Source of the DNA: Acidimicrobiaceae bacterium
GTDB taxonomy: Bacteria > Actinomycetota > Acidimicrobiia > Acidimicrobiales > RAAP-2
DNA: 64,000 nt
Direction of reading: 5' to 3'
NCBI GenBank assembly: GCA_003155915.1
Contig: PMFA01000003.1
Span: 1 to 64,000, forward strand
The notes under the pieces were generated by a model that did not search any database, was not told the origin of the DNA, and was given only the letters and a program-made list of their open reading frames with translations. The position numbers and the translations under genes were made by a program. Below, in pieces: positions 1 through 64,000 of the stretch (position 1 is its first letter; each line of letters begins with the position of its first letter).

Positions 1-112
1 CCTCATAAATGACGTCGCCGAACTCTTCGCTGCGCTGCCACTGCGGAAGCGGCCAGGATCGGAACTCCTCGACGGGATCGATCGGTGAGCCTTGGATAAC
101 GGTTTCGGCCAT
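1..112 (-). CDS. Crotonase-family protein, MenB-like (N-terminus only, cut by window edge)
   Basis: The frame opens with ATG at 112 and runs off the left edge after 37 codons. The protein begins MAETVIQGSP and ends at the edge with FGDVIYE. A 'ydDIlYE' strand of this kind is where enoyl-CoA hydratases and 1,4-dihydroxy-2-naphthoyl-CoA synthases (MenB) begin their crotonase fold. The start lies 20 bases after the sulfatase stop, so it is probably the third gene of a minus-strand operon. MenB is favoured over a generic hydratase only because a MenE-like ligase lies 2 kb away; no catalytic residue is inside the window. Confidence 0.5.
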   Translation of the reverse strand, partial: MAETVIQGSPIDPVEEFRSWPLPQWQRSEEFGDVIYE

Positions 113-132
113 GGCGTCTACGCTACCGTCCG

Positions 133-1707
133 CTACACGGGCGCCATCAGGACCCCGGGTGTCGCGCGCTCGCCCGGCCGGCGCACGTGAGCGACGAGTC
201 GATCGGCCAACGTCGAGCGGACCGCCGCCATCGCCGGATCATCAAAACGATTCACACGCTGCAACGGGTCCTCACCAAGAACGTAGAGCTCGCCCTCACT
301 GCCGTCGTGGACCGAACCGGGTTGGTACTCGGTGTAGAGGTAGTCGTCGGTGACGACGGTTCGCACGTGCACGTCGACACCAAAGATCGACGAGTCCCAT
401 TCGGTGAACGTGGCCTCGAACGATCGGCGCTTGGCGTCATCGTCGTCGATCGGTAGGGCCGCGCCCTCGACCCACGTCGGCGCGGGCTCACCGGCGATCT
501 CGAGGAACGTCGCCGCGAGCGAGACGAGGCTGACGGGTGCGTGCACGACGCTCGGCGCGGGCTCGCTCGAGCGCGCCGGGCGCCAGATCAGCGGTAGACG
601 CATCAGACCGTCGACGTGATAGGGACCCTTGAAGAGCAGACCGAAGTCGCCCTGGAGCTCGCCGTGGTCGCTCGTGAAGATGACGTCGACGTCATCGCCC
701 CAGCCCTTCCGATCGATGCTCGCCAGGACCCGCCCAATCGCCTCGTCGATCAGTTCCACTTCAACGGCGTTGAGCGCGTTCACCTCACGTACCTGGTCGG
801 CGGTCATCGAAGCGGGCACCCACTTGGCCGGTGCTTCGTAGTTGCTCACGAAGCGTCCGTCGTACCAGGCGCGCCAGTGACGGGCCTTTTGATCGAGCAG
901 TGACTCTCGTTCGTTCGCGCTCTGCGGGTAGTTCTGCGGCAGTGGTACGTCGCGCCACGGGACCCGACCGATCTCGGACTTCGGCGGGTCCCACGGGTGA
1001 TGGGGATCGGGGAAGCTCATCCAACAAAACCAGTCCCGGTCGGCCTCTTGTTCCTCGAGCCAGCGGATCGTTCGATCGGCCACCCAGTCCGTGTGGTACC
1101 ACTCGCGCGGCACCGGGTTGTACTTGACCTGCGGCGCGTGCGTGTCACCCCCGCCGGCGGCGTTCACGTTGAAGTCGGCATCGACCACTTGATAGAAGCC
1201 GCGCATCGCGTCGGGGTGTTCGTCTCTTATCCACTTGGCGTAGTGCAGCGCACCCATCACGCCGTGCGTCGCGAACTCCAGATAGTCGAAACCACGGTGC
1301 ACTCCGCGACGTCCGTCGAACCAGTCCTGTTCGATGGTCGGGATACCGAGATTGGCGAGCGCGTTCTCGGCGTAGAGACCGAAGGGGTCCATGAAGGGTT
1401 CGAAGTGGGCCTTGCCGATGAGCGCCGTCGCGTAGCCCGCGTCGTGCAAGGTCTCAGCGACCGACGGTGCGTCGATCGCGAGCGGGACGCCGTTCATCCA
1501 CGCCCCGTGTGTCGACGGGAATTGGCCCGTCAGCATCGACGAGCGCGACGGCATGCACACGACCGACGTGGGCTGAGCGCGTTCGTAACGAATGCCCTCA
1601 CTCGCCAGTCGGTCGAGCACCGGCGTACGAGAAAGAATGCCACCATTGGCGCCGAGCGTGTCGTAACGCTGTTGATCGGTCGTGATGAACAGGATCTTGC
1701 GGCTCAC
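133..1707 (-). CDS. Arylsulfatase / choline-sulfatase-like type I sulfatase
   Basis: This 524-residue protein of the alkaline-phosphatase superfamily is expected to hydrolyse a sulfate (or phosphate) ester. The metal-binding TTDQQR is at residues 9-14. The CMPSR motif at 51-55 gives Cys51 as the residue converted to formylglycine, and FTSDHGELQGD further on supplies more metal ligands. The GTG start at 1707 shares the bases GTGA with the stop of the upstream SRPBCC gene. The open frame continues upstream to 1821, but that part has no family similarity. No signal peptide is seen, so it is probably cytoplasmic. The substrate cannot be read from the sequence. Confidence 0.85.
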   Translation of the reverse strand: MSRKILFITTDQQRYDTLGANGGILSRTPVLDRLASEGIRYERAQPTSVVCMPSRSSMLTGQFPSTHGAWMNGVPLAIDAPSVAETLHDAGYATALIGKAHFEPFMDPFGLYAENALANLGIPTIEQDWFDGRRGVHRGFDYLEFATHGVMGALHYAKWIRDEHPDAMRGFYQVVDADFNVNAAGGGDTHAPQVKYNPVPREWYHTDWVADRTIRWLEEQEADRDWFCWMSFPDPHHPWDPPKSEIGRVPWRDVPLPQNYPQSANERESLLDQKARHWRAWYDGRFVSNYEAPAKWVPASMTADQVREVNALNAVEVELIDEAIGRVLASIDRKGWGDDVDVIFTSDHGELQGDFGLLFKGPYHVDGLMRLPLIWRPARSSEPAPSVVHAPVSLVSLAATFLEIAGEPAPTWVEGAALPIDDDDAKRRSFEATFTEWDSSIFGVDVHVRTVVTDDYLYTEYQPGSVHDGSEGELYVLGEDPLQRVNRFDDPAMAAVRSTLADRLVAHVRRPGERATPGVLMAPV

Positions 1708-2105
1708 GAAGCCGCCCGCGATACTTCGGCGAGACGCTGGATCTCTGCCAGCGCGCCCATGGTCCCTCCGGCGATGAGCAGCGCCAGCGTGTCGGGCAGT
1801 GCGGTCGTGGTGTACACGCACAACGAATCGTTGGCCGCAATCTCAATGACGTCGATGACTCCGAGGTGGAAAGAGTATTGCGGCGCCGTAATCCGGTACG
1901 CGAAATGTCGCGTCACGTCGTCGTTGCTGAGTATCTCCTCGGGAATCTCGAGGCCGGCGGCGGTCGTGATTACGCGTAGGTTGCCCTCCACCGTGCACGA
2001 GACGATGCCCGGGAACCACTGCGGGATGCTTTCGGGGCGGCGAACCACATTCCACACAGTGTCCGCATCGGCCGCAATCCTTCGTTCGTGACGTAGTGAG
2101 GCCAC
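1704..2105 (-). CDS. SRPBCC / polyketide-cyclase-like small protein
   Basis: This 133-residue protein has the START/SRPBCC layout. A first strand (ASLRHERRI) leads into a helix AADADTVWNVV, then WFPGIVSCTVEG, RVITTAAG and HFAYRITA, and it ends in a long C-terminal helix (LALLIAGGTMGALAEIQRLAEV). Such folds bind hydrophobic ligands in a central cavity. Other members act as cyclases or CoQ-binding proteins, but no specific role can be assigned here. The chosen GTG at 2105 lies about 8 bases after a GGGGG stretch. It overlaps the sulfatase start by 4 bases, so the two are probably translationally coupled. Confidence 0.65.
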   Translation of the reverse strand: MASLRHERRIAADADTVWNVVRRPESIPQWFPGIVSCTVEGNLRVITTAAGLEIPEEILSNDDVTRHFAYRITAPQYSFHLGVIDVIEIAANDSLCVYTTTALPDTLALLIAGGTMGALAEIQRLAEVSRAAS

Positions 2106-2144
2106 GGGTACCACCCCCAGTTGGTTCACCCTAGTTCTTAGACA

Positions 2145-2152
2145 TATAGCCT
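2145..2152 (+). promoter_or_regulatory. -10 element for the menE-like gene, probable leaderless start
   Basis: TATAGCCT lies just before the GTG at 2159. The TANNNT hexamer TAGCCT (2147-2152) starts exactly 12 bases before the start codon, which would place the transcript 5' end at or next to the GTG. No purine-rich ribosome binding site lies between. Confidence 0.45.
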
Positions 2153-2158
2153 GATTTT

Positions 2159-3268
2159 GTGCCCTCCCTGCTCGCGCTCGATTTCGAGCTCGGACCGGAA
2201 CTCGAGCGCGCGATCCGCGATGCGGTGGACTCCTCGGTCGCGTTTTGCGTGGTGGATCGACGGACCTCGCCGCGCCGACGGATCGAAGAACTAGAACGAC
2301 TCGGCGCCACCGCGGTGCGCGACCACGACGGTGTGACCCAGTTGGCGAGTGGCGCTCCCGTCGATGAAGAGATCGGCCTCGTGATGTTGACCTCGGGTTC
2401 GAGCGGCGAGCCCAAAGCGGTCGAACTGACCTGGGCGGCACTTCGCGCGAGCGCCGAACTGACGCAGTCGACCGTTCGCGGCGACACGGCGCCCGTCTGG
2501 ATGCCCTGTCTTCCGGCCTGTCACATCGGGGGCCTCGCCGTTATCTTGCGAGCGGTTCTCAGTGACGCCTCATTGCACTGGGGCGACGGTGAGGACCTCG
2601 AAGCCGCGGCGGCACACGGAGCGACGCACGTCTCGGTGGTACGTACCCAGCTGGCCCGTCACGACGTGAGCGGTTTTCACACGGTGCTGCTGGGTGGGGC
2701 GCGCCCGCCGACGGCACTGCCCGAGAACGTGATCACGACGTGGGGTATGACCGAGACCGGTTCGGGCGTCGTCTACGACGGCGTGGCCCTTCCCGGCGTG
2801 GACGTCGCCAGCGTCGACGACGAGATCTGCGTTCGCACCCCGACGCTCTTTCGCTCATACCGGAGTGGCCCTCGACCCAACGTGCTCGGCCCAGACGGTC
2901 GCGACGACTGGTTCCCGACGGGCGACGCCGGTGCGGTCGATGGTCAACGGGTGTCGGTGAAGGGTCGACTCGGCTTCGTCATCAATACCGGCGGCGAGAA
3001 ACTCTGGCCCGAAGAGCTCGAAGCCGCGCTCGCCACGCTCGACGGCGTGCGCGACGTCGCGGTCACGGGCGTCGAGGACGTCGAGTGGGGCCAGCGCGTC
3101 GTCGCGCTGGTGGTGAGCGACGGCACGGAGTTCGACGAGCGAATCCGCGGCGTCGCCGAAGAACGAATCGGACCGTGGGCCAAGCCCAAGGAGATCCGCT
3201 ACGTGGCCGCAATTCCTCGCACGACCAACGGCAAGATCCAACGCAACGCGCTCGGGAATCTCCACTAG
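2159..3268 (+). CDS. menE: O-succinylbenzoate-CoA ligase-like AMP-forming enzyme (MenE)
   Basis: This 369-residue, short-form ANL adenylating enzyme would join o-succinylbenzoate to CoA in menaquinone synthesis. The ATP-binding P-loop TSGSSGEPK is at 78-86. A WGMTETGS motif (A5), DDWFPTGDAG (A7), GRLGFVINTGGEKLWPEE (A8) and the C-terminal NGKIQRN lysine (A10) follow in order. Length and truncated N-terminus match actinobacterial MenE, which is shorter than general acyl-CoA synthetases. The MenB-like fragment at the left edge supports the pathway. A different short-chain acyl-CoA ligase is the main alternative. Confidence 0.75.
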   Translation: MPSLLALDFELGPELERAIRDAVDSSVAFCVVDRRTSPRRRIEELERLGATAVRDHDGVTQLASGAPVDEEIGLVMLTSGSSGEPKAVELTWAALRASAELTQSTVRGDTAPVWMPCLPACHIGGLAVILRAVLSDASLHWGDGEDLEAAAAHGATHVSVVRTQLARHDVSGFHTVLLGGARPPTALPENVITTWGMTETGSGVVYDGVALPGVDVASVDDEICVRTPTLFRSYRSGPRPNVLGPDGRDDWFPTGDAGAVDGQRVSVKGRLGFVINTGGEKLWPEELEAALATLDGVRDVAVTGVEDVEWGQRVVALVVSDGTEFDERIRGVAEERIGPWAKPKEIRYVAAIPRTTNGKIQRNALGNLH

Positions 3269-3306
3269 GGCGAAGCATCGCGGACCTCCGTTGACGTCGC
3301 GTTCGC

Positions 3307-3406
3307 TTGCACTTAATGACCCGGACTGTTAGCGTTCGCCTATCGAACTCTGGTTGGGGACTCGAGCTTCTTTTAGGCGTTATCTCTTGGGTTACTGGCC
3401 AGACAC
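3307..3406 (+). promoter_or_regulatory. xylA upstream region with weak promoter and an operator-like element
   Basis: A TTGCAC hexamer (3307-3312) is followed 16 bases later by TTAGCG, a weak -35/-10 pair. Further down, TACTGGCCAGACAC (3393-3406) matches 11 of 14 positions of TAGTGGCCCAACAC, one arm of the perfect inverted repeat upstream of the xylose binding-protein gene (9642-9695). The shared element may be the site of an unseen xylose regulator. Both readings are tentative. Confidence 0.3.
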
Positions 3407-3430
3407 GGTACCTACGAAAGTGACGTCACC

Positions 3431-4600
3431 ATGACATCTGGCCCCTATGAACCCCAGCCCGAGGACCGCTTCACCTTCGGTCTCTGGACCGTCGGCAACC
3501 CCGGACGCGACCCCTTCGGCGTGGAAGTCCGCGAGCCACTCGACCCGGTCGACATCGTCCATCACCTGGCCGATATCGGCGCGTACGGCGTCACTCTCCA
3601 CGACAACGACCTCGTCCCGGCCGACGCGTCCGCGTCCGAGCGAGAAGTGCTCCTAAAGCGATTTCGAGCCGCATTGGACAGCACCGGTCTGAAGGTTCCG
3701 ATGACCACGGTCAATCTCTTCACGAGGCCGATCTTCAAAGAGGGCGCGTTGACCGCGAATGATCCCGACGTTCGCCGTTTCGCACTCGCCAAGGCGCTCG
3801 ACGCCATTGACCTCGGCGCGGAGTTGGGCGCCAGCATCTTCGTACTGTGGGGCGGTCGTGAAGGGACCGAGGCCCACGCGGCCAAGCCCGTCGCCGAGGC
3901 GCTCGACCGTTTGGCCGAAGCGATCAACGCCATGACCACCTACATCGCCGAGCGCAATTACAGCACGCGGATCGCGCTCGAACCCAAGCCCAATGAGCCC
4001 CGCGGCGACATCTTGCTGCCGACCGTCGGTCACGCGCTGGCCTTCATCGAGAGCCTCGATTCGCCCGAACTGGTGGGCGTGAATCCCGAGTTCGCGCACG
4101 AGACGATGAGCGGCCTCTCGTTCCACCACGGCGTGGCCCAGGCACTGTGGGCGGGCAAGCTCTTCCACATCGACCTCAACGCCCAGCGAATTGGCCGATT
4201 CGACCAAGACTTCCGCTTCGGCAGCGAAGAGGTCAAGGAGGCCTTCTACCTCGTCCATCTCTTAGAGACGTCGGGCTATTCGGGCATGCGCCACTTCGAC
4301 GCCCACCCGTACCGAACCGAAGGTCCGGAAGGCGTATGGGACTTCGCGCGCGGTTGTATCCGCACGTACCTCATCTTGAAAGAGAAGGCGGCGCGATTCG
4401 AGGCCGATTCCGAGATCAAGGCCGCGCTCGCGGTGGCGCGCGTTCCCGACCTCGCCACGCCGACCAAGGTCGGCGACGGATCGGCCGAGGCGTTGCGCGG
4501 CTACGTCAAGACGCTCGACGAAAGTGCCCTAGGACGAGCCCATTACGGTCACGAACAACTCGATCAACTGGTGACCGAGTTACTACTCGGTGTCCGATAG
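3431..4600 (+). CDS. xylA: Xylose isomerase
   Basis: This 389-residue class I xylose isomerase converts D-xylose to D-xylulose using two divalent metals. The opening FTFGLWTVGNPGRDPFG is diagnostic of the actinobacterial enzyme. The metal and substrate ligands are seen in ALEPKPNEPRGD, GVNPEFAHETMSGLSFHHG and KLFHIDLNAQ, with a late HFDAHPYRTEG. Length matches the Streptomyces-type enzyme. It is followed 12 bases later by xylulokinase, so the pair forms the core xylose pathway. Confidence 0.97.
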   Translation: MTSGPYEPQPEDRFTFGLWTVGNPGRDPFGVEVREPLDPVDIVHHLADIGAYGVTLHDNDLVPADASASEREVLLKRFRAALDSTGLKVPMTTVNLFTRPIFKEGALTANDPDVRRFALAKALDAIDLGAELGASIFVLWGGREGTEAHAAKPVAEALDRLAEAINAMTTYIAERNYSTRIALEPKPNEPRGDILLPTVGHALAFIESLDSPELVGVNPEFAHETMSGLSFHHGVAQALWAGKLFHIDLNAQRIGRFDQDFRFGSEEVKEAFYLVHLLETSGYSGMRHFDAHPYRTEGPEGVWDFARGCIRTYLILKEKAARFEADSEIKAALAVARVPDLATPTKVGDGSAEALRGYVKTLDESALGRAHYGHEQLDQLVTELLLGVR

Positions 4601-4612
4601 CCCCTCGTTGAC

Positions 4613-6061
4613 GTGACGCTGGTCGCGGGGGTCGATTCGTCGACCAAGAGCACGAAAGTCGTCATCGTTGAGAGCGACGACGGAAAGATTGTCGCCTCGG
4701 CGTCGGCACGACATCCCGCCACCGCGCCACCGCGAAGCGAACAGGACCCCATGACGTGGTGGCGGGCGCTCTCCAAGGCGTGGGAAGCCTGCGGGCCCGT
4801 AACGCGGTCGGTGAAAGCCATCTCGATCGCCGCTCAACAACACGGCTTGGTGGCGCTCGACGGCAATGGCGAGGCCGTGCACCCGGCCAAACTCTGGAAT
4901 GATTCGGAGTCGGCACCGCAAGCTGAGTGGCTCACCCAGCGCCTCGGAGCCGACGAGTGGGCGAAGCGATGCGGCAGCGTGCTCGGCCCGTCATTCACCA
5001 TCACGAAACTGGCGTGGCTGCGAGAGACGCGGCCCGACGCCTTTGGTGCGATTCGACGCGTGCTCTTGCCCCACGAATGGTTGACCTGGCAACTGTTGGG
5101 CTGTCCCGCGCAAGCGGTCGGTGATCGCGGTGACGCGTCGGGGACCGGTTGGTGGTCACCGAGTTCCGGTGAGGTCGATGAGGAGTTGTTGGCGTTGGCG
5201 GGCGGACAACGAGAATGGTTGCCCGAGATTCTGGGTCCCAACGACGTCGCCGGGCACGCCGCCACGATGATCCGTGGCGCCGTGGTCGGTCCGGGAACCG
5301 GCGACAATATGGGCGCGGCGCTGGCGCTGGGCCTCACGCCCGGTGACCTCGCGATTTCCTTCGGTACGAGTGGCACGGTGTTCGCTTCATCGAGCACGCC
5401 GACGTCGGACCGTCAAGGCGAAGTAGCGGGCTTCGCCGACGCGGCGGGACGCTTCTTGCCGCTCGTGTGCACGTTGAACGCGACCAAGGTCACCGAGTGG
5501 GCGGTCGGTCTCACCGGCGGCAAGGCCAACGATCTCGATCGGATCGGAGCACTCGCTCCCCCCGGCGCCAACGGCGTCGTACTCGTCCCCTACCTCGACG
5601 GAGAACGGACGCCGCTGTTGCCAACGGCGACCGGAAGTCTCTCGGGGCTTCGCACGTCGACAACGATCGCCGACATCGTGCGCGCGTCCGTCGAAGGCGT
5701 CATCTGCGGACTGCTCGCCGGCGTCGACGCGCTGGAGCGCTGCGACGTCGACACGAATGGACGAATCCTCGCGGTGGGCGGCGGTGCGCGCTCGACCCTG
5801 TATCGCCAAGTGCTGGCCGATCTCTCGACGCGTGAGATCGTGACGCCCGACCCCGCCGTTGACCGCGTCGCGGTCGGCGCGGCGGCTCAAGCCGCCGCCG
5901 TACTGAGCGGTGCAACGCCGGACTCCGTGGGCGCGGCCTGGGCACGATCCGAACGAGTCGTCGTTGTCACCGAACCGCGAATCGACACTTCACTCTCGTC
6001 AGAGATTCGTTCGCGTTATCGCGAGGCGGCACACGGCGTTCTCACTCACCTCGCGCATTGA
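4613..6061 (+). CDS. xylB: Xylulokinase
   Basis: This 482-residue FGGY-family kinase phosphorylates D-xylulose to feed the pentose phosphate pathway. The N-terminal phosphate loop is AGVDSSTKSTKVVIV. The catalytic region contains LWNDSES, GDRGDASGTGWW and LPEILG. The C-terminal ATP-binding half has SFGTSGTVFAS and LAVGGGARS. The GTG start at 4613 lies 12 bases after xylA. Two domains of normal length are present and no lesion is seen. Confidence 0.95.
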   Translation: MTLVAGVDSSTKSTKVVIVESDDGKIVASASARHPATAPPRSEQDPMTWWRALSKAWEACGPVTRSVKAISIAAQQHGLVALDGNGEAVHPAKLWNDSESAPQAEWLTQRLGADEWAKRCGSVLGPSFTITKLAWLRETRPDAFGAIRRVLLPHEWLTWQLLGCPAQAVGDRGDASGTGWWSPSSGEVDEELLALAGGQREWLPEILGPNDVAGHAATMIRGAVVGPGTGDNMGAALALGLTPGDLAISFGTSGTVFASSSTPTSDRQGEVAGFADAAGRFLPLVCTLNATKVTEWAVGLTGGKANDLDRIGALAPPGANGVVLVPYLDGERTPLLPTATGSLSGLRTSTTIADIVRASVEGVICGLLAGVDALERCDVDTNGRILAVGGGARSTLYRQVLADLSTREIVTPDPAVDRVAVGAAAQAAAVLSGATPDSVGAAWARSERVVVVTEPRIDTSLSSEIRSRYREAAHGVLTHLAH

Positions 6062-6153
6062 GTCAACCCAGAGCGAGCAGCGCTGAATTTCGTCGTCAGC
6101 TACACGTCGTCGTTCGTGAGTGCGGCGTAGGAAACTGAGGTGGGGGCGCTGCC

Positions 6154-7422
6154 CTAGCGACCGACCGCCGAGGCTCCTCGTCGAGCGACAGCGTCGATAG
6201 CGATGGCCGCCAACAGAACGAGTCCGGTCGCCATAAATTCAACGGAAGCGCTCGTCTGAATGAGCGCCAATCCATTGAAGATCACTCCAATCACAAGTCC
6301 ACCGATCAATGCGTGAATCATCTTCCCTCGTCCACCGTAGAGACTCGTTCCACCGATGACCGCCGCCGCGACACCATAGAGAACCAACTGGCCACCCTGA
6401 ATGCCGTCGGAGATTCCGCCGAGTGTCGAGGCGTAGACGAGCCCCGCGATACCGGCCGTGAATCCCGTCATGGCGAAGGCGAGCAAACGATATCGATTCA
6501 CCGCGACGCCGGCGCGACGAGCGGCCTCAACGTTGCCACCAATGGCGTACAGATAACGACCGGCCTTGGTCTTGAAGAGGATGAAACTGTACAAGGCCAG
6601 CACCGCTATGACGATCGGCACGGCGTAGGGCATACCGACGATCTTGAGATGAATAAATGCCGTGTTGTAGCCACGGTTCGTATTGAAGAGGAGCACCAGA
6701 ACGATCGACATTCCTAGCAGCAGGACCATTTTGATGACAGTTTCAAAGAATGGTGCACTATCGAGTCCACTGGCTCGTCGCGCCCGGTCCTTGTTGAAGA
6801 CGATGACGGCCATTCCACCGGCCACCACCAGAGTGAAGATCCACGTGACCAACGGAGTCAAGTTGCTGTTCACGATGTCGTGAATGGCGCCACCCTGTGT
6901 GGGAATGGTGCCACCGGCGTTGTTGTCGTCGATCAGATAGAGGGCCACGCCTTCCCAGAACAGAGAACCAGCCAAGGTCACGATGAACGACGGCGCTTTC
7001 AGGACAATGGTGATCAGGCCCTGCAAGGCACCGATTGCAGTCGTGGCAATAACAGCCACCGGCAGTGCCAAATACCACTTCCAATGGAACTGCGTGTCCA
7101 TCAAAATGACGCCGATCGCCGCGCCGACCGCGGTGACCCAACCTACCGAGAGGTCGATATCGCCGAGCAAGAGGAGCCAAATCTCAGCCATTCCCAGCAG
7201 AATGAACGGTGTCGATTGGATAAAAAGATTCGTGAGGTTCCCCGCGGAGAGGAACGCACTGCTTCGCAATTGGAAATACCCACCGAGGATGACCATGCCA
7301 ATGATGATCGGCACCATGCCGGTATCGCCCTGGCGATAGTGCCGGAGTCGTGCTCTGAAGATGCTGTCCGTTGTAGCCGGCAGCTCCTCTTCGGGAGAAG
7401 GGGTCACCGAGGTGGTCGACAC
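6154..7422 (-). CDS. xylH: Sugar ABC transporter permease (CUT2, XylH-type)
   Basis: This 422-residue multi-pass membrane protein of the branched-chain/ribose permease family (BPD_transp_2) has about ten hydrophobic segments. The conserved AGLVYASTLGG and the late LYGVAAAVIGGTSLYGGRGK motif are typical of XylH and RbsC. It is the last gene of the minus-strand set binding protein, ATPase, permease. Xylose specificity is inferred from the facing xylAB pair. Confidence 0.88.
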   Translation of the reverse strand: MSTTSVTPSPEEELPATTDSIFRARLRHYRQGDTGMVPIIIGMVILGGYFQLRSSAFLSAGNLTNLFIQSTPFILLGMAEIWLLLLGDIDLSVGWVTAVGAAIGVILMDTQFHWKWYLALPVAVIATTAIGALQGLITIVLKAPSFIVTLAGSLFWEGVALYLIDDNNAGGTIPTQGGAIHDIVNSNLTPLVTWIFTLVVAGGMAVIVFNKDRARRASGLDSAPFFETVIKMVLLLGMSIVLVLLFNTNRGYNTAFIHLKIVGMPYAVPIVIAVLALYSFILFKTKAGRYLYAIGGNVEAARRAGVAVNRYRLLAFAMTGFTAGIAGLVYASTLGGISDGIQGGQLVLYGVAAAVIGGTSLYGGRGKMIHALIGGLVIGVIFNGLALIQTSASVEFMATGLVLLAAIAIDAVARRGASAVGR

Positions 7423-7448
7423 GGGAAGTAGGGCCTTTCCCTTAGTAA

Positions 7449-8300
7449 TTATGGAGTAGAAGCCAACGGGGAATGGATCCTCGTCGACCCACCCGTCGTA
7501 ATCAAGTCAACGGCGCTCGCGGTGTCGTAGTCCGACGCCGGTCCGCTGCTGATCAAGGTTCCGAGATGAAGGATCGCGATTCTGTCAGCTACCGCAAACA
7601 CGTCAGTGAGGTTGTGCGAAATCACGAGTACGGCAATTCCTCGCGACGCCAAGGTCTTGATCAAGTCGAGAACGAGTTGTGTCTGGGACACGCCTAAGGC
7701 GGCGGTCGGTTCATCCATGATCACCAACTTGGTGTCGCGCATGACCGCGCGCGCCACGGCGATCGCCTGCCGCTGACCACCGGAGAGCGAACCAACGAGC
7801 TGGCGCACGGACTGAACCGTAAACACGGACAGGTCCTTCAGCAGCTTCGTGGTTTCGACTTCCATATCGATTTCATTCAAGAGACCAAACTTCGTATCTT
7901 CGTGGCCCAAGTACATGTTCTGAACTATGTCGAGATTGTCACAGAGTGCCAGGTCTTGATACACAGTTGAAATGCCGAGTTCATCGGCATCGCGAGGGGT
8001 GTGAATCTGGACTTCCTTGCCCTCCCAGAAGATCTGTCCACTGGACGGCGCGTAGATCCCAGCGATCGCTTTGATCAATGTCGACTTACCGGCGCCGTTG
8101 TCGCCAATGAGCGCGGTAACGACTCCTGCCGGCACGTCGAGGTCGCAGTAGCGCAAGGCTTCGACGGGGCCAAAGTGCTTGGTCAGCCCTCGAATACTGA
8201 GTAGCGGAGAGCCCGGCAATGACGACGTCCCAGAGCCACCGTCGTTGCGGAGCTCAATTTCGGGCTCTACAGAACGCGGTGGCTCTGGGACGTCAGTCAT
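7449..8300 (-). CDS. xylG: Sugar ABC transporter ATP-binding protein (single-domain XylG/FrcA type)
   Basis: This 283-residue ATPase has one nucleotide-binding domain. Walker A GDNGAGKST is at 66-74, followed by the signature LSGGQRQAIAVARA and Walker B LVIMDEPTAALG, then an ISHNL switch histidine. Most CUT2 ATPases (RbsA, XylG of E. coli) carry two fused domains. A single-domain form resembles FrcA of rhizobial fructose uptake and would have to homodimerise. An acidic 30-residue N-terminal extension precedes the domain. The gene lies 9 bases after xylF. Confidence 0.88.
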   Translation of the reverse strand: MTDVPEPPRSVEPEIELRNDGGSGTSSLPGSPLLSIRGLTKHFGPVEALRYCDLDVPAGVVTALIGDNGAGKSTLIKAIAGIYAPSSGQIFWEGKEVQIHTPRDADELGISTVYQDLALCDNLDIVQNMYLGHEDTKFGLLNEIDMEVETTKLLKDLSVFTVQSVRQLVGSLSGGQRQAIAVARAVMRDTKLVIMDEPTAALGVSQTQLVLDLIKTLASRGIAVLVISHNLTDVFAVADRIAILHLGTLISSGPASDYDTASAVDLITTGGSTRIHSPLASTP

Positions 8301-8309
8301 CGTTAGTTA

Positions 8310-9542
8310 TTACTTGATGCCGTAAGTGGTGCAGTCCGCAGCGTACGTCGGGATGCTTGAGTCACCCGCAACCGTCGGAGCAGAGCTGGTGCAGATGGCC
8401 GAAGCCTTCAATACCTTGTCCTTAACGACAGTCGACTCGACCGTTGAGGCCGTGACCCACTCAGGTGACAACAGAACCGACGGGACGTGCTTGAACGAGG
8501 CAATCGTCGCTCCAGAGTCCGTGGTGGTGTTGTTGACGAGGCCTGACGGTGGCTTCACGTGCGCACGCAGGTAAATCGCCAAGGCTGCAGTCGCCTGAGC
8601 CTCGAGCCACGACGGCTTGTAGACCGTACCGCACTGGTAACCAGAGATGACGTTCTGGATTCCCACCAGGGTGGCGTCTTGACCGGTGAACGGAATCGTC
8701 TGCGGCTTCAGACCAGCGGCCTGAAGGTGCGAGATGATTGGCGCAGCGTTCTCGTCGTTTGGCGTGACGACCGCGTTGATCTTCGGGTTAGCCGCGTAGG
8801 CACCTTCGAAGTCAGTCAAAGCGGTGTCAGGCGTCCACGTACCGACACTCTCGAGCACGGTGTTCGAAGAACCGGACGTGGTGTTGTAGCCAGCGGCGTT
8901 CAACACTGCGTCGTAGCCCTGCGCGAACAACGTGGCGTTGTTGTCAGTAGGAGCGCCCTTCATGACGAAGACGTCCGGGGCCGACACGTTCCACTTGGTG
9001 ATGCACGCCAAGAGGCCCTTGCCGATCAACGTACCGACCGTGACGTTGTTGAAGCTCACGTAGTACGTGCGCGCTCCACCCAAGGTCAGACGGTCGTAGT
9101 CAATGACTTTCACACCACGAGCTACGGCGTAGGCCTCAATAACGGCGCCAGTCGTCGAGTCAAGTGGAGTCAGCACCAGAACCTTGGCACCCTTGGCAAT
9201 GTCGGCCTGGGCGTCGGAGTACTGAGTCTGGTCGCTACCGAGAGCGTTCTGAACGATGTACTGGCTGGGCTTAAGTCCAGCCGCCTTGAACGCACTCTTG
9301 AAAGAGGGAGCGTCAAAGTCTGCCCATCGAGCTGAGGAAACCGTGTCCGGCAAGATGACAGCGATGCTGCCCTTACCCTTGGCCACGATGCTCTTCAGGT
9401 ACTTCATCGTCGTGAAGCTCGTATTAAACGTGCTGTCATTGACGGTCTTAGTTGCAGCAGAACTCACACTCGGCAACATTGTGACGACAAAACTGCCGAC
9501 CAATGCCACACAGGCGAGAGCCCTTCCTGTTTTGAATTTCAT
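8310..9542 (-). CDS. xylF: Xylose/sugar ABC transporter periplasmic binding protein
   Basis: This 410-residue periplasmic-binding-protein-like protein is expected to capture a monosaccharide outside the membrane. It starts at ATG 9542 after a GGGGGACT stretch. The signal peptide MKFKTGRALACVALVGSF is followed by a likely AxA cleavage near SSAATK; there is no lipobox cysteine. The body has the class features DAQADIAKGAKVLVLTPLDS, VKVIDYDRL and VVTPNDENA of XylF. The open frame continues 29 codons upstream, but the signal peptide fixes the start. Confidence 0.9.
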   Translation of the reverse strand: MKFKTGRALACVALVGSFVVTMLPSVSSAATKTVNDSTFNTSFTTMKYLKSIVAKGKGSIAVILPDTVSSARWADFDAPSFKSAFKAAGLKPSQYIVQNALGSDQTQYSDAQADIAKGAKVLVLTPLDSTTGAVIEAYAVARGVKVIDYDRLTLGGARTYYVSFNNVTVGTLIGKGLLACITKWNVSAPDVFVMKGAPTDNNATLFAQGYDAVLNAAGYNTTSGSSNTVLESVGTWTPDTALTDFEGAYAANPKINAVVTPNDENAAPIISHLQAAGLKPQTIPFTGQDATLVGIQNVISGYQCGTVYKPSWLEAQATAALAIYLRAHVKPPSGLVNNTTTDSGATIASFKHVPSVLLSPEWVTASTVESTVVKDKVLKASAICTSSAPTVAGDSSIPTYAADCTTYGIK

Positions 9543-9963
9543 AGTCCCCCAACCAATTAGAGGCATCAATACGATGCCCGATTTCAATTTACATCTTTGT
9601 GAACATCCAGTGAAAAGCAATGTCGACATGTGAAGTTAGCATGGCCCAACACTCCGCACAGTTCACCACCGCAAGATTCCTCAAGTGTTGGGCCACTACG
9701 AATTCGGCAGGTCCTCGTGGCGTGGTCGGCGCTCGACTCGCACACCACACCCAGCAGGTCGAGCTCCAGCACATGGCTCACAGTGCGACGTGCGGATCGG
9801 CGTCAAAAGCCTTACGGCACTTGCATTACGGCGACGTGCGTCACCGGTACTGGCGAGTTCTTCGACAGTACCTCTCGTGCCCGGCGACTGCGACTGGTAC
9901 TGGACATATCAAGATTTGTTCCGACATTTAGTCCGTGCGCACCCTGGCGCACGCGCGAAGGCA
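9543..9963. other. 421-base gene-free region between dehydrogenase and xylF
   Basis: No convincing gene lies here. The part next to xylF holds the perfect 12-bp inverted repeat at 9642-9695. Near the other end, GTGCGC and GCGCAC (about 9934-9951) could form a small hairpin after the dehydrogenase gene. It probably carries the xylF promoter, which I could not pinpoint. Confidence 0.6.
9642..9695. promoter_or_regulatory. Perfect 12-bp inverted repeat, candidate xyl operator pair
   Basis: TGGCCCAACACT (9642-9653) and its exact reverse complement AGTGTTGGGCCA (9684-9695) flank a 30-base spacer. The centres are 42 bp apart, close to four helical turns, which suits a protein holding two sites on one DNA face. 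The repeat lies 100-153 bases upstream of the xylF start. A related sequence precedes xylA. It could also fold as a stem in the leader RNA. Confidence 0.5.
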
Positions 9964-10926
9964 CTACGCCGAGGCCAGCACTGTCTCCATTGTCTGCATG
10001 ATCGATACGGTCTCGCTGAGCGGCATCAGCGGGCTCTCGAGCAATCCCTGTCCCAGACACCGAGCAACTTCAGCGGCTTCAAAATGAAGTCCGCGCCCCT
10101 GGGTTTCGAATTCGAACCGTCGCGCTTCGCCCGCTCGCGTGATCAACGAGAACGCGGAAGGCGCGTAAAAGTCACCGTCGATCTCGATGCGGGCTTTGGT
10201 GCCTGAAATAGTGGCGGTCGTCGGCGTCTTCGCGCCGGACGTGGTGTTGAGGTACGCCTGGGCTCCGTTGTCGTAGCCGAAGATCATCGAGACCTGTCGG
10301 TCGACGCCCGTTGGCGCGAGGTCAATCATCGTGACCATTTTCGACGGGGTCCCCAACAGCATCGACGCAAAGGAAACCGGGTAGACCCCGAGATCGAGGA
10401 GTGCCCCACCCCCCAGTTCGGGACTGAACCACCTCGACGCCGGATCGTAGTCAAAGTGCTGCCCGTGGTCGGCCTCAACCGCGACGATGTCACCAAGCTC
10501 TCCCGCCGCAATCAACTGGTTGACCGCGGCCACGTGCGGCAGAAACCTCGTCCACATCGCCTCCATCAAGAACAACTTCTTGGAGCGGGCGAGCTCGATC
10601 AGTTCGATCGCTTCGCGCGCGGTCATGGTAAAGGCCTTTTCCACCAGGACCGGCTTGTCGTGTCCCAGCGCGAGCTTGGCGTTCTCGAAATGCATCGGAT
10701 GCGGTGTGCCGACGTAGACGGCGTCCACGTCGGGGTCCTCCACCAACTCTTCGTAGGACCCATATCGGTGGGCGATAGCGAACTGGTCAGCGAAGGTGTT
10801 CGCCGCCTCAATCGTGCGTGAGCCAACGGCCGCGGCCACGCCACTTTCGGTGTATTGGAGATCGTTCACGAACGTGTGGGCGATTCCTCCAGTGCTGATG
10901 ATTCCCCAACGCAACGGCTCGGTCAT
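9964..10926 (-). CDS. Gfo/Idh/MocA-family NAD(P)-dependent sugar dehydrogenase
   Basis: This 320-residue oxidoreductase starts with the Rossmann segment RWGIISTGGIAHTF. The conserved catalytic-site motif KPVLVEKAFT (EKP-like, here EKA) and the substrate-side GGGALLDLGVYPVSF follow. The EKA form and the LMEAMWTRFLP segment are typical of the branch that includes dimeric dihydrodiol dehydrogenase and D-xylose dehydrogenase. It is co-directional with and upstream of the sugar transporter, so a role in oxidising a pentose is plausible but unproven. Confidence 0.85.
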   Translation of the reverse strand: MTEPLRWGIISTGGIAHTFVNDLQYTESGVAAAVGSRTIEAANTFADQFAIAHRYGSYEELVEDPDVDAVYVGTPHPMHFENAKLALGHDKPVLVEKAFTMTAREAIELIELARSKKLFLMEAMWTRFLPHVAAVNQLIAAGELGDIVAVEADHGQHFDYDPASRWFSPELGGGALLDLGVYPVSFASMLLGTPSKMVTMIDLAPTGVDRQVSMIFGYDNGAQAYLNTTSGAKTPTTATISGTKARIEIDGDFYAPSAFSLITRAGEARRFEFETQGRGLHFEAAEVARCLGQGLLESPLMPLSETVSIMQTMETVLASA

Positions 10927-11073
10927 TTCCCCATCCCGGTCTCATGGTGTCGACCTGATCTTCGACACGCTCACGAGATTACCCATTTCGTTCCAACGCC
11001 TTCCGCCGCGACGATCGCGCAGTCCACGAACTGCCCGTGACATCGTCAGTGCGATGGCTCCGTTCGTTTTTGC

Positions 11074-11096
11074 GACCATGTCGCGCGCTCATGGTC
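11074..11096. promoter_or_regulatory. 7-bp inverted repeat in the dehydrogenase/aquaporin intergenic region
   Basis: GACCATG (11074-11080) and CATGGTC (11090-11096) form a perfect inverted repeat with a 9-base GC-rich spacer, about 120 bases upstream of the aquaporin gene. It has the size of a dimeric repressor operator. The rest of the 290-base region (10927-11216) shows nothing I can name. Confidence 0.25.
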
Positions 11097-11216
11097 ACCG
11101 ATTCAACAAATCGGGAGATTCGAATACGCTGACCCTGTGCATGACTTCACTCGCGTTCGAGCATCGAAGTCCACGGCCCTCTCTGGGCGAGGCGTGAAGA
11201 TTCGAACGGTACGCCG

Positions 11217-11981
11217 ATGACGATGCTCGAAGGCGATGATTCCAACGACGCACACGGTAAGGCGCTCGTCAAAGCGGAATGGAAAACTTTGGACCACGAC
11301 GTGCACGGTGTCGCGTGGCGCGCGCTCCTAGGCGAATTCGTCGGTTGCACAATGTTGATGGTGGTCGTGGTCGGATCGGGCTTCGCCGCGCAGTCACTCT
11401 CCCCCGGTGACGTGGGGTTGGAACTTCTCGAAAATGCCTTGGCCATCGGGGCGGGCCTCTTCGTCATCATCAACGTCATCGCACCAGTGTCGGGGGCGCA
11501 CTTCAATCCCGTCGTCTCGATGGTCGACGCCTGGATCGGCACGTGTTCGTGGTTTCGCGCATTCCTCTACCTGCCATTCCAATTTTTCGGGTGCATCGCC
11601 GGGACGATCGTGGCGAACCTCATGTTCGGCCATTCCTGGGTCTCCTGGTCCACGCACCACCGCGCCAGTGCGCCACACTTTCTCTCGGAGATAGTCGCGA
11701 CGGCGGGACTCATTTTCCTCGTCTTCGCGTTGCAGCGCAATGGCCGAAAGGCCCTGAGTGCGGCCGCGGTCGGTCTGTACATATTCGCGGCGTGCTTCGC
11801 GACCTCGTCGGCCACGTTCGCCAATCCGGCCGTCACCGTGGCGCGCGCGTTTTCGAATAGCTTCACGGGTATCGCGCCGAGTTCGTTGCCGCTCTACATC
11901 GCCGGTCAGATCATCGGCGCGGTCTGTGGCGCCGCCTTGACGTTGCTGCTCTTCCCGCAGCCGGAATCGACCGCCGCGTAA
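11217..11981 (+). CDS. Aquaporin / MIP-family channel
   Basis: This 254-residue major intrinsic protein should form a six-helix pore for water or small neutral solutes. The first half-loop carries GAHFNPVVS, where the canonical NPA is NPV. The second carries ATFANPAVTVARAF with a canonical NPA and the arginine of the selectivity filter. A soluble N-terminus of about 35 residues precedes the first helix. The NPV variant and the SGAHFNPVVS context recall bacterial aquaporins found near arsenic-resistance genes, but no arsenic gene lies nearby. Confidence 0.85.
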   Translation: MTMLEGDDSNDAHGKALVKAEWKTLDHDVHGVAWRALLGEFVGCTMLMVVVVGSGFAAQSLSPGDVGLELLENALAIGAGLFVIINVIAPVSGAHFNPVVSMVDAWIGTCSWFRAFLYLPFQFFGCIAGTIVANLMFGHSWVSWSTHHRASAPHFLSEIVATAGLIFLVFALQRNGRKALSAAAVGLYIFAACFATSSATFANPAVTVARAFSNSFTGIAPSSLPLYIAGQIIGAVCGAALTLLLFPQPESTAA

Positions 11982-12028
11982 GCCTCGAGCGTGGCGTCGA
12001 ATCGGGAGGCGAACGACCACGTGACCTC

Positions 12029-12034
12029 TACGCT
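12029..12034 (+). promoter_or_regulatory. -10 element (TACGCT), probable leaderless start of the YyaL gene
   Basis: TACGCT begins 12 bases before the GTG at 12041 and no ribosome binding site intervenes. The -35 region is not recognisable. Confidence 0.4.
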
Positions 12035-12040
12035 TGATCG

Positions 12041-14035
12041 GTGACCAATCGCCTCTCTGGTGCCTCGAGTGCGTACCTTCGCCAACACGCGGAGAACCCG
12101 GTCGATTGGCGCCCGTGGGACCGCGAGGCCCTCGACGAAGCCGCCCGACTGGACCGACCGATATTCCTCTCCGTGGGCTACGCGGCGTGCCACTGGTGTC
12201 ACGTGATGGCCCACGAATCCTTCGAAGATCCGAAGGTGGCATCGATTCTCAACCAATACTTCATCCCCATCAAGGTCGATCGCGAAGAGCGACCCGACGT
12301 CGACGCCCTCTATATGGCGGCGACCCAGTTGGTGAGTGGTCACGGTGGCTGGCCGATGTCGGTGTTCCTGGCGCCCGACGGGCGACCCTTCATGGCCGGC
12401 ACCTACTATCCCCCGGTCGAGCGACACGGTCAGGTGAGCTTCACCACGTTGTTGACGGCGATGCACGACGTCTGGAGTACGCGGCGCGACGAGGTCGAGC
12501 GCCAGGCCGATGAACTCACGCGGGCCATCGAGCGCGAAGTCAGTTTCATCGATCACCTCGCGCCCTTCACCGACACGCTCGACCTCGCGGCGTCGCGACA
12601 GCGTCTACGCGACGAGTTGGTCGAGCGCGTCGACGATGAAGGCGGATTCGGCGACGCGCCGAAATTTCCGCGACCGAGCTACGTCGAGGCGCTGCTCGAG
12701 TTCGACGACGACACGACGCGCTTCGCGGTCGAACGGACCTTGGACGCGATGTCGCGACGAGGGATCTACGACCATCTCCGAGGGGGCTTCGCTCGATACA
12801 GCGTCGACGCCGAGTGGCACGTGCCGCACTTTGAAAAGATGCTCAGCGACCAGGCACTGTTGGCGCGGGCCTACCTCCGCGCCGCCCGGTCCATGCCCGA
12901 GCACGCCGAGTGGCGAGAGGTCGCCCTGGACACGATCAACTTCGTGCTCAGCGACCTCGCCGTGGAAAGTGGTTTCGCCTCGGCCCTGGACGCCGACGCC
13001 GGCGGGCTCGAAGGTTCACACGTGACCTGGACCCCGAAAGAAGTGGCCGACGCGCTCGAAGAGGACGGGCTCCATGACGACCTCGACGCCGTGCGCCAGC
13101 GATGGCGAATCGAAGAGCCGGCTGACTTCGAAGGTCGTTCGATTCCTCGACTCGCCGAAGCACAGCCGTTCAGCACCCCCGCCGCGCTCGCGGCCGCGCT
13201 CGCGTCACTGCGCCGTTCGCGCGCCCGAAGGATCCAACCCGGGCGCGACGAGAAAGTCATCCTGGAATGGAACGCGATGTTCGCGTCGGCTCTCTTCGAA
13301 GTTCGTGACGCGACTCACGCCGAGCGCGCACTCTCTTTGCTCGAGTCGCTTCAGCGAACTCACTTTCACGATGGCGTGTGGTGGCGAACCGAGAGTCGTC
13401 GGGCGCACGCCAGTGCGAGCGACGTTGCCTGGATGAGCGACGCGTGCGTCGACGCCTTCGAAGCGACCGGCGATGAGTCGTGGACCCACGCGGCTCGTGC
13501 ACTCGCGCGCTACTTGCTCGACCACTACTGGGACGGTGACGTGCCCACCTCGCTCTCCCCCCACGTCGGCAGCGGAATCTTCTCGCGCAGCAATCTCGTC
13601 ACCGATCTACACGCGCAACCCAAGGAGATCTTCGACGGCGCGACGCCGTCGAGTCACGCCGTCGCGTGTCGCGCGCTCGCGCGATTGGCCCTGTGCACGG
13701 GTGACAGTGAGACCCTCGTCGTCGCCCAACGCCTGGTGGAACTGGCAGCGTCACTCCTCGCTACGCACCCCGGCGCGGTACCGGACCTCCTCGAAGCCGC
13801 GGGATTCGCGCTGACGGGCGTCGAGGTGGTCATCCCGGGTGACGCGAATGCGCTGTCGGCGTACGTGGGCTCGCGCTTCACGAGGCGTTCGGTCCTCGTG
13901 ACGGGGTCCGGCACGTCATCACTGCTCGAAGCGCGCCGCGCCGGCTCCGCCTACGTCTGTCGCGCGGGCGTCTGTCAACTGCCGGTCGACACCGTCACCG
14001 CGCTCGAGGAGCAGTTGCGTAACGTGGGAGCCTGA
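12041..14035 (+). CDS. YyaL / DUF255 thioredoxin-domain protein
   Basis: This 664-residue protein has an N-terminal thioredoxin-like DUF255 domain, recognisable from SAYLRQHAENPVDW, the redox-like pair GYAACHWCHVMAHESF and GHGGWPMSVFLAPDG. The rest is an alpha-toroid of the six-hairpin glycosidase type (RGGFARYSVDAEWHVPHFEKML). It is homologous to B. subtilis YyaL and human SPATA20, whose biochemical activity is not settled. GTG at 12041 is the start that gives the family's usual N-terminus. Its stop overlaps the next start by one base. Confidence 0.88.
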   Translation: MTNRLSGASSAYLRQHAENPVDWRPWDREALDEAARLDRPIFLSVGYAACHWCHVMAHESFEDPKVASILNQYFIPIKVDREERPDVDALYMAATQLVSGHGGWPMSVFLAPDGRPFMAGTYYPPVERHGQVSFTTLLTAMHDVWSTRRDEVERQADELTRAIEREVSFIDHLAPFTDTLDLAASRQRLRDELVERVDDEGGFGDAPKFPRPSYVEALLEFDDDTTRFAVERTLDAMSRRGIYDHLRGGFARYSVDAEWHVPHFEKMLSDQALLARAYLRAARSMPEHAEWREVALDTINFVLSDLAVESGFASALDADAGGLEGSHVTWTPKEVADALEEDGLHDDLDAVRQRWRIEEPADFEGRSIPRLAEAQPFSTPAALAAALASLRRSRARRIQPGRDEKVILEWNAMFASALFEVRDATHAERALSLLESLQRTHFHDGVWWRTESRRAHASASDVAWMSDACVDAFEATGDESWTHAARALARYLLDHYWDGDVPTSLSPHVGSGIFSRSNLVTDLHAQPKEIFDGATPSSHAVACRALARLALCTGDSETLVVAQRLVELAASLLATHPGAVPDLLEAAGFALTGVEVVIPGDANALSAYVGSRFTRRSVLVTGSGTSSLLEARRAGSAYVCRAGVCQLPVDTVTALEEQLRNVGA

Positions 14036-14754
14036 TGTCGATCTTTTCTCGAGACCCCGCCGCACGCGCCAACAAGCGCCTGGTCGAACGCATGCCCCAA
14101 CGCGCCACCGTTGAACTCACCGCCGGCGCCACCGTCTACGGGTTGGTGCTCGGCTCGACGAATGAAACGACGACGGTGGTCGACCTGAAGTCCCAGACGA
14201 TCGTGCGCTGGCGGATTCCGTGGCCGTCGGACTACGTGACCGACCTCGCGGTCTTCGACGTCGTCGAGGGCGTACTGGCCGAGGACATCGAGCGCAACGA
14301 CCTCGCCCAACCCGAGGCCGTCACGCTCGCCGATCTGCCCCGTCGACTCGGCACCTACCACGGACGGCGCGTGCGCCGCTGGCTCGAGCAACTGGCCAGC
14401 CCCGCCGACGGACCGCTCTTCGGCTTTCGCGGTCCGAGTGCCCCGTACTGGGAGTTCCGCGGCGAACGACCGAGCGTCGCGCTGATCGCGGCGGACCGCG
14501 GGCCCCAGCTCTTACGTCGACAGGACGACGGATCCACGTGGGTTCGCTTCGGCTGGTTCGGGGACGACGTGTGGCTGCTCTGTGAGGACGCGCACGCGAT
14601 TCGTACGATGGAGGCGACGAGGCGGCCGTCCCTCGCCGGAAAAGACCTGGCGTCGGCACTCGGCTTTCGCCCCACCTACGTGTTGACGACGCTGTCCAAG
14701 CCCATCGACGGGCACTGCTACAAGAGCTGCACCGGACTACTGCCGCGGGGTTGA
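14035..14754 (+). CDS. Unknown protein coupled to the YyaL gene
   Basis: I do not recognise this 239-residue protein. It starts in the TGATG overlap with the YyaL stop, so the two are probably made together. It is soluble. The N-terminal part has short beta-rich stretches (ATVELTAGATVYGLVLG) that could be an OB- or Sm-like barrel. It ends in a C-terminal segment with two cysteines (HCYKSCTGLLP). Codon use is like its neighbours, and it abuts the convergent next gene with a single base between stops. Confidence 0.6.
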   Translation: MSIFSRDPAARANKRLVERMPQRATVELTAGATVYGLVLGSTNETTTVVDLKSQTIVRWRIPWPSDYVTDLAVFDVVEGVLAEDIERNDLAQPEAVTLADLPRRLGTYHGRRVRRWLEQLASPADGPLFGFRGPSAPYWEFRGERPSVALIAADRGPQLLRRQDDGSTWVRFGWFGDDVWLLCEDAHAIRTMEATRRPSLAGKDLASALGFRPTYVLTTLSKPIDGHCYKSCTGLLPRG

Positions 14755-14755
14755 A

Positions 14756-15427
14756 CTACTTGGGCAGTTTGCCCGAAGCGAGTGACTCGGCCATGGCCCA
14801 GCCAAAGACCACGAGGCGCTCACCCTTGTGCGCCTTGAGTCCCACGAAGAAGGTCTCGACGCCGTCGGGGATCGGACCCTTGGACGCGACGTAGTCGAGT
14901 CCGCCGACCGGACCGGGCGTCACCGTCATGATGAAGGTCTTGTCGTCGATCGACTTCTCAGAACCGAAGCGCTTGGCCAGGCGTCGGCCCCACGCGCGGT
15001 CCTCGCCCGTCGGCTTGTAGCCGAGGCGCGGTACGACGTCCTCGAGGCCGGCGAAGGCGCGAAACCCGTCGGGCGACGTGAGGCGAGAGCCCAAGAGCAC
15101 GTCCTCGTCCGGGAACGCCAATAACGCGCGGCGGAACTGGTCGTGCAGGATCGTCTTCAGCGTCTGGTCGGACTTGGCGTTGCGGTCAACGAGCAACAGA
15201 CCGACGAGCAGCGACGGCGTGCCGCCGATCCTCTCCAGCGTGCAAAAGGAGTAGCCGCGCAACTTGTTACCCTCGCGGACCTGGGTGACGAGCACCCAGT
15301 CCTCTCGTTGCTTGGAGAGGAAGCCAATGTCGAAATTTGGCTCGCGATCAACGCAGAGATCGGCCATTTCGGCGAGTTCGGCGTCACTGAGTGCGGTGGT
15401 GTCCTTCGTAGAGACGGTCATTGCCAT
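14756..15427 (-). CDS. Unknown protein downstream of dnaE
   Basis: I do not recognise this 223-residue soluble protein. The order of predicted elements (DWVLVTQVREGNKLRGYSF, then SLLVGLLLVDRNA, then an amphipathic helix and DVLLGSRLTSPDGF) resembles a GNAT acetyltransferase core, including a strand pair before a helix. The acetyl-CoA P-loop is not evident, however. It starts 41 bases after the dnaE stop on the same strand and could be co-transcribed with it. ATG at 15427 or the second ATG at 15421 may be used. Confidence 0.6.
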   Translation of the reverse strand: MAMTVSTKDTTALSDAELAEMADLCVDREPNFDIGFLSKQREDWVLVTQVREGNKLRGYSFCTLERIGGTPSLLVGLLLVDRNAKSDQTLKTILHDQFRRALLAFPDEDVLLGSRLTSPDGFRAFAGLEDVVPRLGYKPTGEDRAWGRRLAKRFGSEKSIDDKTFIMTVTPGPVGGLDYVASKGPIPDGVETFFVGLKAHKGERLVVFGWAMAESLASGKLPK

Positions 15428-15468
15428 AGGAATACATTCTACGACTCTTTACACGTGTGTCCGACCGA

Positions 15469-18400
15469 TTAGGCCTTTATGACGTTTCGACCGAATTCGG
15501 TGCGCAGATCGGCCACGACGCTCGCGATGTTGACGTTGAACTCGGGGCCCAGTTTGAAGGCCTTGCCGGCGCCACCGGTCTCCACGATGACCGGTGAACG
15601 ACCGGGGTATCGCGAGAGGATCTCACGAAGTGCGCCAATGGAGGTCTGGGTGAGGTCTTCCGGGCGAAGCGCGAGACGCAGTTCCTCGTTGCCACGTTCC
15701 ACGCTCAAGAGTTCGACGTCCATCGCACTGAAGCGGAGCTCTTCATCGAAGCCGGGACGCACTTTGACCAGGACAATGTTGTCCTTCGTGAGAAAACCAC
15801 TGAATTTCTCGAAGTTGTTGGCCGAGAAGTTGATCTCCATCGACGCCCCCAAGTCCTCGAGGACGACGCGCGCGTACTGCTTACCCATCTTGGTCGTGCG
15901 AATCTGCACCTCGGCGAGGATGCCCCCGACGGTGACGGCCTTACCGGTGCGCGCCAACTCCTCACCGCGTTCACGCACGCTGATGATCGAGCCGTCGGTC
16001 TTGGTCGCGAGTTGGCTCTCCACTTCATAGAGCGGGTGGTCCGAGATGTAGGTACCCAGCATCTCGCGCTCGAAGTCGAGCTTCACGGCCTTGTCGAACT
16101 CGATGTCCGAGAGTGGGACGTCGGTCCCCTCCCAGTCGTGACCGTCGCCTTCACCGAAGGCCGCGAACAGCGTCGTAATGCCCAGTGAGTGGTCGCGACG
16201 ACGCGAGAGCGTCACGTCACATATCTCGTCGACCTTCAACAAGAAGCCCAGGCGCGGCACGCCGAAGGAGTCAAAGGCGCCGGCCTTGATGAGCGACTCC
16301 ATCGAACGGCGATTGAGCACCATCGGATCAACCCGGCGCACGAAGTCGTAGATCGACGCGAAGCGTCCGTGGGCTTCGCGCTCGCTCACGATCTTCTCCA
16401 CGAGGGTCTCACCGACGTTGCGCACGGCGGCCAGTCCGAACAGGATCGTCTGGTCCTGGGAGAGGCTCGGGGCGTACTCGGCGAAGGACTCATTGACGTC
16501 GGGCACGCCGACCGTGATGCCCATTTGGCGCGCTTCGTTCAAGTAGACCGACGCCTTGTCCTTGTCGTCGCGGAACGACGTCAACAGCGCCGCCATGTAC
16601 TCCACGGGATAGTTCACCTTGAGCCACGCGTTCTGATAGCCGAGCAGGGCGTAGCCGTACGCGTGGCTCTTGGGAAAGGCGTAGTCGGCGAACGGTTCGA
16701 TCTTGTTAAAGATCGCCTCACCGAGCTCGCGACCGTACCCTTGGCGCTCCGCGCCGTCGACGAACTTCGATCGTTGCGCGCGAATCATCTCGCGAATCTT
16801 CTTCGAGCAGGCCTTTCGAAGGTCGTCGGCCTCGGTCATCGAGAAGCCGGCCACCAAGGTGGCGACGCGCATGATGTCCTCTTGGTAGATCATGAGTCCC
16901 GAGGTCTCGCCGAGGATCGACTCCAGATCCGGGTGGTCGTAACTCACGGGCTGACGGCCGTTCTTGCGATCGGCGAAGTCGTTGTGCACGTTCTCCGAGA
17001 GCGGTCCCGGGCGGTACAGCGCGTTGAGGGCCGCGATGTCATCGAAGCCGGTCGGCGCCAGGCGTCGCATGAGTTGGCGCATCTTGTCGCCCTCGAGCTG
17101 GAAGATACCGATCGAGTTGCCGAGTCGCAGCATCTCGTAGACCTTGGGGTCATCGAGCGCCACGTTGTCGATGTCCACCTCGACGCCGTGGCGCCGTCGA
17201 ATGTTCTCGAGGGCTCGTTCGATGATCGCCAGGTTGCGCAGTCCGAGGAAGTCCATCTTCAACAGCCCGAGTTTCTCAATGGCCGTCGCTTCGTACTGGG
17301 TGACGATTGGCGCGTCCTCACCCGATCCCGACGGCCCGGACTTTCGCTGGACCGGCACGTAGTCGAGCATCGGCTCCTTGGTGATCACCACGGCGGCGGC
17401 GTGGATGCCGTCTTGACGTCGCTTGTCGACGAATCCCATGGCGACGTCAATTGAGTGCTTCACGTCAGGGTCACTCTCATAGAGCGCACGCAACTCGGCC
17501 GCTTCGACGAAGCGCCCCTCGTAGCCGGGCGTCGGCTCAAAGCACGCCCCGAGCGGCAGGTCCTGACCCATGACCAACGGCGGCATCGCTTTGGCGATCT
17601 TGTCACCGAGCTGCGGCGGATACCCGAGCACGCGCGCGGCGTCGCGCACCGCGGCCCGAGCTTTGATCGTCGAAAACGTCACGATCTGGGCCACGTGGTC
17701 CGAGCCGTAGCGTTCTGCGGCGTAGCGGATCATGTCGCCGCGGAAACGCTCGTCGAAGTCCATGTCGATGTCGGGCATGGAGCGACGTCCGGGATTCAAG
17801 AATCGCTCGAAGATCAGTCCGTAGCGCAGTGGGTCGAGGTCCACGATGCGCAGGCAGTACGCGATGCAACACCCCGCCGAGGAGCCGCGGCCCGGTCCGA
17901 CGCGGATGCCCTTTTCGCGCGCGTGACGAATCAGGTCCCACACCACGAGGAAGTAGTCCGAGAAACCCATGTCCGCGACGACACCGAGTTCGTTCTCCAG
18001 CCGAGCCATCACTTCGTCGCTGAGGCTCTCCCCGTATCGCTCGTGGGCGCCGCGCAGTACGAGATCACGCAGCAGGCGGTTGGCGCCCTCTTTGTGTGTG
18101 GCGGCGCGAAAGGCGTCCGGAATCGGGAACTCGGGCAGCGCGTCGTTGTCGAATTCAATCGTGACCGACGCGCGCTCGGCGATCAGCAGCGTGTTGTTAC
18201 AGGCCTCCGGAAGTTCACGAAAGAGATAACGCATCTCCGCGGCCGACTTCAGGTAGTGCTGGTCACTGTGGAAGCGGAAGCGGTTGGGATCAGCGACCAG
18301 TGAACCCGTGCCGATGCATAACAAGGCGTCGTGCATCTCAGCGTCGTCGTGGTGTACGTAGTGCAGGTCGTTCGTCGCCACCAACGGCGCACGCAGTTCC

Positions 18401-19026
18401 TTCGCGATCGAGACGAGCTGTGGATTGGTGCGGACCTGCTCAGGAAGCCCGTGATCCTGGAGTTCGATGAAGAAATTCTCGGGGCCGAAGATGCTCTGGA
18501 GCCGCCCGGCCAGCTCGAGCGCCTTGGGGTAGTCATCTTGTAAGAGCGCCTGGAGGACGACGCCGCCCAGACAGCCCGAAGTCGCGATGAGTCCCTCGTT
18601 GTAGCGCTCGAGCAGGTCCCAGTCGAGGCGCGGCTTGTAGTAGTAACCCTCGAGGAACGCGAGTGAGGAGAGCTCACGCAGGTTCCGATATCCCTCGTTC
18701 GTGCTCGCCAGCAACGTCAGGTGGTGATAAAGCTTTTGACCGCCCTCGGTTTCACCACCGGTGTCGTCGATCTTGCCTCGGCGCGGCGGCCGGTCGAAGC
18801 GTGAATTCGCCGCCATGTAGGCCTCGAGGCCGATGATCGGCGTCATCTCGTGCTTGCGACAGGCCTCGTAGAAATCGATGACCCCGTAGAGGTTGCCGTG
18901 GTCGGTGATGGCGATCGCGCGCTGCCCGTCGGCCTTGGCCGCGAGCACCATCTCTTCGACGCGCGCGGCGCCGTCGAGCATCGAATACTCGGTGTGATTA
19001 TGGAGGTGGACGAAGTCCTCGGCCAT
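15469..19026 (-). CDS. dnaE: DNA polymerase III alpha subunit, replicative
   Basis: This 1185-residue DnaE is the catalytic subunit of the replicative polymerase. The N-terminal PHP domain begins DFVHLHNHTEYSMLDGA at residue 3. The C-family polymerase palm follows with RVGPGRGSSAGC and the catalytic acidic run SMPDIDMDFDE, then FQLEGDKM and QEDIMR. An OB-fold comes near the end (GKAVTVGGILAEVQIRTTKMGK). The ATG at 19026 gives the family N-terminus. An open frame runs on upstream to 19440 but overlaps bpa and is not coding. Length is normal and no intein is seen. Confidence 0.96.
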   Translation of the reverse strand: MAEDFVHLHNHTEYSMLDGAARVEEMVLAAKADGQRAIAITDHGNLYGVIDFYEACRKHEMTPIIGLEAYMAANSRFDRPPRRGKIDDTGGETEGGQKLYHHLTLLASTNEGYRNLRELSSLAFLEGYYYKPRLDWDLLERYNEGLIATSGCLGGVVLQALLQDDYPKALELAGRLQSIFGPENFFIELQDHGLPEQVRTNPQLVSIAKELRAPLVATNDLHYVHHDDAEMHDALLCIGTGSLVADPNRFRFHSDQHYLKSAAEMRYLFRELPEACNNTLLIAERASVTIEFDNDALPEFPIPDAFRAATHKEGANRLLRDLVLRGAHERYGESLSDEVMARLENELGVVADMGFSDYFLVVWDLIRHAREKGIRVGPGRGSSAGCCIAYCLRIVDLDPLRYGLIFERFLNPGRRSMPDIDMDFDERFRGDMIRYAAERYGSDHVAQIVTFSTIKARAAVRDAARVLGYPPQLGDKIAKAMPPLVMGQDLPLGACFEPTPGYEGRFVEAAELRALYESDPDVKHSIDVAMGFVDKRRQDGIHAAAVVITKEPMLDYVPVQRKSGPSGSGEDAPIVTQYEATAIEKLGLLKMDFLGLRNLAIIERALENIRRRHGVEVDIDNVALDDPKVYEMLRLGNSIGIFQLEGDKMRQLMRRLAPTGFDDIAALNALYRPGPLSENVHNDFADRKNGRQPVSYDHPDLESILGETSGLMIYQEDIMRVATLVAGFSMTEADDLRKACSKKIREMIRAQRSKFVDGAERQGYGRELGEAIFNKIEPFADYAFPKSHAYGYALLGYQNAWLKVNYPVEYMAALLTSFRDDKDKASVYLNEARQMGITVGVPDVNESFAEYAPSLSQDQTILFGLAAVRNVGETLVEKIVSEREAHGRFASIYDFVRRVDPMVLNRRSMESLIKAGAFDSFGVPRLGFLLKVDEICDVTLSRRRDHSLGITTLFAAFGEGDGHDWEGTDVPLSDIEFDKAVKLDFEREMLGTYISDHPLYEVESQLATKTDGSIISVRERGEELARTGKAVTVGGILAEVQIRTTKMGKQYARVVLEDLGASMEINFSANNFEKFSGFLTKDNIVLVKVRPGFDEELRFSAMDVELLSVERGNEELRLALRPEDLTQTSIGALREILSRYPGRSPVIVETGGAGKAFKLGPEFNVNIASVVADLRTEFGRNVIKA

Positions 19027-19108
19027 CAGCTGATGACCCCTTTCGCGAAGTGACGCGGATGGTGCCCGCGCACGGCGCACAGTAGTAAGAGGGTGTGACG
19101 GACCACGC

Positions 19109-19594
19109 TTAGAGGTACGTGCCCGCGCGCGGCTCGCCCACGCCCGGCGGTAGAGAACGATCGCGCATCTTCTCGAGTTGCGCCGCGGCGGCGGCCTGCT
19201 GGGCGAAGAGTGACGCCTGAATTCCGTGAAAGAGGCCCTCGAGCCACCCGACGAGCTGCGCTTGGGCGATTCGCAGCTCGGACTCGGTCGGCACCTCAGC
19301 GCTGAAGGGCAGCGCCATCTTTCCCAGTTCGGTACCGAGGTCCGGCGAAAGCGCGCCGGAGAGTTCCGCGATCGACGTCTCGTAGATCTCGCGCAGACGC
19401 GCCCGACCGGCTTCATCCAAGGGGGCGCTGCGCGCCTCATCGAGGAGTGATTTCACCATCGAACCGATCCGCATGACCTTCGCCGGTTGGCTGATGTAAT
19501 CCGAGTTGTCGTCCTCACTCGCGGCCTCGGCATGGCCCGGCGCGAGCACTTCGTCGGGGTTCACGGTCACGTTCTCGTTCTGGGCGTCTTCCAC
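19109..19594 (-). CDS. bpa: Bacterial proteasome activator Bpa (DUF2587)
   Basis: This 161-residue protein is homologous to mycobacterial Bpa (Rv3780), an ATP-independent ring that opens the 20S proteasome gate. The core contains PAKVMRIGSMVKSLLDEARSAP and the highly conserved RIAQAQLVGWLEGLFHG helix. The C-terminus ends GTYL, matching the GQYL tail of the mycobacterial protein whose Tyr-Leu end docks on the proteasome. The start is GTG 19594, divergent from the Rrf2 gene. No proteasome genes are in the window. Confidence 0.92.
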   Translation of the reverse strand: MEDAQNENVTVNPDEVLAPGHAEAASEDDNSDYISQPAKVMRIGSMVKSLLDEARSAPLDEAGRARLREIYETSIAELSGALSPDLGTELGKMALPFSAEVPTESELRIAQAQLVGWLEGLFHGIQASLFAQQAAAAAQLEKMRDRSLPPGVGEPRAGTYL

Positions 19595-19660
19595 CCTTCC
19601 ACTGTGCCAGACAAACGCTCGACATCGTGCACGCCCGAGGTTTTGGCGACCCCTCGAAGG

Positions 19661-19666
19661 TACAAT
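19661..19666 (+). promoter_or_regulatory. -10 element (TACAAT), probable leaderless start of the Rrf2 gene
   Basis: TACAAT matches five of six positions of the TATAAT consensus and begins 12 bases before the GTG at 19673. GGAGG lies immediately before the start codon, too close to act as a normal ribosome binding site. Confidence 0.5.
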
Positions 19667-19672
19667 GGAGGG

Positions 19673-20122
19673 GTGAGAGTATCGACCAGGGGCGACTACG
19701 CCAGCCGAGCGCTGTTGAGTCTCGCCCTGGGCGCTGACCTCGCCGCGCCGACTTCGGTTCGTGACCTCGCGAAGCGCACCGGCCTACCCCAGCCGTACCT
19801 CGAACAAATCCTCCTCAGTCTGAAGGGCGTCGGTCTCGTACGCTCCAAGCGTGGTGTCGGCGGCGGCTACGTACTGGCGCGACCGGCTGAGCGCATCACG
19901 CTGGCCGAGATCGTCGCGGCGGTCGACGGACCGATTGTCGCGGGTGACTTCGGCGAACCCCACAAGGATGGCGCTTGCGACCACGAGGGCCAGTGCGTGC
20001 TGCTCGGCGTCTGGGCCGACGTCGGCAACCACATGCGAGAGCACCTCTCGAGCTTCACGTTGGCCGACATGGTCCTCCAAGCGCGCGGCGGCCGTCCGGT
20101 GAAGCGCACGCACAGTGCTTGA
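19673..20122 (+). CDS. Rrf2-family transcriptional regulator
   Basis: This 149-residue winged-helix regulator begins MRVSTRGDYASRALLSLA. The recognition segment is LPQPYLEQILLSLKGVGLVRSKRGVGGGYVLARP. IscR-type members bind a [2Fe-2S] cluster through three cysteines. Here only Cys102 and Cys108 are present, and the expected third position is Trp114, so cluster binding is uncertain. It is divergent from bpa and precedes a sigma factor. GTG 19673 is the start because family members begin at this point. Confidence 0.85.
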   Translation: MRVSTRGDYASRALLSLALGADLAAPTSVRDLAKRTGLPQPYLEQILLSLKGVGLVRSKRGVGGGYVLARPAERITLAEIVAAVDGPIVAGDFGEPHKDGACDHEGQCVLLGVWADVGNHMREHLSSFTLADMVLQARGGRPVKRTHSA

Positions 20123-20156
20123 GGCGAATTCTTACGATTTTCAGAGGAAACTGGCC

Positions 20157-20185
20157 TTGAAGAACGCCCAACGGCGTGGTAAATT
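20157..20185 (+). promoter_or_regulatory. Promoter of the sigma-factor gene
   Basis: TTGAAG (20157-20162) and TAAATT (20180-20185) are separated by exactly 17 bases, a good housekeeping-type promoter. The predicted transcript has a leader of about 64 bases before a strong GAGGAG ribosome binding site (20244-20249). Confidence 0.6.
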
Positions 20186-20255
20186 AGACAGACGTTCGTA
20201 GGAGAAATTAACGCCTGCGAGCGAGTTGTCGATGAATTGAAGTGAGGAGATTCAA

Positions 20256-21107
20256 ATGATTGCCACCCCCCGACGATCAGCTGTGAATACCAACGACATG
20301 TTGGGTCTCTTGATGCGAGACCTTGACCGTTACCCCATGCCCAACTACGACGAACAGGTCGAACTCGCCAAGCGCGTGACGGCCGGCGACGAAGAGGCCA
20401 AGAAGCAGATGGTCGCGGCCAACCTGCGACTGGTGCTCCACTGGGCCCGTCGCTACCAGGACCGCGGCGTCGAGATGGTCGACCTCGTCCAGGAGGGTAC
20501 GTTCGGACTCCTGCGCGCCGTCGAGAAGTTCGACTGGGAGCGCGGCTTCAAATTCTCCACGTACGCCACCTGGTGGATCCGTCAAGCTCTGCAACGCGCC
20601 GTCCAGCAGCACGGTCGCACGATCCGCATCCCCCTCGAAGTCGGCGAGCAGCTCCAGCGACTCGAAGCGACCACCGCTGAACTCACGTCGATCTTTGGTC
20701 GCAAGCCGACCGACGACGAGTTGACCGAAGCGACCGGGATGACCAAGGCCGTTCGCGACAACCTGCACGGCCTCGCCGGCGTGACGGCGAGCCTCGATCA
20801 GCCCGCGTCCTCAGACTCAGCGACCACGTTGGGCGACCTCGTGGCCCCGAGCCAGCACGACTGGGTCGGTGACATCGAGCAGACCATGATGGACGACCAA
20901 CTCCACGGCGCGCTCGAGAAACTGAACGACCTGCAGCGCGAGGTACTGAGCCTGCGCTTCGGACTGAATGGGGCCACTCCCCTCTCCCTCCAGGCCACGG
21001 CCACGAAGATGGACATCGGTGTTCGTCGCGTTCGTCGCGCTGAAGAAGAGGCGCTCACGCTGCTTCGCGAGGACGCGGCCGTCGTGGCCGCGCGCGAAGT
21101 CGCCTAG
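20256..21107 (+). CDS. Primary-like (group 2) RNA polymerase sigma-70 factor
   Basis: This 283-residue sigma factor has region 1.2 (LMRDLDRYPMPNYDEQVELAKRV) and region 2 with DLVQEGTFGLLRAVEKF and FKFSTYATWWIRQAL, the core-binding and -10 recognition segments. Regions 3 and 4 follow. It lacks the long N-terminus of a principal RpoD. Region 4.2 (LQATATKMDIGVRRVRRAEEEAL) departs from the usual 'TLEEIG..FGVTRERIRQIE' and may alter -35 recognition. Its stop overlaps the convergent rluD stop by a few bases. Confidence 0.9.
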   Translation: MIATPRRSAVNTNDMLGLLMRDLDRYPMPNYDEQVELAKRVTAGDEEAKKQMVAANLRLVLHWARRYQDRGVEMVDLVQEGTFGLLRAVEKFDWERGFKFSTYATWWIRQALQRAVQQHGRTIRIPLEVGEQLQRLEATTAELTSIFGRKPTDDELTEATGMTKAVRDNLHGLAGVTASLDQPASSDSATTLGDLVAPSQHDWVGDIEQTMMDDQLHGALEKLNDLQREVLSLRFGLNGATPLSLQATATKMDIGVRRVRRAEEEALTLLREDAAVVAAREVA

Positions 21108-22078
21108 AACTCCACCGACTCCGGAACTAGTACTCGCAGATCGGCCGGCAACGGCACGGTCGTCGTGACCCATTCGTCAGTGCGCGGATGAGCGAAGGAC
21201 AGCGTCGTCGAATGCAAGAAGAACCGGTCCTCGGGTAGCCGTTTCTCGCGCCGATGACCGTAGCGCGGGTCATTGACCACCGGGTGTCCAATGGTCGCCA
21301 GATGCACCCGGATCTGGTGGGTTCGTCCAGTATCGAGTTGTAAGCGCAACAGCGTCATCGCGTGCGGTTTCTCGATGCGTGCGATGACCTCGTAACCCGT
21401 GCGCGCTGCCCGGCCGTCCGAACGCACCGCCATGACGGTCGGGGTGCGCGTCGAACGTCCGATCGGTGCGTCAACGATTCCGCGCTCTTCGGCGACGTGG
21501 CCCTCCACCATGCCGTAATACGTGCGTTCCATGAGCCGCTCGGCCAACTGAATACTCAGGTTCGAAAAACCTTCGGGGGTCTTGGCGACCACCAGGACGC
21601 CCGACGTCCCCTTGTCCAATCGGTGCACGATACCCGGGCGCATGGGATCACACAGTCCCATCTCACTGAGATCGCGCATCTCGGGATAGAGGGCGAGTAG
21701 TCCAGCGACCAACGTGCCGTCGCGATGTCCGGCCCCGGGGTGCACCACTTGACCCGGCGCCTTGTTGATAACGGCGAAGTCGACGTCGTCGAGCACGACG
21801 TCGACCCCGACGTTCGGGTCCGCTTCAACGTTCGCGCTCTCCGGCGCCGGGAGTACCGCCACCAGGTGGCGACCTTCGCGCACGGGCGTCGAGGACTTCA
21901 CAATGACCTTGTCGTCCAACGTGACCGCTCCACTGGAGATGATGACGCTCGTCTCCGAGCGCGACAGGCCCGTCAACAGCGCGAGCACGCGATCGAGACG
22001 TATCTCGTCGAGGGTGCCCGGGATGATGAGATCGAGGACTTCGCCGTCGAAGGCGTCGAGGACGTCGTCGTCACTCAC
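21104..22078 (-). CDS. rluD: RluA/RluD-family pseudouridine synthase
   Basis: This 324-residue enzyme isomerises uridine to pseudouridine in large-subunit rRNA. An N-terminal S4-like RNA-binding segment (RLDRVLALLTGLSRSE) is followed by the catalytic domain. The catalytic aspartate lies in HRLDKGTSG, and RTHQIRVHLATIGHP is also present. GTG 22078 overlaps the lspA stop as GTGA. The lspA-rluD pairing is common in bacteria. Confidence 0.92.
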   Translation of the reverse strand: MSDDDVLDAFDGEVLDLIIPGTLDEIRLDRVLALLTGLSRSETSVIISSGAVTLDDKVIVKSSTPVREGRHLVAVLPAPESANVEADPNVGVDVVLDDVDFAVINKAPGQVVHPGAGHRDGTLVAGLLALYPEMRDLSEMGLCDPMRPGIVHRLDKGTSGVLVVAKTPEGFSNLSIQLAERLMERTYYGMVEGHVAEERGIVDAPIGRSTRTPTVMAVRSDGRAARTGYEVIARIEKPHAMTLLRLQLDTGRTHQIRVHLATIGHPVVNDPRYGHRREKRLPEDRFFLHSTTLSFAHPRTDEWVTTTVPLPADLRVLVPESVEF

Positions 22079-22545
22079 GCGAGCAACTTCTCGCCGGTGA
22101 GAGCGGCCGCGAGCAGCGTAATGAAGCCGGCCGTAATCGCGACGTCGGCGAGGTTGAAGACGGGAAACGATCCCAGGGCGATGAAGTCGGTCACCTGGTG
22201 GGGGGTGGCGGAGAGCCGATCCACGATATTGGCGACGCCGCCGCCGATCAAGAGGCCGAAGCCGATCGCGGGAAGACCGCGACGCGCTCTCAGCCCTACG
22301 ACCAGGACCACGACGGCGACCGCGACCGTCGCGATCGTGGTGAGGAGCGCCCTCGACTGATTGAACGAGAACGAGATGCCCGAGTTGTACTGCAAACGAA
22401 GCCAGATCGCGCCGCCCACGTGAATGGCGTGGGTGGCCAGGGCGTGCCGGGCCCAAATCTTCGCGAGTGCGTCGATCGCCGTCACGACGAGGGCGATCAC
22501 GATGACCGTGACATTGATCCGATCAACTAGACGCTTGCGCGGCAC
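22075..22545 (-). CDS. lspA: Lipoprotein signal peptidase II
   Basis: This 156-residue, four-helix membrane aspartyl protease cleaves the signal peptide of prolipoproteins. The catalytic aspartates lie in GGGVANIVDRL and VFNLADVAI, with RLQYNSGISFSF before them. The best start is GTG 22545, inside the last codons of the preceding traR gene (19-base overlap). Upstream in-frame residues belong to traR's coding region. Confidence 0.92.
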   Translation of the reverse strand: MPRKRLVDRINVTVIVIALVVTAIDALAKIWARHALATHAIHVGGAIWLRLQYNSGISFSFNQSRALLTTIATVAVAVVVLVVGLRARRGLPAIGFGLLIGGGVANIVDRLSATPHQVTDFIALGSFPVFNLADVAITAGFITLLAAALTGEKLLA

Positions 22546-23531
22546 GAGACACACATAAAGACCGGCAGCTGGGCCAGCAGGCGAGGCTTCGAGATGGCCT
22601 CGTAGCACTCGTCACATCGCCCGTAACTGCGGTCATCGATTCGCGCTAAGGCGACGTCGATCTCGTCGACCTTGAGGCGAAGCAGTGAGGCGAGGTCCTT
22701 CTTCTGGTCGCGCTGGATGTCCGAGGCGACGCTGCTCCCGTCCTCGTCGTCGTACTCGAGGCGCTCGCGGTCGACCAACATCTCATCGGCCTCGGACTCC
22801 ATGACGACGATGTCGTCATTGGTGGCGCTGCGCGTCTCGAGCAAGAGTCGGCGTAGTTCTTCGAGGAACTCGGGATCGTCGGCGTACGGCTTGGAGTGCA
22901 TCTTTCGCTCGAGGGCTTCGAGTCGCTTGCGCTCTTCGGCGTCGCGACGTTCCTGGCGTTTGAGCTCCTCCTGGTTCCGGCGCTCGATCTCGCGAATCTT
23001 TCGCTGCTTCTCGGCCTCGATGGCCTTGCGCTTGGCGTCGACTTCGCGCTGCTTCTTCGCCTCGGTGGCGGCCTTCTCGCGAGCCTTGCGCTGCACTTCT
23101 CGTTCCTTGGCGGCGACCTTGGCCCGGGCGTCGCGCTCCTTTTTTGCCTTGGCGGCGGCGACGGCCTTGGTCTTGGCGGCGGCGGCCTTCTCCTTGGCGG
23201 CGACCTTGGCTTTGGCCTCGCGCTCTTTAAGGAGCTTCGAGGCGGCGGCGGCCTTGGCTTTGGCGTCGGCGATCTTCTTGGCGGCGGCGGCTTTTTGGGC
23301 CGCGTTCAGCGTCGCAACCTTCTTGACAGCCTTGGCCGGGGCCTTCTTCGCGAGCGGCTTCTTCGGGGCGGACTTTTTGGCGAGGGTCTTCTTGGCTGGC
23401 TTCTTCGCGACCTTCGGGGCCACGGGACGCTTCGGAGCGGCCTTTTTGGCCGGAGCCTTCGTGACCACGCTCTTCTTGGCCGCGGCCTTCTTGGCCGGCG
23501 CCTTTTTCGTGGTTTTTCCTGTGGACGGCAT
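22527..23531 (-). CDS. TraR/DksA zinc-finger protein with long Lys/Ala-rich histone-H1-like tail
   Basis: This 334-residue protein starts at ATG 23531 after a GAGGAG site. Residues 1 to about 180 are Lys/Ala-rich repeats (KKAPAKKAAAKK), followed by a charged coiled coil (about 110-220). The C-terminal DksA/TraR four-cysteine zinc finger has Cys306, Cys309, Cys327 and Cys330. Such tails resemble histone H1 and the actinobacterial HupB tail and suggest nucleic-acid binding. The place between divIVA and lspA is shared with other actinobacteria. DksA-like proteins act in the RNA polymerase secondary channel; whether this one does is unknown. Confidence 0.85.
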   Translation of the reverse strand: MPSTGKTTKKAPAKKAAAKKSVVTKAPAKKAAPKRPVAPKVAKKPAKKTLAKKSAPKKPLAKKAPAKAVKKVATLNAAQKAAAAKKIADAKAKAAAASKLLKEREAKAKVAAKEKAAAAKTKAVAAAKAKKERDARAKVAAKEREVQRKAREKAATEAKKQREVDAKRKAIEAEKQRKIREIERRNQEELKRQERRDAEERKRLEALERKMHSKPYADDPEFLEELRRLLLETRSATNDDIVVMESEADEMLVDRERLEYDDEDGSSVASDIQRDQKKDLASLLRLKVDEIDVALARIDDRSYGRCDECYEAISKPRLLAQLPVFMCVSCRASV

Positions 23532-23590
23532 GGCTAACTCCTCGACGTTGCACAACAAGTGCGCGCCGACCCTACCAGTTTGAGCGGAAC

Positions 23591-24301
23591 TTACAGTCGA
23601 TCGTCGTGCGAGGGCGATTCAAAGTTCAGCACTTGACCCACACCCTGGTCCGAAACGGGCGCCGGTGCGGGCGGGGGCTTAATAGGTCGAGGCGCGGGCT
23701 CGGGCGCCGCGGCGACCGACGCGCGCGCACCGCCCACCTGCAACGAACTCTCAATCCAACGCGAGAACTCGGCCAACGCGCCGCTGAGGCGCTTTCGCTC
23801 CGAATCGAGTTGGCGCGTGAGCGTCTCGACGTCCTCACTCAATCGTTGCTTGAGCCCGTTCAGACGATTGACTTCGTCTTCGGCTCTGCTGCGCGCTTCG
23901 GCGACGATCTCTCGGGCTCGCTCCTGGGCGCCGGTCGTCATCTCGCGCGCCTTGTTCTCGGCCTCTTGCTGGGCCTGTTCGATGAACTGCTGGGCCATCA
24001 CGATCATCGCAGTCACCTGTTCGGCGCCGGAGACGCTGACGTGGCGCGGGGGCGCCGCAGGGGCCGGGGCGCTCACCGGGACATCACCCGACGGACGAGT
24101 GTCGAGTTGATTGATCCGCTCACCAGCCTGGCGCAGCTGTTGGCGCTGTTGCTGGACCAGTTCTTTGAGCTGGTGGACCTCGCCCGAGAGGCGTTCGAGG
24201 AAGTCATCGACCTCGTCGACGTTGTATCCCCGAACCCCGATTTTGAAGGCCACCGTATCAATGGCGTCCAACGCTGAGTAGGCGGAATCGTTGCTATCCA
24301 T
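23591..24301 (-). CDS. divIVA: DivIVA / Wag31 polar growth protein
   Basis: This 236-residue coiled-coil protein has the membrane-binding N-terminal domain (FKIGVRGYNVDEVDDFLERL, residues about 19-38). A central coiled coil rich in Gln and Glu comes next, then a Pro/Ala linker and a second coil. It marks poles and division sites and, in actinobacteria, directs peptidoglycan growth. Position after sepF and yggT matches the standard cluster. Confidence 0.92.
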   Translation of the reverse strand: MDSNDSAYSALDAIDTVAFKIGVRGYNVDEVDDFLERLSGEVHQLKELVQQQRQQLRQAGERINQLDTRPSGDVPVSAPAPAAPPRHVSVSGAEQVTAMIVMAQQFIEQAQQEAENKAREMTTGAQERAREIVAEARSRAEDEVNRLNGLKQRLSEDVETLTRQLDSERKRLSGALAEFSRWIESSLQVGGARASVAAAPEPAPRPIKPPPAPAPVSDQGVGQVLNFESPSHDDRL

Positions 24302-24348
24302 GCAGCAACCCTACAGCCCTCATTGTCACGAATCGTTGAATTGACGAA

Positions 24349-24591
24349 TCAGATGTAGGCGCGAATGATCGCGAGAATAAGAACCGCCGCCAGTGGCGTG
24401 AAATCGACGCCCGAGTGCGTGCGCGGGACGATTGAGCGAAGTGGTCGAAGCACCGGTTCGGTCAGTTTGGCGAGCACACGTTGCGTCGTCGCGAGTCCGT
24501 CACTCGAACTCGAAGGTCGAAACCAACTGAGTATCGCCGCCGCGACGAAGACCAGAATGTACAGCGTCAACAGGTCTTGGATGAATCTCAT
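24349..24591 (-). CDS. yggT: YggT-family membrane protein
   Basis: This 80-residue protein has two hydrophobic segments (LLTLYILVFVAAAILSWF and a C-terminal LAAVLILAIIRAY) around the conserved TEPVLRPLRSIVP. YggT proteins lie beside sepF in many genomes, but their function is unclear. The start overlaps the sepF stop as ATGA. Confidence 0.9.
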   Translation of the reverse strand: MRFIQDLLTLYILVFVAAAILSWFRPSSSSDGLATTQRVLAKLTEPVLRPLRSIVPRTHSGVDFTPLAAVLILAIIRAYI

Positions 24592-25184
24592 GCGTCGCCG
24601 AGATCGCGGTAGTTCGCCTCTCGCAGTCGATCCTTCGCTTCGGGACCCAAGTGCATGCCCTGGGGGCTCATGAGATAGAGGCTGTTGCCTAGGATCTCGA
24701 TCTTGGCGTTCAGCGCGTAGGCCGTGCCCGAGGCGAAGTCCACGAGTCGACGACCGAGATTCGGGTCGACCGAGTTGACGTTCAAGACCACCGCGCGATT
24801 CGATCGCAGGAGATCGGTGATGCGTCGCGACTCGTCGTAGCTACGCGGCGCGAAGATCGCCACGTCGCGCTCGGGCGAGAACGACGAGACGCCCCTCGGC
24901 GCCGCGCTCGTCTTCGGGCGCACGCGCGAGGCCTGACCCGAGGAGTCGAGCACCGAGATTGACGAGGGCCGTGACGTCGATATCGGGCGCAGCGGCGCCG
25001 AGTTCGACGAAGACGTCGGGAACTGTCGAGCACTCGACGGCGGGGCACTCCACTCCGGTTCGACCTCGGGCGCCGCTGAGTCCGTGAAGGGACGCGCCGG
25101 CGCCGCCCCCGTGGAGCCGTACTCGCCGTACTCGTCTTCGATCAGGCCTAGGAATCCTAAGAACCCGCGCAACTTATCTTTCAT
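24588..25184 (-). CDS. sepF: Cell division protein SepF
   Basis: This 198-residue FtsZ-binding membrane anchor has an N-terminal amphipathic helix MKDKLRGFLGFLGL, a 90-residue disordered linker and the SepF domain. That domain contains PRSYDESRRITDLLRSNRAVVLNV and RRLVDFASGTAYALN. The start is ATG 25184 because AAGGAG lies six bases ahead of it. The in-frame ATG at 25190 sits directly on that site. Since ftsA is absent, SepF is the likely FtsZ tether. Confidence 0.93.
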   Translation of the reverse strand: MKDKLRGFLGFLGLIEDEYGEYGSTGAAPARPFTDSAAPEVEPEWSAPPSSARQFPTSSSNSAPLRPISTSRPSSISVLDSSGQASRVRPKTSAAPRGVSSFSPERDVAIFAPRSYDESRRITDLLRSNRAVVLNVNSVDPNLGRRLVDFASGTAYALNAKIEILGNSLYLMSPQGMHLGPEAKDRLREANYRDLGDA

Positions 25185-25225
25185 CGACATCTCCTTGCGG
25201 TTCCGGCGCTTTAACCCATGTTAGG

Positions 25226-25915
25226 TCAGGAGGCGGTGTGATCGACCCGCTCCCCAAAGAGCGCGCGCCCGATTCGCAACTCACTGGTGCCCATTTCACA
25301 GGCAACTTCCAAATCGTCGGTCATTCCCATGGAACACTCGGCGAGCCCCTGATCGACGCGTAACCCCTCGAGATTCGCAAAGGCCGAACGCGCCTTCGCG
25401 AGGTCGGGTGCCGCGACCGTCATGAGGCCGCGAACGTCGAGTTCCAGGTCGCGCGCCCGTTGCACGAGCGCCGGCACCTCACTCGCGTTCACCCCGTTTC
25501 GCGTCGCTCCCCCGGTGTAGTCAACCTGCACGTAGAGCGCGGGGCGGTGAGGTCCGGACGCGATCTTCTCCAGCTCTTTGATCCGTGACACCGTGCACAG
25601 CACGGACGCGCATGACGCCACCCGAGCGATCTTGTTCGACTGTAGGGGGCCCAAGAAGTACCACGAGAGATCGAGATCGCGACTCTGGGCGAATTTCGTC
25701 TCGAGTTCGTCGACGTAGTTCTCCCCCACGTCGAGCAGTCCGTTGGCCGCGGCCGCGCGCACGGCTTCGACACCGAAGGTCTTCGTGACCGCGACGATTC
25801 GAATCGTCGCGAGCTCTCGTCCGGTGGATACGATGCGCGCGTGAAGCGCCGCCAGATTCTGCGCGACGCGTGCGACGAGCTCGGGGTTAGCGGAGGAAAC
25901 TGGGAAGGTCGTCAT
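25226..25915 (-). CDS. yggS: YggS/PLPBP pyridoxal-phosphate homeostasis protein
   Basis: This 229-residue protein is an alanine-racemase-like barrel that carries pyridoxal phosphate. The PLP lysine is in [33 protein letters not shown] and the late [28 protein letters not shown] are family signatures. ATG 25915 lies within the last codons of ftsZ (29-base overlap); an upstream start at 25942 is possible. Confidence 0.92.
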
Positions 25916-26975
25916 CGCCACCGACGTCGAAGAAGTCGTCATTGGTGGTGCTCGTGAAGATGTCGCTGCGGGGACCCTCGGTCATCGTCGGCTCGGACGT
26001 CGTGAGCGGCGAGACCTTGGCCGGCGCGTTGTGGTCGAAACCCGCGGCGATGACCGTCACGCGAACCGCGTCGCCGATCGAATCGTCGATGACACTACCG
26101 AAGATGATGTTGGCGTCGGGGTGCGCGACCGAGTGGATGATCTCGGCGGCCTGGGTCACTTCGGAGAGCGTGACGTCCGTACCACCGACGATGTTCATCA
26201 AGATGCCTCGGGCACCGTCGATCGAGGCCTCGAGCAGGGGCGAGGTGATGGCGGCGCGCGCGGCGTTCACGGCCCGTCCCTCGCCGGTCGAGGTGCCCAC
26301 ACCCATGATGGCGGTGCCGGCGTTTCGCATGATGGCGTTGACGTCGGCGAAGTCCGTGTTGATGAGCCCCGGCACGGTGATCAGGTCCGTCACGCCGCGA
26401 ACGGCCGAGAGCAGGACGTCGTCGGCGATCTTGAAGGCGTCCAGCATCGAGGTGTCCGCTGCGGTCACCGAGAGCAGTCGGTCGTTGGGAATGACGATGA
26501 GCGTGTCGACCTTCTCGCGGAGTGACTGGATGCCCTTCTCGGCCTGGGTGGCGCGACGCTTGCCCTCGAAAGAAAATGGCCGAGTGACCACGCCAATCGT
26601 CAAAATGCCCAACCCGCGCGCGATCTCCGCGACCACCGGAGCGGCGCCGGTACCGGTCCCGCCACCTTCGCCGGCGGTGATGAAGACCATGTCGGTCTCC
26701 ATCAGCGCCTCTTCGATCTCGCCGCGGTGATCCTCGGCCGCCTGTCGTCCAATCTCCGGGTCACTCCCGGCACCGAGTCCCTTGGTCAATTCACGACCGA
26801 TGTCAAGTTTTAGATCGGCCTCGCTCATCAGAAGAGCCTGCGCGTCAGTGTTCGCCGCGATGAATTCGATGTTGCGAAGTCCCGAGGAGATCATTCGATT
26901 TACCGCGTTCACGCCGCCTCCACCGACGCCAATGACTTTGATCACGGCGTGGTAATTGTTCTGATTGAGACTCAT
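25887..26975 (-). CDS. ftsZ: Cell division GTPase FtsZ
   Basis: This 362-residue tubulin homologue forms the division ring. The nucleotide loop GGGTGTG is at 104-110, with the T7 loop in the [11 protein letters not shown] region. The C-terminal tail DDDLPSFLR is the conserved partner-binding peptide for SepF and FtsW-like proteins. The ATG at 26975 follows AGGGGAG. It has its own promoter and leader hairpin in the gap after ftsQ. Confidence 0.98.
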
Positions 26976-27006
26976 GAACTCCCCTTGGGTTGACTCCTCC
27001 ATTGTG

Positions 27007-27029
27007 TCGCACCCCTGACGAGGGTGCGA
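27007..27029 (-). promoter_or_regulatory. Hairpin in the ftsZ leader
   Basis: TCGCACCC (27007-27014) pairs perfectly with GGGTGCGA (27022-27029) around a 7-base loop, about 30 bases upstream of the ftsZ start and downstream of its promoter. There is no U tract, so it is more likely to affect mRNA stability or translation than to terminate. Confidence 0.4.
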
Positions 27030-27053
27030 ACATTGGCGAACAAACGTCATCGA

Positions 27054-27082
27054 AGGCTAGTCAGACCTTGGTTTTTGGTCAA
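27054..27082 (-). promoter_or_regulatory. Promoter of ftsZ
   Basis: On the minus strand TTGACC (27082-27077) and TAGCCT (27059-27054) are 17 bases apart, inside the 115-base gap between ftsQ and ftsZ. This would let ftsZ be transcribed independently of the long dcw message, as is common. Confidence 0.55.
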
Positions 27083-27090
27083 ATGGCGCC

Positions 27091-27927
27091 CTAGGACGGC
27101 GCCCCTCCGGTGACCGCCAACTCACCCGGCACGGTCGCGTCGACGACGTCACCGGGACGCAGCGTCGAGTGCGCGATCACCGACGCGATCGCGACGAACT
27201 TGGCGTGCAACTGCGTCGGCGGACCGAGGATGAAGGTGAGGGGTGTCGTCATCTTCAGCGTCACGACACCGTGATCGTTCTCGGTGACCACCGAGACTTG
27301 TGCGCTGAAGGCCGGCGGCAGCTGCGCCGCGACGAAGGCCGCCGAGCGGCCCGCGCGCGCGAAGGGCCAGAGCGCACTTCGCGCGTCGAGATAGTCCAGC
27401 GTCGGCAGGTTCGCGTGCAGCGGCGCCGTCCCGAGGTCGCGTCCGTGGCGATCGACGTACTGCAGCACGTGCTTGTCGTTGAACGCCACGGCGACCGCGG
27501 TGCTCTCGTGCACCGTGACCACGACGGTGTTGGGCCAGTGCTTGGTGAGGCGCACCGAGTCGATCCAGGCGAACTGCGTCAGATTCGCCTTTATCGTCGA
27601 GGCGTTCACGTCCAGCATCGTCGGGTGGGCCTCGAGTCCCGAGGCGGCGATCACCAACGCCAGCGGCTCGTGACGAACACCGATGAAGGTGACGTGTTGA
27701 ACGCGAAAGTAGGACTGGCGAAGAACCCACTCACCGGCCACCGCGAACGTCGCGAGGATCAACACCGTGACCGTCACGAACCGAGCGAATCGGACGAGTC
27801 GACGCCGGGGCCGGCGCGTCGAGCGTCGTTCCTCGCCACGATCGCGCTCGCCGGTTCGACTCGCCGGGCGCGCCCGGGTCGCCGCGACGTCGGCGCGTTC
27901 GCGCGCTCGGCGTGACGCGCGGCTCAC
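27091..27927 (-). CDS. ftsQ: Cell division protein FtsQ
   Basis: This 278-residue single-pass division protein has a very basic, Arg-rich cytoplasmic N-terminus of about 45 residues. One transmembrane helix follows (VTVTVLILATFAVAGEWVL), then an extracytoplasmic POTRA domain (YFRVQHVTFIGVRHEP) and the FtsQ domain. It starts with GTG 27927, overlapping the murB stop by 4 bases. Confidence 0.9.
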   Translation of the reverse strand: MSRASRRARERADVAATRARPASRTGERDRGEERRSTRRPRRRLVRFARFVTVTVLILATFAVAGEWVLRQSYFRVQHVTFIGVRHEPLALVIAASGLEAHPTMLDVNASTIKANLTQFAWIDSVRLTKHWPNTVVVTVHESTAVAVAFNDKHVLQYVDRHGRDLGTAPLHANLPTLDYLDARSALWPFARAGRSAAFVAAQLPPAFSAQVSVVTENDHGVVTLKMTTPLTFILGPPTQLHAKFVAIASVIAHSTLRPGDVVDATVPGELAVTGGAPS

Positions 27928-28832
27928 GGCGTCTCGAATCCGAGGAAGCGGTGCTCACTCACGAGCTCGACCCCGGAATGCTCTTTCACCAGCGTTTGTA
28001 CGGTCGTCAGCAGCTGATAGACGTCGTTGGCGCGGCCGTCGGCGTCGGCGATGATGAAGTTCGCGTGCTTCTCAGACACCACCGCGGTGCCGATTCGCAT
28101 CCCCTTGCAGCCGGCCGCTTCGATCAGGCGTCCGGCGTAGTCGTGGTCGGGGTTGCGGAACGCGCTGCCCGCGTTGGCACCACCCGGTTGGTGTTCGCGT
28201 CGCCAACGCACGATCTCTCGGATTCTCTCCTGGGCCGCTTCGCTGTCACCGGCGCGAAGGTGCAATCGCACCGCGATCACCAAATCGTCCCCGCGAAGGG
28301 CGCTCGTGCGATAGCCGTAGTCCAGCAGCTCCTTGGACCACGTACGCGTGATGCCGTCGTTCCAGACCGTCACCGAGACCAGTGACTCGTTCATGTCCGA
28401 ACCGTGACCCCCGGCGTTCATCACGGCCGCTCCCCCGAAGCTTCCGGGTACGCCGACGGCCCACTCGAAGCCGACGACCCCGGACTTGGCGAGTCGTCGC
28501 GCGGCGATCGGCAGACCCAAACCGGCGCCGACGTCCACCACCACCACGTCACCTTCTTCGCGCGTATGCAGTTGCTCGAACTCACCGACGAGGTGTACAC
28601 CGAGGACGTCGTGTTCACCGTCGGCGACCAAGAGATTCGATCCGTTGCCGAGGACGAACATCTCGAGTCCGCTGCTCAACATCAAGGGGCCCAGTTCTTC
28701 GAGGTCGGACGTCGAGGCGAGCGTCACCAACGTGCGCACCGTGCCGCCGACGCGATAGGTCGTGCGCGCCCCAAAGGGCGCGTGCTCGAGTACCCGGGCG
28801 CCCCCGACTTCGATGAGCTCCTCGAGCGACAT
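27924..28832 (-). CDS. murB: UDP-N-acetylenolpyruvoylglucosamine reductase
   Basis: This 302-residue flavoenzyme makes UDP-MurNAc with NADPH. The FAD-binding part shows FVLGNGSNLLVADG and GVPGSFGGAAVMNAGGHG. The catalytic serine is in NAGSAFRNP, and the late glutamate lies in GVELVSEHRFLG. Start and murC stop share one base (TGATG). Confidence 0.95.
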   Translation of the reverse strand: MSLEELIEVGGARVLEHAPFGARTTYRVGGTVRTLVTLASTSDLEELGPLMLSSGLEMFVLGNGSNLLVADGEHDVLGVHLVGEFEQLHTREEGDVVVVDVGAGLGLPIAARRLAKSGVVGFEWAVGVPGSFGGAAVMNAGGHGSDMNESLVSVTVWNDGITRTWSKELLDYGYRTSALRGDDLVIAVRLHLRAGDSEAAQERIREIVRWRREHQPGGANAGSAFRNPDHDYAGRLIEAAGCKGMRIGTAVVSEKHANFIIADADGRANDVYQLLTTVQTLVKEHSGVELVSEHRFLGFETP

Positions 28833-30190
28833 CAGCTCATGCCCCGCAGCCTCGTGGCGAGCGACGCCACGTCGCCGGCCCCGAGCAGGACCACGACGTC
28901 GCTTCGCGCGTGCACGTCCTCGAGTACGTCGGGCACGTCGTCGGTCGAAGCGCAGTACCTCGTCGTGACGCCGGCGCCGCGTCGGCGAATCGCCTCGGCG
29001 ATCACTTCGCCGGTGACGCCCGTGGGATTGGCCTCTCCGGCGGTGTAGATGTCGGTCACGATCACCGTCGAGGCGAGGTCGAAGGACGGCGCGAAATCCT
29101 CGACCAGGGCGAGCGTTCGCGTCACCCGATGGGGCTGGAAGACGGCGGTGATGCGTTCGTAACCGGCGGCGCGAGTGGCGCTGAGAATCGCCGTGATCTC
29201 ACCCGGGAGGTGCGCGTAGCTCTCGTAGACGTCGACCCCGCGCCATGAACCGAGTAACTCGAAACGTCGGGGCGCGCCGACAAAATTAGCCAGACCCGAA
29301 CGGATCGCTGCGGACGACACGCCGAGTTGGGCCGCCAAGACCGCGACGACCGCGGCGTCGGCGACGTTGTGGGCACCGGTCACGTTGAGCACCACGCGCC
29401 AGGCGCCGTCGGGTCCGTGAAGAGTGAAATTCGCGTCGTGTCGCGTGACAGCGACGTCGCTCACCCGCCACTCGTCCTCACGGGTGCCGACGCGTACGAC
29501 CTCACGCGAGGCGATGCTCGCGACGCGCTGACTTCCCTCGTCGTCACTCCACACGACGACCGGACCGCTGGTGCGCTCGATGAGCTGGGCGAAGGCGCTC
29601 TCGAGCGCCCCCAGCGTGCCGTAGTGGTCGAGGTGGTCGGCCTCGACATTGAGCAGTCCCAGGGCGTACGGGTGCACGAGGGCAAAGGTGCCGTAGCTCT
29701 CGTCAATTTCCACCACGACGTCGCCCCTGCCCCAGTGACCGTTGGCGCCGACGCCGAGCACGTCGGCGCCGAGGAGTCGTCCGGCGTCGCGGCCCTCGGC
29801 GGCCATGACGTGGACCATCATCGAGGTCGCGGTGGTCTTGCCGTGCGTGCCGGTCAGTCCGATGAGTGGACGCACCCGCGCTAAATCTGCCAGGACCTCG
29901 GCGCGCGACAGGAGTAACGCGCCACCGGCTCGCCCGGCTACGAGTTCGACGTTGTCGCTCGCCACGGCCGGCGACCAGAGAACGACGTCGGCGTTCGACG
30001 CGTTCGTGGCGTCGTGTCCGACCGCGACCGACACGCCGAGCGTGCGTAACCCTTCGAGCACGGCGGAGTCGGCGAGGTCACTGCCACTCACCACGGCGCC
30101 CGCCTCGACGAGGAGTCGAGCCAGTCCGCTCATCCCGGCGCCGCCGACGCCCACGACGTGGACCCGAACGCCCGGGTCGAAGGCCGTCAC
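28832..30190 (-). CDS. murC: UDP-N-acetylmuramate-L-alanine ligase
   Basis: This 452-residue Mur ligase adds the first L-alanine of the stem peptide. The N-terminal HVVGVGGAGMSGLARLL binds UDP, the ATP loop GTHGKTT is at 114-120, and the C-terminal domain holds FQPHRVTRT. GTG 30190 is preferred because it overlaps the murG stop as GTGA. A TTG two codons upstream would also be open. Confidence 0.95.
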   Translation of the reverse strand: MTAFDPGVRVHVVGVGGAGMSGLARLLVEAGAVVSGSDLADSAVLEGLRTLGVSVAVGHDATNASNADVVLWSPAVASDNVELVAGRAGGALLLSRAEVLADLARVRPLIGLTGTHGKTTATSMMVHVMAAEGRDAGRLLGADVLGVGANGHWGRGDVVVEIDESYGTFALVHPYALGLLNVEADHLDHYGTLGALESAFAQLIERTSGPVVVWSDDEGSQRVASIASREVVRVGTREDEWRVSDVAVTRHDANFTLHGPDGAWRVVLNVTGAHNVADAAVVAVLAAQLGVSSAAIRSGLANFVGAPRRFELLGSWRGVDVYESYAHLPGEITAILSATRAAGYERITAVFQPHRVTRTLALVEDFAPSFDLASTVIVTDIYTAGEANPTGVTGEVIAEAIRRRGAGVTTRYCASTDDVPDVLEDVHARSDVVVLLGAGDVASLATRLRGMS

Positions 30191-31305
30191 GTCCAACCGC
30201 CGACTCGAGCGACGGCGCGCGCGATCTGTTGGGCCGCGTCGCGGCGCCCCAACGTTCCCGCCGCCGTGCCCATCGACGCCAGCGTCTCGGGCGTCGCGAC
30301 CGACTCCAACACCTCATCGAGTGTGGCGCCGGAGCATTCGGCGTCAAGTACCAGTCGAGCCCCGCCGGCCTCGACCACGACGAGGGCGTTCTTCATCTGG
30401 TGATCACCGGGCGCGTGTGGCAGCGGCACGAGCACGGAGGGAATCTGCAGCGTCGTCAGTTCGGCCACCGTCGACGCTCCCGCGCGACAGATCGCCACGT
30501 CACACACCGCCCAGAGTTCGACCATGTCGCCGAATTCGAGAATCCGGTAATCCAGACCGTCGGTAACCGGCGCGTCAGCGCGCACTTGGGCGACGTCGCG
30601 TCGTCCGGCCACGTGAATGATCGTGCGATCACGTCGCAGCGACCAACGTCGCGCGAGCTCGGTGACCGCGTGATTGACCCTCGTCGATCCCAGCGATCCG
30701 GTCATCACCACGACGACCGTTCGCGCTGCCTCGACGGGTGGAACGATTCGCTCGCGCGCCGCCGCGATCGAATCGGGTGCTCGATCCACCGAGGCGATGC
30801 TCTCGCGAAGTGGCGTACCCGTCACGATCGCCTTGGGGTCGCTCGAGGGAAAGGCGCAGCAGCGCGCGCACGCGAATCGCGTGAACAGTCGCTGGGCCGC
30901 GCCGGGTTCGGCGTCGAGTTCGACGAGCACGAGGGGACGGCGCCACACCACGGCCGCAAAGCACGTCGCGACCGAGGCGTAGCCACCCAGTGACACGACG
31001 ACCGACGGTCGCCACCGACGCACCTTGATGAGCGCGATCACCAGCGCCACGCCGAGCGACCCGACGGCGCCCAGATTCTGGACCAGGGCGTCAAGGCGAA
31101 ACGAACGACGTAGTCCGCGCCCGGGCAACAACGTGAGGGCCACGTCACTCGTGGCGAGCAGCGTCGACTCCTGACCCCGAAGACTCCCGACAAATCGTAG
31201 GTCGCTCACGTCGATACCGAGGGCGCGCAGATTATCGGCCACGGCCTCCATCGGGAAGATATGTCCTCCGGTCCCACCCCCGGTGATGACGATGGGACCG
31301 GGCAC
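30187..31305 (-). CDS. murG: UDP-GlcNAc:lipid I GlcNAc transferase MurG
   Basis: This 372-residue GT28 glycosyltransferase turns lipid I into lipid II on the cytoplasmic membrane face. GGGTGGHIFPMEAVADNL is the N-terminal glycine-rich loop. Donor-site residues lie in CRAGASTVAELTTL and PHAPGDHQMKNA. The usual HEQN loop is VELDAEPG here. The start is GTG 31305, one base overlapping the ftsW stop (TAGTG). Confidence 0.94.
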   Translation of the reverse strand: MPGPIVITGGGTGGHIFPMEAVADNLRALGIDVSDLRFVGSLRGQESTLLATSDVALTLLPGRGLRRSFRLDALVQNLGAVGSLGVALVIALIKVRRWRPSVVVSLGGYASVATCFAAVVWRRPLVLVELDAEPGAAQRLFTRFACARCCAFPSSDPKAIVTGTPLRESIASVDRAPDSIAAARERIVPPVEAARTVVVVMTGSLGSTRVNHAVTELARRWSLRRDRTIIHVAGRRDVAQVRADAPVTDGLDYRILEFGDMVELWAVCDVAICRAGASTVAELTTLQIPSVLVPLPHAPGDHQMKNALVVVEAGGARLVLDAECSGATLDEVLESVATPETLASMGTAAGTLGRRDAAQQIARAVARVGGWT

Positions 31306-32612
31306 TAGCGGGTCCGGCGTGGATCGTTCATCGAGCGCGAGCGCGCCGCCGGACGTGGGGCGGACTTTCGTTCGATGGTCTCTCGGAAGTTCGTGATGCG
31401 GTGTTCGCGGATCGTGACGTCACCGCTATGGCTACTGTCGTGGGCGATGTTGTAGAGCAGTCCCACCGCGGCCAACTCGGTGATCAGCGCCGTGCCGCCG
31501 TAGGAGAAGAAGGGCAACGGGATTCCCGTGACCGCCCACCAACCGACGACCGACGCGATGTTGATCAACGCCTCGACAGCGATCCACGTCGTGATGCCCA
31601 CGGCGACGAGTCGGTAAACCGAGTTCGTGCACTGCTGGGCGATACGAACGGCCGCGAACAAGAAGGCGACGAAGAGCGCGATCACCAACAGGGTGCCGAT
31701 GAGGCCGAGTTCCTCGCCGACGATGGTGAAGATGAAGTCGGTGTGCGGATTGGGTAGGAGTCCCCACTTCTCACGGCTGTGGCCGAGGCCGAGGCCCCCG
31801 ACACCGCCGGCGCCCAGTCCGATCCGACTCTGCAGCAGCTGATAGCCACCCCCGAGGAGATGGGTGTTCGGGTGCAAGAACGACAGCAACCGTCCGGCCG
31901 AGTACGGCTTGTACGCCACGTAGGCCCCGAAAACAACGACACCGAGTAGGGCGACTCGCCCGAGCATCTTCCTCGACAGGCCCCCGACGCAGAGCATGGC
32001 GACCGCGATCACCGCCACCACCGATGACGTGCCGATGTCCGGTTCGATGACGATGAGGGCGCACCCGAGGGTGACGGGCAGCGTCCACACCGCCAACTGG
32101 CGCCAGTGACCGAGTTCGTCGTGGTGGTACTGAACCAGCCACGCGATGAAGAGCACCGTGAAGAGTTTGAACAACTCTGACGGCTGAAGGTAGATGACGT
32201 GAAGGTTGAGCCAGCGCTTGCCGCCATTGCTCGTCACACCGATCGCGCGCACCGCGACCAGGAGTCCGAGGCCGAAGATGATCAGCACGGGCGCGGCGCG
32301 TACGAGGCGATCGAGTCGTACACGTGACGCGAGGTAGAGCGCGAATATTCCGAACCCGAGGTACACGAGGTCGTGGATCATGATCGACCACGCCGAGCCG
32401 CCGTTGGCCGTCGATTGACCCTCGCTGGCCGACGCCACGGCGATCGTGCCGAAGGTGACCAACAACGTCGTGATGAGCAGCAACACCCGACCGTTCGCGA
32501 CGCCGCGCGGCATCGGTTGGAAGAGCCCGCGTTTTTTCACTCGAGGCGCCGCAACGACACGCGTGGGACGGGTTTCAGTTCGCAGGTCCTTTTGACGAAT
32601 CGCCACGATCAC
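31305..32612 (-). CDS. ftsW: Lipid II polymerase FtsW (SEDS family)
   Basis: This 435-residue SEDS glycosyltransferase with about ten helices polymerises septal peptidoglycan with FtsI. Conserved parts include NGGKRWLNL, YQLLQSRIGLGAGGVGGLGLGHS, the PHTDFIFTIVGEELGLIG signature and PLPFFSYGGTAL. GTG 32612 overlaps the mraY stop as GTGA; upstream open frame belongs to mraY. No murD lies between. Confidence 0.94.
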   Translation of the reverse strand: MIVAIRQKDLRTETRPTRVVAAPRVKKRGLFQPMPRGVANGRVLLLITTLLVTFGTIAVASASEGQSTANGGSAWSIMIHDLVYLGFGIFALYLASRVRLDRLVRAAPVLIIFGLGLLVAVRAIGVTSNGGKRWLNLHVIYLQPSELFKLFTVLFIAWLVQYHHDELGHWRQLAVWTLPVTLGCALIVIEPDIGTSSVVAVIAVAMLCVGGLSRKMLGRVALLGVVVFGAYVAYKPYSAGRLLSFLHPNTHLLGGGYQLLQSRIGLGAGGVGGLGLGHSREKWGLLPNPHTDFIFTIVGEELGLIGTLLVIALFVAFLFAAVRIAQQCTNSVYRLVAVGITTWIAVEALINIASVVGWWAVTGIPLPFFSYGGTALITELAAVGLLYNIAHDSSHSGDVTIREHRITNFRETIERKSAPRPAARSRSMNDPRRTR

Positions 32613-33643
32613 ACCACCTTGGCAATCTTCAAGAAATCGCCGTAGAAGATACCGAGTCCGAGCATCGCGAGAAGCCCGGCGACGATCCACAAGCGAACGA
32701 TGATCGTGAATTCGGGCCAATCGTGCATCTCTAAGTGGTGATGGAAGGGCGCAATCCGAAATATCCGTCGACCGAAGAGTCGAAAGCTGATCACCTGCAT
32801 GATCACCGACGCCGTTTCGGCGACGAAGAGTCCCCCGATGACCGGCAGTAGAAGGTCCAAGTTCATCAAGAGACACAACGCGCCGAGTCCGGTGCCTATC
32901 GCGAGGGAGCCGGTGTCGCCCATGATGATGCGCGCGGGCGCCGCGTTCCACCAGAGGAAGCCGAGACATGCCCCGACCAGACCGACGCCGACCAGTCCGA
33001 GGTCCAGCGCGGCGTGCAAGTGGTAGATCGAGAAGTGACGGAATTGCCAGTAGCCGATGATCGCCAACACGCCGAAGCAGAACGTCCCCGATCCGGCCGC
33101 GAGTCCGTCGAGTCCGTCAGTCAGATTCACCGCGTTCGAACTCGAGATGATCACCAGAATCGCCAGGACGATCCATCCGATTGACGTCAGGTTCCAGCCG
33201 GGTAGCGAGAACCTGGTGAATGACAGGTTGGTTGACGTGTGAACCCAGTCAATGGAAAGCACCGCGAAGACCGCAGCGATCAAGAGCTGACCGACGAACT
33301 TCCCGCGCTTGTTGAGTCCGAGGTTTCGGGCGTTGCGGATGCTGATGTAGTCGTCCAAGAATCCCAAGAATCCGGACGCGATGATGACGGCGACGACCAA
33401 GATGCCGCTGCGCGTAAAAACGACGGAGGTCCCGACGTGACCCATCACGTAGCCGAGGACGGCCGACACGACGATGAGCACGCCGCCCATCGTGGGCGTA
33501 CCGGCCTTGACGAGATGTGTCGAGGGCAAGTCTTCGTGGATCTTCTGACCGAATGAACGACGGGTGAGGAATCGGATCCACAGGGGCGTGACGAACAGTG
33601 AGAAGAGAAACGCCACGCCTCCGGACTCCATCAGACTCAGCAC
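32609..33643 (-). CDS. mraY: Phospho-N-acetylmuramoyl-pentapeptide transferase
   Basis: This 344-residue polytopic enzyme moves phospho-MurNAc-pentapeptide onto undecaprenyl phosphate, giving lipid I. Signatures include KAGTPTMGGVLIV, the acidic FLDDYISIRNARNLGLNKRGK, NLTDGLDGLAAG and the HHHLEMHDWPE loop. GTG 33643 is chosen for its GAGGG site. The ATG at 33631 is the alternative. murE ends 7 bases ahead, leaving no room for murF. Confidence 0.93.
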   Translation of the reverse strand: MLSLMESGGVAFLFSLFVTPLWIRFLTRRSFGQKIHEDLPSTHLVKAGTPTMGGVLIVVSAVLGYVMGHVGTSVVFTRSGILVVAVIIASGFLGFLDDYISIRNARNLGLNKRGKFVGQLLIAAVFAVLSIDWVHTSTNLSFTRFSLPGWNLTSIGWIVLAILVIISSSNAVNLTDGLDGLAAGSGTFCFGVLAIIGYWQFRHFSIYHLHAALDLGLVGVGLVGACLGFLWWNAAPARIIMGDTGSLAIGTGLGALCLLMNLDLLLPVIGGLFVAETASVIMQVISFRLFGRRIFRIAPFHHHLEMHDWPEFTIIVRLWIVAGLLAMLGLGIFYGDFLKIAKVV

Positions 33644-33650
33644 GGGGCCC

Positions 33651-35048
33651 TCATCGCAGTAACTCGCGAGCAACGACGCGATCGTCGAACGGCACGACGA
33701 GGTCACCAATGGTCTGGGTCGTCTCGTGTCCCTTGCCGGCGACGACGACGACGTCACCGGGCGCGGCCTCTTCGAGCGCCCGCGATATCGCGCTTCGTCG
33801 ATCGGCGTCGCGTACGACGTTCGAGCCGCTCAGGACGCCCGACATGACGGCGTCAATGATCGACTCGGGCGACTCGGAGCGGGGGTTATCTGAGGTGACG
33901 ATCGTCGCGTCGGAGTACGTCGAGGCGACGAGTCCCATCTCGGGGCGTTTGGCCCGGTCGCGGTCGCCGCCGCAACCGAACACCGTGATAATCCGTCCCT
34001 CGGGCATCATGGCGCGAACGTCCTCCAACAGCCGGCGCAGGCCTTCCGGGGTGTGGGCGTAGTCGACGATGACCGTGACGTCGGTTCCTCGCACCACGTC
34101 GAAGCGCCCCGAAATCGACGAGACCTGTCCCATCGCCGCCGCGATCGCGGCGTCGTCGGCGCCCAGCACGCTCAGAATCGTCATCGCGATCAGCGCGTTG
34201 TCGACGTTGTAGTCACCGAGGAGCGCGGAATTCACCAGGTGTTGACGCCAAAAGAATGTCGTCCCCTTGAGCGAGGTCTCGACGTCGGTCGCGTCACGGC
34301 GCGATACCCGCGTCACCGGCAACGTCGTCGAAGTGGCCAAACGTTCGCCGTACGGGTCGTCATCCCAAATCACGGCGCGCTGGGAGTGCTCGGAGGTGAA
34401 GAGGCGACTCTTCACGACGAAGTACTCCTCCATCGAGCCGTGGTAGTCGAGGTGCTCGTGACTGAGGTTCGTGAACGCCGCGACGGTGAATTCGAGTCCG
34501 TCGACGCGGTGCTGACTCATCGCGTGACTCGACACTTCCATCGCCACGACCGAGTGCTGGACGGACGGGTCGAAACCCTCAACTAATGAGGCCAGGGTTC
34601 GGAACAGTTCGGGCGCGGCCGGCGTGGTGCGCTCGTTGGTCAGCGTGCCGATGTTGGCGCCGTTCCAGGACAACGCGCGCGCCAGATCAGCGACGATCGT
34701 CGTCACGCTCGTCTTTCCGTTGGTACCGGTGACGGCGACCAATCGAGTCTTGGTCTCGGGATGACCGACGACGGCGGCGCTGGCGTGAGCGCAGAGCGCG
34801 CTCAGCTGCGTCGACGGCACGACGACGACCGGTGCTGTGACGTCAACGGGAGCACTCGCGATCACGCAGAGCGCGCCGCGTCCTACGGCGTCGGAGGCGA
34901 AGCGCGCACCGTTCGTCGACGAGCCGGGCATCGCGAAAAAGAGCGAGCCCGGTACGCACTCACGCGAGTCGATGTCGACGTGGGTGATCTCGAGGCTCCC
35001 CGTTGCCACGTCGAGCGTGAGATCATCGAGAATGTCGCCCAGTTGCAT
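33651..35048 (-). CDS. murE: UDP-MurNAc-tripeptide synthetase, meso-DAP adding
   Basis: This 465-residue Mur ligase has the ATP loop TGTNGKTS at 107-114 and the lysine-bearing TNLSHEHLDYHGSMEEY. The amino-acid selector TSDNPRSE has the DNPR form that marks meso-diaminopimelate addition. The start is ATG 35048 (TGATG with the ftsI stop); GTG 35051 is equally compatible. Confidence 0.95.
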   Translation of the reverse strand: MQLGDILDDLTLDVATGSLEITHVDIDSRECVPGSLFFAMPGSSTNGARFASDAVGRGALCVIASAPVDVTAPVVVVPSTQLSALCAHASAAVVGHPETKTRLVAVTGTNGKTSVTTIVADLARALSWNGANIGTLTNERTTPAAPELFRTLASLVEGFDPSVQHSVVAMEVSSHAMSQHRVDGLEFTVAAFTNLSHEHLDYHGSMEEYFVVKSRLFTSEHSQRAVIWDDDPYGERLATSTTLPVTRVSRRDATDVETSLKGTTFFWRQHLVNSALLGDYNVDNALIAMTILSVLGADDAAIAAAMGQVSSISGRFDVVRGTDVTVIVDYAHTPEGLRRLLEDVRAMMPEGRIITVFGCGGDRDRAKRPEMGLVASTYSDATIVTSDNPRSESPESIIDAVMSGVLSGSNVVRDADRRSAISRALEEAAPGDVVVVAGKGHETTQTIGDLVVPFDDRVVARELLR

Positions 35049-36889
35049 CACGTCACGTCCGAGGAGATCGAGGCGCCGGAACCCTTCAGCGGCTTCTGAT
35101 AGGTGCCGTTCGACGGGATGTTGTAGTGGTGCAAGGCGTAGGACATGACTTCTTGAAAGATCGGCGCCGCGACCGCGCCGCCGAAAATCGTCGTTTCGGG
35201 ACGCTCTACCACCACGATCATCGACAGTACCGGGTTATTCGCGGGGGCGAATCCGACGAAACTGGCGTTGTAATCCCCGACCAGGAGTTTGTCCTTGCCG
35301 GGATACGGCATCGTGGCGGTGCCCGTTTTTCCGGCCACGCTGTAGCCGGGGATGATGGCGTTGGTGCCGGTACCGGAGAGCACGACCTGCTCGAGCATCT
35401 TCACCATCGTGGCCGACACGCTCGGACTGATCGCCTCGCGCTTCGCGCTGGGCGCAGTGGCCTTGACGGCGCCGTTCGCGAACACGTAGCCACGTACCAG
35501 TTTCGGTTCGACGAAGACGCCACCGTTCGCGATGGCGTTATAGGCGTCGAGGACCTGAATCGGCGGCACGGCGTCGACCTGACCGATCGGCAACGCCACC
35601 TGGTCGCTCGCGTACCAATTCGCGGTATTCACCAGCAAGCCGGATGATTGGCCCGGGAAGTTAACGGCGGTCGGCAGGCCGAATCCCAATCGCGTGACTT
35701 GCGTCAACAGACCGTTCTCGCCCACGCGTGCGCCGATTTCGTAGGTCCCGATGTTGGACGAGAGCGCGAGTACCTGAGTCGCCGTGAGGTGTTCGAGCGG
35801 GTGTTGCTCGGCGTCGTGGAAGTAGCGTCCACCGACGACGACCGACGGCGGCACGGTGATCACGCTCGTGGGCGTGATCAATCCGGCCTGCAACGCCGCC
35901 GAAAACGTCACGATTTTGAAGACCGATCCCGGCTCGTAGGTCTGGCTGAAGGCGAGGTTGTTGACGGTCTGCTCGATGCCGGGGACTCCGACGCTTCGCC
36001 CCCAGACGGGATCGGTGCCCAGCACGCCGGGGTGGGACTTGGTATTGGCGAGCGACGCGTCGGCGAGGATCTCACCGGTTTTCACGTCCATCACGACCGC
36101 CACGCCCGACACCGCGTCGGTGGCGGCGAGTTGTCGTGCGAGGTCGCGCTCGGCCACGAACTGCAACGAAGTGTCCAGTGTCAGTTCGAGCCCGACGCCG
36201 GGTTGGGCCTTTCGAATCACCGTACTGAACGAGCTGGGCAAGCTCACGCCAGAGGCGGACACGAATTCGCGAGTGATACCGGTGCTGCCCGCGAGCAGTT
36301 TTTGATATTCGTATTCGAGCCCGGCTGACCCGGCGCCAGCGGCGTTCGTGCCGCCGAGGACCGACGTCGCCAGTGGACCGTTGGGATAGTTGCGCACGGA
36401 TGAGTTCTGCACGACGACCCCGGGAAAGTCCAGAGCGGCCAATTTGCGTCCGGAGTTCAAATTCAACTTGTCATTCAAGATGACGTAGCCGTCCTTCGAC
36501 TTCGACAGCAGGGGGACGAGCCGCCTCACGGGAATCTGGATAATCGGCGACATCGCCTGGGCTTCGCGAAGCGGATGCTTGATCTGTATGTCGTCGGCGA
36601 TGACCAAGGACGTCGGCCGCGACACCGCGAGGATCTGTCCGTTTCGGTCATAAATACCGCCGCGCAACGCCGTCGTCGTGAGGTTCACCTTGACCTGGGC
36701 AACGGAGAGTTTGGCGTAGTGCGCGTGATCGACGACCTGGATGAAGAAGAGTCGCACCCCGAGGGCGACGAACGCTAAGGCCAGGAGGGACCGGAGCATG
36801 ACGAGACGTCGCGGACCACTGGCGCGTCGACGCGCGGGGTGGTGCAGGACCTGGGTGCGCGTGTGAGTCGGCGAATAGTGCGTGCTCAC
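35048..36889 (-). CDS. ftsI: Septal penicillin-binding protein 3, FtsI
   Basis: This 613-residue class B transpeptidase has one N-terminal helix (LRSLLALAFVALGVRLFFI) and a pedestal domain (RGGIYDRNGQILAVS). The transpeptidase motifs are SVFK (catalytic serine, in YEPGSVFKI), SSN and KTGTATM. No PASTA repeat follows. GTG 36889 overlaps the ftsL stop as GTGA. Confidence 0.95.
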   Translation of the reverse strand: MSTHYSPTHTRTQVLHHPARRRASGPRRLVMLRSLLALAFVALGVRLFFIQVVDHAHYAKLSVAQVKVNLTTTALRGGIYDRNGQILAVSRPTSLVIADDIQIKHPLREAQAMSPIIQIPVRRLVPLLSKSKDGYVILNDKLNLNSGRKLAALDFPGVVVQNSSVRNYPNGPLATSVLGGTNAAGAGSAGLEYEYQKLLAGSTGITREFVSASGVSLPSSFSTVIRKAQPGVGLELTLDTSLQFVAERDLARQLAATDAVSGVAVVMDVKTGEILADASLANTKSHPGVLGTDPVWGRSVGVPGIEQTVNNLAFSQTYEPGSVFKIVTFSAALQAGLITPTSVITVPPSVVVGGRYFHDAEQHPLEHLTATQVLALSSNIGTYEIGARVGENGLLTQVTRLGFGLPTAVNFPGQSSGLLVNTANWYASDQVALPIGQVDAVPPIQVLDAYNAIANGGVFVEPKLVRGYVFANGAVKATAPSAKREAISPSVSATMVKMLEQVVLSGTGTNAIIPGYSVAGKTGTATMPYPGKDKLLVGDYNASFVGFAPANNPVLSMIVVVERPETTIFGGAVAAPIFQEVMSYALHHYNIPSNGTYQKPLKGSGASISSDVT

Positions 36890-37365
36890 CGAATCGTCCT
36901 TGATGTAGCCGGTGCATAACCTAGGAACTTCGGTAGCCGCAAAGGCTCATCAAGTGACGTGGACGGGACTTGCGTCACCGAGACGGGGTAGACCAAGTGC
37001 AGGGCACCGGCCTTGGTCGCCACGAGACTGGGGGCGGCGAGATTGGTATTCGATCCCACCTGCTCGGCGTAGGTCGACTGCGACTGGAGGAGTTGACTCT
37101 GGAGCGCGTGTAGTTCGACCTGACGATTGGCGACCACCATGCTGCCCGCCATTGAAAGCGCGAGCGCGAAGATCACGATGACGCACGATTTTCGCAGTGA
37201 CGACGCCCCACGCCACGTGCGCGTGACTGCGCGACGGCGCGGGGCGGCCGCGACGTGCGTCGGACGGCGGCGGACTTCCGGAAGAGCCTGCGGACGCGTT
37301 TGGGGTCGGGTGCCCGGGCGAGGGCGGCCGGTATCGACGCGCCGGGGGAAGGTGATGACGCTCAT
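36886..37365 (-). CDS. ftsL: FtsL-like division protein
   Basis: This 159-residue single-pass protein has a 60-residue Arg/Pro-rich cytoplasmic part and one helix (CVIVIFALALSMAGSMVVA). A short extracytoplasmic leucine-zipper-like coil (LHALQSQLLQSQSTYAEQ) follows. FtsL is poorly conserved, so the name rests mainly on topology and its fixed place between rsmH and ftsI. ATG overlaps the rsmH stop as ATGA. Confidence 0.8.
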   Translation of the reverse strand: MSVITFPRRVDTGRPRPGTRPQTRPQALPEVRRRPTHVAAAPRRRAVTRTWRGASSLRKSCVIVIFALALSMAGSMVVANRQVELHALQSQLLQSQSTYAEQVGSNTNLAAPSLVATKAGALHLVYPVSVTQVPSTSLDEPLRLPKFLGYAPATSRTIR

Positions 37366-38300
37366 GGGAGTTTCCGTGCCCCCCGAAGTCGAGCCGAGCG
37401 GGCCCGCGGGTTCCGCTCGATCTCACTCTGGCCGGCGAGACGCGCGCTGGCCTTGAAGACCGTGACGCGAGGGACGGCACCGCAGACGCAACCAAGCTCC
37501 GGCGGACAGTGGCACCCTCCGGTCGCGGCTTCGTGCAGGACCGTCTTCACGACGCGGTCCTCACCCGAATGATAGGAAATGACGGCCAATATCCCACCCG
37601 CGGTCAGGGCCTCGAGCGCCGCGTCGAGCCCATTGGCCAATTCATCTTCTTCGCCGTTCACCGCGATGCGAAGGGCCTGAAAAACTCGCGTCGCGACGTG
37701 ACCACGACGACGGGCCGCCATGGGGACCGCGCGTTCGACCGCTTCGCTCAATTCATTGGTCGTCTGAGGCTGTCGTTCGAGGACGGACTTGGCGATCGAA
37801 CCGGCGAAGCGACTCTCCCCGTTTTCACGAAGGAGACGTACGAGTTGATGTTGGTCAACGTGGCTGAGGAACTGCGCCGCCGTCTCGCCCCGGGTCGGGT
37901 CCATGCGCATGTCCAGAGGAGCGTCAGCGCGGAATGAAAATCCACGGCTGGCGTCGTCGAGTTGGTGCGACGAAACTCCGAGATCCATCAAGATGCCCAC
38001 GATCGGCTCGGCGCCGATGAAGTCGGCATTGCGCACCAACGTGTCACGCAATTGGCCGAAGGTCGCGTCCACGATGCGGACACGACCTTCGAACTCGGCG
38101 AGTCGCTCCGCGGAGGCGGCTCGGGCATCGGGGTCTCGATCGATGCCAAGAATGCGAAGTTGCGGCGCGCTCTTCAAGAGCGCGTACGCGTGACCGGCGC
38201 CGCCCAGCGTGGCGTCGACCACAACGCCAGTCGGCTGACTGGCGAAGAGCTCGACGATCTCACTTTCGAGCACCGGTACGTGAAATATGTCCTGGGCCAT
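37362..38300 (-). CDS. rsmH: 16S rRNA m4C1402 methyltransferase
   Basis: This 312-residue SAM-dependent enzyme N4-methylates C1402 of 16S rRNA. MAQDIFHVPVLESEIVE leads to the SAM site VVDATLGGAGHA. GILMDLGVSSHQLDDASRGFSFR and ISYHSGEDRVVK are family signatures. The ATG at 38300 follows AAAGG, which lies at the foot of a long inverted repeat (38312-38368). Confidence 0.95.
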   Translation of the reverse strand: MAQDIFHVPVLESEIVELFASQPTGVVVDATLGGAGHAYALLKSAPQLRILGIDRDPDARAASAERLAEFEGRVRIVDATFGQLRDTLVRNADFIGAEPIVGILMDLGVSSHQLDDASRGFSFRADAPLDMRMDPTRGETAAQFLSHVDQHQLVRLLRENGESRFAGSIAKSVLERQPQTTNELSEAVERAVPMAARRRGHVATRVFQALRIAVNGEEDELANGLDAALEALTAGGILAVISYHSGEDRVVKTVLHEAATGGCHCPPELGCVCGAVPRVTVFKASARLAGQSEIERNPRARSARLRGARKLP

Positions 38301-38311
38301 CTGCAGCCTTT

Positions 38312-38368
38312 CAATCGTCAAGACGGGTGAGCAGGCGGAGGAGGATTCTCTACTCGTCTTGACGATTG
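38312..38368 (-). promoter_or_regulatory. Perfect 14-bp inverted repeat between mraZ and rsmH
   Basis: CAATCGTCAAGACG (38312-38325) is matched by CGTCTTGACGATTG (38355-38368). In the mraZ-rsmH mRNA this is a 14-bp stem with a 29-base loop holding CCTCCTCC. Its 3' foot is directly followed by the AAAGG ribosome binding site of rsmH (38311-38307). Each arm also contains a CGTCNNGACG palindrome, and the centres are 43 bp apart, so it could instead be a DNA operator pair. No U tract follows, so it is not a simple terminator. Confidence 0.6.
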
Positions 38369-38416
38369 CCAGGCTGCGCATGGTCCGCGGCCGATACTTC
38401 TGTTGCACTCCATTCA

Positions 38417-38836
38417 TTAGTCACTGCCCTGCTTAAAAAGCTCTTCGGCCGAGTTCACCTTCTCGGCGTAAATCGCGGGATTCCAAAGCTCGATGTGATC
38501 GAGCGTGCCCACGATCAACACGTCGCCACTCAGTTGTCCGTACTCGCGAATCGCCGTGGGCAACGCGAATCGCCCCTGCTTGTCAAACTCGACGTCCGAG
38601 GAGTTCGCCGCCCAGTAGCGAACCTGCTGGCGTTCGACGGATCCGCCGGCGCGGCTCTGTTCGAGGCGCTCATCGCTCTGGCGCGCGAACTCCCCCGGCG
38701 TCCACAGGGCGATGCACCCTTCAGTATTGGGGCTGAGGTGGCCGCCACGTTCGAACTCGACGCGAAATTTCGCGGGCAGGATGAGTCGACCCTTGGCGTC
38801 CAGCGAGTGCTGGTACTGGCCAACGAATCCGAGCAT
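38417..38836 (-). CDS. mraZ: Transcriptional regulator MraZ
   Basis: This 139-residue protein has two SpoVT-AbrB-like halves. The first contains YQHSLDAKGRLILPAKFR and the second VEFDKQGRFALPTAIREY. It binds repeats in its own promoter and controls the dcw operon. ATG 38836 is preceded by GGAGG at a good distance. Longer in-frame starts would absorb the operator sequence. Confidence 0.94.
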   Translation of the reverse strand: MLGFVGQYQHSLDAKGRLILPAKFRVEFERGGHLSPNTEGCIALWTPGEFARQSDERLEQSRAGGSVERQQVRYWAANSSDVEFDKQGRFALPTAIREYGQLSGDVLIVGTLDHIELWNPAIYAEKVNSAEELFKQGSD

Positions 38837-38845
38837 CGACGTTCC

Positions 38846-38901
38846 TCCCATGGGTTCACCACTTTCCCCCATTTCGTGACACATTACACCACCTAACCCC
38901 A
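38846..38901 (-). promoter_or_regulatory. MraZ operator: phased TGGNN boxes
   Basis: On the minus strand, TGGGG (38901-38897), TGGTG (38891-38887), TGTCA (38881-38877), TGGGG (38871-38867) and TGGTG (38861-38857) recur every 10 bases. A TGGGA at 38850-38846 is one base out of phase. Known MraZ targets are TGGGN boxes with a 10-base period. The array lies directly upstream of the mraZ start, and TAATGT (38886-38881) could be a -10 within it. Confidence 0.65.
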
Positions 38902-38988
38902 CTTGAATGCAAATCAAGACAATTTGGGGCCAATTTTCGGTTCAGGGACGCGACGATTCACCAGGGCGGTTTCGTGGAGAGAGCGGAG

Positions 38989-39651
38989 CTACGCGTGAAG
39001 AGAAAGTGCGCGGTACTGCCAGGGACCGCTCGAACGGTGAAGCGCTTCGATCAAAGTCTCCGGAGTGGCGTCGGTGAGCGACGAGAGAACCCGATGTTCC
39101 AGCGCTCGATCCAGTCCCTCCGGTACCTCGTTGAGGTAGCCCAGCACGTCCTGGGAGGAGTAGGCGGGCATAACCGTCGAAAGGAACACACCTTCACGCA
39201 CCCGCCACTGGGTTACGCCCACGGCCTTTTTCCCGTCGACGAATACCTCGCCCGGCCCTCGACCGGCGAAGCAGACGAGCCGATACGCCGGGTCCCCCTC
39301 GAGTGCCCCGTCGTGCACCGTGATGTCGCCCGCAACGAAATCACTCAGCACATCGGCCCACCATTGTCCGACCATTCGCGAACTCGCGTGCACGTCACTG
39401 CGCCAGCGATCGTCGCTCGCGGGAATCCACCAATCGATCCAGAGGTCGCCGGGCTGCACGAGCACGAGTCCACCGCCGCCTCGTCGACGCCGTAGCGGCA
39501 CACCTTCCAAATGCTCGGGGTTGAGAAGGTCCGTCGACTGAGTGCTGCCCAGCACGAGCGTGGCCCGCTCGGGGTGCACGACGTAGAACGTCGCGTCGTG
39601 TTCGGTGCGCAATTCGTCGTAGTCGTAGAGCTCGGTGAGCCGTGCGTTCAC
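38989..39651 (-). CDS. Lipoate/biotin-protein-ligase-family protein
   Basis: This 220-residue protein has the BPL/LplA/LipB fold. The substrate loop VPLRRRRGGGGLVLVQPGDLWIDW, the lysine in VFVDGKKAVGVTQWR and the strand VFLSTVMPAY match the lipoate-protein ligase catalytic core. It lacks the C-terminal accessory domain of E. coli LplA. GTG 39651 overlaps the HNH gene stop as GTGA. Substrate (lipoate, octanoate or other) is unknown, and no lipoyl-domain gene is nearby. Confidence 0.75.
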   Translation of the reverse strand: MNARLTELYDYDELRTEHDATFYVVHPERATLVLGSTQSTDLLNPEHLEGVPLRRRRGGGGLVLVQPGDLWIDWWIPASDDRWRSDVHASSRMVGQWWADVLSDFVAGDITVHDGALEGDPAYRLVCFAGRGPGEVFVDGKKAVGVTQWRVREGVFLSTVMPAYSSQDVLGYLNEVPEGLDRALEHRVLSSLTDATPETLIEALHRSSGPWQYRALSLHA

Positions 39652-40154
39652 GACGCCCGAGGGAGGTACGGCGCCCACAACGGGTCGGGGTCGGGCAAGT
39701 GCCGCCAACGCCACCACGGCCCGTCGGGCACGCGCGGTTCGAAGTGCATGCGCCAACCGATCTCCTCGAGTAACCGGTCTCCCTTTTGCATGTTGTGACT
39801 CCGGCAGGCCGCCACCACGTTGGTCCATTCGTGACGACCACCTCGACTGCGCGGAACGACGTGGTCGATCGTGTCGGCGTGTTCCAGACAGTAAGCGCAG
39901 CGATAACTGTCGCGCAGCAAGAGCGATCGCCGTGTCAAGGGCGGCGTGCGCACTTTGGAGGGTAACTTCACCATGTCGTGGAGTCGAACGATCGCCGGAA
40001 TCTCTACCACGACCGACGCCGAGCGACAGACGTTCGGGCACTCGGGCGTGACGATCGGCTCCGCGCGACCGGCCAGCATCAAGACGACCGCACGTCGCTC
40101 GCTCACGAGTTGCAGCGGCTCGAACGTGGCATTCAAGAGCAGGACCCGACTCAC
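39648..40154 (-). CDS. HNH endonuclease-domain protein
   Basis: This 168-residue protein begins VSRVLLLNATFEPLQLV. It carries the HNH nuclease core with RDSYRCAYC (zinc pair), DTIDHVVPRSRGG (first His) and NVVAACRSHNMQKGD. A stand-alone HNH protein of this type is widespread in actinobacteria and its cellular role is not known. GTG 40154 overlaps the 86-aa gene stop by 4 bases. Confidence 0.82.
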   Translation of the reverse strand: MSRVLLLNATFEPLQLVSERRAVVLMLAGRAEPIVTPECPNVCRSASVVVEIPAIVRLHDMVKLPSKVRTPPLTRRSLLLRDSYRCAYCLEHADTIDHVVPRSRGGRHEWTNVVAACRSHNMQKGDRLLEEIGWRMHFEPRVPDGPWWRWRHLPDPDPLWAPYLPRAS

Positions 40155-40411
40155 GCTCGCCGCCCAACCGGTTGGGCCAACGCCCACGTGGCGGCCTCAA
40201 CCATCGACGCGGGACTAAGGGGTACGCCCGAACTTCCGTTCGCCGTCACCAGGCGAAAGTGCCAGTAGGCGGGGTCGGGCACCGGCAGGAACGGTGCGTG
40301 ACGCAGCCATCCATCGCGTCGTAGTCGCCATCCGGCGCGCGCGAGGATGACCGCGTGCACGGGATGGAGCAGGAGGTACCGTCCGAGACCGGGTGCCCAC
40401 AGACTCTTCAT
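40151..40411 (-). CDS. 86-residue unknown protein
   Basis: This small basic protein begins MKSLWAPGLGRYLLLHP. It has no recognised domain and is rich in Trp, Arg and Pro (PVPDPAYWHFRLVTANG). It is accepted as a gene because both ends overlap neighbours by exactly 4 bases (ATGA with the ROK gene, GTGA with the HNH gene). That spacing is typical of translational coupling and unlikely by chance. Confidence 0.65.
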   Translation of the reverse strand: MKSLWAPGLGRYLLLHPVHAVILARAGWRLRRDGWLRHAPFLPVPDPAYWHFRLVTANGSSGVPLSPASMVEAATWALAQPVGRRA

Positions 40412-41283
40412 GATTGCCCTCGCCACGCGACGAGTGCCGCGCCGAGTAGCGGACCGTCGACACCGAGTTCGGAGCGGTTGATCTCGAGATGCTCGGAGTA
40501 GGGCAAACGAGCTATGGCCCGCGCCGATTTGTTGGCGACGTCAAAGAACTCGTCTCCGAAACCGAGCGCCACCGATCCGGCGATATAGCAGTGGCTGAAA
40601 TCGAGGACCGACGCGAGTGAGCCGACAGCTCGTCCGACGAGGTCCGCGGTTCGAACTCGAGTGGCGGCGTCGGCCTCGGCCGGGCTTCGTCCCGTGAGCG
40701 CTTCGATCGCCCAACCGGATGCCTCGGCTTCGAGGCATCCGAACGCACCGCACGAACACAAGTTGCCGTTGGGCACGACATTGAGGTGTCCGATGTGGCC
40801 GGCGTTACCGGATTCGCCGTCGAGTAGCTCACCGTCGATCACGAGGCCCCCACCGACGCCGGTCGAGACCACCATTGACAGATACGAGGAGTCGTCGCGC
40901 GCGGCGCCGAACGCGCCTTCGGCCAACGCGAGCGCGCGAGCGTCGCCGTCAACGTAGACGTCGACGCCGAGCGCGTCACGCAGCGAGCGCCGAAGCGGGA
41001 ACGCGCGCCACTGCGCGATGTTGAGCGGTGAGACCTCTTCTCCCCCGCGGCTCATCGGTCCGGCGCATCCCACACCAACGACGTCGACCGATCCTTCGGA
41101 CATGACGCGCCGTGACAGTTCGATGATCCCGGTGATGAGGTCATCGTGGTGATCGGCGTCACTGATTCGCGATCGCGCGCGCAGCGTGCCGTCGCGCGCG
41201 ACCAGTGCCGCTTCGACTTTGGTCGCACCGATATCCAGGGCCATACACGGGGGCGCGTTACGCGCTGCCCCGACGTCGGTCAT
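40408..41283 (-). CDS. ROK-family sugar kinase (glucokinase-like)
   Basis: This 291-residue ROK protein has no N-terminal DNA-binding domain, so it is a kinase rather than a repressor. The phosphate loop ALDIGATKVEAAL is at 15-27. The catalytic region includes VYVDGDARALALAEGAFGAAR and VVSTGVGGGLVIDG. The zinc-binding CSCGAFGCLE comes after GHIGHL. Glucose is the likeliest substrate by family, but this is inference. Confidence 0.85.
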   Translation of the reverse strand: MTDVGAARNAPPCMALDIGATKVEAALVARDGTLRARSRISDADHHDDLITGIIELSRRVMSEGSVDVVGVGCAGPMSRGGEEVSPLNIAQWRAFPLRRSLRDALGVDVYVDGDARALALAEGAFGAARDDSSYLSMVVSTGVGGGLVIDGELLDGESGNAGHIGHLNVVPNGNLCSCGAFGCLEAEASGWAIEALTGRSPAEADAATRVRTADLVGRAVGSLASVLDFSHCYIAGSVALGFGDEFFDVANKSARAIARLPYSEHLEINRSELGVDGPLLGAALVAWRGQS

Positions 41284-41666
41284 TCTCGAGTGCGGCGCTG
41301 ACGCGACAACCAGTCGCGAAGCGAACTGGTCCGGGGACCGTAGTTCGCGCGGGTGTCGTCACCCTGGCTCGGACGCGTGATGTCCTGCCACGATGCACGT
41401 CCCATAAGACGAGCGTTTCGCTCGATTACTACTGCGGAAATAAACATCAGGGCGACACCCACTAGGCCCAAGAGCACCGAAGTGGAAAAACAGAGAATCA
41501 GAATCACGAGGCCCGCGATGAAGCCAGCGATGCCCCATCGCACGCGCCGCCCACCGTGCGAATAGACGTTGGTCTCGCGAACGTTCTTCGCGAATCGTGG
41601 ATCCTGCTTCGAGAGCGACTCTTCGAGTTCGGCCAGGATTCGCTGTTCATGCTCTGAAAGTGGCAT
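41280..41666 (-). CDS. DUF3040 membrane protein
   Basis: This 128-residue protein starts with the DUF3040 signature MPLSEHEQRILAELEESL and continues QDPRFAKNV. Two closely spaced hydrophobic helices follow (WGIAGFIAGLVILILCF and LLGLVGVALMFISAVVI), then a basic tail. In actinobacteria this family commonly lies near mraZ. It heads a five-gene overlapping set that ends just before mraZ. AAGGGA precedes the ATG. Confidence 0.88.
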   Translation of the reverse strand: MPLSEHEQRILAELEESLSKQDPRFAKNVRETNVYSHGGRRVRWGIAGFIAGLVILILCFSTSVLLGLVGVALMFISAVVIERNARLMGRASWQDITRPSQGDDTRANYGPRTSSLRDWLSRQRRTRE

Positions 41667-41750
41667 TGCGTCTCCCTTCCTTGGATCCTGGACCCATAGT
41701 ACTGACTCGACGTCGGCCCCGGCACGTCACTTACCGGTTCCTTAGTCATT

Positions 41751-41756
41751 TACAAT
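41751..41756 (+). promoter_or_regulatory. -10 element of the tyrosine-phosphatase gene
   Basis: TACAAT lies 22 bases before the GTG start at 41779, leaving a short leader that includes an AGGAG site. The -35 is not clear. Confidence 0.4.
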
Positions 41757-41778
41757 GAGGCTCAGCCAAAGGAGTTCA

Positions 41779-42282
41779 GTGGTCGAAACGCGCCTTCGAG
41801 TCGCCATGATCTGCACCGGGAACATATGTCGTTCTCCCATGGCCGAGGTCGTGTTGCAACACTATGTCGACGCAGACTCGTCGCTCCGTGGTTACGTCGA
41901 CGTCACGAGCGCCGGCACCGCCAACTGGCACGTGGGCAGTCCGATGGACCAACGGGCGCGAGGCGCCCTCAATCGCGCTGGCTTCAACGGCGCAGGATCG
42001 CTCGCGGCCTACGCCGATCGCGCGTACTTAGACCGTCAAGACGTCGTGATCGGCATGACTCGTGAGCACGTTCACGAAGTGAAGAAACGTCTGTCGAATC
42101 CGTCGACTGAAGTGATCCTCTTGCGCAATCTGATCGAACCGGGGCGTGACCTCGACCTGTTCGATCCTTACTACGGCGACGTCGTCGAGTTCGACGAGTG
42201 TCTCGAGACAGTTAGAGCAGGGGGTCAGCGTTTGACATTGGAATTTCGTCAGCGACTGGATGGATGCTCGCCCGAAGCTTGA
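41779..42282 (+). CDS. Low-molecular-weight protein-tyrosine phosphatase
   Basis: This 167-residue phosphatase has the active-site loop CTGNICRS at 12-19 (nucleophile Cys12, Arg18) and the general-acid loop LFDPYYGD. The GTG at 41779 is preceded by AGGAG. An ATG at 41755 is in frame but overlaps the -10. The 3' end overlaps the convergent exporter gene by 71 bases. Members dephosphorylate tyrosine in signalling or capsule export, or arsenate in related families. Confidence 0.88.
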   Translation: MVETRLRVAMICTGNICRSPMAEVVLQHYVDADSSLRGYVDVTSAGTANWHVGSPMDQRARGALNRAGFNGAGSLAAYADRAYLDRQDVVIGMTREHVHEVKKRLSNPSTEVILLRNLIEPGRDLDLFDPYYGDVVEFDECLETVRAGGQRLTLEFRQRLDGCSPEA

Positions 42283-43768
42283 TCTCCGGCAAGGTCAGGG
42301 ACAGGATCACGGCGAGGACACCGATCGGCACCGCGTAGCGGTAGATCTCCGATATCGAACCCGAGACCGCGTGACGAATTACCGAAAGCTCGTTCAGGGG
42401 AAGTTTGCGAAGATTCTTCGGCGTCCAGCGCAGTGGTGACGGTAACGAGGTCACCGACCGATTCGCGCGGAGTCCGGCCGCCAACTGGTGGGGCAAGGCG
42501 TTCACGTACAGCGCGCCGAACACGGCGGTGCCGAACGATCCTCCGATCGACCGAAAGAAATTCGCGCCGGCCGTCGCGGCGCCGAGATCTTCGTGTTGCA
42601 CCGCGTTCTGTACCGCGGTGATGAGAATCTGCATCACCAATCCGAGTCCCGTTCCGAGGATGAGCATGAAAAAACCCAAGGTGAGTTCGGAGGTGGCGAC
42701 GCCAATGGTGCCGAACAGACCGAGGCCGATCGTCATCACCGCAGTGCCCAGGATCGGGAACGGACGGTAACGCCAACCCTTGGAGACGAGTTGACCGGTG
42801 ACGATCGAGGCGATCAAAAGTCCGGCCATCATCGGTAGCAGGCGTAAGCCCGAGCTCGTCGGCGTCGCACCCCGGACGTCTTGAAAGTAGAGCGGAAGAA
42901 AGGTCAGGGCTCCGAACATCGCGAAGCCGACGACGAAACCAATCGCCGAGGCCGAGGAGAAGACACGGTTCGCGAAAAGTCGAGGCGCCAGGACCGGCTC
43001 ACTCGAGCGCCGCTCGATCATGACGAAGACGACCGCGGCCACCAGACCGCCGACCAGCAGTGTGATCGACTTCCAGCCGAGCCACGCGAGGGACGTCCCG
43101 CCGAGCGAAGTGAAGAGAATCAGTGCCGAGGCCGAAAGCGTCAACACGATGATGCCGGCGTAGTCGATGACGTGTTGCACGCGAGCACCCGCACTCGGAA
43201 GCACCGCCGCGGTCACGATCAACGCGAGGATTCCGAACGGGACGTTCACGAAGAAGATCCATCGCCACGAAAAGTATTCGACGATAAATCCACCGAGGAG
43301 GGGGCCGATCACCGTGGCGGCACCGAAGGTCGCGCCGAAGAACCCGGCGTAGCGGCCGCGATCACGAGGCGGGACGATATCCGCGATGATCGACTGCGCG
43401 CCCACCATGAGACCACCACCGCCGAGTCCCTGGAGCGCGCGAAAGAGAATCAACTCCAGCATGGTGTGGGCGACGCCGCACAGCATGCTGCCGATCAAGA
43501 AGAGGATGATGGCCGCTTGGAAGTAGACCTTGCGACCGTGCAGGTCACCCAACTTGCCCCAGAGCGGAGTGCTGACCGTCGAGGAGAGAAGGTACGCGAC
43601 GACGACCCAGCTCAGGTGACTGGCCCCGTGCAGGTCGCCGACGATGGTCGGAAGGGCCGTGGCGACGATCGTGCTGTCAAGCGCGGCCAACAGCATGCCC
43701 AGCATCAGGGCACCGAATACGAAGTACAACTCCCTCTTGGGCATTGGGACAGCGAGGTCAGTATCCAT
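42212..43768 (-). CDS. DHA2-family (EmrB/QacA) drug exporter
   Basis: This 518-residue major facilitator with about 14 helices has the first-helix motif MLLAALDSTIVATALPTIVGDL, motif A GKLGDLHGRK, and GGGLMVGAQSIIADIVPPRDRG between helices. It would use the proton gradient to expel drugs or metabolites. A 15-base inverted repeat precedes the gene (43816-43830). Its last 24 codons overlap the convergent phosphatase gene. Confidence 0.9.
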   Translation of the reverse strand: MDTDLAVPMPKRELYFVFGALMLGMLLAALDSTIVATALPTIVGDLHGASHLSWVVVAYLLSSTVSTPLWGKLGDLHGRKVYFQAAIILFLIGSMLCGVAHTMLELILFRALQGLGGGGLMVGAQSIIADIVPPRDRGRYAGFFGATFGAATVIGPLLGGFIVEYFSWRWIFFVNVPFGILALIVTAAVLPSAGARVQHVIDYAGIIVLTLSASALILFTSLGGTSLAWLGWKSITLLVGGLVAAVVFVMIERRSSEPVLAPRLFANRVFSSASAIGFVVGFAMFGALTFLPLYFQDVRGATPTSSGLRLLPMMAGLLIASIVTGQLVSKGWRYRPFPILGTAVMTIGLGLFGTIGVATSELTLGFFMLILGTGLGLVMQILITAVQNAVQHEDLGAATAGANFFRSIGGSFGTAVFGALYVNALPHQLAAGLRANRSVTSLPSPLRWTPKNLRKLPLNELSVIRHAVSGSISEIYRYAVPIGVLAVILSLTLPEIKLRASIHPVADEIPMSNADPLL

Positions 43769-43815
43769 GCAACAAATCCACTCCAGAAGAAACGACGGGG
43801 GCTAACACCACTCGT

Positions 43816-43830
43816 GGGTGAATCTCACCC
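43816..43830. promoter_or_regulatory. Inverted repeat, candidate operator of the DHA2 exporter
   Basis: GGGTGA and TCACCC flank ATC in a perfect 6-bp inverted repeat, 48 bases upstream of the exporter start. Imperfect outer arms (CACT at 43809-43812, AGTG at 43835-43838) extend it to about 30 bases, the size of a TetR- or MarR-type site. No such regulator is adjacent. Confidence 0.35.
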
Positions 43831-43896
43831 TAGTAGTGCCCGCTGACATTTGGCCCCCGAGCAACGACCTCACTAGTTTGGGTCAAAAGGAGACCA

Positions 43897-44859
43897 ATGA
43901 AAACGAGACTCACCGAGATGTTGCACATCGAACACCCGGTGATGCTCGCGGGCATGGGCGGCGTCGCCTACAGCGCGCTCGCGGCCGCGGTCTCCAACGC
44001 CGGGGGCTACGGCTGTCTCGGGGCCTCCACGATGTCGAGCGAGCGCCTCTCGCACGAGATCGCCGCCACCAAAGAACTCACGACCAAACCCTTCGGGGTT
44101 GACCTCTTGACGGCGTTCCCGGAGACCCTCAAACACAACGTCGAACTGCTGATCGAGGGCGGCGCCAGCACCTTCGTGGCCGGACTCGGTGTGCCCGCGC
44201 ACGTCATCGACCTTTGCCACGAACACGGCGTCCTCGTCGTTTCGATGTGCGGCAAGGTCGAACACGCCAAGCGCGCGCTCGACGCCGGGTGTGACCTCGT
44301 CGTCGCCCAGGGCACCGAGGCTGGTGGTCACACCGGCACGGTGGCGACGTTGCCGCTCGTGCCCTTGATCGTCGACGCCATGGCCGGGGCGATCCCCGTT
44401 GTCGCCGCCGGGGGGATCTTCGACGGTCGAGGGCTCGCGGCGGCGTTGTCGTTGGGCGCGGCCGGCGTGTGGATCGGGACTCGATTCATCGCGACCCCGG
44501 AGGCGCGCGCCATCCCGGGATACCGCGAAACGATGCTCGAGACCCGCGAAGACGGCACCGTCGTCTCACGCGCGTTCAGTGGCAAGACAATGCGGGTTCT
44601 TCGCAACGACACGACCGATCGCTACGAGGCCGATCCGTCGCTGCTGAAGAAATTCCCGGACCAGTTGGCGGTCGCGTTCAACGACGGGACCTTCCACCTG
44701 GGCGGCGACGAGAACACGCTCGGCATCGATCCGCGACGAGAGGGCTACCCCGCCGGACAGGCCGTGGGGGCAATCACGTCTATCGTCCCGGCCGGGGCCA
44801 TCGTTCGCTCGATCGTTGACGAGGCCCAGCGTGTGATTGACGGTCTCGCCGCCCTGTAG
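43897..44859 (+). CDS. Nitronate monooxygenase / enoyl-ACP-reductase-like flavoprotein
   Basis: This 320-residue FMN-binding TIM barrel of the NMO/2-nitropropane dioxygenase family begins IEHPVMLAGMGGVAYSALAAAVSNAGGYG. The phosphate-binding loops VVAQGTEAGGHTG, PVVAAGGIFDGRG and GAAGVWIGTRF are present. It may oxidise nitronates or act as a FabK-like reductase; the sequence does not decide. AGGAG precedes the ATG. Confidence 0.87.
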   Translation: MKTRLTEMLHIEHPVMLAGMGGVAYSALAAAVSNAGGYGCLGASTMSSERLSHEIAATKELTTKPFGVDLLTAFPETLKHNVELLIEGGASTFVAGLGVPAHVIDLCHEHGVLVVSMCGKVEHAKRALDAGCDLVVAQGTEAGGHTGTVATLPLVPLIVDAMAGAIPVVAAGGIFDGRGLAAALSLGAAGVWIGTRFIATPEARAIPGYRETMLETREDGTVVSRAFSGKTMRVLRNDTTDRYEADPSLLKKFPDQLAVAFNDGTFHLGGDENTLGIDPRREGYPAGQAVGAITSIVPAGAIVRSIVDEAQRVIDGLAAL

Positions 44860-44874
44860 GCAGTGCGAGCGACA

Positions 44875-44880
44875 TAAGGT
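44875..44880 (+). promoter_or_regulatory. -10 element (TAAGGT), probable leaderless start of fur
   Basis: TAAGGT begins 12 bases before the ATG at 44887 and is followed by TTTTCT; no ribosome binding site is present. Confidence 0.45.
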
Positions 44881-44886
44881 TTTTCT

Positions 44887-45330
44887 ATGTCCACTACGAG
44901 GCCCGACGTCAACGAGATCCTTTCGGCGATACGTGGCGCCACGAAGCGGGTCACCGTCGCCAAACGCACGGTCGCTGAGGTCCTCGTCGCCGCTCCCGGT
45001 CATCTCACGGCCGAGGAGATAACCCAGGAGGTGCAGTCGCGCCACCCCGAAGTGAGTCCCTCGACGGTGTACCGAATCCTCGAAGAGTTCGAGGACCTGC
45101 AGATCGTCGTGCACGCGCACCTCGACCAACACGCCGCGGTCTTCCATCTCGCCGGGGCCGTGCACGGACACCTCACGTGCGACGAGTGCGGCGCGACGTT
45201 CGAGATCCCGGCCGCCCACTTCGACGTGTTGAGCAAGGACTTGATGCGCACGTTCGGATTCATGTTGGACCGACACCACGTCGCGGTGACCGGCACGTGC
45301 GAGTACTGCCAAGCCAATCGACGCCTCTAG
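44887..45330 (+). CDS. Fur-family metal-responsive regulator
   Basis: This 147-residue repressor has a winged helix (HLTAEEITQEVQSRHPEVSPSTVYRILEEFEDL) and a dimerisation domain. The latter has the regulatory metal site around HGHLTCDECGATFEI and a structural zinc site completed by CEYC. The two CxxC pairs are as in Fur, Zur and PerR. The metal cannot be told from the sequence. Confidence 0.88.
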   Translation: MSTTRPDVNEILSAIRGATKRVTVAKRTVAEVLVAAPGHLTAEEITQEVQSRHPEVSPSTVYRILEEFEDLQIVVHAHLDQHAAVFHLAGAVHGHLTCDECGATFEIPAAHFDVLSKDLMRTFGFMLDRHHVAVTGTCEYCQANRRL

Positions 45331-45410
45331 AAGCGAACCCTCTTAGGGGGTTCTTAGTGCCGGCCGCCGTTGACGCCGCCAGTCCTCAGTAAAGTCTCAC
45401 TAGGTTCCCC

Positions 45411-46334
45411 ATGATCAAAATCGACCATCTGACGAAGCGTTACAGTGACACCCTCGCGGTCGATGACTTGGACTTCGAAGTGAAGCCGGGCGTCGTGACG
45501 GGCTTTCTTGGTCCGAACGGTTCGGGCAAATCGACCACGATGCGAATCATCCTGGGCCTCGATCACGCGACCAAGGGACAGGCCACCGTCAACGGCATGC
45601 GCTACGCCGAGCTCAAGGATCCCATTCGAGAGGTCGGTGCTCTCCTCGACGCCAAAGCGGTCCACCCCGGGCGCACGGCGCGAAATCACCTGCGTGCGTT
45701 GGCCGTGTCGAATCAGATCCGAAAGTCGCGCGTGGACGAAGTGCTGGACTTCGTGGGCATCAGTGCCGTCGCCAACAAGAAGGTTGGTACGTACTCGTTG
45801 GGCATGAGTCAGCGACTGGGTATCGCCGGCGCCCTGTTGGGCGATCCCGGCATCCTGCTCTTCGACGAGCCGGTCAACGGACTGGACCCCGAAGGCATTA
45901 AGTGGATTCGTGAATTCTTTCGTGCCCTGGCCAATGAGGGTCGGACCGTCTTCGTCAGTTCGCACCTCATGAGCGAAATGGCCGTGAGCGCCGACGAAAT
46001 CATCGTGATCGGACGGGGTCGCTTCATCACGTCCGGCTCCGTCAACGACCTCACCAAGAACGCCGAAGGCACCGTACTGGCGCGGGCCTCGGACCACGAA
46101 AAACTGTCGGCGGTCGTCGCGTCCAATCACGGCGTCGTGCACGAGTCCAATGACGAGGGCCTGACGATCTCTGGCCTGACCTCGGACCAGGTCGGTCGAC
46201 TGGCCTTTAACGCGGGGATCACGATCTTTGAATTGACACCCCAACGGGCTTCGCTCGAAGAGGTCTTCATGGACCTCACCGCGGGCGCCGTCGAATACGG
46301 CTCGCAAAAATCGGATCCCGCTCATGGCCAATGA
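45411..46334 (+). CDS. ABC-2 transporter ATP-binding protein
   Basis: This 307-residue ATPase has Walker A GPNGSGKST, signature YSLGMSQRLGIAGALL, Walker B ILLFDEPVNGLDP and a switch histidine in VSSHLM. It carries a C-terminal extension of the CcmA/BcrA drug-export type. It overlaps the permease gene by 11 bases. Such pairs export peptides or antibiotics; the substrate is unknown. Confidence 0.9.
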   Translation: MIKIDHLTKRYSDTLAVDDLDFEVKPGVVTGFLGPNGSGKSTTMRIILGLDHATKGQATVNGMRYAELKDPIREVGALLDAKAVHPGRTARNHLRALAVSNQIRKSRVDEVLDFVGISAVANKKVGTYSLGMSQRLGIAGALLGDPGILLFDEPVNGLDPEGIKWIREFFRALANEGRTVFVSSHLMSEMAVSADEIIVIGRGRFITSGSVNDLTKNAEGTVLARASDHEKLSAVVASNHGVVHESNDEGLTISGLTSDQVGRLAFNAGITIFELTPQRASLEEVFMDLTAGAVEYGSQKSDPAHGQ

Positions 46335-47121
46335 ATCAACGTTGATGGCGACGACAAAGTCCGAATGGCTCAAATTCCGCACGGTGCGCTCTTCGATCAT
46401 GGGCGTCGCCGTGACAGTGCTGCTCACGATCGGCCTCGGTGTCCTCATCACGACGCTCGTGCGAACGCACTGGACTCAATTGAGCCCACTACGGGTCGCG
46501 ACCTTCGACCCGGTCTCGAGCAGCTTGCGCGGAAGCCTCTTCGCCCAATTCGCGGTCGGCGTCATCGGAACACTGTTTATTACGAGCGAATACACGTCGG
46601 GTTCGATTCGCACGACCCTCACGGCCGTTCCCAATCGCCTTCGCCTGATCGCCGGTAAGTGCATCGTGCTGTTGGTCACGATGTTGATCCTCGGTGAGTT
46701 CGTCTGCTTCGCCGCCTTCTTGATCGGACAGCGAATCTATCTCGGCGTCGTGCCGACGGCGTCGATCACCAACGGCACGGTCCTGCGATCGGTGATTCTC
46801 GCCGGCCTGTACTTGGCGTTGTTGGCCCTCTTCGCCTTCGCCCTCGGCCTCATACTTCGACAGAGCGCCGCCGCCATCAGTGTCTTCGTATCGGTGCTCT
46901 TGATTGTGCCGATCATCGGTCTCTTCTTTCCCCAGAATTGGCAGAACGACTTCACGCGATTCGAGCCGTCCACCCTGGGGGTGTCGATGCAGTCACCGTT
47001 CGCGCCGTCAAACTCCTTCGGCGCCTGGAGCGCGACGCTTATCCTGCTCGCCTACGTCCTCGGCACCATGGCCGTCGCTCTCGTGCTCTTCCAACGACGC
47101 GACGCCGGGTCGAATCAATAG
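46324..47121 (+). CDS. ABC-2 transporter permease
   Basis: This 265-residue protein has about six hydrophobic segments starting with IMGVAVTVLLTIGLGVLITTLV. The conserved ITSEYTSGSIRTTLTAVPNRLRL loop is typical of ABC-2 permeases of bacitracin- and lantibiotic-type exporters. It overlaps its ATPase gene and presumably forms a dimeric exporter with it. Confidence 0.87.
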   Translation: MANESTLMATTKSEWLKFRTVRSSIMGVAVTVLLTIGLGVLITTLVRTHWTQLSPLRVATFDPVSSSLRGSLFAQFAVGVIGTLFITSEYTSGSIRTTLTAVPNRLRLIAGKCIVLLVTMLILGEFVCFAAFLIGQRIYLGVVPTASITNGTVLRSVILAGLYLALLALFAFALGLILRQSAAAISVFVSVLLIVPIIGLFFPQNWQNDFTRFEPSTLGVSMQSPFAPSNSFGAWSATLILLAYVLGTMAVALVLFQRRDAGSNQ

Positions 47122-47129
47122 CCCAGTCC

Positions 47130-47135
47130 TAGAGT
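47130..47135 (+). promoter_or_regulatory. -10-like element (TAGAGT) before the nitroreductase gene
   Basis: TAGAGT begins 12 bases before the ATG at 47142, in a 20-base gap after the permease gene. It matches the spacing seen at other probable leaderless genes in the window, but read-through from the ABC operon is also likely. Confidence 0.35.
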
Positions 47136-47141
47136 GACGTC

Positions 47142-47831
47142 ATGGAACTGACCGACGCTCTTCGCACGACCGGTTCAGTCCGCGCGTTCCTCGACGAACC
47201 GGTACCGGACGGGGTCATCTACGCGATTCTCGATGACGCACGCTTTGCCCCTTCCGGTGGCAATCGACAGGCGTGGCGCGTGATCATCGTGAAGGACGCG
47301 CAGCGTCGCCAGGCACTGCGCGATCTCTACTTGGACGGTTGGCACGACTACATAGCGCACGTGTTGGCCGGTCTTATACCGTTCTCTCCCCTCGCCAGCG
47401 ACGAGGACCGCGCGGCCGCGGCCGCCAAGCGATCGGCCGCGATCGCAGTATCCAAGCCCGACGGCTTCCCCGAAACCCTCGACCAGGTGCCGGCCATGCT
47501 CGTCATCTGCGCCGATCTCGCCTCGCTCGCGGCGACCGACCGCGACCTCGGTCGATACCAGATTGCCGGCGGCGCGTCGATCTATCCGTTCGTGTGGAAC
47601 ATTCTCCTGGCGGCTCGATCTCGAGGCCTGGGCGGCGTGATGACGACGATCGCCACGCGAAACGAGTCGGGTGTGCGAGAGGTCCTCGACATACCGCAGG
47701 ACCAGATCGTCGCCTCGATCGTGGCGCTCGGTCATCCGGCGAGTCGAGCGACCAAGTTGAAGCGTCGTGCCGTCGAAGAGTTCACGACGACCGACACCTA
47801 TGACGGCGACCGATTCAATCCTGAGAGTTAG
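47142..47831 (+). CDS. Nitroreductase-family flavoprotein
   Basis: This 229-residue FMN enzyme has the N-terminal TTGSVRAFLDEPVPDGVIYAIL and the FMN contact FAPSGGNRQAWRVIIV. A C-terminal LLAARSRGLGGVMTTIAT and ASIVALGHPASRATKLKRR segment follows. It uses NAD(P)H to reduce nitro groups, quinones or similar. Its stop overlaps the convergent CoA-transferase stop by 4 bases. Confidence 0.88.
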   Translation: MELTDALRTTGSVRAFLDEPVPDGVIYAILDDARFAPSGGNRQAWRVIIVKDAQRRQALRDLYLDGWHDYIAHVLAGLIPFSPLASDEDRAAAAAKRSAAIAVSKPDGFPETLDQVPAMLVICADLASLAATDRDLGRYQIAGGASIYPFVWNILLAARSRGLGGVMTTIATRNESGVREVLDIPQDQIVASIVALGHPASRATKLKRRAVEEFTTTDTYDGDRFNPES

Positions 47832-48985
47832 TCACCGAAGATCTCTTTCGAGTCTTCGCCCATGCGCCGAGGGCCCCGACGAACTATCGGACGCACTCCG
47901 TCGATAACCAGCGGTGTTCGCATCGTCGACACTTCCCCGGCCGGCGTACCCATGGGACCGACGAAGTCGCCGTCGCGAATCTGCGCCTGGTCGAAGGCGC
48001 CCGCCACGTCCAGAATTGGCGCGTGCGGCACACCGGATCGCGCGAGGACGTCGAGCCAGTGTTCAGTCGAGTGCTCGGCGAAGATCCGATTCAATTCGCC
48101 GCGCAGCTCGTCGCGGTGTTGCACCCGCGCGGCGTTGTCGCTCCACGAAGTTCGACCGGAAAGTACTACGTCGTCCAACACTTCGACGAGTCGTGCGAAC
48201 TGTTGGTCGGTTCCCACGGCGAGCAGGATGAATCCATTTGCGGTCGTCACCGGACCGTAGGGGGTGATACTCGGGTGATCGTTACCGAGGCGCGTCGGGT
48301 TCTCACCGGTCGCGAGGTAACCCTGCGCCTGATTCACCAGAGCGCTCATCGTCGACTCCAACAACGGCGCTTCGAAATGTCGCCCGGGCCGACCTTGAAG
48401 ACGCGCGAAGAGTCCGGCCAAGAGACCGATCGCGCCGTAGAGTCCGGTGACGACGTCGGCGATGGGTGCGCCAACCTTCGTCGGAGGTCCGTCCGGCTCC
48501 CCGGTCACACCCATGATTCCGGATCGGGCTTGCGCGAGGAGGTCGAAGGACGGTTGATCGGCGACCGGGCCGCCGACCGTGGCGGGGGTGATACTTACCC
48601 ACACGCACTCGGGATTGATCGCACGTAATCGATCGATGCCGAGTGAGGTCACTTGACTCGGCAGATAGTTCTCGACGACGGCGTCGGCGAGGCGCACCAA
48701 CTCGGCCACTCGTTCGAAGTCCTGCGGATCGCGAAGGTCAGCCACCACATTGCGACGATGACGATTGACGGCCAGGTAATAGGTCGCGTCATCACCGAAA
48801 CGAGGCGGAGCCAGGGAGCGCACCGGGTCACCGCTCGGCGCTTCGACCTTGATGACGTCGGCGCCCAGGTCGCCCACCACCATCGCGCAGAGGGGCCCTG
48901 CGAGTACTCGAGAGAGGTCCAAGACTCGTACGCCTTCAAGGGGCAGTCCTGTGCCGACGTTGGTCGGATCGATGAACCACTCCAT
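47828..48985 (-). CDS. Class III (CaiB/BaiF) CoA-transferase
   Basis: This 385-residue family III transferase moves CoA between carboxylic acids. GVRVLDLSRVLAGPLCAMVVGDLGADVIKVEAPSGDP is the N-terminal signature. MGVTGEPDGPPTKVGAPIADVVTGLYG marks the central active-site region. Its ATG at 48985 overlaps the stop of the ABC ATPase gene by one base, making it the fourth gene of the importer operon. This suggests the imported compound, or a product of it, is a CoA-activated acid. Confidence 0.9.
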   Translation of the reverse strand: MEWFIDPTNVGTGLPLEGVRVLDLSRVLAGPLCAMVVGDLGADVIKVEAPSGDPVRSLAPPRFGDDATYYLAVNRHRRNVVADLRDPQDFERVAELVRLADAVVENYLPSQVTSLGIDRLRAINPECVWVSITPATVGGPVADQPSFDLLAQARSGIMGVTGEPDGPPTKVGAPIADVVTGLYGAIGLLAGLFARLQGRPGRHFEAPLLESTMSALVNQAQGYLATGENPTRLGNDHPSITPYGPVTTANGFILLAVGTDQQFARLVEVLDDVVLSGRTSWSDNAARVQHRDELRGELNRIFAEHSTEHWLDVLARSGVPHAPILDVAGAFDQAQIRDGDFVGPMGTPAGEVSTMRTPLVIDGVRPIVRRGPRRMGEDSKEIFGD

Positions 48986-49749
48986 CAGAGAACTTTGGCG
49001 AGGAAACTCTGGAGTCGTTGTGACGAGGGCGACGTGAGGACGACTTTTGGATCCCCCGACTCTTCAATGACTCCCTGGTCCAAGAAGTAGACGGTGTCGG
49101 CGACCTCTTTGGCAAAACCCATTTCGTGAGTCACGACGATCATGGTCATGCCACTGCGAGCGAGGTCTTTCATGACGTCGAGAACCTCACCCACCAATTC
49201 CGGGTCGAGCGCCGACGTCGGCTCGTCGAACAACATCAATTTCGGCTCCATCGCGAGGGCCCGTGCGATCGCGACGCGTTGCTGCTGCCCCCCGGAGAGT
49301 TGCGCGGGATAGTTCTTTTCTTTGCCTTCGAGTCCGACGCGTTCGAGCAGCTCTCGGGCGAACTTCTTCGCCTGTTCCTCTTTGACATCTTTTACTCTGA
49401 TCGGCGCGACCGTGATGTTCTCGAGGACGTTCAGGTTCTGGAAGAGATTGAATCGCTGGAACACCATTCCGATCTGGGAGCGTTCGTGACAGATCCTTCG
49501 ATCGTTCAGTTCGTAGAGCTTTTCACTTCGAAGTTCGTATCCCACGAGTTCGCCGTCGACAAGCAACTCGCCGGCGTCATGCTTTTCTAAGTGATTGATA
49601 CATCGAAGGAACGTACTCTTGCCTGAACCTGACGGACCGATCAAACACGTCACTTCGCCCCGTGCCACCGTGAGATTCACACCTTTCAGAACTTCCACGC
49701 CGACGTAGGACTTGTGAACTCCGATCGCCTCCACCATTGGCTCCGTCAT
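48985..49749 (-). CDS. Polar amino acid ABC transporter ATP-binding protein
   Basis: This 254-residue ATPase of the GlnQ/HisP type has Walker [10 protein letters not shown], the [20 protein letters not shown]-loop, signature [15 protein letters not shown] and Walker [17 protein letters not shown] 49749 overlaps the permease stop as ATGA. An in-frame upstream extension is non-homologous and lies inside the permease gene. Confidence 0.92.
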
Positions 49750-50756
49750 GGGCGTGCTCCAACCTGCACACCACGCTTCGTGCGGAACTTCGAAGCGATA
49801 CCGCGGAGATCCCGTCGCAATCGTTGAATGGGAGTTGGGGGCTGCGTACGTAACGCTCCACGGGCGAAGTGACGCTCCACGTAGAACTGTCCAATTGAAA
49901 GAATCGTCGAGACAATCAAGTACCAAAGACTTGCCATTATCAGCATCGGCATGATTTGGTATGTCTGATTGTAAATATTCGTTACGGCACCGAGGAGATC
50001 AACGACCGCTATGGCCGAAACAAGCGACGTCGTCTTCAACATCGAAATGACTTCATTCCCCGTCGGTGGAATGATGACGCGCAACGCCTGTGGCAAAACG
50101 ACGTGACGCAGGGTTTGGCCTCGAGACATGCCCAGTGACATTGCGGCCTCGGTCTGCCCCTCGTCAACCGCGATCAATCCGGACCTGACAATCTCCGAAA
50201 AATATGCCCCTTCATTGAGTCCGAGGGCCATCACCGCGGCGTTAAACAGCGTGAATACGGTGTTCGCTCCGAATTGAACAAGATAAATATGAGTGAATGG
50301 AATTCCGATCGCGAGCTTTGGATAAAGAAAGGCGATGGCTCCCCACATTAAAATCTGCACGTACACGGGAGTTCCACGAAAGACCCACGTGTACGTCCAG
50401 GCGGCGCCCGATAACAGTCGACTGTGTGAAAGACGCATAATCGCGACGAGCACTCCCAGCACGATGCCGATAAACATGGCAAGCGCGGTCAGCTCCAGCG
50501 TGATGAGGAGCCCCTTGAGGACGAGGTCATTCGTGAAGTAGTGGAAAATGTCATTCCACCCGAACCGCCATTTCAAGATGGCCTGACATTCATATTTCCC
50601 AGCCAACTTGCGACAGGTTCTGGCACCCGAGGGAATCTTGGAAAAAATGGTGTGGATCAACATGGCGACGAAGAGCACCAAGAATGCTGAACCGATCCAC
50701 TGACCGACATGGCGAACGGGGACGACCTTGACGGCAGCGTCCCCGTTCGTACTCAT
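49746..50756 (-). CDS. Polar amino acid ABC transporter permease
   Basis: This 336-residue HisM/GlnP-type permease has an extra N-terminal helix and a cysteine-containing outer loop ([14 protein letters not shown]). It then has the core [28 protein letters not shown] and the EAA loop ([28 protein letters not shown]). A 45-residue basic tail follows. Parts of the gene are more AT-rich than neighbours, mostly in the membrane segments. Confidence 0.9.
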
Positions 50757-50777
50757 GAAGTTAGTTTTTACTACGAC

Positions 50778-51662
50778 TTACGAGAGTGCCCCGTTGAGGA
50801 CGATTTTCGACGACGGTAGTCCGCCAGCGGTAACGCCATAGTGCTTCAAGATGGCGCCGTACGTGCCGTTGGCGATCAAGGTCTTGATCGCCGCTTGAAT
50901 CGCCACGGCGAGTTGCTTGCCGGACGCCGTCTTCGGCGTCGCGATGCCGTAGGGGGCAACTTCGATCGCCTTGCCGACCAATTTGAAGACACCTTTGGAT
51001 TGCGATACCACGTAGCCGGCGACCTGACTATCCAAGAAGCCGAACGTTGCGCGGCCGGAGGAAACCGCCAGGTCCGCTTCGGTCTGGGTTAGGTACGACA
51101 AATAAGTCAATTTTTTTCCTGCCGGACATGTTTTTGCCGTGTTTTTAGCGTCGCTCTGCTCCGTTGTTCCAGTCTCCACCGCCACCGTGAATCCACAAAG
51201 GCTCTTGAGGCCAGTGAATGTTGCGGCGGTCGAACTCTTGGCGTAGATGCCCTCGCCGGCCTGGAAATAGTCAACAAAGTTGGCCTGCTTCTCTCGGCTC
51301 TTTTCGTCGGTGAAGGACGAGTTGCCGATCTGGTACCGACCGTCATCGATGCCGAGGAGAATGCTTTCAAATGTAACGTTGCTTTCCTTCACGGTGAGAC
51401 CAAGGGTCTTGGCGACCGCGTACATGAGTTCAACGTCGAAGCCCGTCATGACGCCGTTGTTCATATATTCGTCCGGCGCGTAGGTAGCGTCCGTCGCGAC
51501 CTGCAAGGTCTTCCCCTTGTACGACGCGGGTACGAGCTTCGCGTCCGCGGCGTTGTACTTACCCGACGTTGAACTGGCTCCCGCACTCACGCTGGTGGCC
51601 AGCATCAGCGAGGCGACCCCCGCCATGACGAGAACCTGACGGAATCGTGTGAAACGCTGCAT
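50778..51662 (-). CDS. Polar amino acid-type ABC transporter binding protein
   Basis: This 294-residue SBP_bac_3 protein has a Sec signal peptide (VLVMAGVASLMLATSVSAGAS) and no lipobox. The ligand domain has LQVATDATYAPDEYMNNGVMTGFDVELMYAVAKTLG and IGNSSFTDEKSREKQANFVDYF. It lies 21 bases before the permease gene. The acidic-amide specificity of the family is not certain here given the linked CoA-transferase. Confidence 0.9.
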   Translation of the reverse strand: MQRFTRFRQVLVMAGVASLMLATSVSAGASSTSGKYNAADAKLVPASYKGKTLQVATDATYAPDEYMNNGVMTGFDVELMYAVAKTLGLTVKESNVTFESILLGIDDGRYQIGNSSFTDEKSREKQANFVDYFQAGEGIYAKSSTAATFTGLKSLCGFTVAVETGTTEQSDAKNTAKTCPAGKKLTYLSYLTQTEADLAVSSGRATFGFLDSQVAGYVVSQSKGVFKLVGKAIEVAPYGIATPKTASGKQLAVAIQAAIKTLIANGTYGAILKHYGVTAGGLPSSKIVLNGALS

Positions 51663-51759
51663 GAAGTCTCCCTAATTTTCCGCTCGCCGTGGTCGGCGTC
51701 TGGGTTCTATTGATACCAGAAAAACTGACCTGATAACCCGCAGCGCGTTGAACGTCGAC

Positions 51760-53310
51760 TCAGTGCTCGAGGACCAATTCCGATTTCGAGGACGTTTGCC
51801 GGGCTGGCAGGTAACAAAACACGATGACGGCGACCACGACGGCGGTACCGGCGGCCACGAGGCATCCCCGATGAAACCCGTCCATGAAGGCGGCCGTGAG
51901 TTTGGGCATCAGCACCGTCTGCACTGCCGACGGGAGGTGCGCCGCGGTCATTTTGGCCGCCTGCATCGAACTCTGTGCCACGTCCAATTGATGAGCACTC
52001 AGACCGTGACCGCGAAACGGTTCGAACGCTCGACGAATGGCGGGTCCGAACAGTGACGCGAAGACCGAGCCAATGATCGCCACGCCCAAGGTGCCTCCGA
52101 GCTCGCGCGTGGTCTCGTTGCCGGCGGCGCCGGCGCCGATCTGATCCGGTTCGAGCGTGTCCATCGTGGCGGCGACTGAGGGCGCGTTCACGAGCGAGAA
52201 GCCCACGGCCAGGGTGATCATCGAACCGACAATCGGACCCAGGTACGACGCGTCGGCCGCCAACCTCGACATCCACGTGAGCGCCACGGCGATCACCAGC
52301 AGTCCCAGTGCGACCACGAAGCGCGTCCCGAGACGCAACGCGGCGAGGGCCCCAATCGGTGTGGCCACCATGACCGTAAAGGCGTAGGGCAAAGTGTGAA
52401 TGCCCGCCGACAGCGCGGAGTAGCCCCGCACGAGTTGGAAGTACTGCGTCACGAGGAAGATGAAGCCGAAGAGGCAGAAGAAGTTGGTGGCCATGGCCCC
52501 GGCGCTGGCGGAGTAGGTCCGGTTGTTGAAGATCCGCACGTTCAAGAGCGGTCCTTCGTGGCCCAACTCGTAATTGGCGAATCCGCTGAGCAGCAGCACC
52601 GCTGCTCCGAAGAGCACCAACGTCGGTGACGAACGCCAACCCCACGACGGACCCTGAATGATCGCCAGGATCAACGCCGTGATGCCCGCCGTTCCGAGCG
52701 CCAGTCCCACCACGTCGGGTGGATGGCGCTTGGGGATCGTGGACTCCGGCACCACGAACGCGATCGCCACGACGCCCACGAGAGCGATCGGGACGTTCAC
52801 CAAGAAAATCGATCCGAAAAAAAAGTGCGTGATGAGAGCGCCACCCGCGATCGGACCAAGGGCAATGGCGATACCGGTCGTCGCGCCCCATAACCCGAAT
52901 GCTTTGGCCCGTTCACGACGGTCATCGAAGACGACCGTCAACGTCGAGAGCGTCGCGGGAAAGATGAACGCCGCACTCGCGCCCATCAACGCTCGAGCCG
53001 TCAAGAGTGTTGAAACGTTGTGCGAGAACGCCGCGAGCAGTGAGAACACCGAAAACGCGAACAGTCCTATCTGCATGACGCGCTTGCGGCCCAAACGGTC
53101 CGAGAGCCCCCCGCCGGCGAGTAAAAGTCCGGCGAACGGTAATGAGTAGCCGTCGACGATCCACTGGAGCGACGAATTTGACGCGTGCAGGTCGCGCGAG
53201 ATCGTGGGCAGCGCCACGTTGACGATGGTGTTGTCGACGACGACTAGGAAGACCGCGATGCAGAGAACGAACAGCACCAACCATCGCCGTTCACTGGCAA
53301 ACGTCGGCAC
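51760..53310 (-). CDS. DHA2-family drug exporter
   Basis: This 516-residue 14-helix major facilitator has VFLVVVDNTIVNVALPTISRDLHAS in helix 1, the GGGLSDRLGRKRVMQIG motif A and FGLWGATTGIAIALGPIAGG motif C of antiporters. It is not closely similar to the exporter at 42212. It starts with GTG 53310 after a GGGGGG stretch. The AT-rich upstream region holds a small TTCGGC-CTT-GCCGAA repeat (53358-53372). Confidence 0.9.
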   Translation of the reverse strand: MPTFASERRWLVLFVLCIAVFLVVVDNTIVNVALPTISRDLHASNSSLQWIVDGYSLPFAGLLLAGGGLSDRLGRKRVMQIGLFAFSVFSLLAAFSHNVSTLLTARALMGASAAFIFPATLSTLTVVFDDRRERAKAFGLWGATTGIAIALGPIAGGALITHFFFGSIFLVNVPIALVGVVAIAFVVPESTIPKRHPPDVVGLALGTAGITALILAIIQGPSWGWRSSPTLVLFGAAVLLLSGFANYELGHEGPLLNVRIFNNRTYSASAGAMATNFFCLFGFIFLVTQYFQLVRGYSALSAGIHTLPYAFTVMVATPIGALAALRLGTRFVVALGLLVIAVALTWMSRLAADASYLGPIVGSMITLAVGFSLVNAPSVAATMDTLEPDQIGAGAAGNETTRELGGTLGVAIIGSVFASLFGPAIRRAFEPFRGHGLSAHQLDVAQSSMQAAKMTAAHLPSAVQTVLMPKLTAAFMDGFHRGCLVAAGTAVVVAVIVFCYLPARQTSSKSELVLEH

Positions 53311-53459
53311 AATCCCCCCATATGGTTCTTCGTTCTATATTGCATATCAAGCATTCATTCGGCCTTGCCGAACACATCTGACCTTATCCAACACGACGGC
53401 CGAGTCTCGGCATTTCTGAATCAAAAGTCGAAACTCAGCGTTCGGTGATCTCAGGGCGC

Positions 53460-54929
53460 CTACGAAGTCGCCGTCGCGAGGGCGCCATCCTTGAAGCCCG
53501 CGGGCCATCGCCCCGGGCGACTGGGTCGTAACAACATGTCGGTCAAGTCACGCCGTAGGTGTTCTTGGCGCCACACGAGTTGTTCTTGAGCGCCGCGCAT
53601 GATGCGTTCGGTGTCGCGACACTCCGTTCGCCAGGTCGGATCGGCGAGCAGGTCGAAGCACCTAAAGGTCCCGTCGGCGAACTGCACGTACCCGAGATCA
53701 TCACTGACTGAAGCGGCGAGGTTCGCGAGTGACAGGCGTCGGTCCCTGGGCCAGTCGCGCGTGGCGTGACGGATGATGTAGCCGCGGTAATCCCACTCGT
53801 AGTGGGCCGCAGTGCGCCACGCGACGTCCTCGCCCGCCAGCAGTGGCGTCAGGGAACGGCCGTCGCACTGGGCCGGCTCTTCAACCGAGAGGACGTCAGC
53901 CAGCGTCGGAAGGAGGTCGACGTTCTCGCTGAAGTGAGTGATCACTCGGCCGGCGTTGGCGGAGTGGGGATCGCGCCAGAGACCGATGACGTGGTAGCTC
54001 TGAGGAAAAAATCCCAACTTCTCCTTCAGCCCATGGTCGCCCAACTGCTCTCCGTGGTCGGCGGTGATGACCACGAGCGTGTCCTCCCACTCGCCGCGCT
54101 CCTCGAGCGCGCGCACGACTCGCCCGAGCTGGGAGTCAACCTCGCTGATCATTCCGTAGTACTGCGTCTTGAGCGCGCGCATCTGATCAGGGTCACTCGG
54201 TGCGGCACTCGCTTCAAATCCCATCGCCGCGTCGTGGATCGCGTGTCGCTGCGACGCGGGAACCGGCGCAATCGGCATCTCGACGTCCGCGGGGTCGTAC
54301 AGTCGCGAGAACTCCCCCGCCGCCGCGTACGGAGGATGGGGACGCAAATAACTGAGGTGGGCGAACCATCCGCTCTCCCGGGTGTCGAGCCAGTCCAGGA
54401 AGCGCGTCGTGAGAAAACCACTGAGCGAGAGCTCGGCGGGGCGATCGGGCTCGCCGCGCGCCGCCGCCTCCCAGCCGTAGGGCACGTCGTAGCCCTTCTC
54501 GCGCAGATGCTGGATCCAACCGGCCTGGCTCTCGGGCAAGTACAGACCGACGGAGAGTCCCGGCAACACGCCGTCGTAACTGTCGAGTCGAGGATCATCG
54601 TTGCCCTCGGCGTTCGCGGGATCGACGCCCTGATCGGTGTAGCCGAAGAGCGTCGGGTCGTATCCGCCTCGGCGCGCGACGTGCGCGATGTTGTCGAGTC
54701 CTTTCGGGAGCGGGGTCCCGTTGGCGACGACGCGATTGTTCATTTGATACGTGCCGGTGTAGATCGCCGCTCGCCCCGGCGAGCACGGCGCGGCCTGGGA
54801 GTAGTGGCGCGCGAGGCGAACGCCCTCGCGTGCGATGCGGTCCAGTGTCGGGGTCTGCACGAGCGGATGGCCCGCCGCGCCGTAGGAGTCGCCACGGAAC
54901 TGATCCAAGGTTATGAAGAGGACGTTCAC
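53460..54929 (-). CDS. Phosphonate-monoester-hydrolase-like sulfatase-family enzyme
   Basis: This 489-residue alkaline-phosphatase-superfamily enzyme begins VNVLFITLDQFRGDSYG (metal Asp9). CSPGR at 49-53 gives the formylglycine Cys49. Several segments are characteristic of rhizobial and Burkholderia phosphonate monoester hydrolases. These are YQMNNRVVANGTPL, GGYDPTLFGYTDQ, LRPHPPY, ITADHGEQLGDHGLKEKLG and HFSENVDLLPTLADVL. It may therefore prefer phosphate diesters or phosphonate esters over sulfates. GTG 54929 overlaps the esterase stop as GTGA. Confidence 0.85.
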   Translation of the reverse strand: MNVLFITLDQFRGDSYGAAGHPLVQTPTLDRIAREGVRLARHYSQAAPCSPGRAAIYTGTYQMNNRVVANGTPLPKGLDNIAHVARRGGYDPTLFGYTDQGVDPANAEGNDDPRLDSYDGVLPGLSVGLYLPESQAGWIQHLREKGYDVPYGWEAAARGEPDRPAELSLSGFLTTRFLDWLDTRESGWFAHLSYLRPHPPYAAAGEFSRLYDPADVEMPIAPVPASQRHAIHDAAMGFEASAAPSDPDQMRALKTQYYGMISEVDSQLGRVVRALEERGEWEDTLVVITADHGEQLGDHGLKEKLGFFPQSYHVIGLWRDPHSANAGRVITHFSENVDLLPTLADVLSVEEPAQCDGRSLTPLLAGEDVAWRTAAHYEWDYRGYIIRHATRDWPRDRRLSLANLAASVSDDLGYVQFADGTFRCFDLLADPTWRTECRDTERIMRGAQEQLVWRQEHLRRDLTDMLLRPSRPGRWPAGFKDGALATATS

Positions 54930-55861
54930 TTCGCGGCCTCGACGTAGCGGTGCATGTGCTTGGCCAGATCGTCGATGATCTCGAGCGCTTCGGGCACCAT
55001 CGTCGGCAGGCGCAGGAATCCGTGGATCATTCCCTCGGCCTCGAGTAACTCCACGCGAACGCCGAAGTGTTCGAGCAAGCCGGCGTAGGCGACCGCCTCG
55101 TCTCGAAGGGGATCGCATTGGGCGACGACCACGATCGCCGAAGGGGCGCCCGTGAGGTCTTCGAACATGAGCGGCGTGACACGGGGGTCGCTGCGATCGG
55201 TCCACCCGTTGAGGTAGAGCCCGTAATCGTGGCGCAGATGATCGATATCGAGCGCGTGACCGACACCGTATTCGTGCACCGAGTCGGTGAACAGATCGGG
55301 CCCGAGCGTCGGGTAGATCACGACTTGCGCGGCGATTCTCAAGTCTTCGGCTCTCGTCAGCGCGCACGCGACCGTCATCAGTGTCGCGCCGGCGGAGTCG
55401 CCCATCACGATCAGTTGGACGTCCGGGTCATCGAACTCTGCCAAGTGCGCGAACACGTAACCGATACTGTCGACGGCGTCATCAATGCCGGCGGGGAACG
55501 GATGTTCCGGCGCCAATCGGTACTCGACCGAGAGGAATCGCATTCGGGTGTCCGAAGAGAGACGGCGACAGAGCGCGTCGTGCGTATCGAGGTCGCCCAC
55601 GATGAACCCACCTCCGTGGAAGTAGACCACGAGCGCCTTGCTCTCGTCACCGAGCGGCACGTAGAGCCGGGCGCGAAGCGTCCGCCCGTCGAGAGCCAAC
55701 TCGACTTCACGAATCGATTCCACCGCCTGCGGATCGCCGCGATTGGCGAGCGCGCTTTCGCGGTAGGCCGCGCGGCGCTCGTCGGCGCTCACGAGCGACG
55801 GATGGGGCTCGGGCTCGGCGCGCACGGCATTCACGTACGGCTCGAGCGAGGGGTGGACCAT
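54926..55861 (-). CDS. Alpha/beta hydrolase (hormone-sensitive-lipase family esterase)
   Basis: This 311-residue esterase has the oxyanion motif YFHGGGFIVGDLDTHD, LSVEYRLAPEHPFPAGIDD, the nucleophile in VMGDSAGATLM and the late histidine in GMIHGFLRL. AAGGAG precedes the ATG. Its overlap with the sulfatase-family gene implies the two act on one substrate, for example successive removal of an ester and a phosphoryl or sulfuryl group. Confidence 0.9.
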   Translation of the reverse strand: MVHPSLEPYVNAVRAEPEPHPSLVSADERRAAYRESALANRGDPQAVESIREVELALDGRTLRARLYVPLGDESKALVVYFHGGGFIVGDLDTHDALCRRLSSDTRMRFLSVEYRLAPEHPFPAGIDDAVDSIGYVFAHLAEFDDPDVQLIVMGDSAGATLMTVACALTRAEDLRIAAQVVIYPTLGPDLFTDSVHEYGVGHALDIDHLRHDYGLYLNGWTDRSDPRVTPLMFEDLTGAPSAIVVVAQCDPLRDEAVAYAGLLEHFGVRVELLEAEGMIHGFLRLPTMVPEALEIIDDLAKHMHRYVEAAK

Positions 55862-55915
55862 GGCAACCTCCTTCGCTAGAGACTACGACCCGGCTGATGA
55901 CGCGTCACGTAACAA

Positions 55916-56854
55916 TTAATCTTGGAGGTCGTCCCAGCAATGTTCGACCTCGTCGATTGCGGTTCTCCATCCGCGCTTGGCCTCTCGGCGGGCTTCCTTA
56001 TGGAACGCTCGTATCTCCCGGAGCGGCACTTTCCAGTTCGGCTCCGCGACGGTCAATGACTTCAGCCACGCATCGGCGACTGCTTGGTCGTGCACGACGC
56101 CGAGCTTCGTCTGAGTCTTCTCGGCCGCTCGAGCCAATTTGACGGCTGGCTTTCCGCCCACCAATCCCAGCACCTCACACGCGCACTGCAATCGCTTCAA
56201 TTCGATGCGAACCTTGTGCAAGTGCTCGTTGGACGAATCCGCTCGAGCCACTTTCGCGGCTCGCCGAACGTCGCGCCAGGCATTCTTTAGTTGTGATTTG
56301 AGCACTTCGGACGCCGGTCCCTTGGCCTCGGCGTCGAAGACAACTGATGAGCCAATGGTGGCAATATCGTCGACGAGGAGCGCGTAGCGCTTGGTCGTTC
56401 GCTCCAAGGCGCCACGCTCGCGGGCCTCTTCGATGCGCTGGTCAAGTCGTTTCAGGACCTGTGGTTGCACGGGTTCATCCTCGATCAACCACAAGGAGTT
56501 CACGATGCCGGTACGAAGTACGTCGAGGTCACGAATCTCCCCGAGCACCCCGGCGTACCACGACAGTTCGACGAGTATCGGATCTGACCATTCAGCGTCG
56601 AACAATCCCGAGAAGGTTCGAAGTACCGACCGCAGGCGCCGCACGCTGACGCGCGCTTGATGAACCTGACCAACGACGGTGTCTCTTCGACGAGCCTCTC
56701 GCCGCGGCACCTGGAAGACACTCTCGCCGCGTGCGGCTTCGAGTAATTTGCCGGACTGCTCAGTCGTCAAATCGTTGAGCAGAAAATTGCGCGCGAACTG
56801 GTCGAGTACGTCAGCGATGACGAGGTCGGCCGTCGCGGTGGAGTCCTCTACCAC
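55916..56854 (-). CDS. CHAD-domain protein
   Basis: This 312-residue helical protein has the CHAD signature VHQARVSVRRLRSVLRTF (conserved His and basic residues) and a second repeat EHLHKVRIELKRLQCACEVLG. CHAD domains bind polyphosphate through basic grooves. No CYTH triphosphatase domain is fused or adjacent. GTG 56854 follows GGAGGAGG. Confidence 0.88.
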   Translation of the reverse strand: MVEDSTATADLVIADVLDQFARNFLLNDLTTEQSGKLLEAARGESVFQVPRREARRRDTVVGQVHQARVSVRRLRSVLRTFSGLFDAEWSDPILVELSWYAGVLGEIRDLDVLRTGIVNSLWLIEDEPVQPQVLKRLDQRIEEARERGALERTTKRYALLVDDIATIGSSVVFDAEAKGPASEVLKSQLKNAWRDVRRAAKVARADSSNEHLHKVRIELKRLQCACEVLGLVGGKPAVKLARAAEKTQTKLGVVHDQAVADAWLKSLTVAEPNWKVPLREIRAFHKEARREAKRGWRTAIDEVEHCWDDLQD

Positions 56855-57073
56855 GTCGCCTCCTCCATGATTGAGGTGGCGCAGTTCACGCGTAAAGGTC
56901 TGGTAACTCGGTTCGTCAGGGGCCTTTCACGACGGTCATCAACTCGATGGGTGGAGATTCAAGTCTACGGCGCGGCACGCGGCGCCGTTTCTCACAAGGG
57001 CGCCGCGGGTGATCACATTCTTCGCAGGACCACGGCCCTGCGCCCCTAGTGCACGACGGCCAGTGCCTGGAAA

Positions 57074-57106
57074 CAGACATCCCGGCCGATTCGGCCGGGA
57101 TGTCTG
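57074..57106 (-). terminator. Terminator-like hairpin after tRNA-Gly
   Basis: CAGACATCCCGGCCG and its exact complement form a 15-bp stem around a 3-base loop, 8 bases beyond the tRNA 3' end. A short TTT follows on the minus strand. Stem strength and position make it a probable terminator of the tRNA transcript despite the weak U tract. Confidence 0.7.
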
Positions 57107-57113
57107 AACCTTC

Positions 57114-57189
57114 TGGAGCGGACGACCGGGCTCGAACCGGCGACCTCGACCTTGGCAAGGTCGCGCTCTACCAACTGAGCTACGTCCGC
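57114..57189 (-). tRNA. tRNA-Gly (anticodon GCC)
   Basis: The 76-base cloverleaf has acceptor GCGGACG paired with CGTCCGC, a D-arm GCTC..GAGC and an anticodon stem-loop GACCTTGCCAAGGTC. The GGTTCGAGCC T-arm, discriminator T and an encoded CCA complete it. The anticodon GCC reads GGC/GGT. Confidence 0.97.
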
Positions 57190-57199
57190 GTGGTCACCA

Positions 57200-57205
57200 A
57201 TAGTA
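57200..57205 (-). promoter_or_regulatory. -10 element of the tRNA-Gly gene
   Basis: TACTAT on the minus strand ends 10 bases before the mature tRNA 5' end, a normal distance for a short 5' leader. The -35 is not evident. Confidence 0.4.
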
Positions 57206-57238
57206 GCCGAGGCGCCGATCAAAATCGACTTCGGCTCA

Positions 57239-58669
57239 TTAAACGGCGGTGTCGATCAACCTTGAGGCCTCTTCCTTCAAATAGTCACGGAGGGTCGCGA
57301 GATCAGGCATCGTCTGAGCGCACGCGAGCATCCCGAACTCCAGGTTCTGCTCGAAACCGAGAACCGTGACGTTCAATGAGAACGGGCCGAGCAACGGTCC
57401 GACCGGTGCCGCGGACACGACGCGGTGACCACTCAACCAGAGCGGGATTGGCGGGCCCGGCACCGAGGACAACATCAAATTGGCCATCGGCGGCAACCGG
57501 TCGAACAGTCCGAACGCGTCGAACATCTTGCCCCCGAGCGACAACGCGGTGGGACCGAGAACGCGCGGTATCTCCTGGAACATCTTCGCGCTGTTATGGC
57601 GCTGCACGCCGACGGTCTTCGCGGAGTCCTGGGCAATCGCCCGCAATCGTTCGACTGGGTCGTCGATGTCGGTGTGCAGCGCCACCAACATGCCCGAGAT
57701 CTGATTGCCCATCGCCGCGGCGTCACCGTCACCTCGTACGTTGATCGGCACGAAGGCGATCAGGTCACGAGGTATCTCTTCGCCACGGGCGGCCAGGAGT
57801 CGTCGCAATGCACCGCTCACCGTCGCCACAACGAAATCAGTGACCGAGGCCCCGTGATACTTCGCGGCGCGCTTCGCGTCGGCGAGGGGAATGCGCATAC
57901 GGTGATACACCTTCTCCACCCCGGCGCGCCCGTTGAACGACGTACGGCGCGCTTCGAAGATCGAGGGCTGGTTGGGCGTCGTTCGCTTTCGACCCCGCGA
58001 CAGCGCCACGCGCACGACCGTGCGTACGACGTCGAACACTCGGGTCAGCCACGACGTCACGACGCTCACGGCGAGCGCCGGCTCGGCGCGCAATCGACGA
58101 AGACCTTCGAGCACGAACGACATCGAATTCGACGCGACCGGTTCGCTTGACGCGTCGTCCACTTTGGGGGCCGGTGCGCGTACCTCGGGCGAAATGTCGA
58201 AGAGACTGGCGAAGGTTTCGGCCCCGGACACGCCATCGGCCAACGCGTGATGCACCTTGAGCGCCGCGGCGACCCGCCCGTCCTCGAGACCCTCGACGAT
58301 CACGAGCTGCCACAGTGGCCGCGTACGCACCAGTGGTCGCGAGAGAAACTCCGAGATCAGCACGTCGAACTGGTCGGCCGTACCGGGCGACGGCAACGCG
58401 ACGCGCGAGATGTGTCGATCAAGGTCGAAGTGAACGTCCGGCACGAGGGACGGCCACGTGAGGTCGAAGGGGGCTCGAATGATCCGCTGGGTCAGCACCG
58501 GTATCTCGTGCAGTCGATCGGCGACGTTCTTGCGGATGAATTCAAAACGCTCGGTGGGATCGGCGACGTCGCCGAAGTCGAGTTCAATCACCGCACCGAT
58601 GTTCATGGCCGACCCCGGTACCTCCAGCAGGAGGAACGCACTGTCCAGTGGATCCAAGTAGCGGGTCAA
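57239..58669 (-). CDS. Wax ester synthase / diacylglycerol acyltransferase (WS/DGAT)
   Basis: This 476-residue acyltransferase makes wax esters or triacylglycerol storage lipid from acyl-CoA. The opening YLDPLDSAFLLLE is the family N-terminus. The catalytic HHALADG is at 140-146. The later VPINVRGDGDAAAMGNQISGM and NLMLSSVPGPPIPLWLSGH are conserved. The only sensible start is TTG 58669, overlapping the dut stop as TTGA. Confidence 0.92.
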   Translation of the reverse strand: MTRYLDPLDSAFLLLEVPGSAMNIGAVIELDFGDVADPTERFEFIRKNVADRLHEIPVLTQRIIRAPFDLTWPSLVPDVHFDLDRHISRVALPSPGTADQFDVLISEFLSRPLVRTRPLWQLVIVEGLEDGRVAAALKVHHALADGVSGAETFASLFDISPEVRAPAPKVDDASSEPVASNSMSFVLEGLRRLRAEPALAVSVVTSWLTRVFDVVRTVVRVALSRGRKRTTPNQPSIFEARRTSFNGRAGVEKVYHRMRIPLADAKRAAKYHGASVTDFVVATVSGALRRLLAARGEEIPRDLIAFVPINVRGDGDAAAMGNQISGMLVALHTDIDDPVERLRAIAQDSAKTVGVQRHNSAKMFQEIPRVLGPTALSLGGKMFDAFGLFDRLPPMANLMLSSVPGPPIPLWLSGHRVVSAAPVGPLLGPFSLNVTVLGFEQNLEFGMLACAQTMPDLATLRDYLKEEASRLIDTAV

Positions 58670-59100
58670 CGTCCGCTGCTTCCGAAACCACCCTCGCCAC
58701 GCTTGGCCGGCGGGAGCTCCTCGACCGGGGTGAACGAGGCGAGCGGCACAGGTAAGACGACCAATTGAGCGATCCGGTCACCCTTTTTCACCTCGTAATC
58801 GTGGGTCGGATCGAGATTCACCAGGGCGACCATCACTTCGCCGCGGTACCCGGCGTCGATCAAACCGGGCGCGTTGATGCACGTGACGCCGTGCTTGGCG
58901 GCCAGGCCGCTGCGCGGTAAGACGAATCCCCCGTGGCCCTCGGGAATCGCGACGGACAGCCCCGTCGAGACCATGGCGCGGCCCCCGCCCGCTTTGATGA
59001 CGCGGGTCTCAACGGCGACCAGATCGCATCCCGCGTCGCCCTCGTGGGCGTACACGGGCAAGGTGGCGTCGGGTCGCAGGACCCGAACGGGGATTTCCAT
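58666..59100 (-). CDS. dut: Deoxyuridine triphosphatase
   Basis: This 144-residue trimeric dUTPase has all five motifs: HEGDAGCDL, PRSGLAAKHG, APGLIDAGYRGEV, GDRIAQLVV and the C-terminal RGEGGFGSSG. It removes dUTP and supplies dUMP. ATG 59100 gives the family N-terminus; the longer open frame is not homologous. Confidence 0.96.
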   Translation of the reverse strand: MEIPVRVLRPDATLPVYAHEGDAGCDLVAVETRVIKAGGGRAMVSTGLSVAIPEGHGGFVLPRSGLAAKHGVTCINAPGLIDAGYRGEVMVALVNLDPTHDYEVKKGDRIAQLVVLPVPLASFTPVEELPPAKRGEGGFGSSGR

Positions 59101-59148
59101 AGGGCGAAGGATATCGCCGGGCGATACGAGCATTGGCTGACGGTTATG

Positions 59149-59154
59149 TAGTCT
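59149..59154 (+). promoter_or_regulatory. -10-like element (TAGTCT), probable leaderless start of orn
   Basis: TAGTCT begins 12 bases before the GTG at 59161, with no ribosome binding site between. The alternative TATGTA overlaps it. Confidence 0.35.
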
Positions 59155-59160
59155 CGCACT

Positions 59161-59724
59161 GTGCTCGTGTGGATGGATCTGGAAATGACGGGGCTCGAAC
59201 CGCAACGTCACGTCATCATTGAGATCGCGACCCTCATCACCGACGACGACCTCAACGTGATCGCCGAGGGCCCGGACCTCGTCATTCACGCCAGTCCCGA
59301 ACAGATGGGCGAGATGGGTGATTTCGTCACCGAGATGCACACCAAGTCCGGACTGATCGACGCGGTCAACCAGTCCACGGTGACCACCGAAGAGGCCGAG
59401 AACCAGACGTTGGCCTTCTTCAAAGAGCACATCGCCGAAGCCCGCACGATTCCACTCTGTGGCAATTCGATCGGTACCGATCGCCGGTTCCTTCAGGAGT
59501 ACATGCCGACGCTGGAGGAGTTTCTCCACTACCGCAACGTGGACGTCTCGACGCTGAAGGAGCTGACGCGCCGCTGGTACCCCGAAGTCCTGGAGGCGCT
59601 ACCCGAGAAGGCGACCGCGCACCGCGCCCTGGACGACATTCGCGAGTCGATCGAGGAACTGCAGCACTACCGCGACACCCTGTTCGTCAAGGGGCCGGTG
59701 AACCCTCCCACGCTCGATGAGTGA
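59161..59724 (+). CDS. orn: Oligoribonuclease
   Basis: This 187-residue DEDDh 3'-5' exonuclease degrades short RNA oligomers and pGpG. LVWMDLEMTGL carries the first Asp/Glu pair at the N-terminus. CGNSIGTDRRFL and AHRALDDIRESIEEL carry the remaining catalytic residues. It is of normal length. Its end overlaps the acyl-CoA synthetase start by 8 bases. Confidence 0.96.
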   Translation: MLVWMDLEMTGLEPQRHVIIEIATLITDDDLNVIAEGPDLVIHASPEQMGEMGDFVTEMHTKSGLIDAVNQSTVTTEEAENQTLAFFKEHIAEARTIPLCGNSIGTDRRFLQEYMPTLEEFLHYRNVDVSTLKELTRRWYPEVLEALPEKATAHRALDDIRESIEELQHYRDTLFVKGPVNPPTLDE

Positions 59725-61486
59725 CGCCGTTGTTTCACTGGCGGACGCCACGGCGCAAATGACCGCGGCGGGCTCGATGTTCGAAACCGAGCGCACGTCG
59801 GTCAACGGCATCGAAATGACGGTGTGGAAGCACGCCCCGGCGACGCTGCGCCAAATTCTGGACCTCTCACTCGCGCACGCGTCGCGCGACTTCCTCGTCT
59901 ACGAAGGACAGCGCTTCACGTTCGACGAGCACTACCGAGCCGCCTCAACGCTGGCCGGACGACTCATCGCCGGTGGCGTCGCCAAGGGCGACCGCGTCGC
60001 CATCGCGTCGCGCAACCTTCCCCAGTGGGTTATCGCCTTCTGGGGAATCGTGCTCACCGGGGCGGTCGTCGTACCGATCAACGCGTGGTGGACGCCCGAA
60101 GAGTTGCAGTACGGACTGAGCGACTCGGGCACGTCGGTGCTCTTCGTGGACGAGGAGCGACTCGAGCGTGTCCGCAGCAGTCTCGATCAGCTCCCGGCGC
60201 TGTCCACCATCGTGGTCATCAGTGAGGACCCGAGCCGACCGGCTCGACTGGGCGCGGCGCACGCACGAGTTCGCACGATCGATTTCAACGAATACCTCGG
60301 CGACATCAGCCCGAGCGCGGCGCCACCGGACGTTGAGCTCTCGAGTGACGACGACGCCACGATGTTCTACACCTCGGGCACGACCGGCCATCCCAAGGGC
60401 GCGGTCGGCACGCATCGAAACGCCATCACGAATCTGATGAATCTTTTCTTCGTGGGGTCGCGCGCCACCATGCGCTTCGGCGCTGGCAACTTCGATGAAT
60501 CGGGTGAGAGCATTCCCAACGCCGCCCTCTTGAGCGTGCCGCTCTTTCACGCCACGGGTTGTCTCGCGACGATGATCACGGCCACGGCCTCCGGCGGCAA
60601 ACTCGTCATGATGCACCACTTCGACGCCGGCCAAGCGCTCGCGTTGATTGAGTCCGAGCGTCTCACGATGTTCGGTGGCGTGCCGACGATCGCGATGCAG
60701 ATACTCGATCACCGCGATTTCGCCAAGTTCGACACCTCGAGCGTGAAATCGGTCTCCTACGGCGGCGCGCCCGCTCCCCCCGAACTGGTGCGACGAATCC
60801 AAGCGGCCTTCCCTGGGGGCCAACCTGGCAACGGGTACGGACTCACTGAGACCTCGGCCGCGGTCTGTTTGAACAGCGGCGCCGACTACCTCGCCAAACC
60901 CGACAGCTGCGGCCCGGCGATGCCGGTCGTGGAATTGGCGATCGTTCCCGAGGACTTCGACGGCGACGAACCCTCCGCCGATCTGCCCAGGGGTCCCGGC
61001 GTGGTCGGCGAACTATGGATCAAGGGTCCCAACGTCGTACGCGGCTACTGGAACAAGCCCGAGGCGACCGCCAAGGCGTTCACGAAGGGATGGCTGCGCA
61101 GTGGCGACATCGCGAGGATCGACGAGGAAGGATTCGTATTCATCGTCGACCGCGCCAAGGACATGATCATCCGCGGTGGCGAGAACGTCTACTCGGTCAT
61201 CGTCGAGGCGGCCATCTTCGAACACCCCGACGTCGCGGACTGTGCCGTCGTCGGACTCCCCCACACGACGATGGGTGAAGAGGTCGCGGCCGTCATCGTC
61301 CTGCGGCCGGGACACGTGCTCGAGGCCGAAGAGATCAATCGCCACGTGGCCCGTCACCTGGCGCGCTTCGAAATGCCGACCCGGATCTTCTTTCGGGCCG
61401 AGCCACTCCCGCGCAATCCGCAGGGCAAAGTGCTCAAGCGCGAACTTCGGGCCTCGCTCGTCGAAGAGATCGAGCGTTCGGCCTAG
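59717..61486 (+). CDS. Long-chain-type acyl-CoA synthetase
   Basis: This 589-residue ANL enzyme activates a carboxylic acid with ATP and CoA. The P-loop [44 protein letters not shown] and the catalytic lysine in [12 protein letters not shown] appear in order. It could supply acyl-CoA for the nearby WS/DGAT. The chain length is not deducible. Confidence 0.92.
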
Positions 61487-62325
61487 TCGCGAAGTGCGTC
61501 GAGCGCGTCGAAGGTCTCGTCGTCGAGCGTGACAGCGGCGGCGGCGCAGTTCTCCTCCACGTGGGCCACCTTGGAGGTCCCGGGAATCGGCAGCAGGACC
61601 GGGGAACGGCGCAGCAACCACGCGAGCGAGAGTTGTCCGACGGTGATGCCGTTCTTGTTCGCCAGCGCGTCGAGCGGACCCCCACTACGTGCGAGACTGC
61701 CTGCCGCCACGGGGAACCAGGGGATGAATCCGATGCCCTCGCCCGCGCAGTACTCCAACACCGCTTCGCTCTGTCGATTCGTCACGTTGTAGAGGTTCTG
61801 TACCGTCGAGATCGGGACGACCTTCCTCGCGGCGACGATCTGCTCGACGCTCACTTCAGAGAGCCCGACGGCCTGCACCTTGCCCTCGTCGAGCAAATCA
61901 CGGAGCAGTCCGAATTGATCCTCGGGCGCGACAGAAGGATCAATGCGGTGCAATTGGAAGAGGTCGATCGACTCCTGGCCCAGGCGACGAAGCGACATCT
62001 CGCACTCCTGACGTAGGTAGTCGGGGCGACCGCACTCGCGCCACGCGTCGGGACCGATTCGCAAGAATCCGGCCTTGGTCGCGATCTTGACCTCGCCGTA
62101 GGGGTGGAGCGCCTCGCGGATCAACTCTTCTGAGACGTACGGTCCGTACGAGTCGGCGGTGTCGATCAGGTTGACTCCGAGCTCGACGGCGCGCTTCAGG
62201 ACCGCGCGACATTCGTCGGGGTCCTGGGGCGGCCCCCAGATACCCTCGCCCGTGATGCGCATCGCGCCGAAGCCCAGTCGATTCACCGTTTGGTTGGCGT
62301 ACGTGAACGTGGTCGGTTCAGTCAT
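61483..62325 (-). CDS. Aldo/keto reductase
   Basis: This 280-residue NADPH-dependent reductase has the catalytic Asp and Tyr in [14 protein letters not shown], the Lys in VKIATKAGF, the His in FQLHRID and a coenzyme-binding [16 protein letters not shown]. It is most like the AKR branch of YeaE/pyridoxal-reductase-like proteins. AGAAGG precedes the ATG. Confidence 0.91.
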
Positions 62326-62370
62326 AGAACTCCTTCTCGAACTCTCACCTTAAAGTGAAAAGGCAACAAG

Positions 62371-62394
62371 CGGCCACCCGAAAGGGTGACCGCT
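62371..62394 (-). terminator. Terminator hairpin after the peroxiredoxin gene
   Basis: On the minus strand GCGGTCACCC pairs with GGGTGGCCGC (one G-U) around TTTC, followed by TTGTTGCCTTTTC. The 10-bp stem lies 17 bases beyond the peroxiredoxin stop. Confidence 0.7.
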
Positions 62395-62411
62395 TCTCGA
62401 CTGTGTTGCGA

Positions 62412-63047
62412 CTATTTGTTGGGCTGCGGGGTGTAGCGCAGGTAGTCCTTTACCTTGCGAAAACCCTTGGGGAATTTCTCCTTGGCGTCCTCGTCGCTTA
62501 CGGCCGGTGCGATGATGACGTCATCGCCGTCCTGCCAGTCGACGGGCGTCGAGACCGGAAACTTGGCCGAGAGCTGCAGCGAGTCGAGCACGCGAAGAAT
62601 CTCGTCGACGTTACGTCCGACCGAGGCCGGGTAGGTCAGCGTGAGCTTCACCTTCTTGTTCGGGTCGACGATGAAGACGCTTCGGACGGTCAACGTGTCG
62701 TTCGCGTTCGGGTGAATCATGTCGTAGAGGTCCGCGACCTTGCGATCGGCGTCGCCGATGATCGGAAAGTTGAGCTCCGCGCCCTGGGTCTCACTGATGT
62801 CACTCTTCCAGCGCAGGTGGGAGTCGACGTCGTCCACCGACACGGCGATCAATTTGGTATTGCGCTTGTCGAACTCGGGGCGGCGCGCGGAAAAGGCGCC
62901 TAGTTCGGTGGTGCACACCGGGGTGAAGTCCTTGGGGTGCGAGAAGAGGATGCCCCAACCGTCGCCCAGATAGTCGTAAAAGTTGATGGTGCCGTCGGTG
63001 GTCTCCGCCGTGAAGTCAGGGGCCTCGTCGCCGAGTCGAATCGCCAT
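62412..63047 (-). CDS. 1-Cys peroxiredoxin (Prx6 subfamily)
   Basis: This 211-residue thiol peroxidase has the peroxidatic Cys45 in SHPKDFTPVCTTELG, the arginine in GRNVDEILRVLDSLQ and the Prx6 C-terminal domain (PVDWQDGDDVIIAPAVSDEDA). Cys45 is the only cysteine, so it must be a 1-Cys enzyme reduced by an external partner. ATG 63047 follows AAGGAG. Confidence 0.94.
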   Translation of the reverse strand: MAIRLGDEAPDFTAETTDGTINFYDYLGDGWGILFSHPKDFTPVCTTELGAFSARRPEFDKRNTKLIAVSVDDVDSHLRWKSDISETQGAELNFPIIGDADRKVADLYDMIHPNANDTLTVRSVFIVDPNKKVKLTLTYPASVGRNVDEILRVLDSLQLSAKFPVSTPVDWQDGDDVIIAPAVSDEDAKEKFPKGFRKVKDYLRYTPQPNK

Positions 63048-63186
63048 GCTTTGCTCCTTGAACGTGATGTCAGTCCCTTGACTGAACGAGCCAACCCTAG
63101 TGGGAAACATAGAATTCTTGCCAATACCCATCGGATTTGTAGAGAAGTGGAAACCCTTCGATCACGAAGGCTGTGAAACTGGTGTG

Positions 63187-63861
63187 ATGGACGCACAAAG
63201 CCCGCCGGTCGTCGCGGCCTTCGATCTCGACGGCACGCTCACCGAGGGCGGCAGTGTCTTTCCCTGGCTCAAGTCGATCGCCGGACGCGGACGCACCTGG
63301 CGCGCGAGCTTGTCCCTCGCGATACCCCTGACGATCGGCGCCATTCGCTCGAGTCGGTGGGCCGATAACGCGAAGGAGCGACTCTTCTTGAAGCTCCTCG
63401 CCGGTCTCAACGAACAGAACGTCAAGGCCGAATCGCGTACCTTCGCGCTCGAACACCTCGAACGTGAAGGTCGGGCTTTGATGCTGTCGCGCCTCGCGTG
63501 GCACCGAACCCAGGGCCACGACATCGTGATCGTCTCGGCGTCACCGCAGCTCTACGTTGACGTCATGACCGAACAACTCGGAGCGAACGTCGGTCTGGGC
63601 ACCCGTCTCGCGGTCGATCCGCGAGACCGACTGACGGGCGGGTACCTCGGCAAGAACTGTCGTGGGAGCGAGAAGCTGCGTCGACTCGACGAATGGATCG
63701 CCAGTCGCCACTACCCGACGTCCCCGATCATCTACGCCTACGGCAACTCACGGGGCGACCGGCGGATGTTGAGCGGCGCGACGCATCCCTTCAACGTCGG
63801 TCGGCTCGGCCCGTTCGGCTCGCTTCGCCGTTTCCCGCGACTCAAGTCCGCGGAACAGTAA
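63187..63861 (+). CDS. HAD-superfamily phosphatase (subfamily IB, SerB-like)
   Basis: This 224-residue HAD hydrolase has the nucleophile motif AAFDLDGTLTEGGS (Asp13, Asp15), motif II IVSASPQLYVDVM and motif III/IV around GYLGKNCRGSEKLRRLDEW and AYGNSRGDRRML. The helical cap after the first motif is typical of the IB group of phosphoserine- and lipid-phosphate phosphatases. ATG 63187 gives the standard N-terminus; an upstream in-frame extension is not conserved. Confidence 0.86.
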   Translation: MDAQSPPVVAAFDLDGTLTEGGSVFPWLKSIAGRGRTWRASLSLAIPLTIGAIRSSRWADNAKERLFLKLLAGLNEQNVKAESRTFALEHLEREGRALMLSRLAWHRTQGHDIVIVSASPQLYVDVMTEQLGANVGLGTRLAVDPRDRLTGGYLGKNCRGSEKLRRLDEWIASRHYPTSPIIYAYGNSRGDRRMLSGATHPFNVGRLGPFGSLRRFPRLKSAEQ

Positions 63862-64000
63862 CTACTGCTGACGGATCGCCGCACCAAGTTCGACGAGGCC
63901 GCCTTCGCGTCCGTCGTAGGTCACCTGAATCGACGCCGCCTGTTCGCGCCACGCGATGACGGTATTGCCCCGAGGATCGACGACGCCGATGTTCACGTCG
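63862..64000 (-). CDS. C-terminal part of an unknown protein (cut by window edge)
   Basis: A minus-strand frame enters from the right edge and ends at 63862 with TAG, directly after the HAD gene stop. The visible 45 residues include DVNIGVVDPRGNTVIAW and end AAIRQQ. I do not recognise the family. It is accepted because codon use is like its neighbours and it fills the space to the convergent gene. Confidence 0.45.
   Translation of the reverse strand, partial: DVNIGVVDPRGNTVIAWREQAASIQVTYDGREGGLVELGAAIRQQ

Follow-up and report, generated by a model that had tools for sequence, protein, structure and literature searches.

A probable structured leader RNA upstream of rsmH in the class Acidimicrobiia, with a conserved loop that may resemble the RsmH target in 16S rRNA

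In very many bacteria the rsmH gene (also called mraW) stands first in the mra/dcw cluster of cell-wall and division genes, and we know of no settled reason for the placement of a ribosome-modifying enzyme in this cluster. The MraZ operator, found before mraZ, is the DNA site of a transcription factor. The element described here belongs to the same controlled operon, but it is an RNA that lies after mraZ and not a conserved DNA palindrome. Ribosomal-protein leader RNAs that mimic rRNA also exist, for example those of S15 or S6:S18. Our element shares with them a frequency of about one leader per genome, a position ahead of a gene whose product acts on rRNA and, as we propose, a conserved loop resembling an rRNA site. 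It differs from them in that its gene encodes an rRNA methyltransferase instead of a ribosomal protein, and in that the resemblance covers about ten bases, was noticed post hoc and exists at the sequence level only. As expected of an autogenous leader, a conserved, covarying RNA lies upstream of the gene.

RsmH N4-methylates C1402 of 16S rRNA and is reported to need 30S subunits and not protein-free 16S rRNA (PMC5053481). The closest described RNA is the mraW RNA (RF01746), which is entered as a probable RNA and a probable cis-regulator, with Actinomycetales as its taxon, in Weinberg et al. 2010 (PMC2864571). It has been reported from Corynebacterium transcriptomes (PMC3890552 and PMC4046766), and its function was stated to be unknown in a 2017 paper (PMC5640933). 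Like the present element, the mraW RNA is found upstream of rsmH in Actinomycetota and has a pyrimidine-rich terminal loop. It differs in architecture, being a single hairpin, and in its loop, CACUUCCCCGG; the consensus has the terminal loop ACUUCCCC on a CCUGgcgc stem, whereas the loops described here are of the CC(G/A)CC types. Among the papers listed by searches of the open-licence PMC literature we found no report of the present element, and the main text of PMC6429828 mentions none of mraW, rsmH, mraZ and Acidimicrob.

The window (the whole stretch of DNA that was analysed, 64,000 nucleotides from an Acidimicrobiaceae bacterium) had no match to RF01746 between 38000 and 39100 at E values up to 10, and the best score in its own genome was 21.3 bits, on another contig, against a gathering cut-off of 50 bits. 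None of 100 genomes of the class matched RF01746 at E 0.001, with the control, C. glutamicum, scoring over the cut-off; across the phylum, 8 of 119 genomes matched. Conversely, our own covariance model R1, built from 14 sequences (11 from other families and three from the same genus), did not match any of four RF01746 loci. We rejected the element as a member of the mraW RNA family on the score below cut-off, the different loop and architecture and the failure of each model on the other's loci. Because architecture and loop differ and the models are mutually blind on the loci tried, the element is better described as a variant of the rsmH-leader kind than as a member of RF01746. In three genomes of one family (f73), RF01746 matched both strands of the same place (loci L057, L058 and L059, with L065 to L067 on the opposite strand). 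Neither on the window nor on ten relatives did any Rfam 15 family score close to its cut-off, so the element could be added to annotation. The existence of a class-wide rsmH leader distinct in structure from the mraW RNA suggests that RNA-level control of rsmH arose or diverged more than once.

The minus strand of the window carries mraZ and rsmH (Table 1), and after them a gene that Pfam does not match, one for a penicillin-binding transpeptidase and one for a Mur ligase, all as assigned by Pfam. The gene between rsmH and the transpeptidase gene (36886-37365, minus strand) occupies what we take to be the usual ftsL position. Upstream of mraZ is a lipoyl ligase-like gene (38989-39693, minus strand; PF21948, E 7.6e-10). 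Directly upstream of mraZ the words GTGGGG, GGTGGTG and TGGGGG are repeated (38860-38909, minus strand), which is reminiscent of MraZ operator repeats. The mraZ stop codon overlaps an ATG in the sequence TAATG (38415-38419), which opens a frame through the hairpin into rsmH, and a long form of RsmH is possible.

Between mraZ and rsmH the initial annotation had pointed out a perfect 14-bp inverted repeat, CAATCGTCAAGACG / CGTCTTGACGATTG, and the repeat is indeed present. Read on the minus strand, its 3' foot abuts an AAAGG six bases ahead of the rsmH ATG (38300-38298), and its loop contains CCTCCTCC, also as described. It had been taken for the longest perfect inverted repeat noticed in the window, which it is not: there is an 18-nt perfect repeat at 8224-8241/8277-8294, with arms 35 nt apart, and a 16-nt one at 57074-57089/57091-57106, with one base between the arms. 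The 14-bp repeat is the middle of a longer one, with 35-nt arms (38294-38328 and 38352-38386) that are 83% complementary, and this longer repeat heads the list of inverted repeats in the window with arms no more than 100 nt apart. Folded as RNA, the region 38290-38420 reached -54.2 kcal/mol against -37.55 (sd 3.6) for shuffled sequences, a z score of -4.63, with none of 200 shuffles equally stable. An intrinsic terminator or attenuator was rejected; no run of T follows the stem, and a scan of 37900-39100 that allowed loops of 3-8 only found no terminator-like site.

Table 1. Features of the mraZ-rsmH region, in window coordinates.
Feature	Positions	Strand	Basis
14-bp perfect repeat, one arm	38312..38325		sequence
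14-bp perfect repeat, other arm	38355..38368		sequence
Whole leader RNA element	38294..38388	-	model matches: R1 49.8 bits, R2 48.5 bits
Stem P1, 5' strand (alignment columns 3-33)	38356..38386	-	covariation counts, unguided consensus fold
Stem P1, 3' strand; includes AAAGG and ATG of short rsmH frame	38294..38325	-	covariation, consensus fold
Inner hairpin P2, 5' strand (columns 38-42)	38347..38351	-	genus-alignment consensus fold
P2, 3' strand (columns 57-61)	38328..38332	-	genus-alignment consensus fold
P2 loop (ATCCTCCTCCGCCT)	38333..38346	-	consensus fold; most conserved part of the family
Loop core UCCGCC, aligned with 16S CCGCC around C1402	38334..38339	-	loop and 16S comparison
AAAGG, putative rsmH ribosome binding site, paired in P1	38307..38311	-	sequence and fold; function inferred
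rsmH (mraW), short frame, begins MAQDIFHVP	37362..38300	-	Pfam PF01795, E 4.1e-91
rsmH, long in-frame reading frame, ATG overlapping mraZ stop (TAATG)	37362..38417	-	sequence; genus loci
mraZ, ATG of MLGFVGQ to stop; start picked by eye	38417..38836	-	Pfam PF02381, E 1.7e-20

The rsmH genes of relatives were found in 59 of 61 genomes, and the mraZ-rsmH gap was then aligned. The genus alignment has 32 sequences (30 distinct) in 95 gap-free columns, and the hairpin pairs in 86.7% of its cells. Among the 30 distinct sequences, 16 of 34 pairs show changes on both sides; shuffling gave a mean of 11.9, and none of 500 shuffles reached 16, although the kinship of the sequences means that such counts cannot be taken as probabilities. 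The number of cells changed on both sides was 94, against 40.2 when shuffled, and the covariation score was 0.254, against 0.117 shuffled and 0.070-0.122 when the structure was slid. An unguided consensus fold of the same alignment returned the same stem and also a P2 of five pairs that closes the loop; of the 29 pairs in this fold, 13 have changes on both sides. At the level of the order, both-side changes occur in 28 of 41 pairs, against 13.9 by shuffling. Counted on the sense strand, G-U pairs are more frequent than A-C mismatches (77 to 53 in the genus, 45 to 24 at the order level and 309 to 111 in a further count). Three of our alignments (A2, A4 and A6) are biased towards the model, having been fitted to it; A1 and A5 were made with MAFFT, but A1 was hand-trimmed and its structure drawn from single-sequence folds. 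The compensatory changes proposed as a check on an RNA stem were thus found, and covariation together with class-wide retention upstream of rsmH strongly supports the stem-loop. By this evidence the mraZ-rsmH hairpin is an RNA element and not a DNA palindrome, and it is very probably a functional RNA.

Judged by model matches, the leader RNA family is found throughout the class Acidimicrobiia of the Actinomycetota. R1 matched 268 of 395 class genomes. R2, a model rebuilt from 99 aligned matches, matched 317 of the 395 and left 78 without a match; in class genomes at least 90% complete and no more than 5% contaminated it matched 212 of 268. In a phylum sample R2 matched 24 of 396 genomes, all of them from the same class or closer. 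Some 358 of the unmatched genomes in this sample would belong to other classes, going by the order of kinship in the table, 352 rows of which are not printed. The only R1 match outside the class (G771, L116) was rejected, as a hairpin without the loop that disappeared with R2. Among the matches listed, second matches within a genome were mostly on the opposite strand of the same place, the exceptions being G365 (two contig ends) and G502 (a weak second place).

Among named rsmH loci, 7 of 37 tried, from 80 fetched, matched R1 on the sense strand at E < 0.001, including 'Acidimicrobiaceae bacterium bog_634', two entries titled 'Acidimicrobiia bacterium' and an 'Ilumatobacteraceae bacterium'. 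The 30 unmatched loci include Streptomyces, Amycolatopsis, Nocardia, a member of the Coriobacteriia and Firmicutes; two loci titled Acidimicrobiaceae (L189 and L193) were also without an R1 match. Of the 33 genus loci tried, R1 matched 31. The two unmatched ones, L038 and L039, lack the element, as do L048 and L056 from the same order, and these are natural deletions. Since 78 of the 395 class genomes are unmatched and some relatives are without the element, it is not essential.

Outside the genus, in other families of the order, the element is longer and forms a three-way junction of P1, a P2 whose loop is built around ACUCCGCCCG, and P3. The P2 loop is the most conserved part of the element, and ACUCCGCCCG is its commonest form. 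The loop of 97 aligned elements reads C, U, C, C, G/A, C, C; its single-letter positions are kept at 98-100%, and the G/A position has G in 93% and A in 7%. CC(G/A)CC occurs in 151 of 158 distinct elements, with ACTCCGCCCG the commonest version (80). In one family (f33), all nine loci keep ACTCCGCCC within AT-rich flanks, the elements themselves having about 44% G+C where measured. One locus (L276, from genome G081) has the divergent loop AAACCGCCCG, in which ACU has become AAA and CCGCCCG is retained.

A same-strand rsmH lies downstream of the element in all 97 loci checked. Fourteen of these came from stretches fetched upstream of rsmH, so that only the other 83, found by the RNA model alone without use of rsmH, test the link independently. 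The 97 are best-scoring hits and not a random sample; they are those of 100 given that had a sense-strand match at E 1e-8 (L113, L114 and L115 did not), and five antisense rows were left out of the element alignment. Upstream, mraZ was detected in 86 of the 97, many of which have limited upstream sequence. The distance from element to rsmH ranges from -15 to +219 nt, and a start codon within the foot of P1 and in frame with rsmH occurs in only 40 of the 97 loci. Masking of the start is therefore not the general mechanism, and sequestration of the start codon was rejected as a family-wide explanation on this count and on rsmH starts as far as 219 nt past the element. As far as the aligned loci tell, the buried start in the window is one local arrangement and not the common feature of the family.

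The loop ACTCCGCCCG was compared with the 16S gene of one class genome (G066; two of six genomes searched gave a 16S match). Its best match there, at 9 of 10 positions, is ACACCGCCCG, the stretch that holds C1402 and that we take to be positions 1396-1405 of E. coli 16S rRNA. Against shuffled loops this 10-mer gave p values of 0.0029 at the C1402 site and 0.04 over all of 16S, a 9-mer gave 0.021 and 0.18, and a 14-mer gave 0.26 and 0.95, which is not significant; these tests are post hoc, and the match fades with the segment chosen. Loop-position frequencies were compared with 16S in the 151 core-bearing elements of the 158 distinct ones, a selection by which the core letters are fixed. Of these, 81 match the C1402 stretch at 9 of 10 positions, 30 at 8, 27 at 7 and 13 at 6, so that 70 of the 151 match at 8 or fewer, and 98% have U where 16S has A1398. 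The window's own loop matches at 7 of 10, counted by eye, and the divergent loop AAACCGCCCG at 9 of 10 at the same stretch. The best 16S match of the mraW loop is not at the C1402 site, which lends no support to mimicry. Mimicry of the C1402 stretch by the loop is thus only suggestive, a lead and not a result.

We tentatively regard the element as a cis-acting leader RNA that controls rsmH through a factor reading the P2 loop, a reading we hold to be possible but short of probable. A trans-acting factor would recognize the loop, and the RNA would set the expression of rsmH. RsmH is the likeliest and most economical candidate for the reader, since the loop reproduces most of the stretch of 16S rRNA that surrounds C1402, the target of the enzyme, although the identification is doubtful. 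In the window, the AAAGG and the start codon of the short rsmH frame would be paired within P1. A ribosome that finishes mraZ could start again at the AUG overlapping the stop in frame and would thereby melt the hairpin. If RsmH exceeded the unmodified 30S subunits, the surplus would bind to the leader of its own mRNA and close it, so that the leader may let the cell sense and limit RsmH. In the fullest version, which we consider rather unlikely, RsmH would bind, and perhaps methylate, a replica of its rRNA target carried by the leader of its own mRNA, and the supply of unmodified 30S subunits would set the expression of RsmH and of the division operon. Such substrate-mimicry feedback by an rRNA methyltransferase, if true, would link ribosome maturation to cell division. 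The hairpin may in any case be a control point between mraZ and the rest of the division operon, as the initial annotation had supposed.

The long P1 duplex, present in every element folded, could instead be a substrate for a duplex-specific nuclease such as RNase III, which would cut P1 and separate the mraZ mRNA from that of the rest of the division operon without any feedback. As processing or insulation of this kind would have it, the element keeps its place between the two genes both where P1 contains the rsmH start and where it does not. Plain duplex cleavage has no need of a near-invariant P2 loop sequence, however, and we consider this explanation unlikely.

Translational coupling alone, in which the hairpin closes rsmH unless ribosomes finishing mraZ melt it and the loop is not read, would account for the position of AAAGG and AUG within P1 in the genus. 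In 28 of the 32 genus loci, despite differing lengths, a start codon that overlaps the stop of mraZ opens an uninterrupted frame into rsmH; of the other four, one is without data, one is misplaced by a run of N (L021) and two have an in-frame GTG a few bases later. All six further loci with data from the family of the genus (f1; three of them from the same genus) also have an in-frame start there. Outside this family such a start is present in 31 loci and in frame in only 8 of them, which is about chance, and 49 loci have no start there; twelve loci in the whole count were without data. Most loci also have the rsmH start outside P1 and still keep the loop, and coupling as the sole function is distinctly unlikely. 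Our own reading is that in the family of the genus ribosomes would restart at the mraZ stop and pass through the hairpin, with selection acting mainly on the RNA.

CUCC is found in nearly all loops, and P3 often contains GGGGAGA, so the loop might be an anti-Shine-Dalgarno mimic or pair with purines elsewhere, such as GGAG in P3. Loops of this type were also looked for, by pattern and by eye, in 36 upstream regions of the 80 named rsmH loci. P3 is missing in the window and in many relatives, what the class keeps is CC(G/A)CC, and the locus with AAACCGCCCG has no CUCC. The initial suggestion that CCTCCTCC acts by pairing with purines of a ribosome binding site thus finds no support class-wide, and an anti-Shine-Dalgarno role is improbable.

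A riboswitch binding a metabolite, SAM or a cell-wall precursor, would suit the three-way junction of many relatives and the control of a single gene. P3, and hence the junction, is missing in the forms of 88-101 nt, the window element included, and conservation is confined to one terminal loop, a pattern more typical of a protein or RNA target. We consider a riboswitch quite improbable.

In those genus loci where it can be read, the frame that runs from the mraZ stop across the hairpin is open, and the conservation might reflect nothing but an N-terminal extension of RsmH. Differences in the leader are spread evenly over codon positions 1 to 3 (0.234/0.236/0.208), whereas rsmH of the same genomes has a strong third-position excess (0.284/0.218/0.571). 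In most other families this frame is closed or does not match that of rsmH, or the mraZ stop has no start codon beside it. A purely coding explanation of leader conservation was rejected on the codon pattern and is very improbable.

The alternative offered at the outset, a DNA operator of two CGTCNNGACG sites, is almost certainly wrong. In the window the two palindromes are perfect, but only 3 of 32 genus sequences keep both, the arms covarying and keeping their pairing with other letters, and within the genus we rejected a conserved DNA site of this kind. Each arm does contain the palindrome (38316-38325 and 38355-38364), with centres 39 bp apart and not the 43 bp first given. A search of the genome for other CGTCNNGACG pairs, which had been proposed as a further check, returned four places with two palindromes, 20-45 bases apart.
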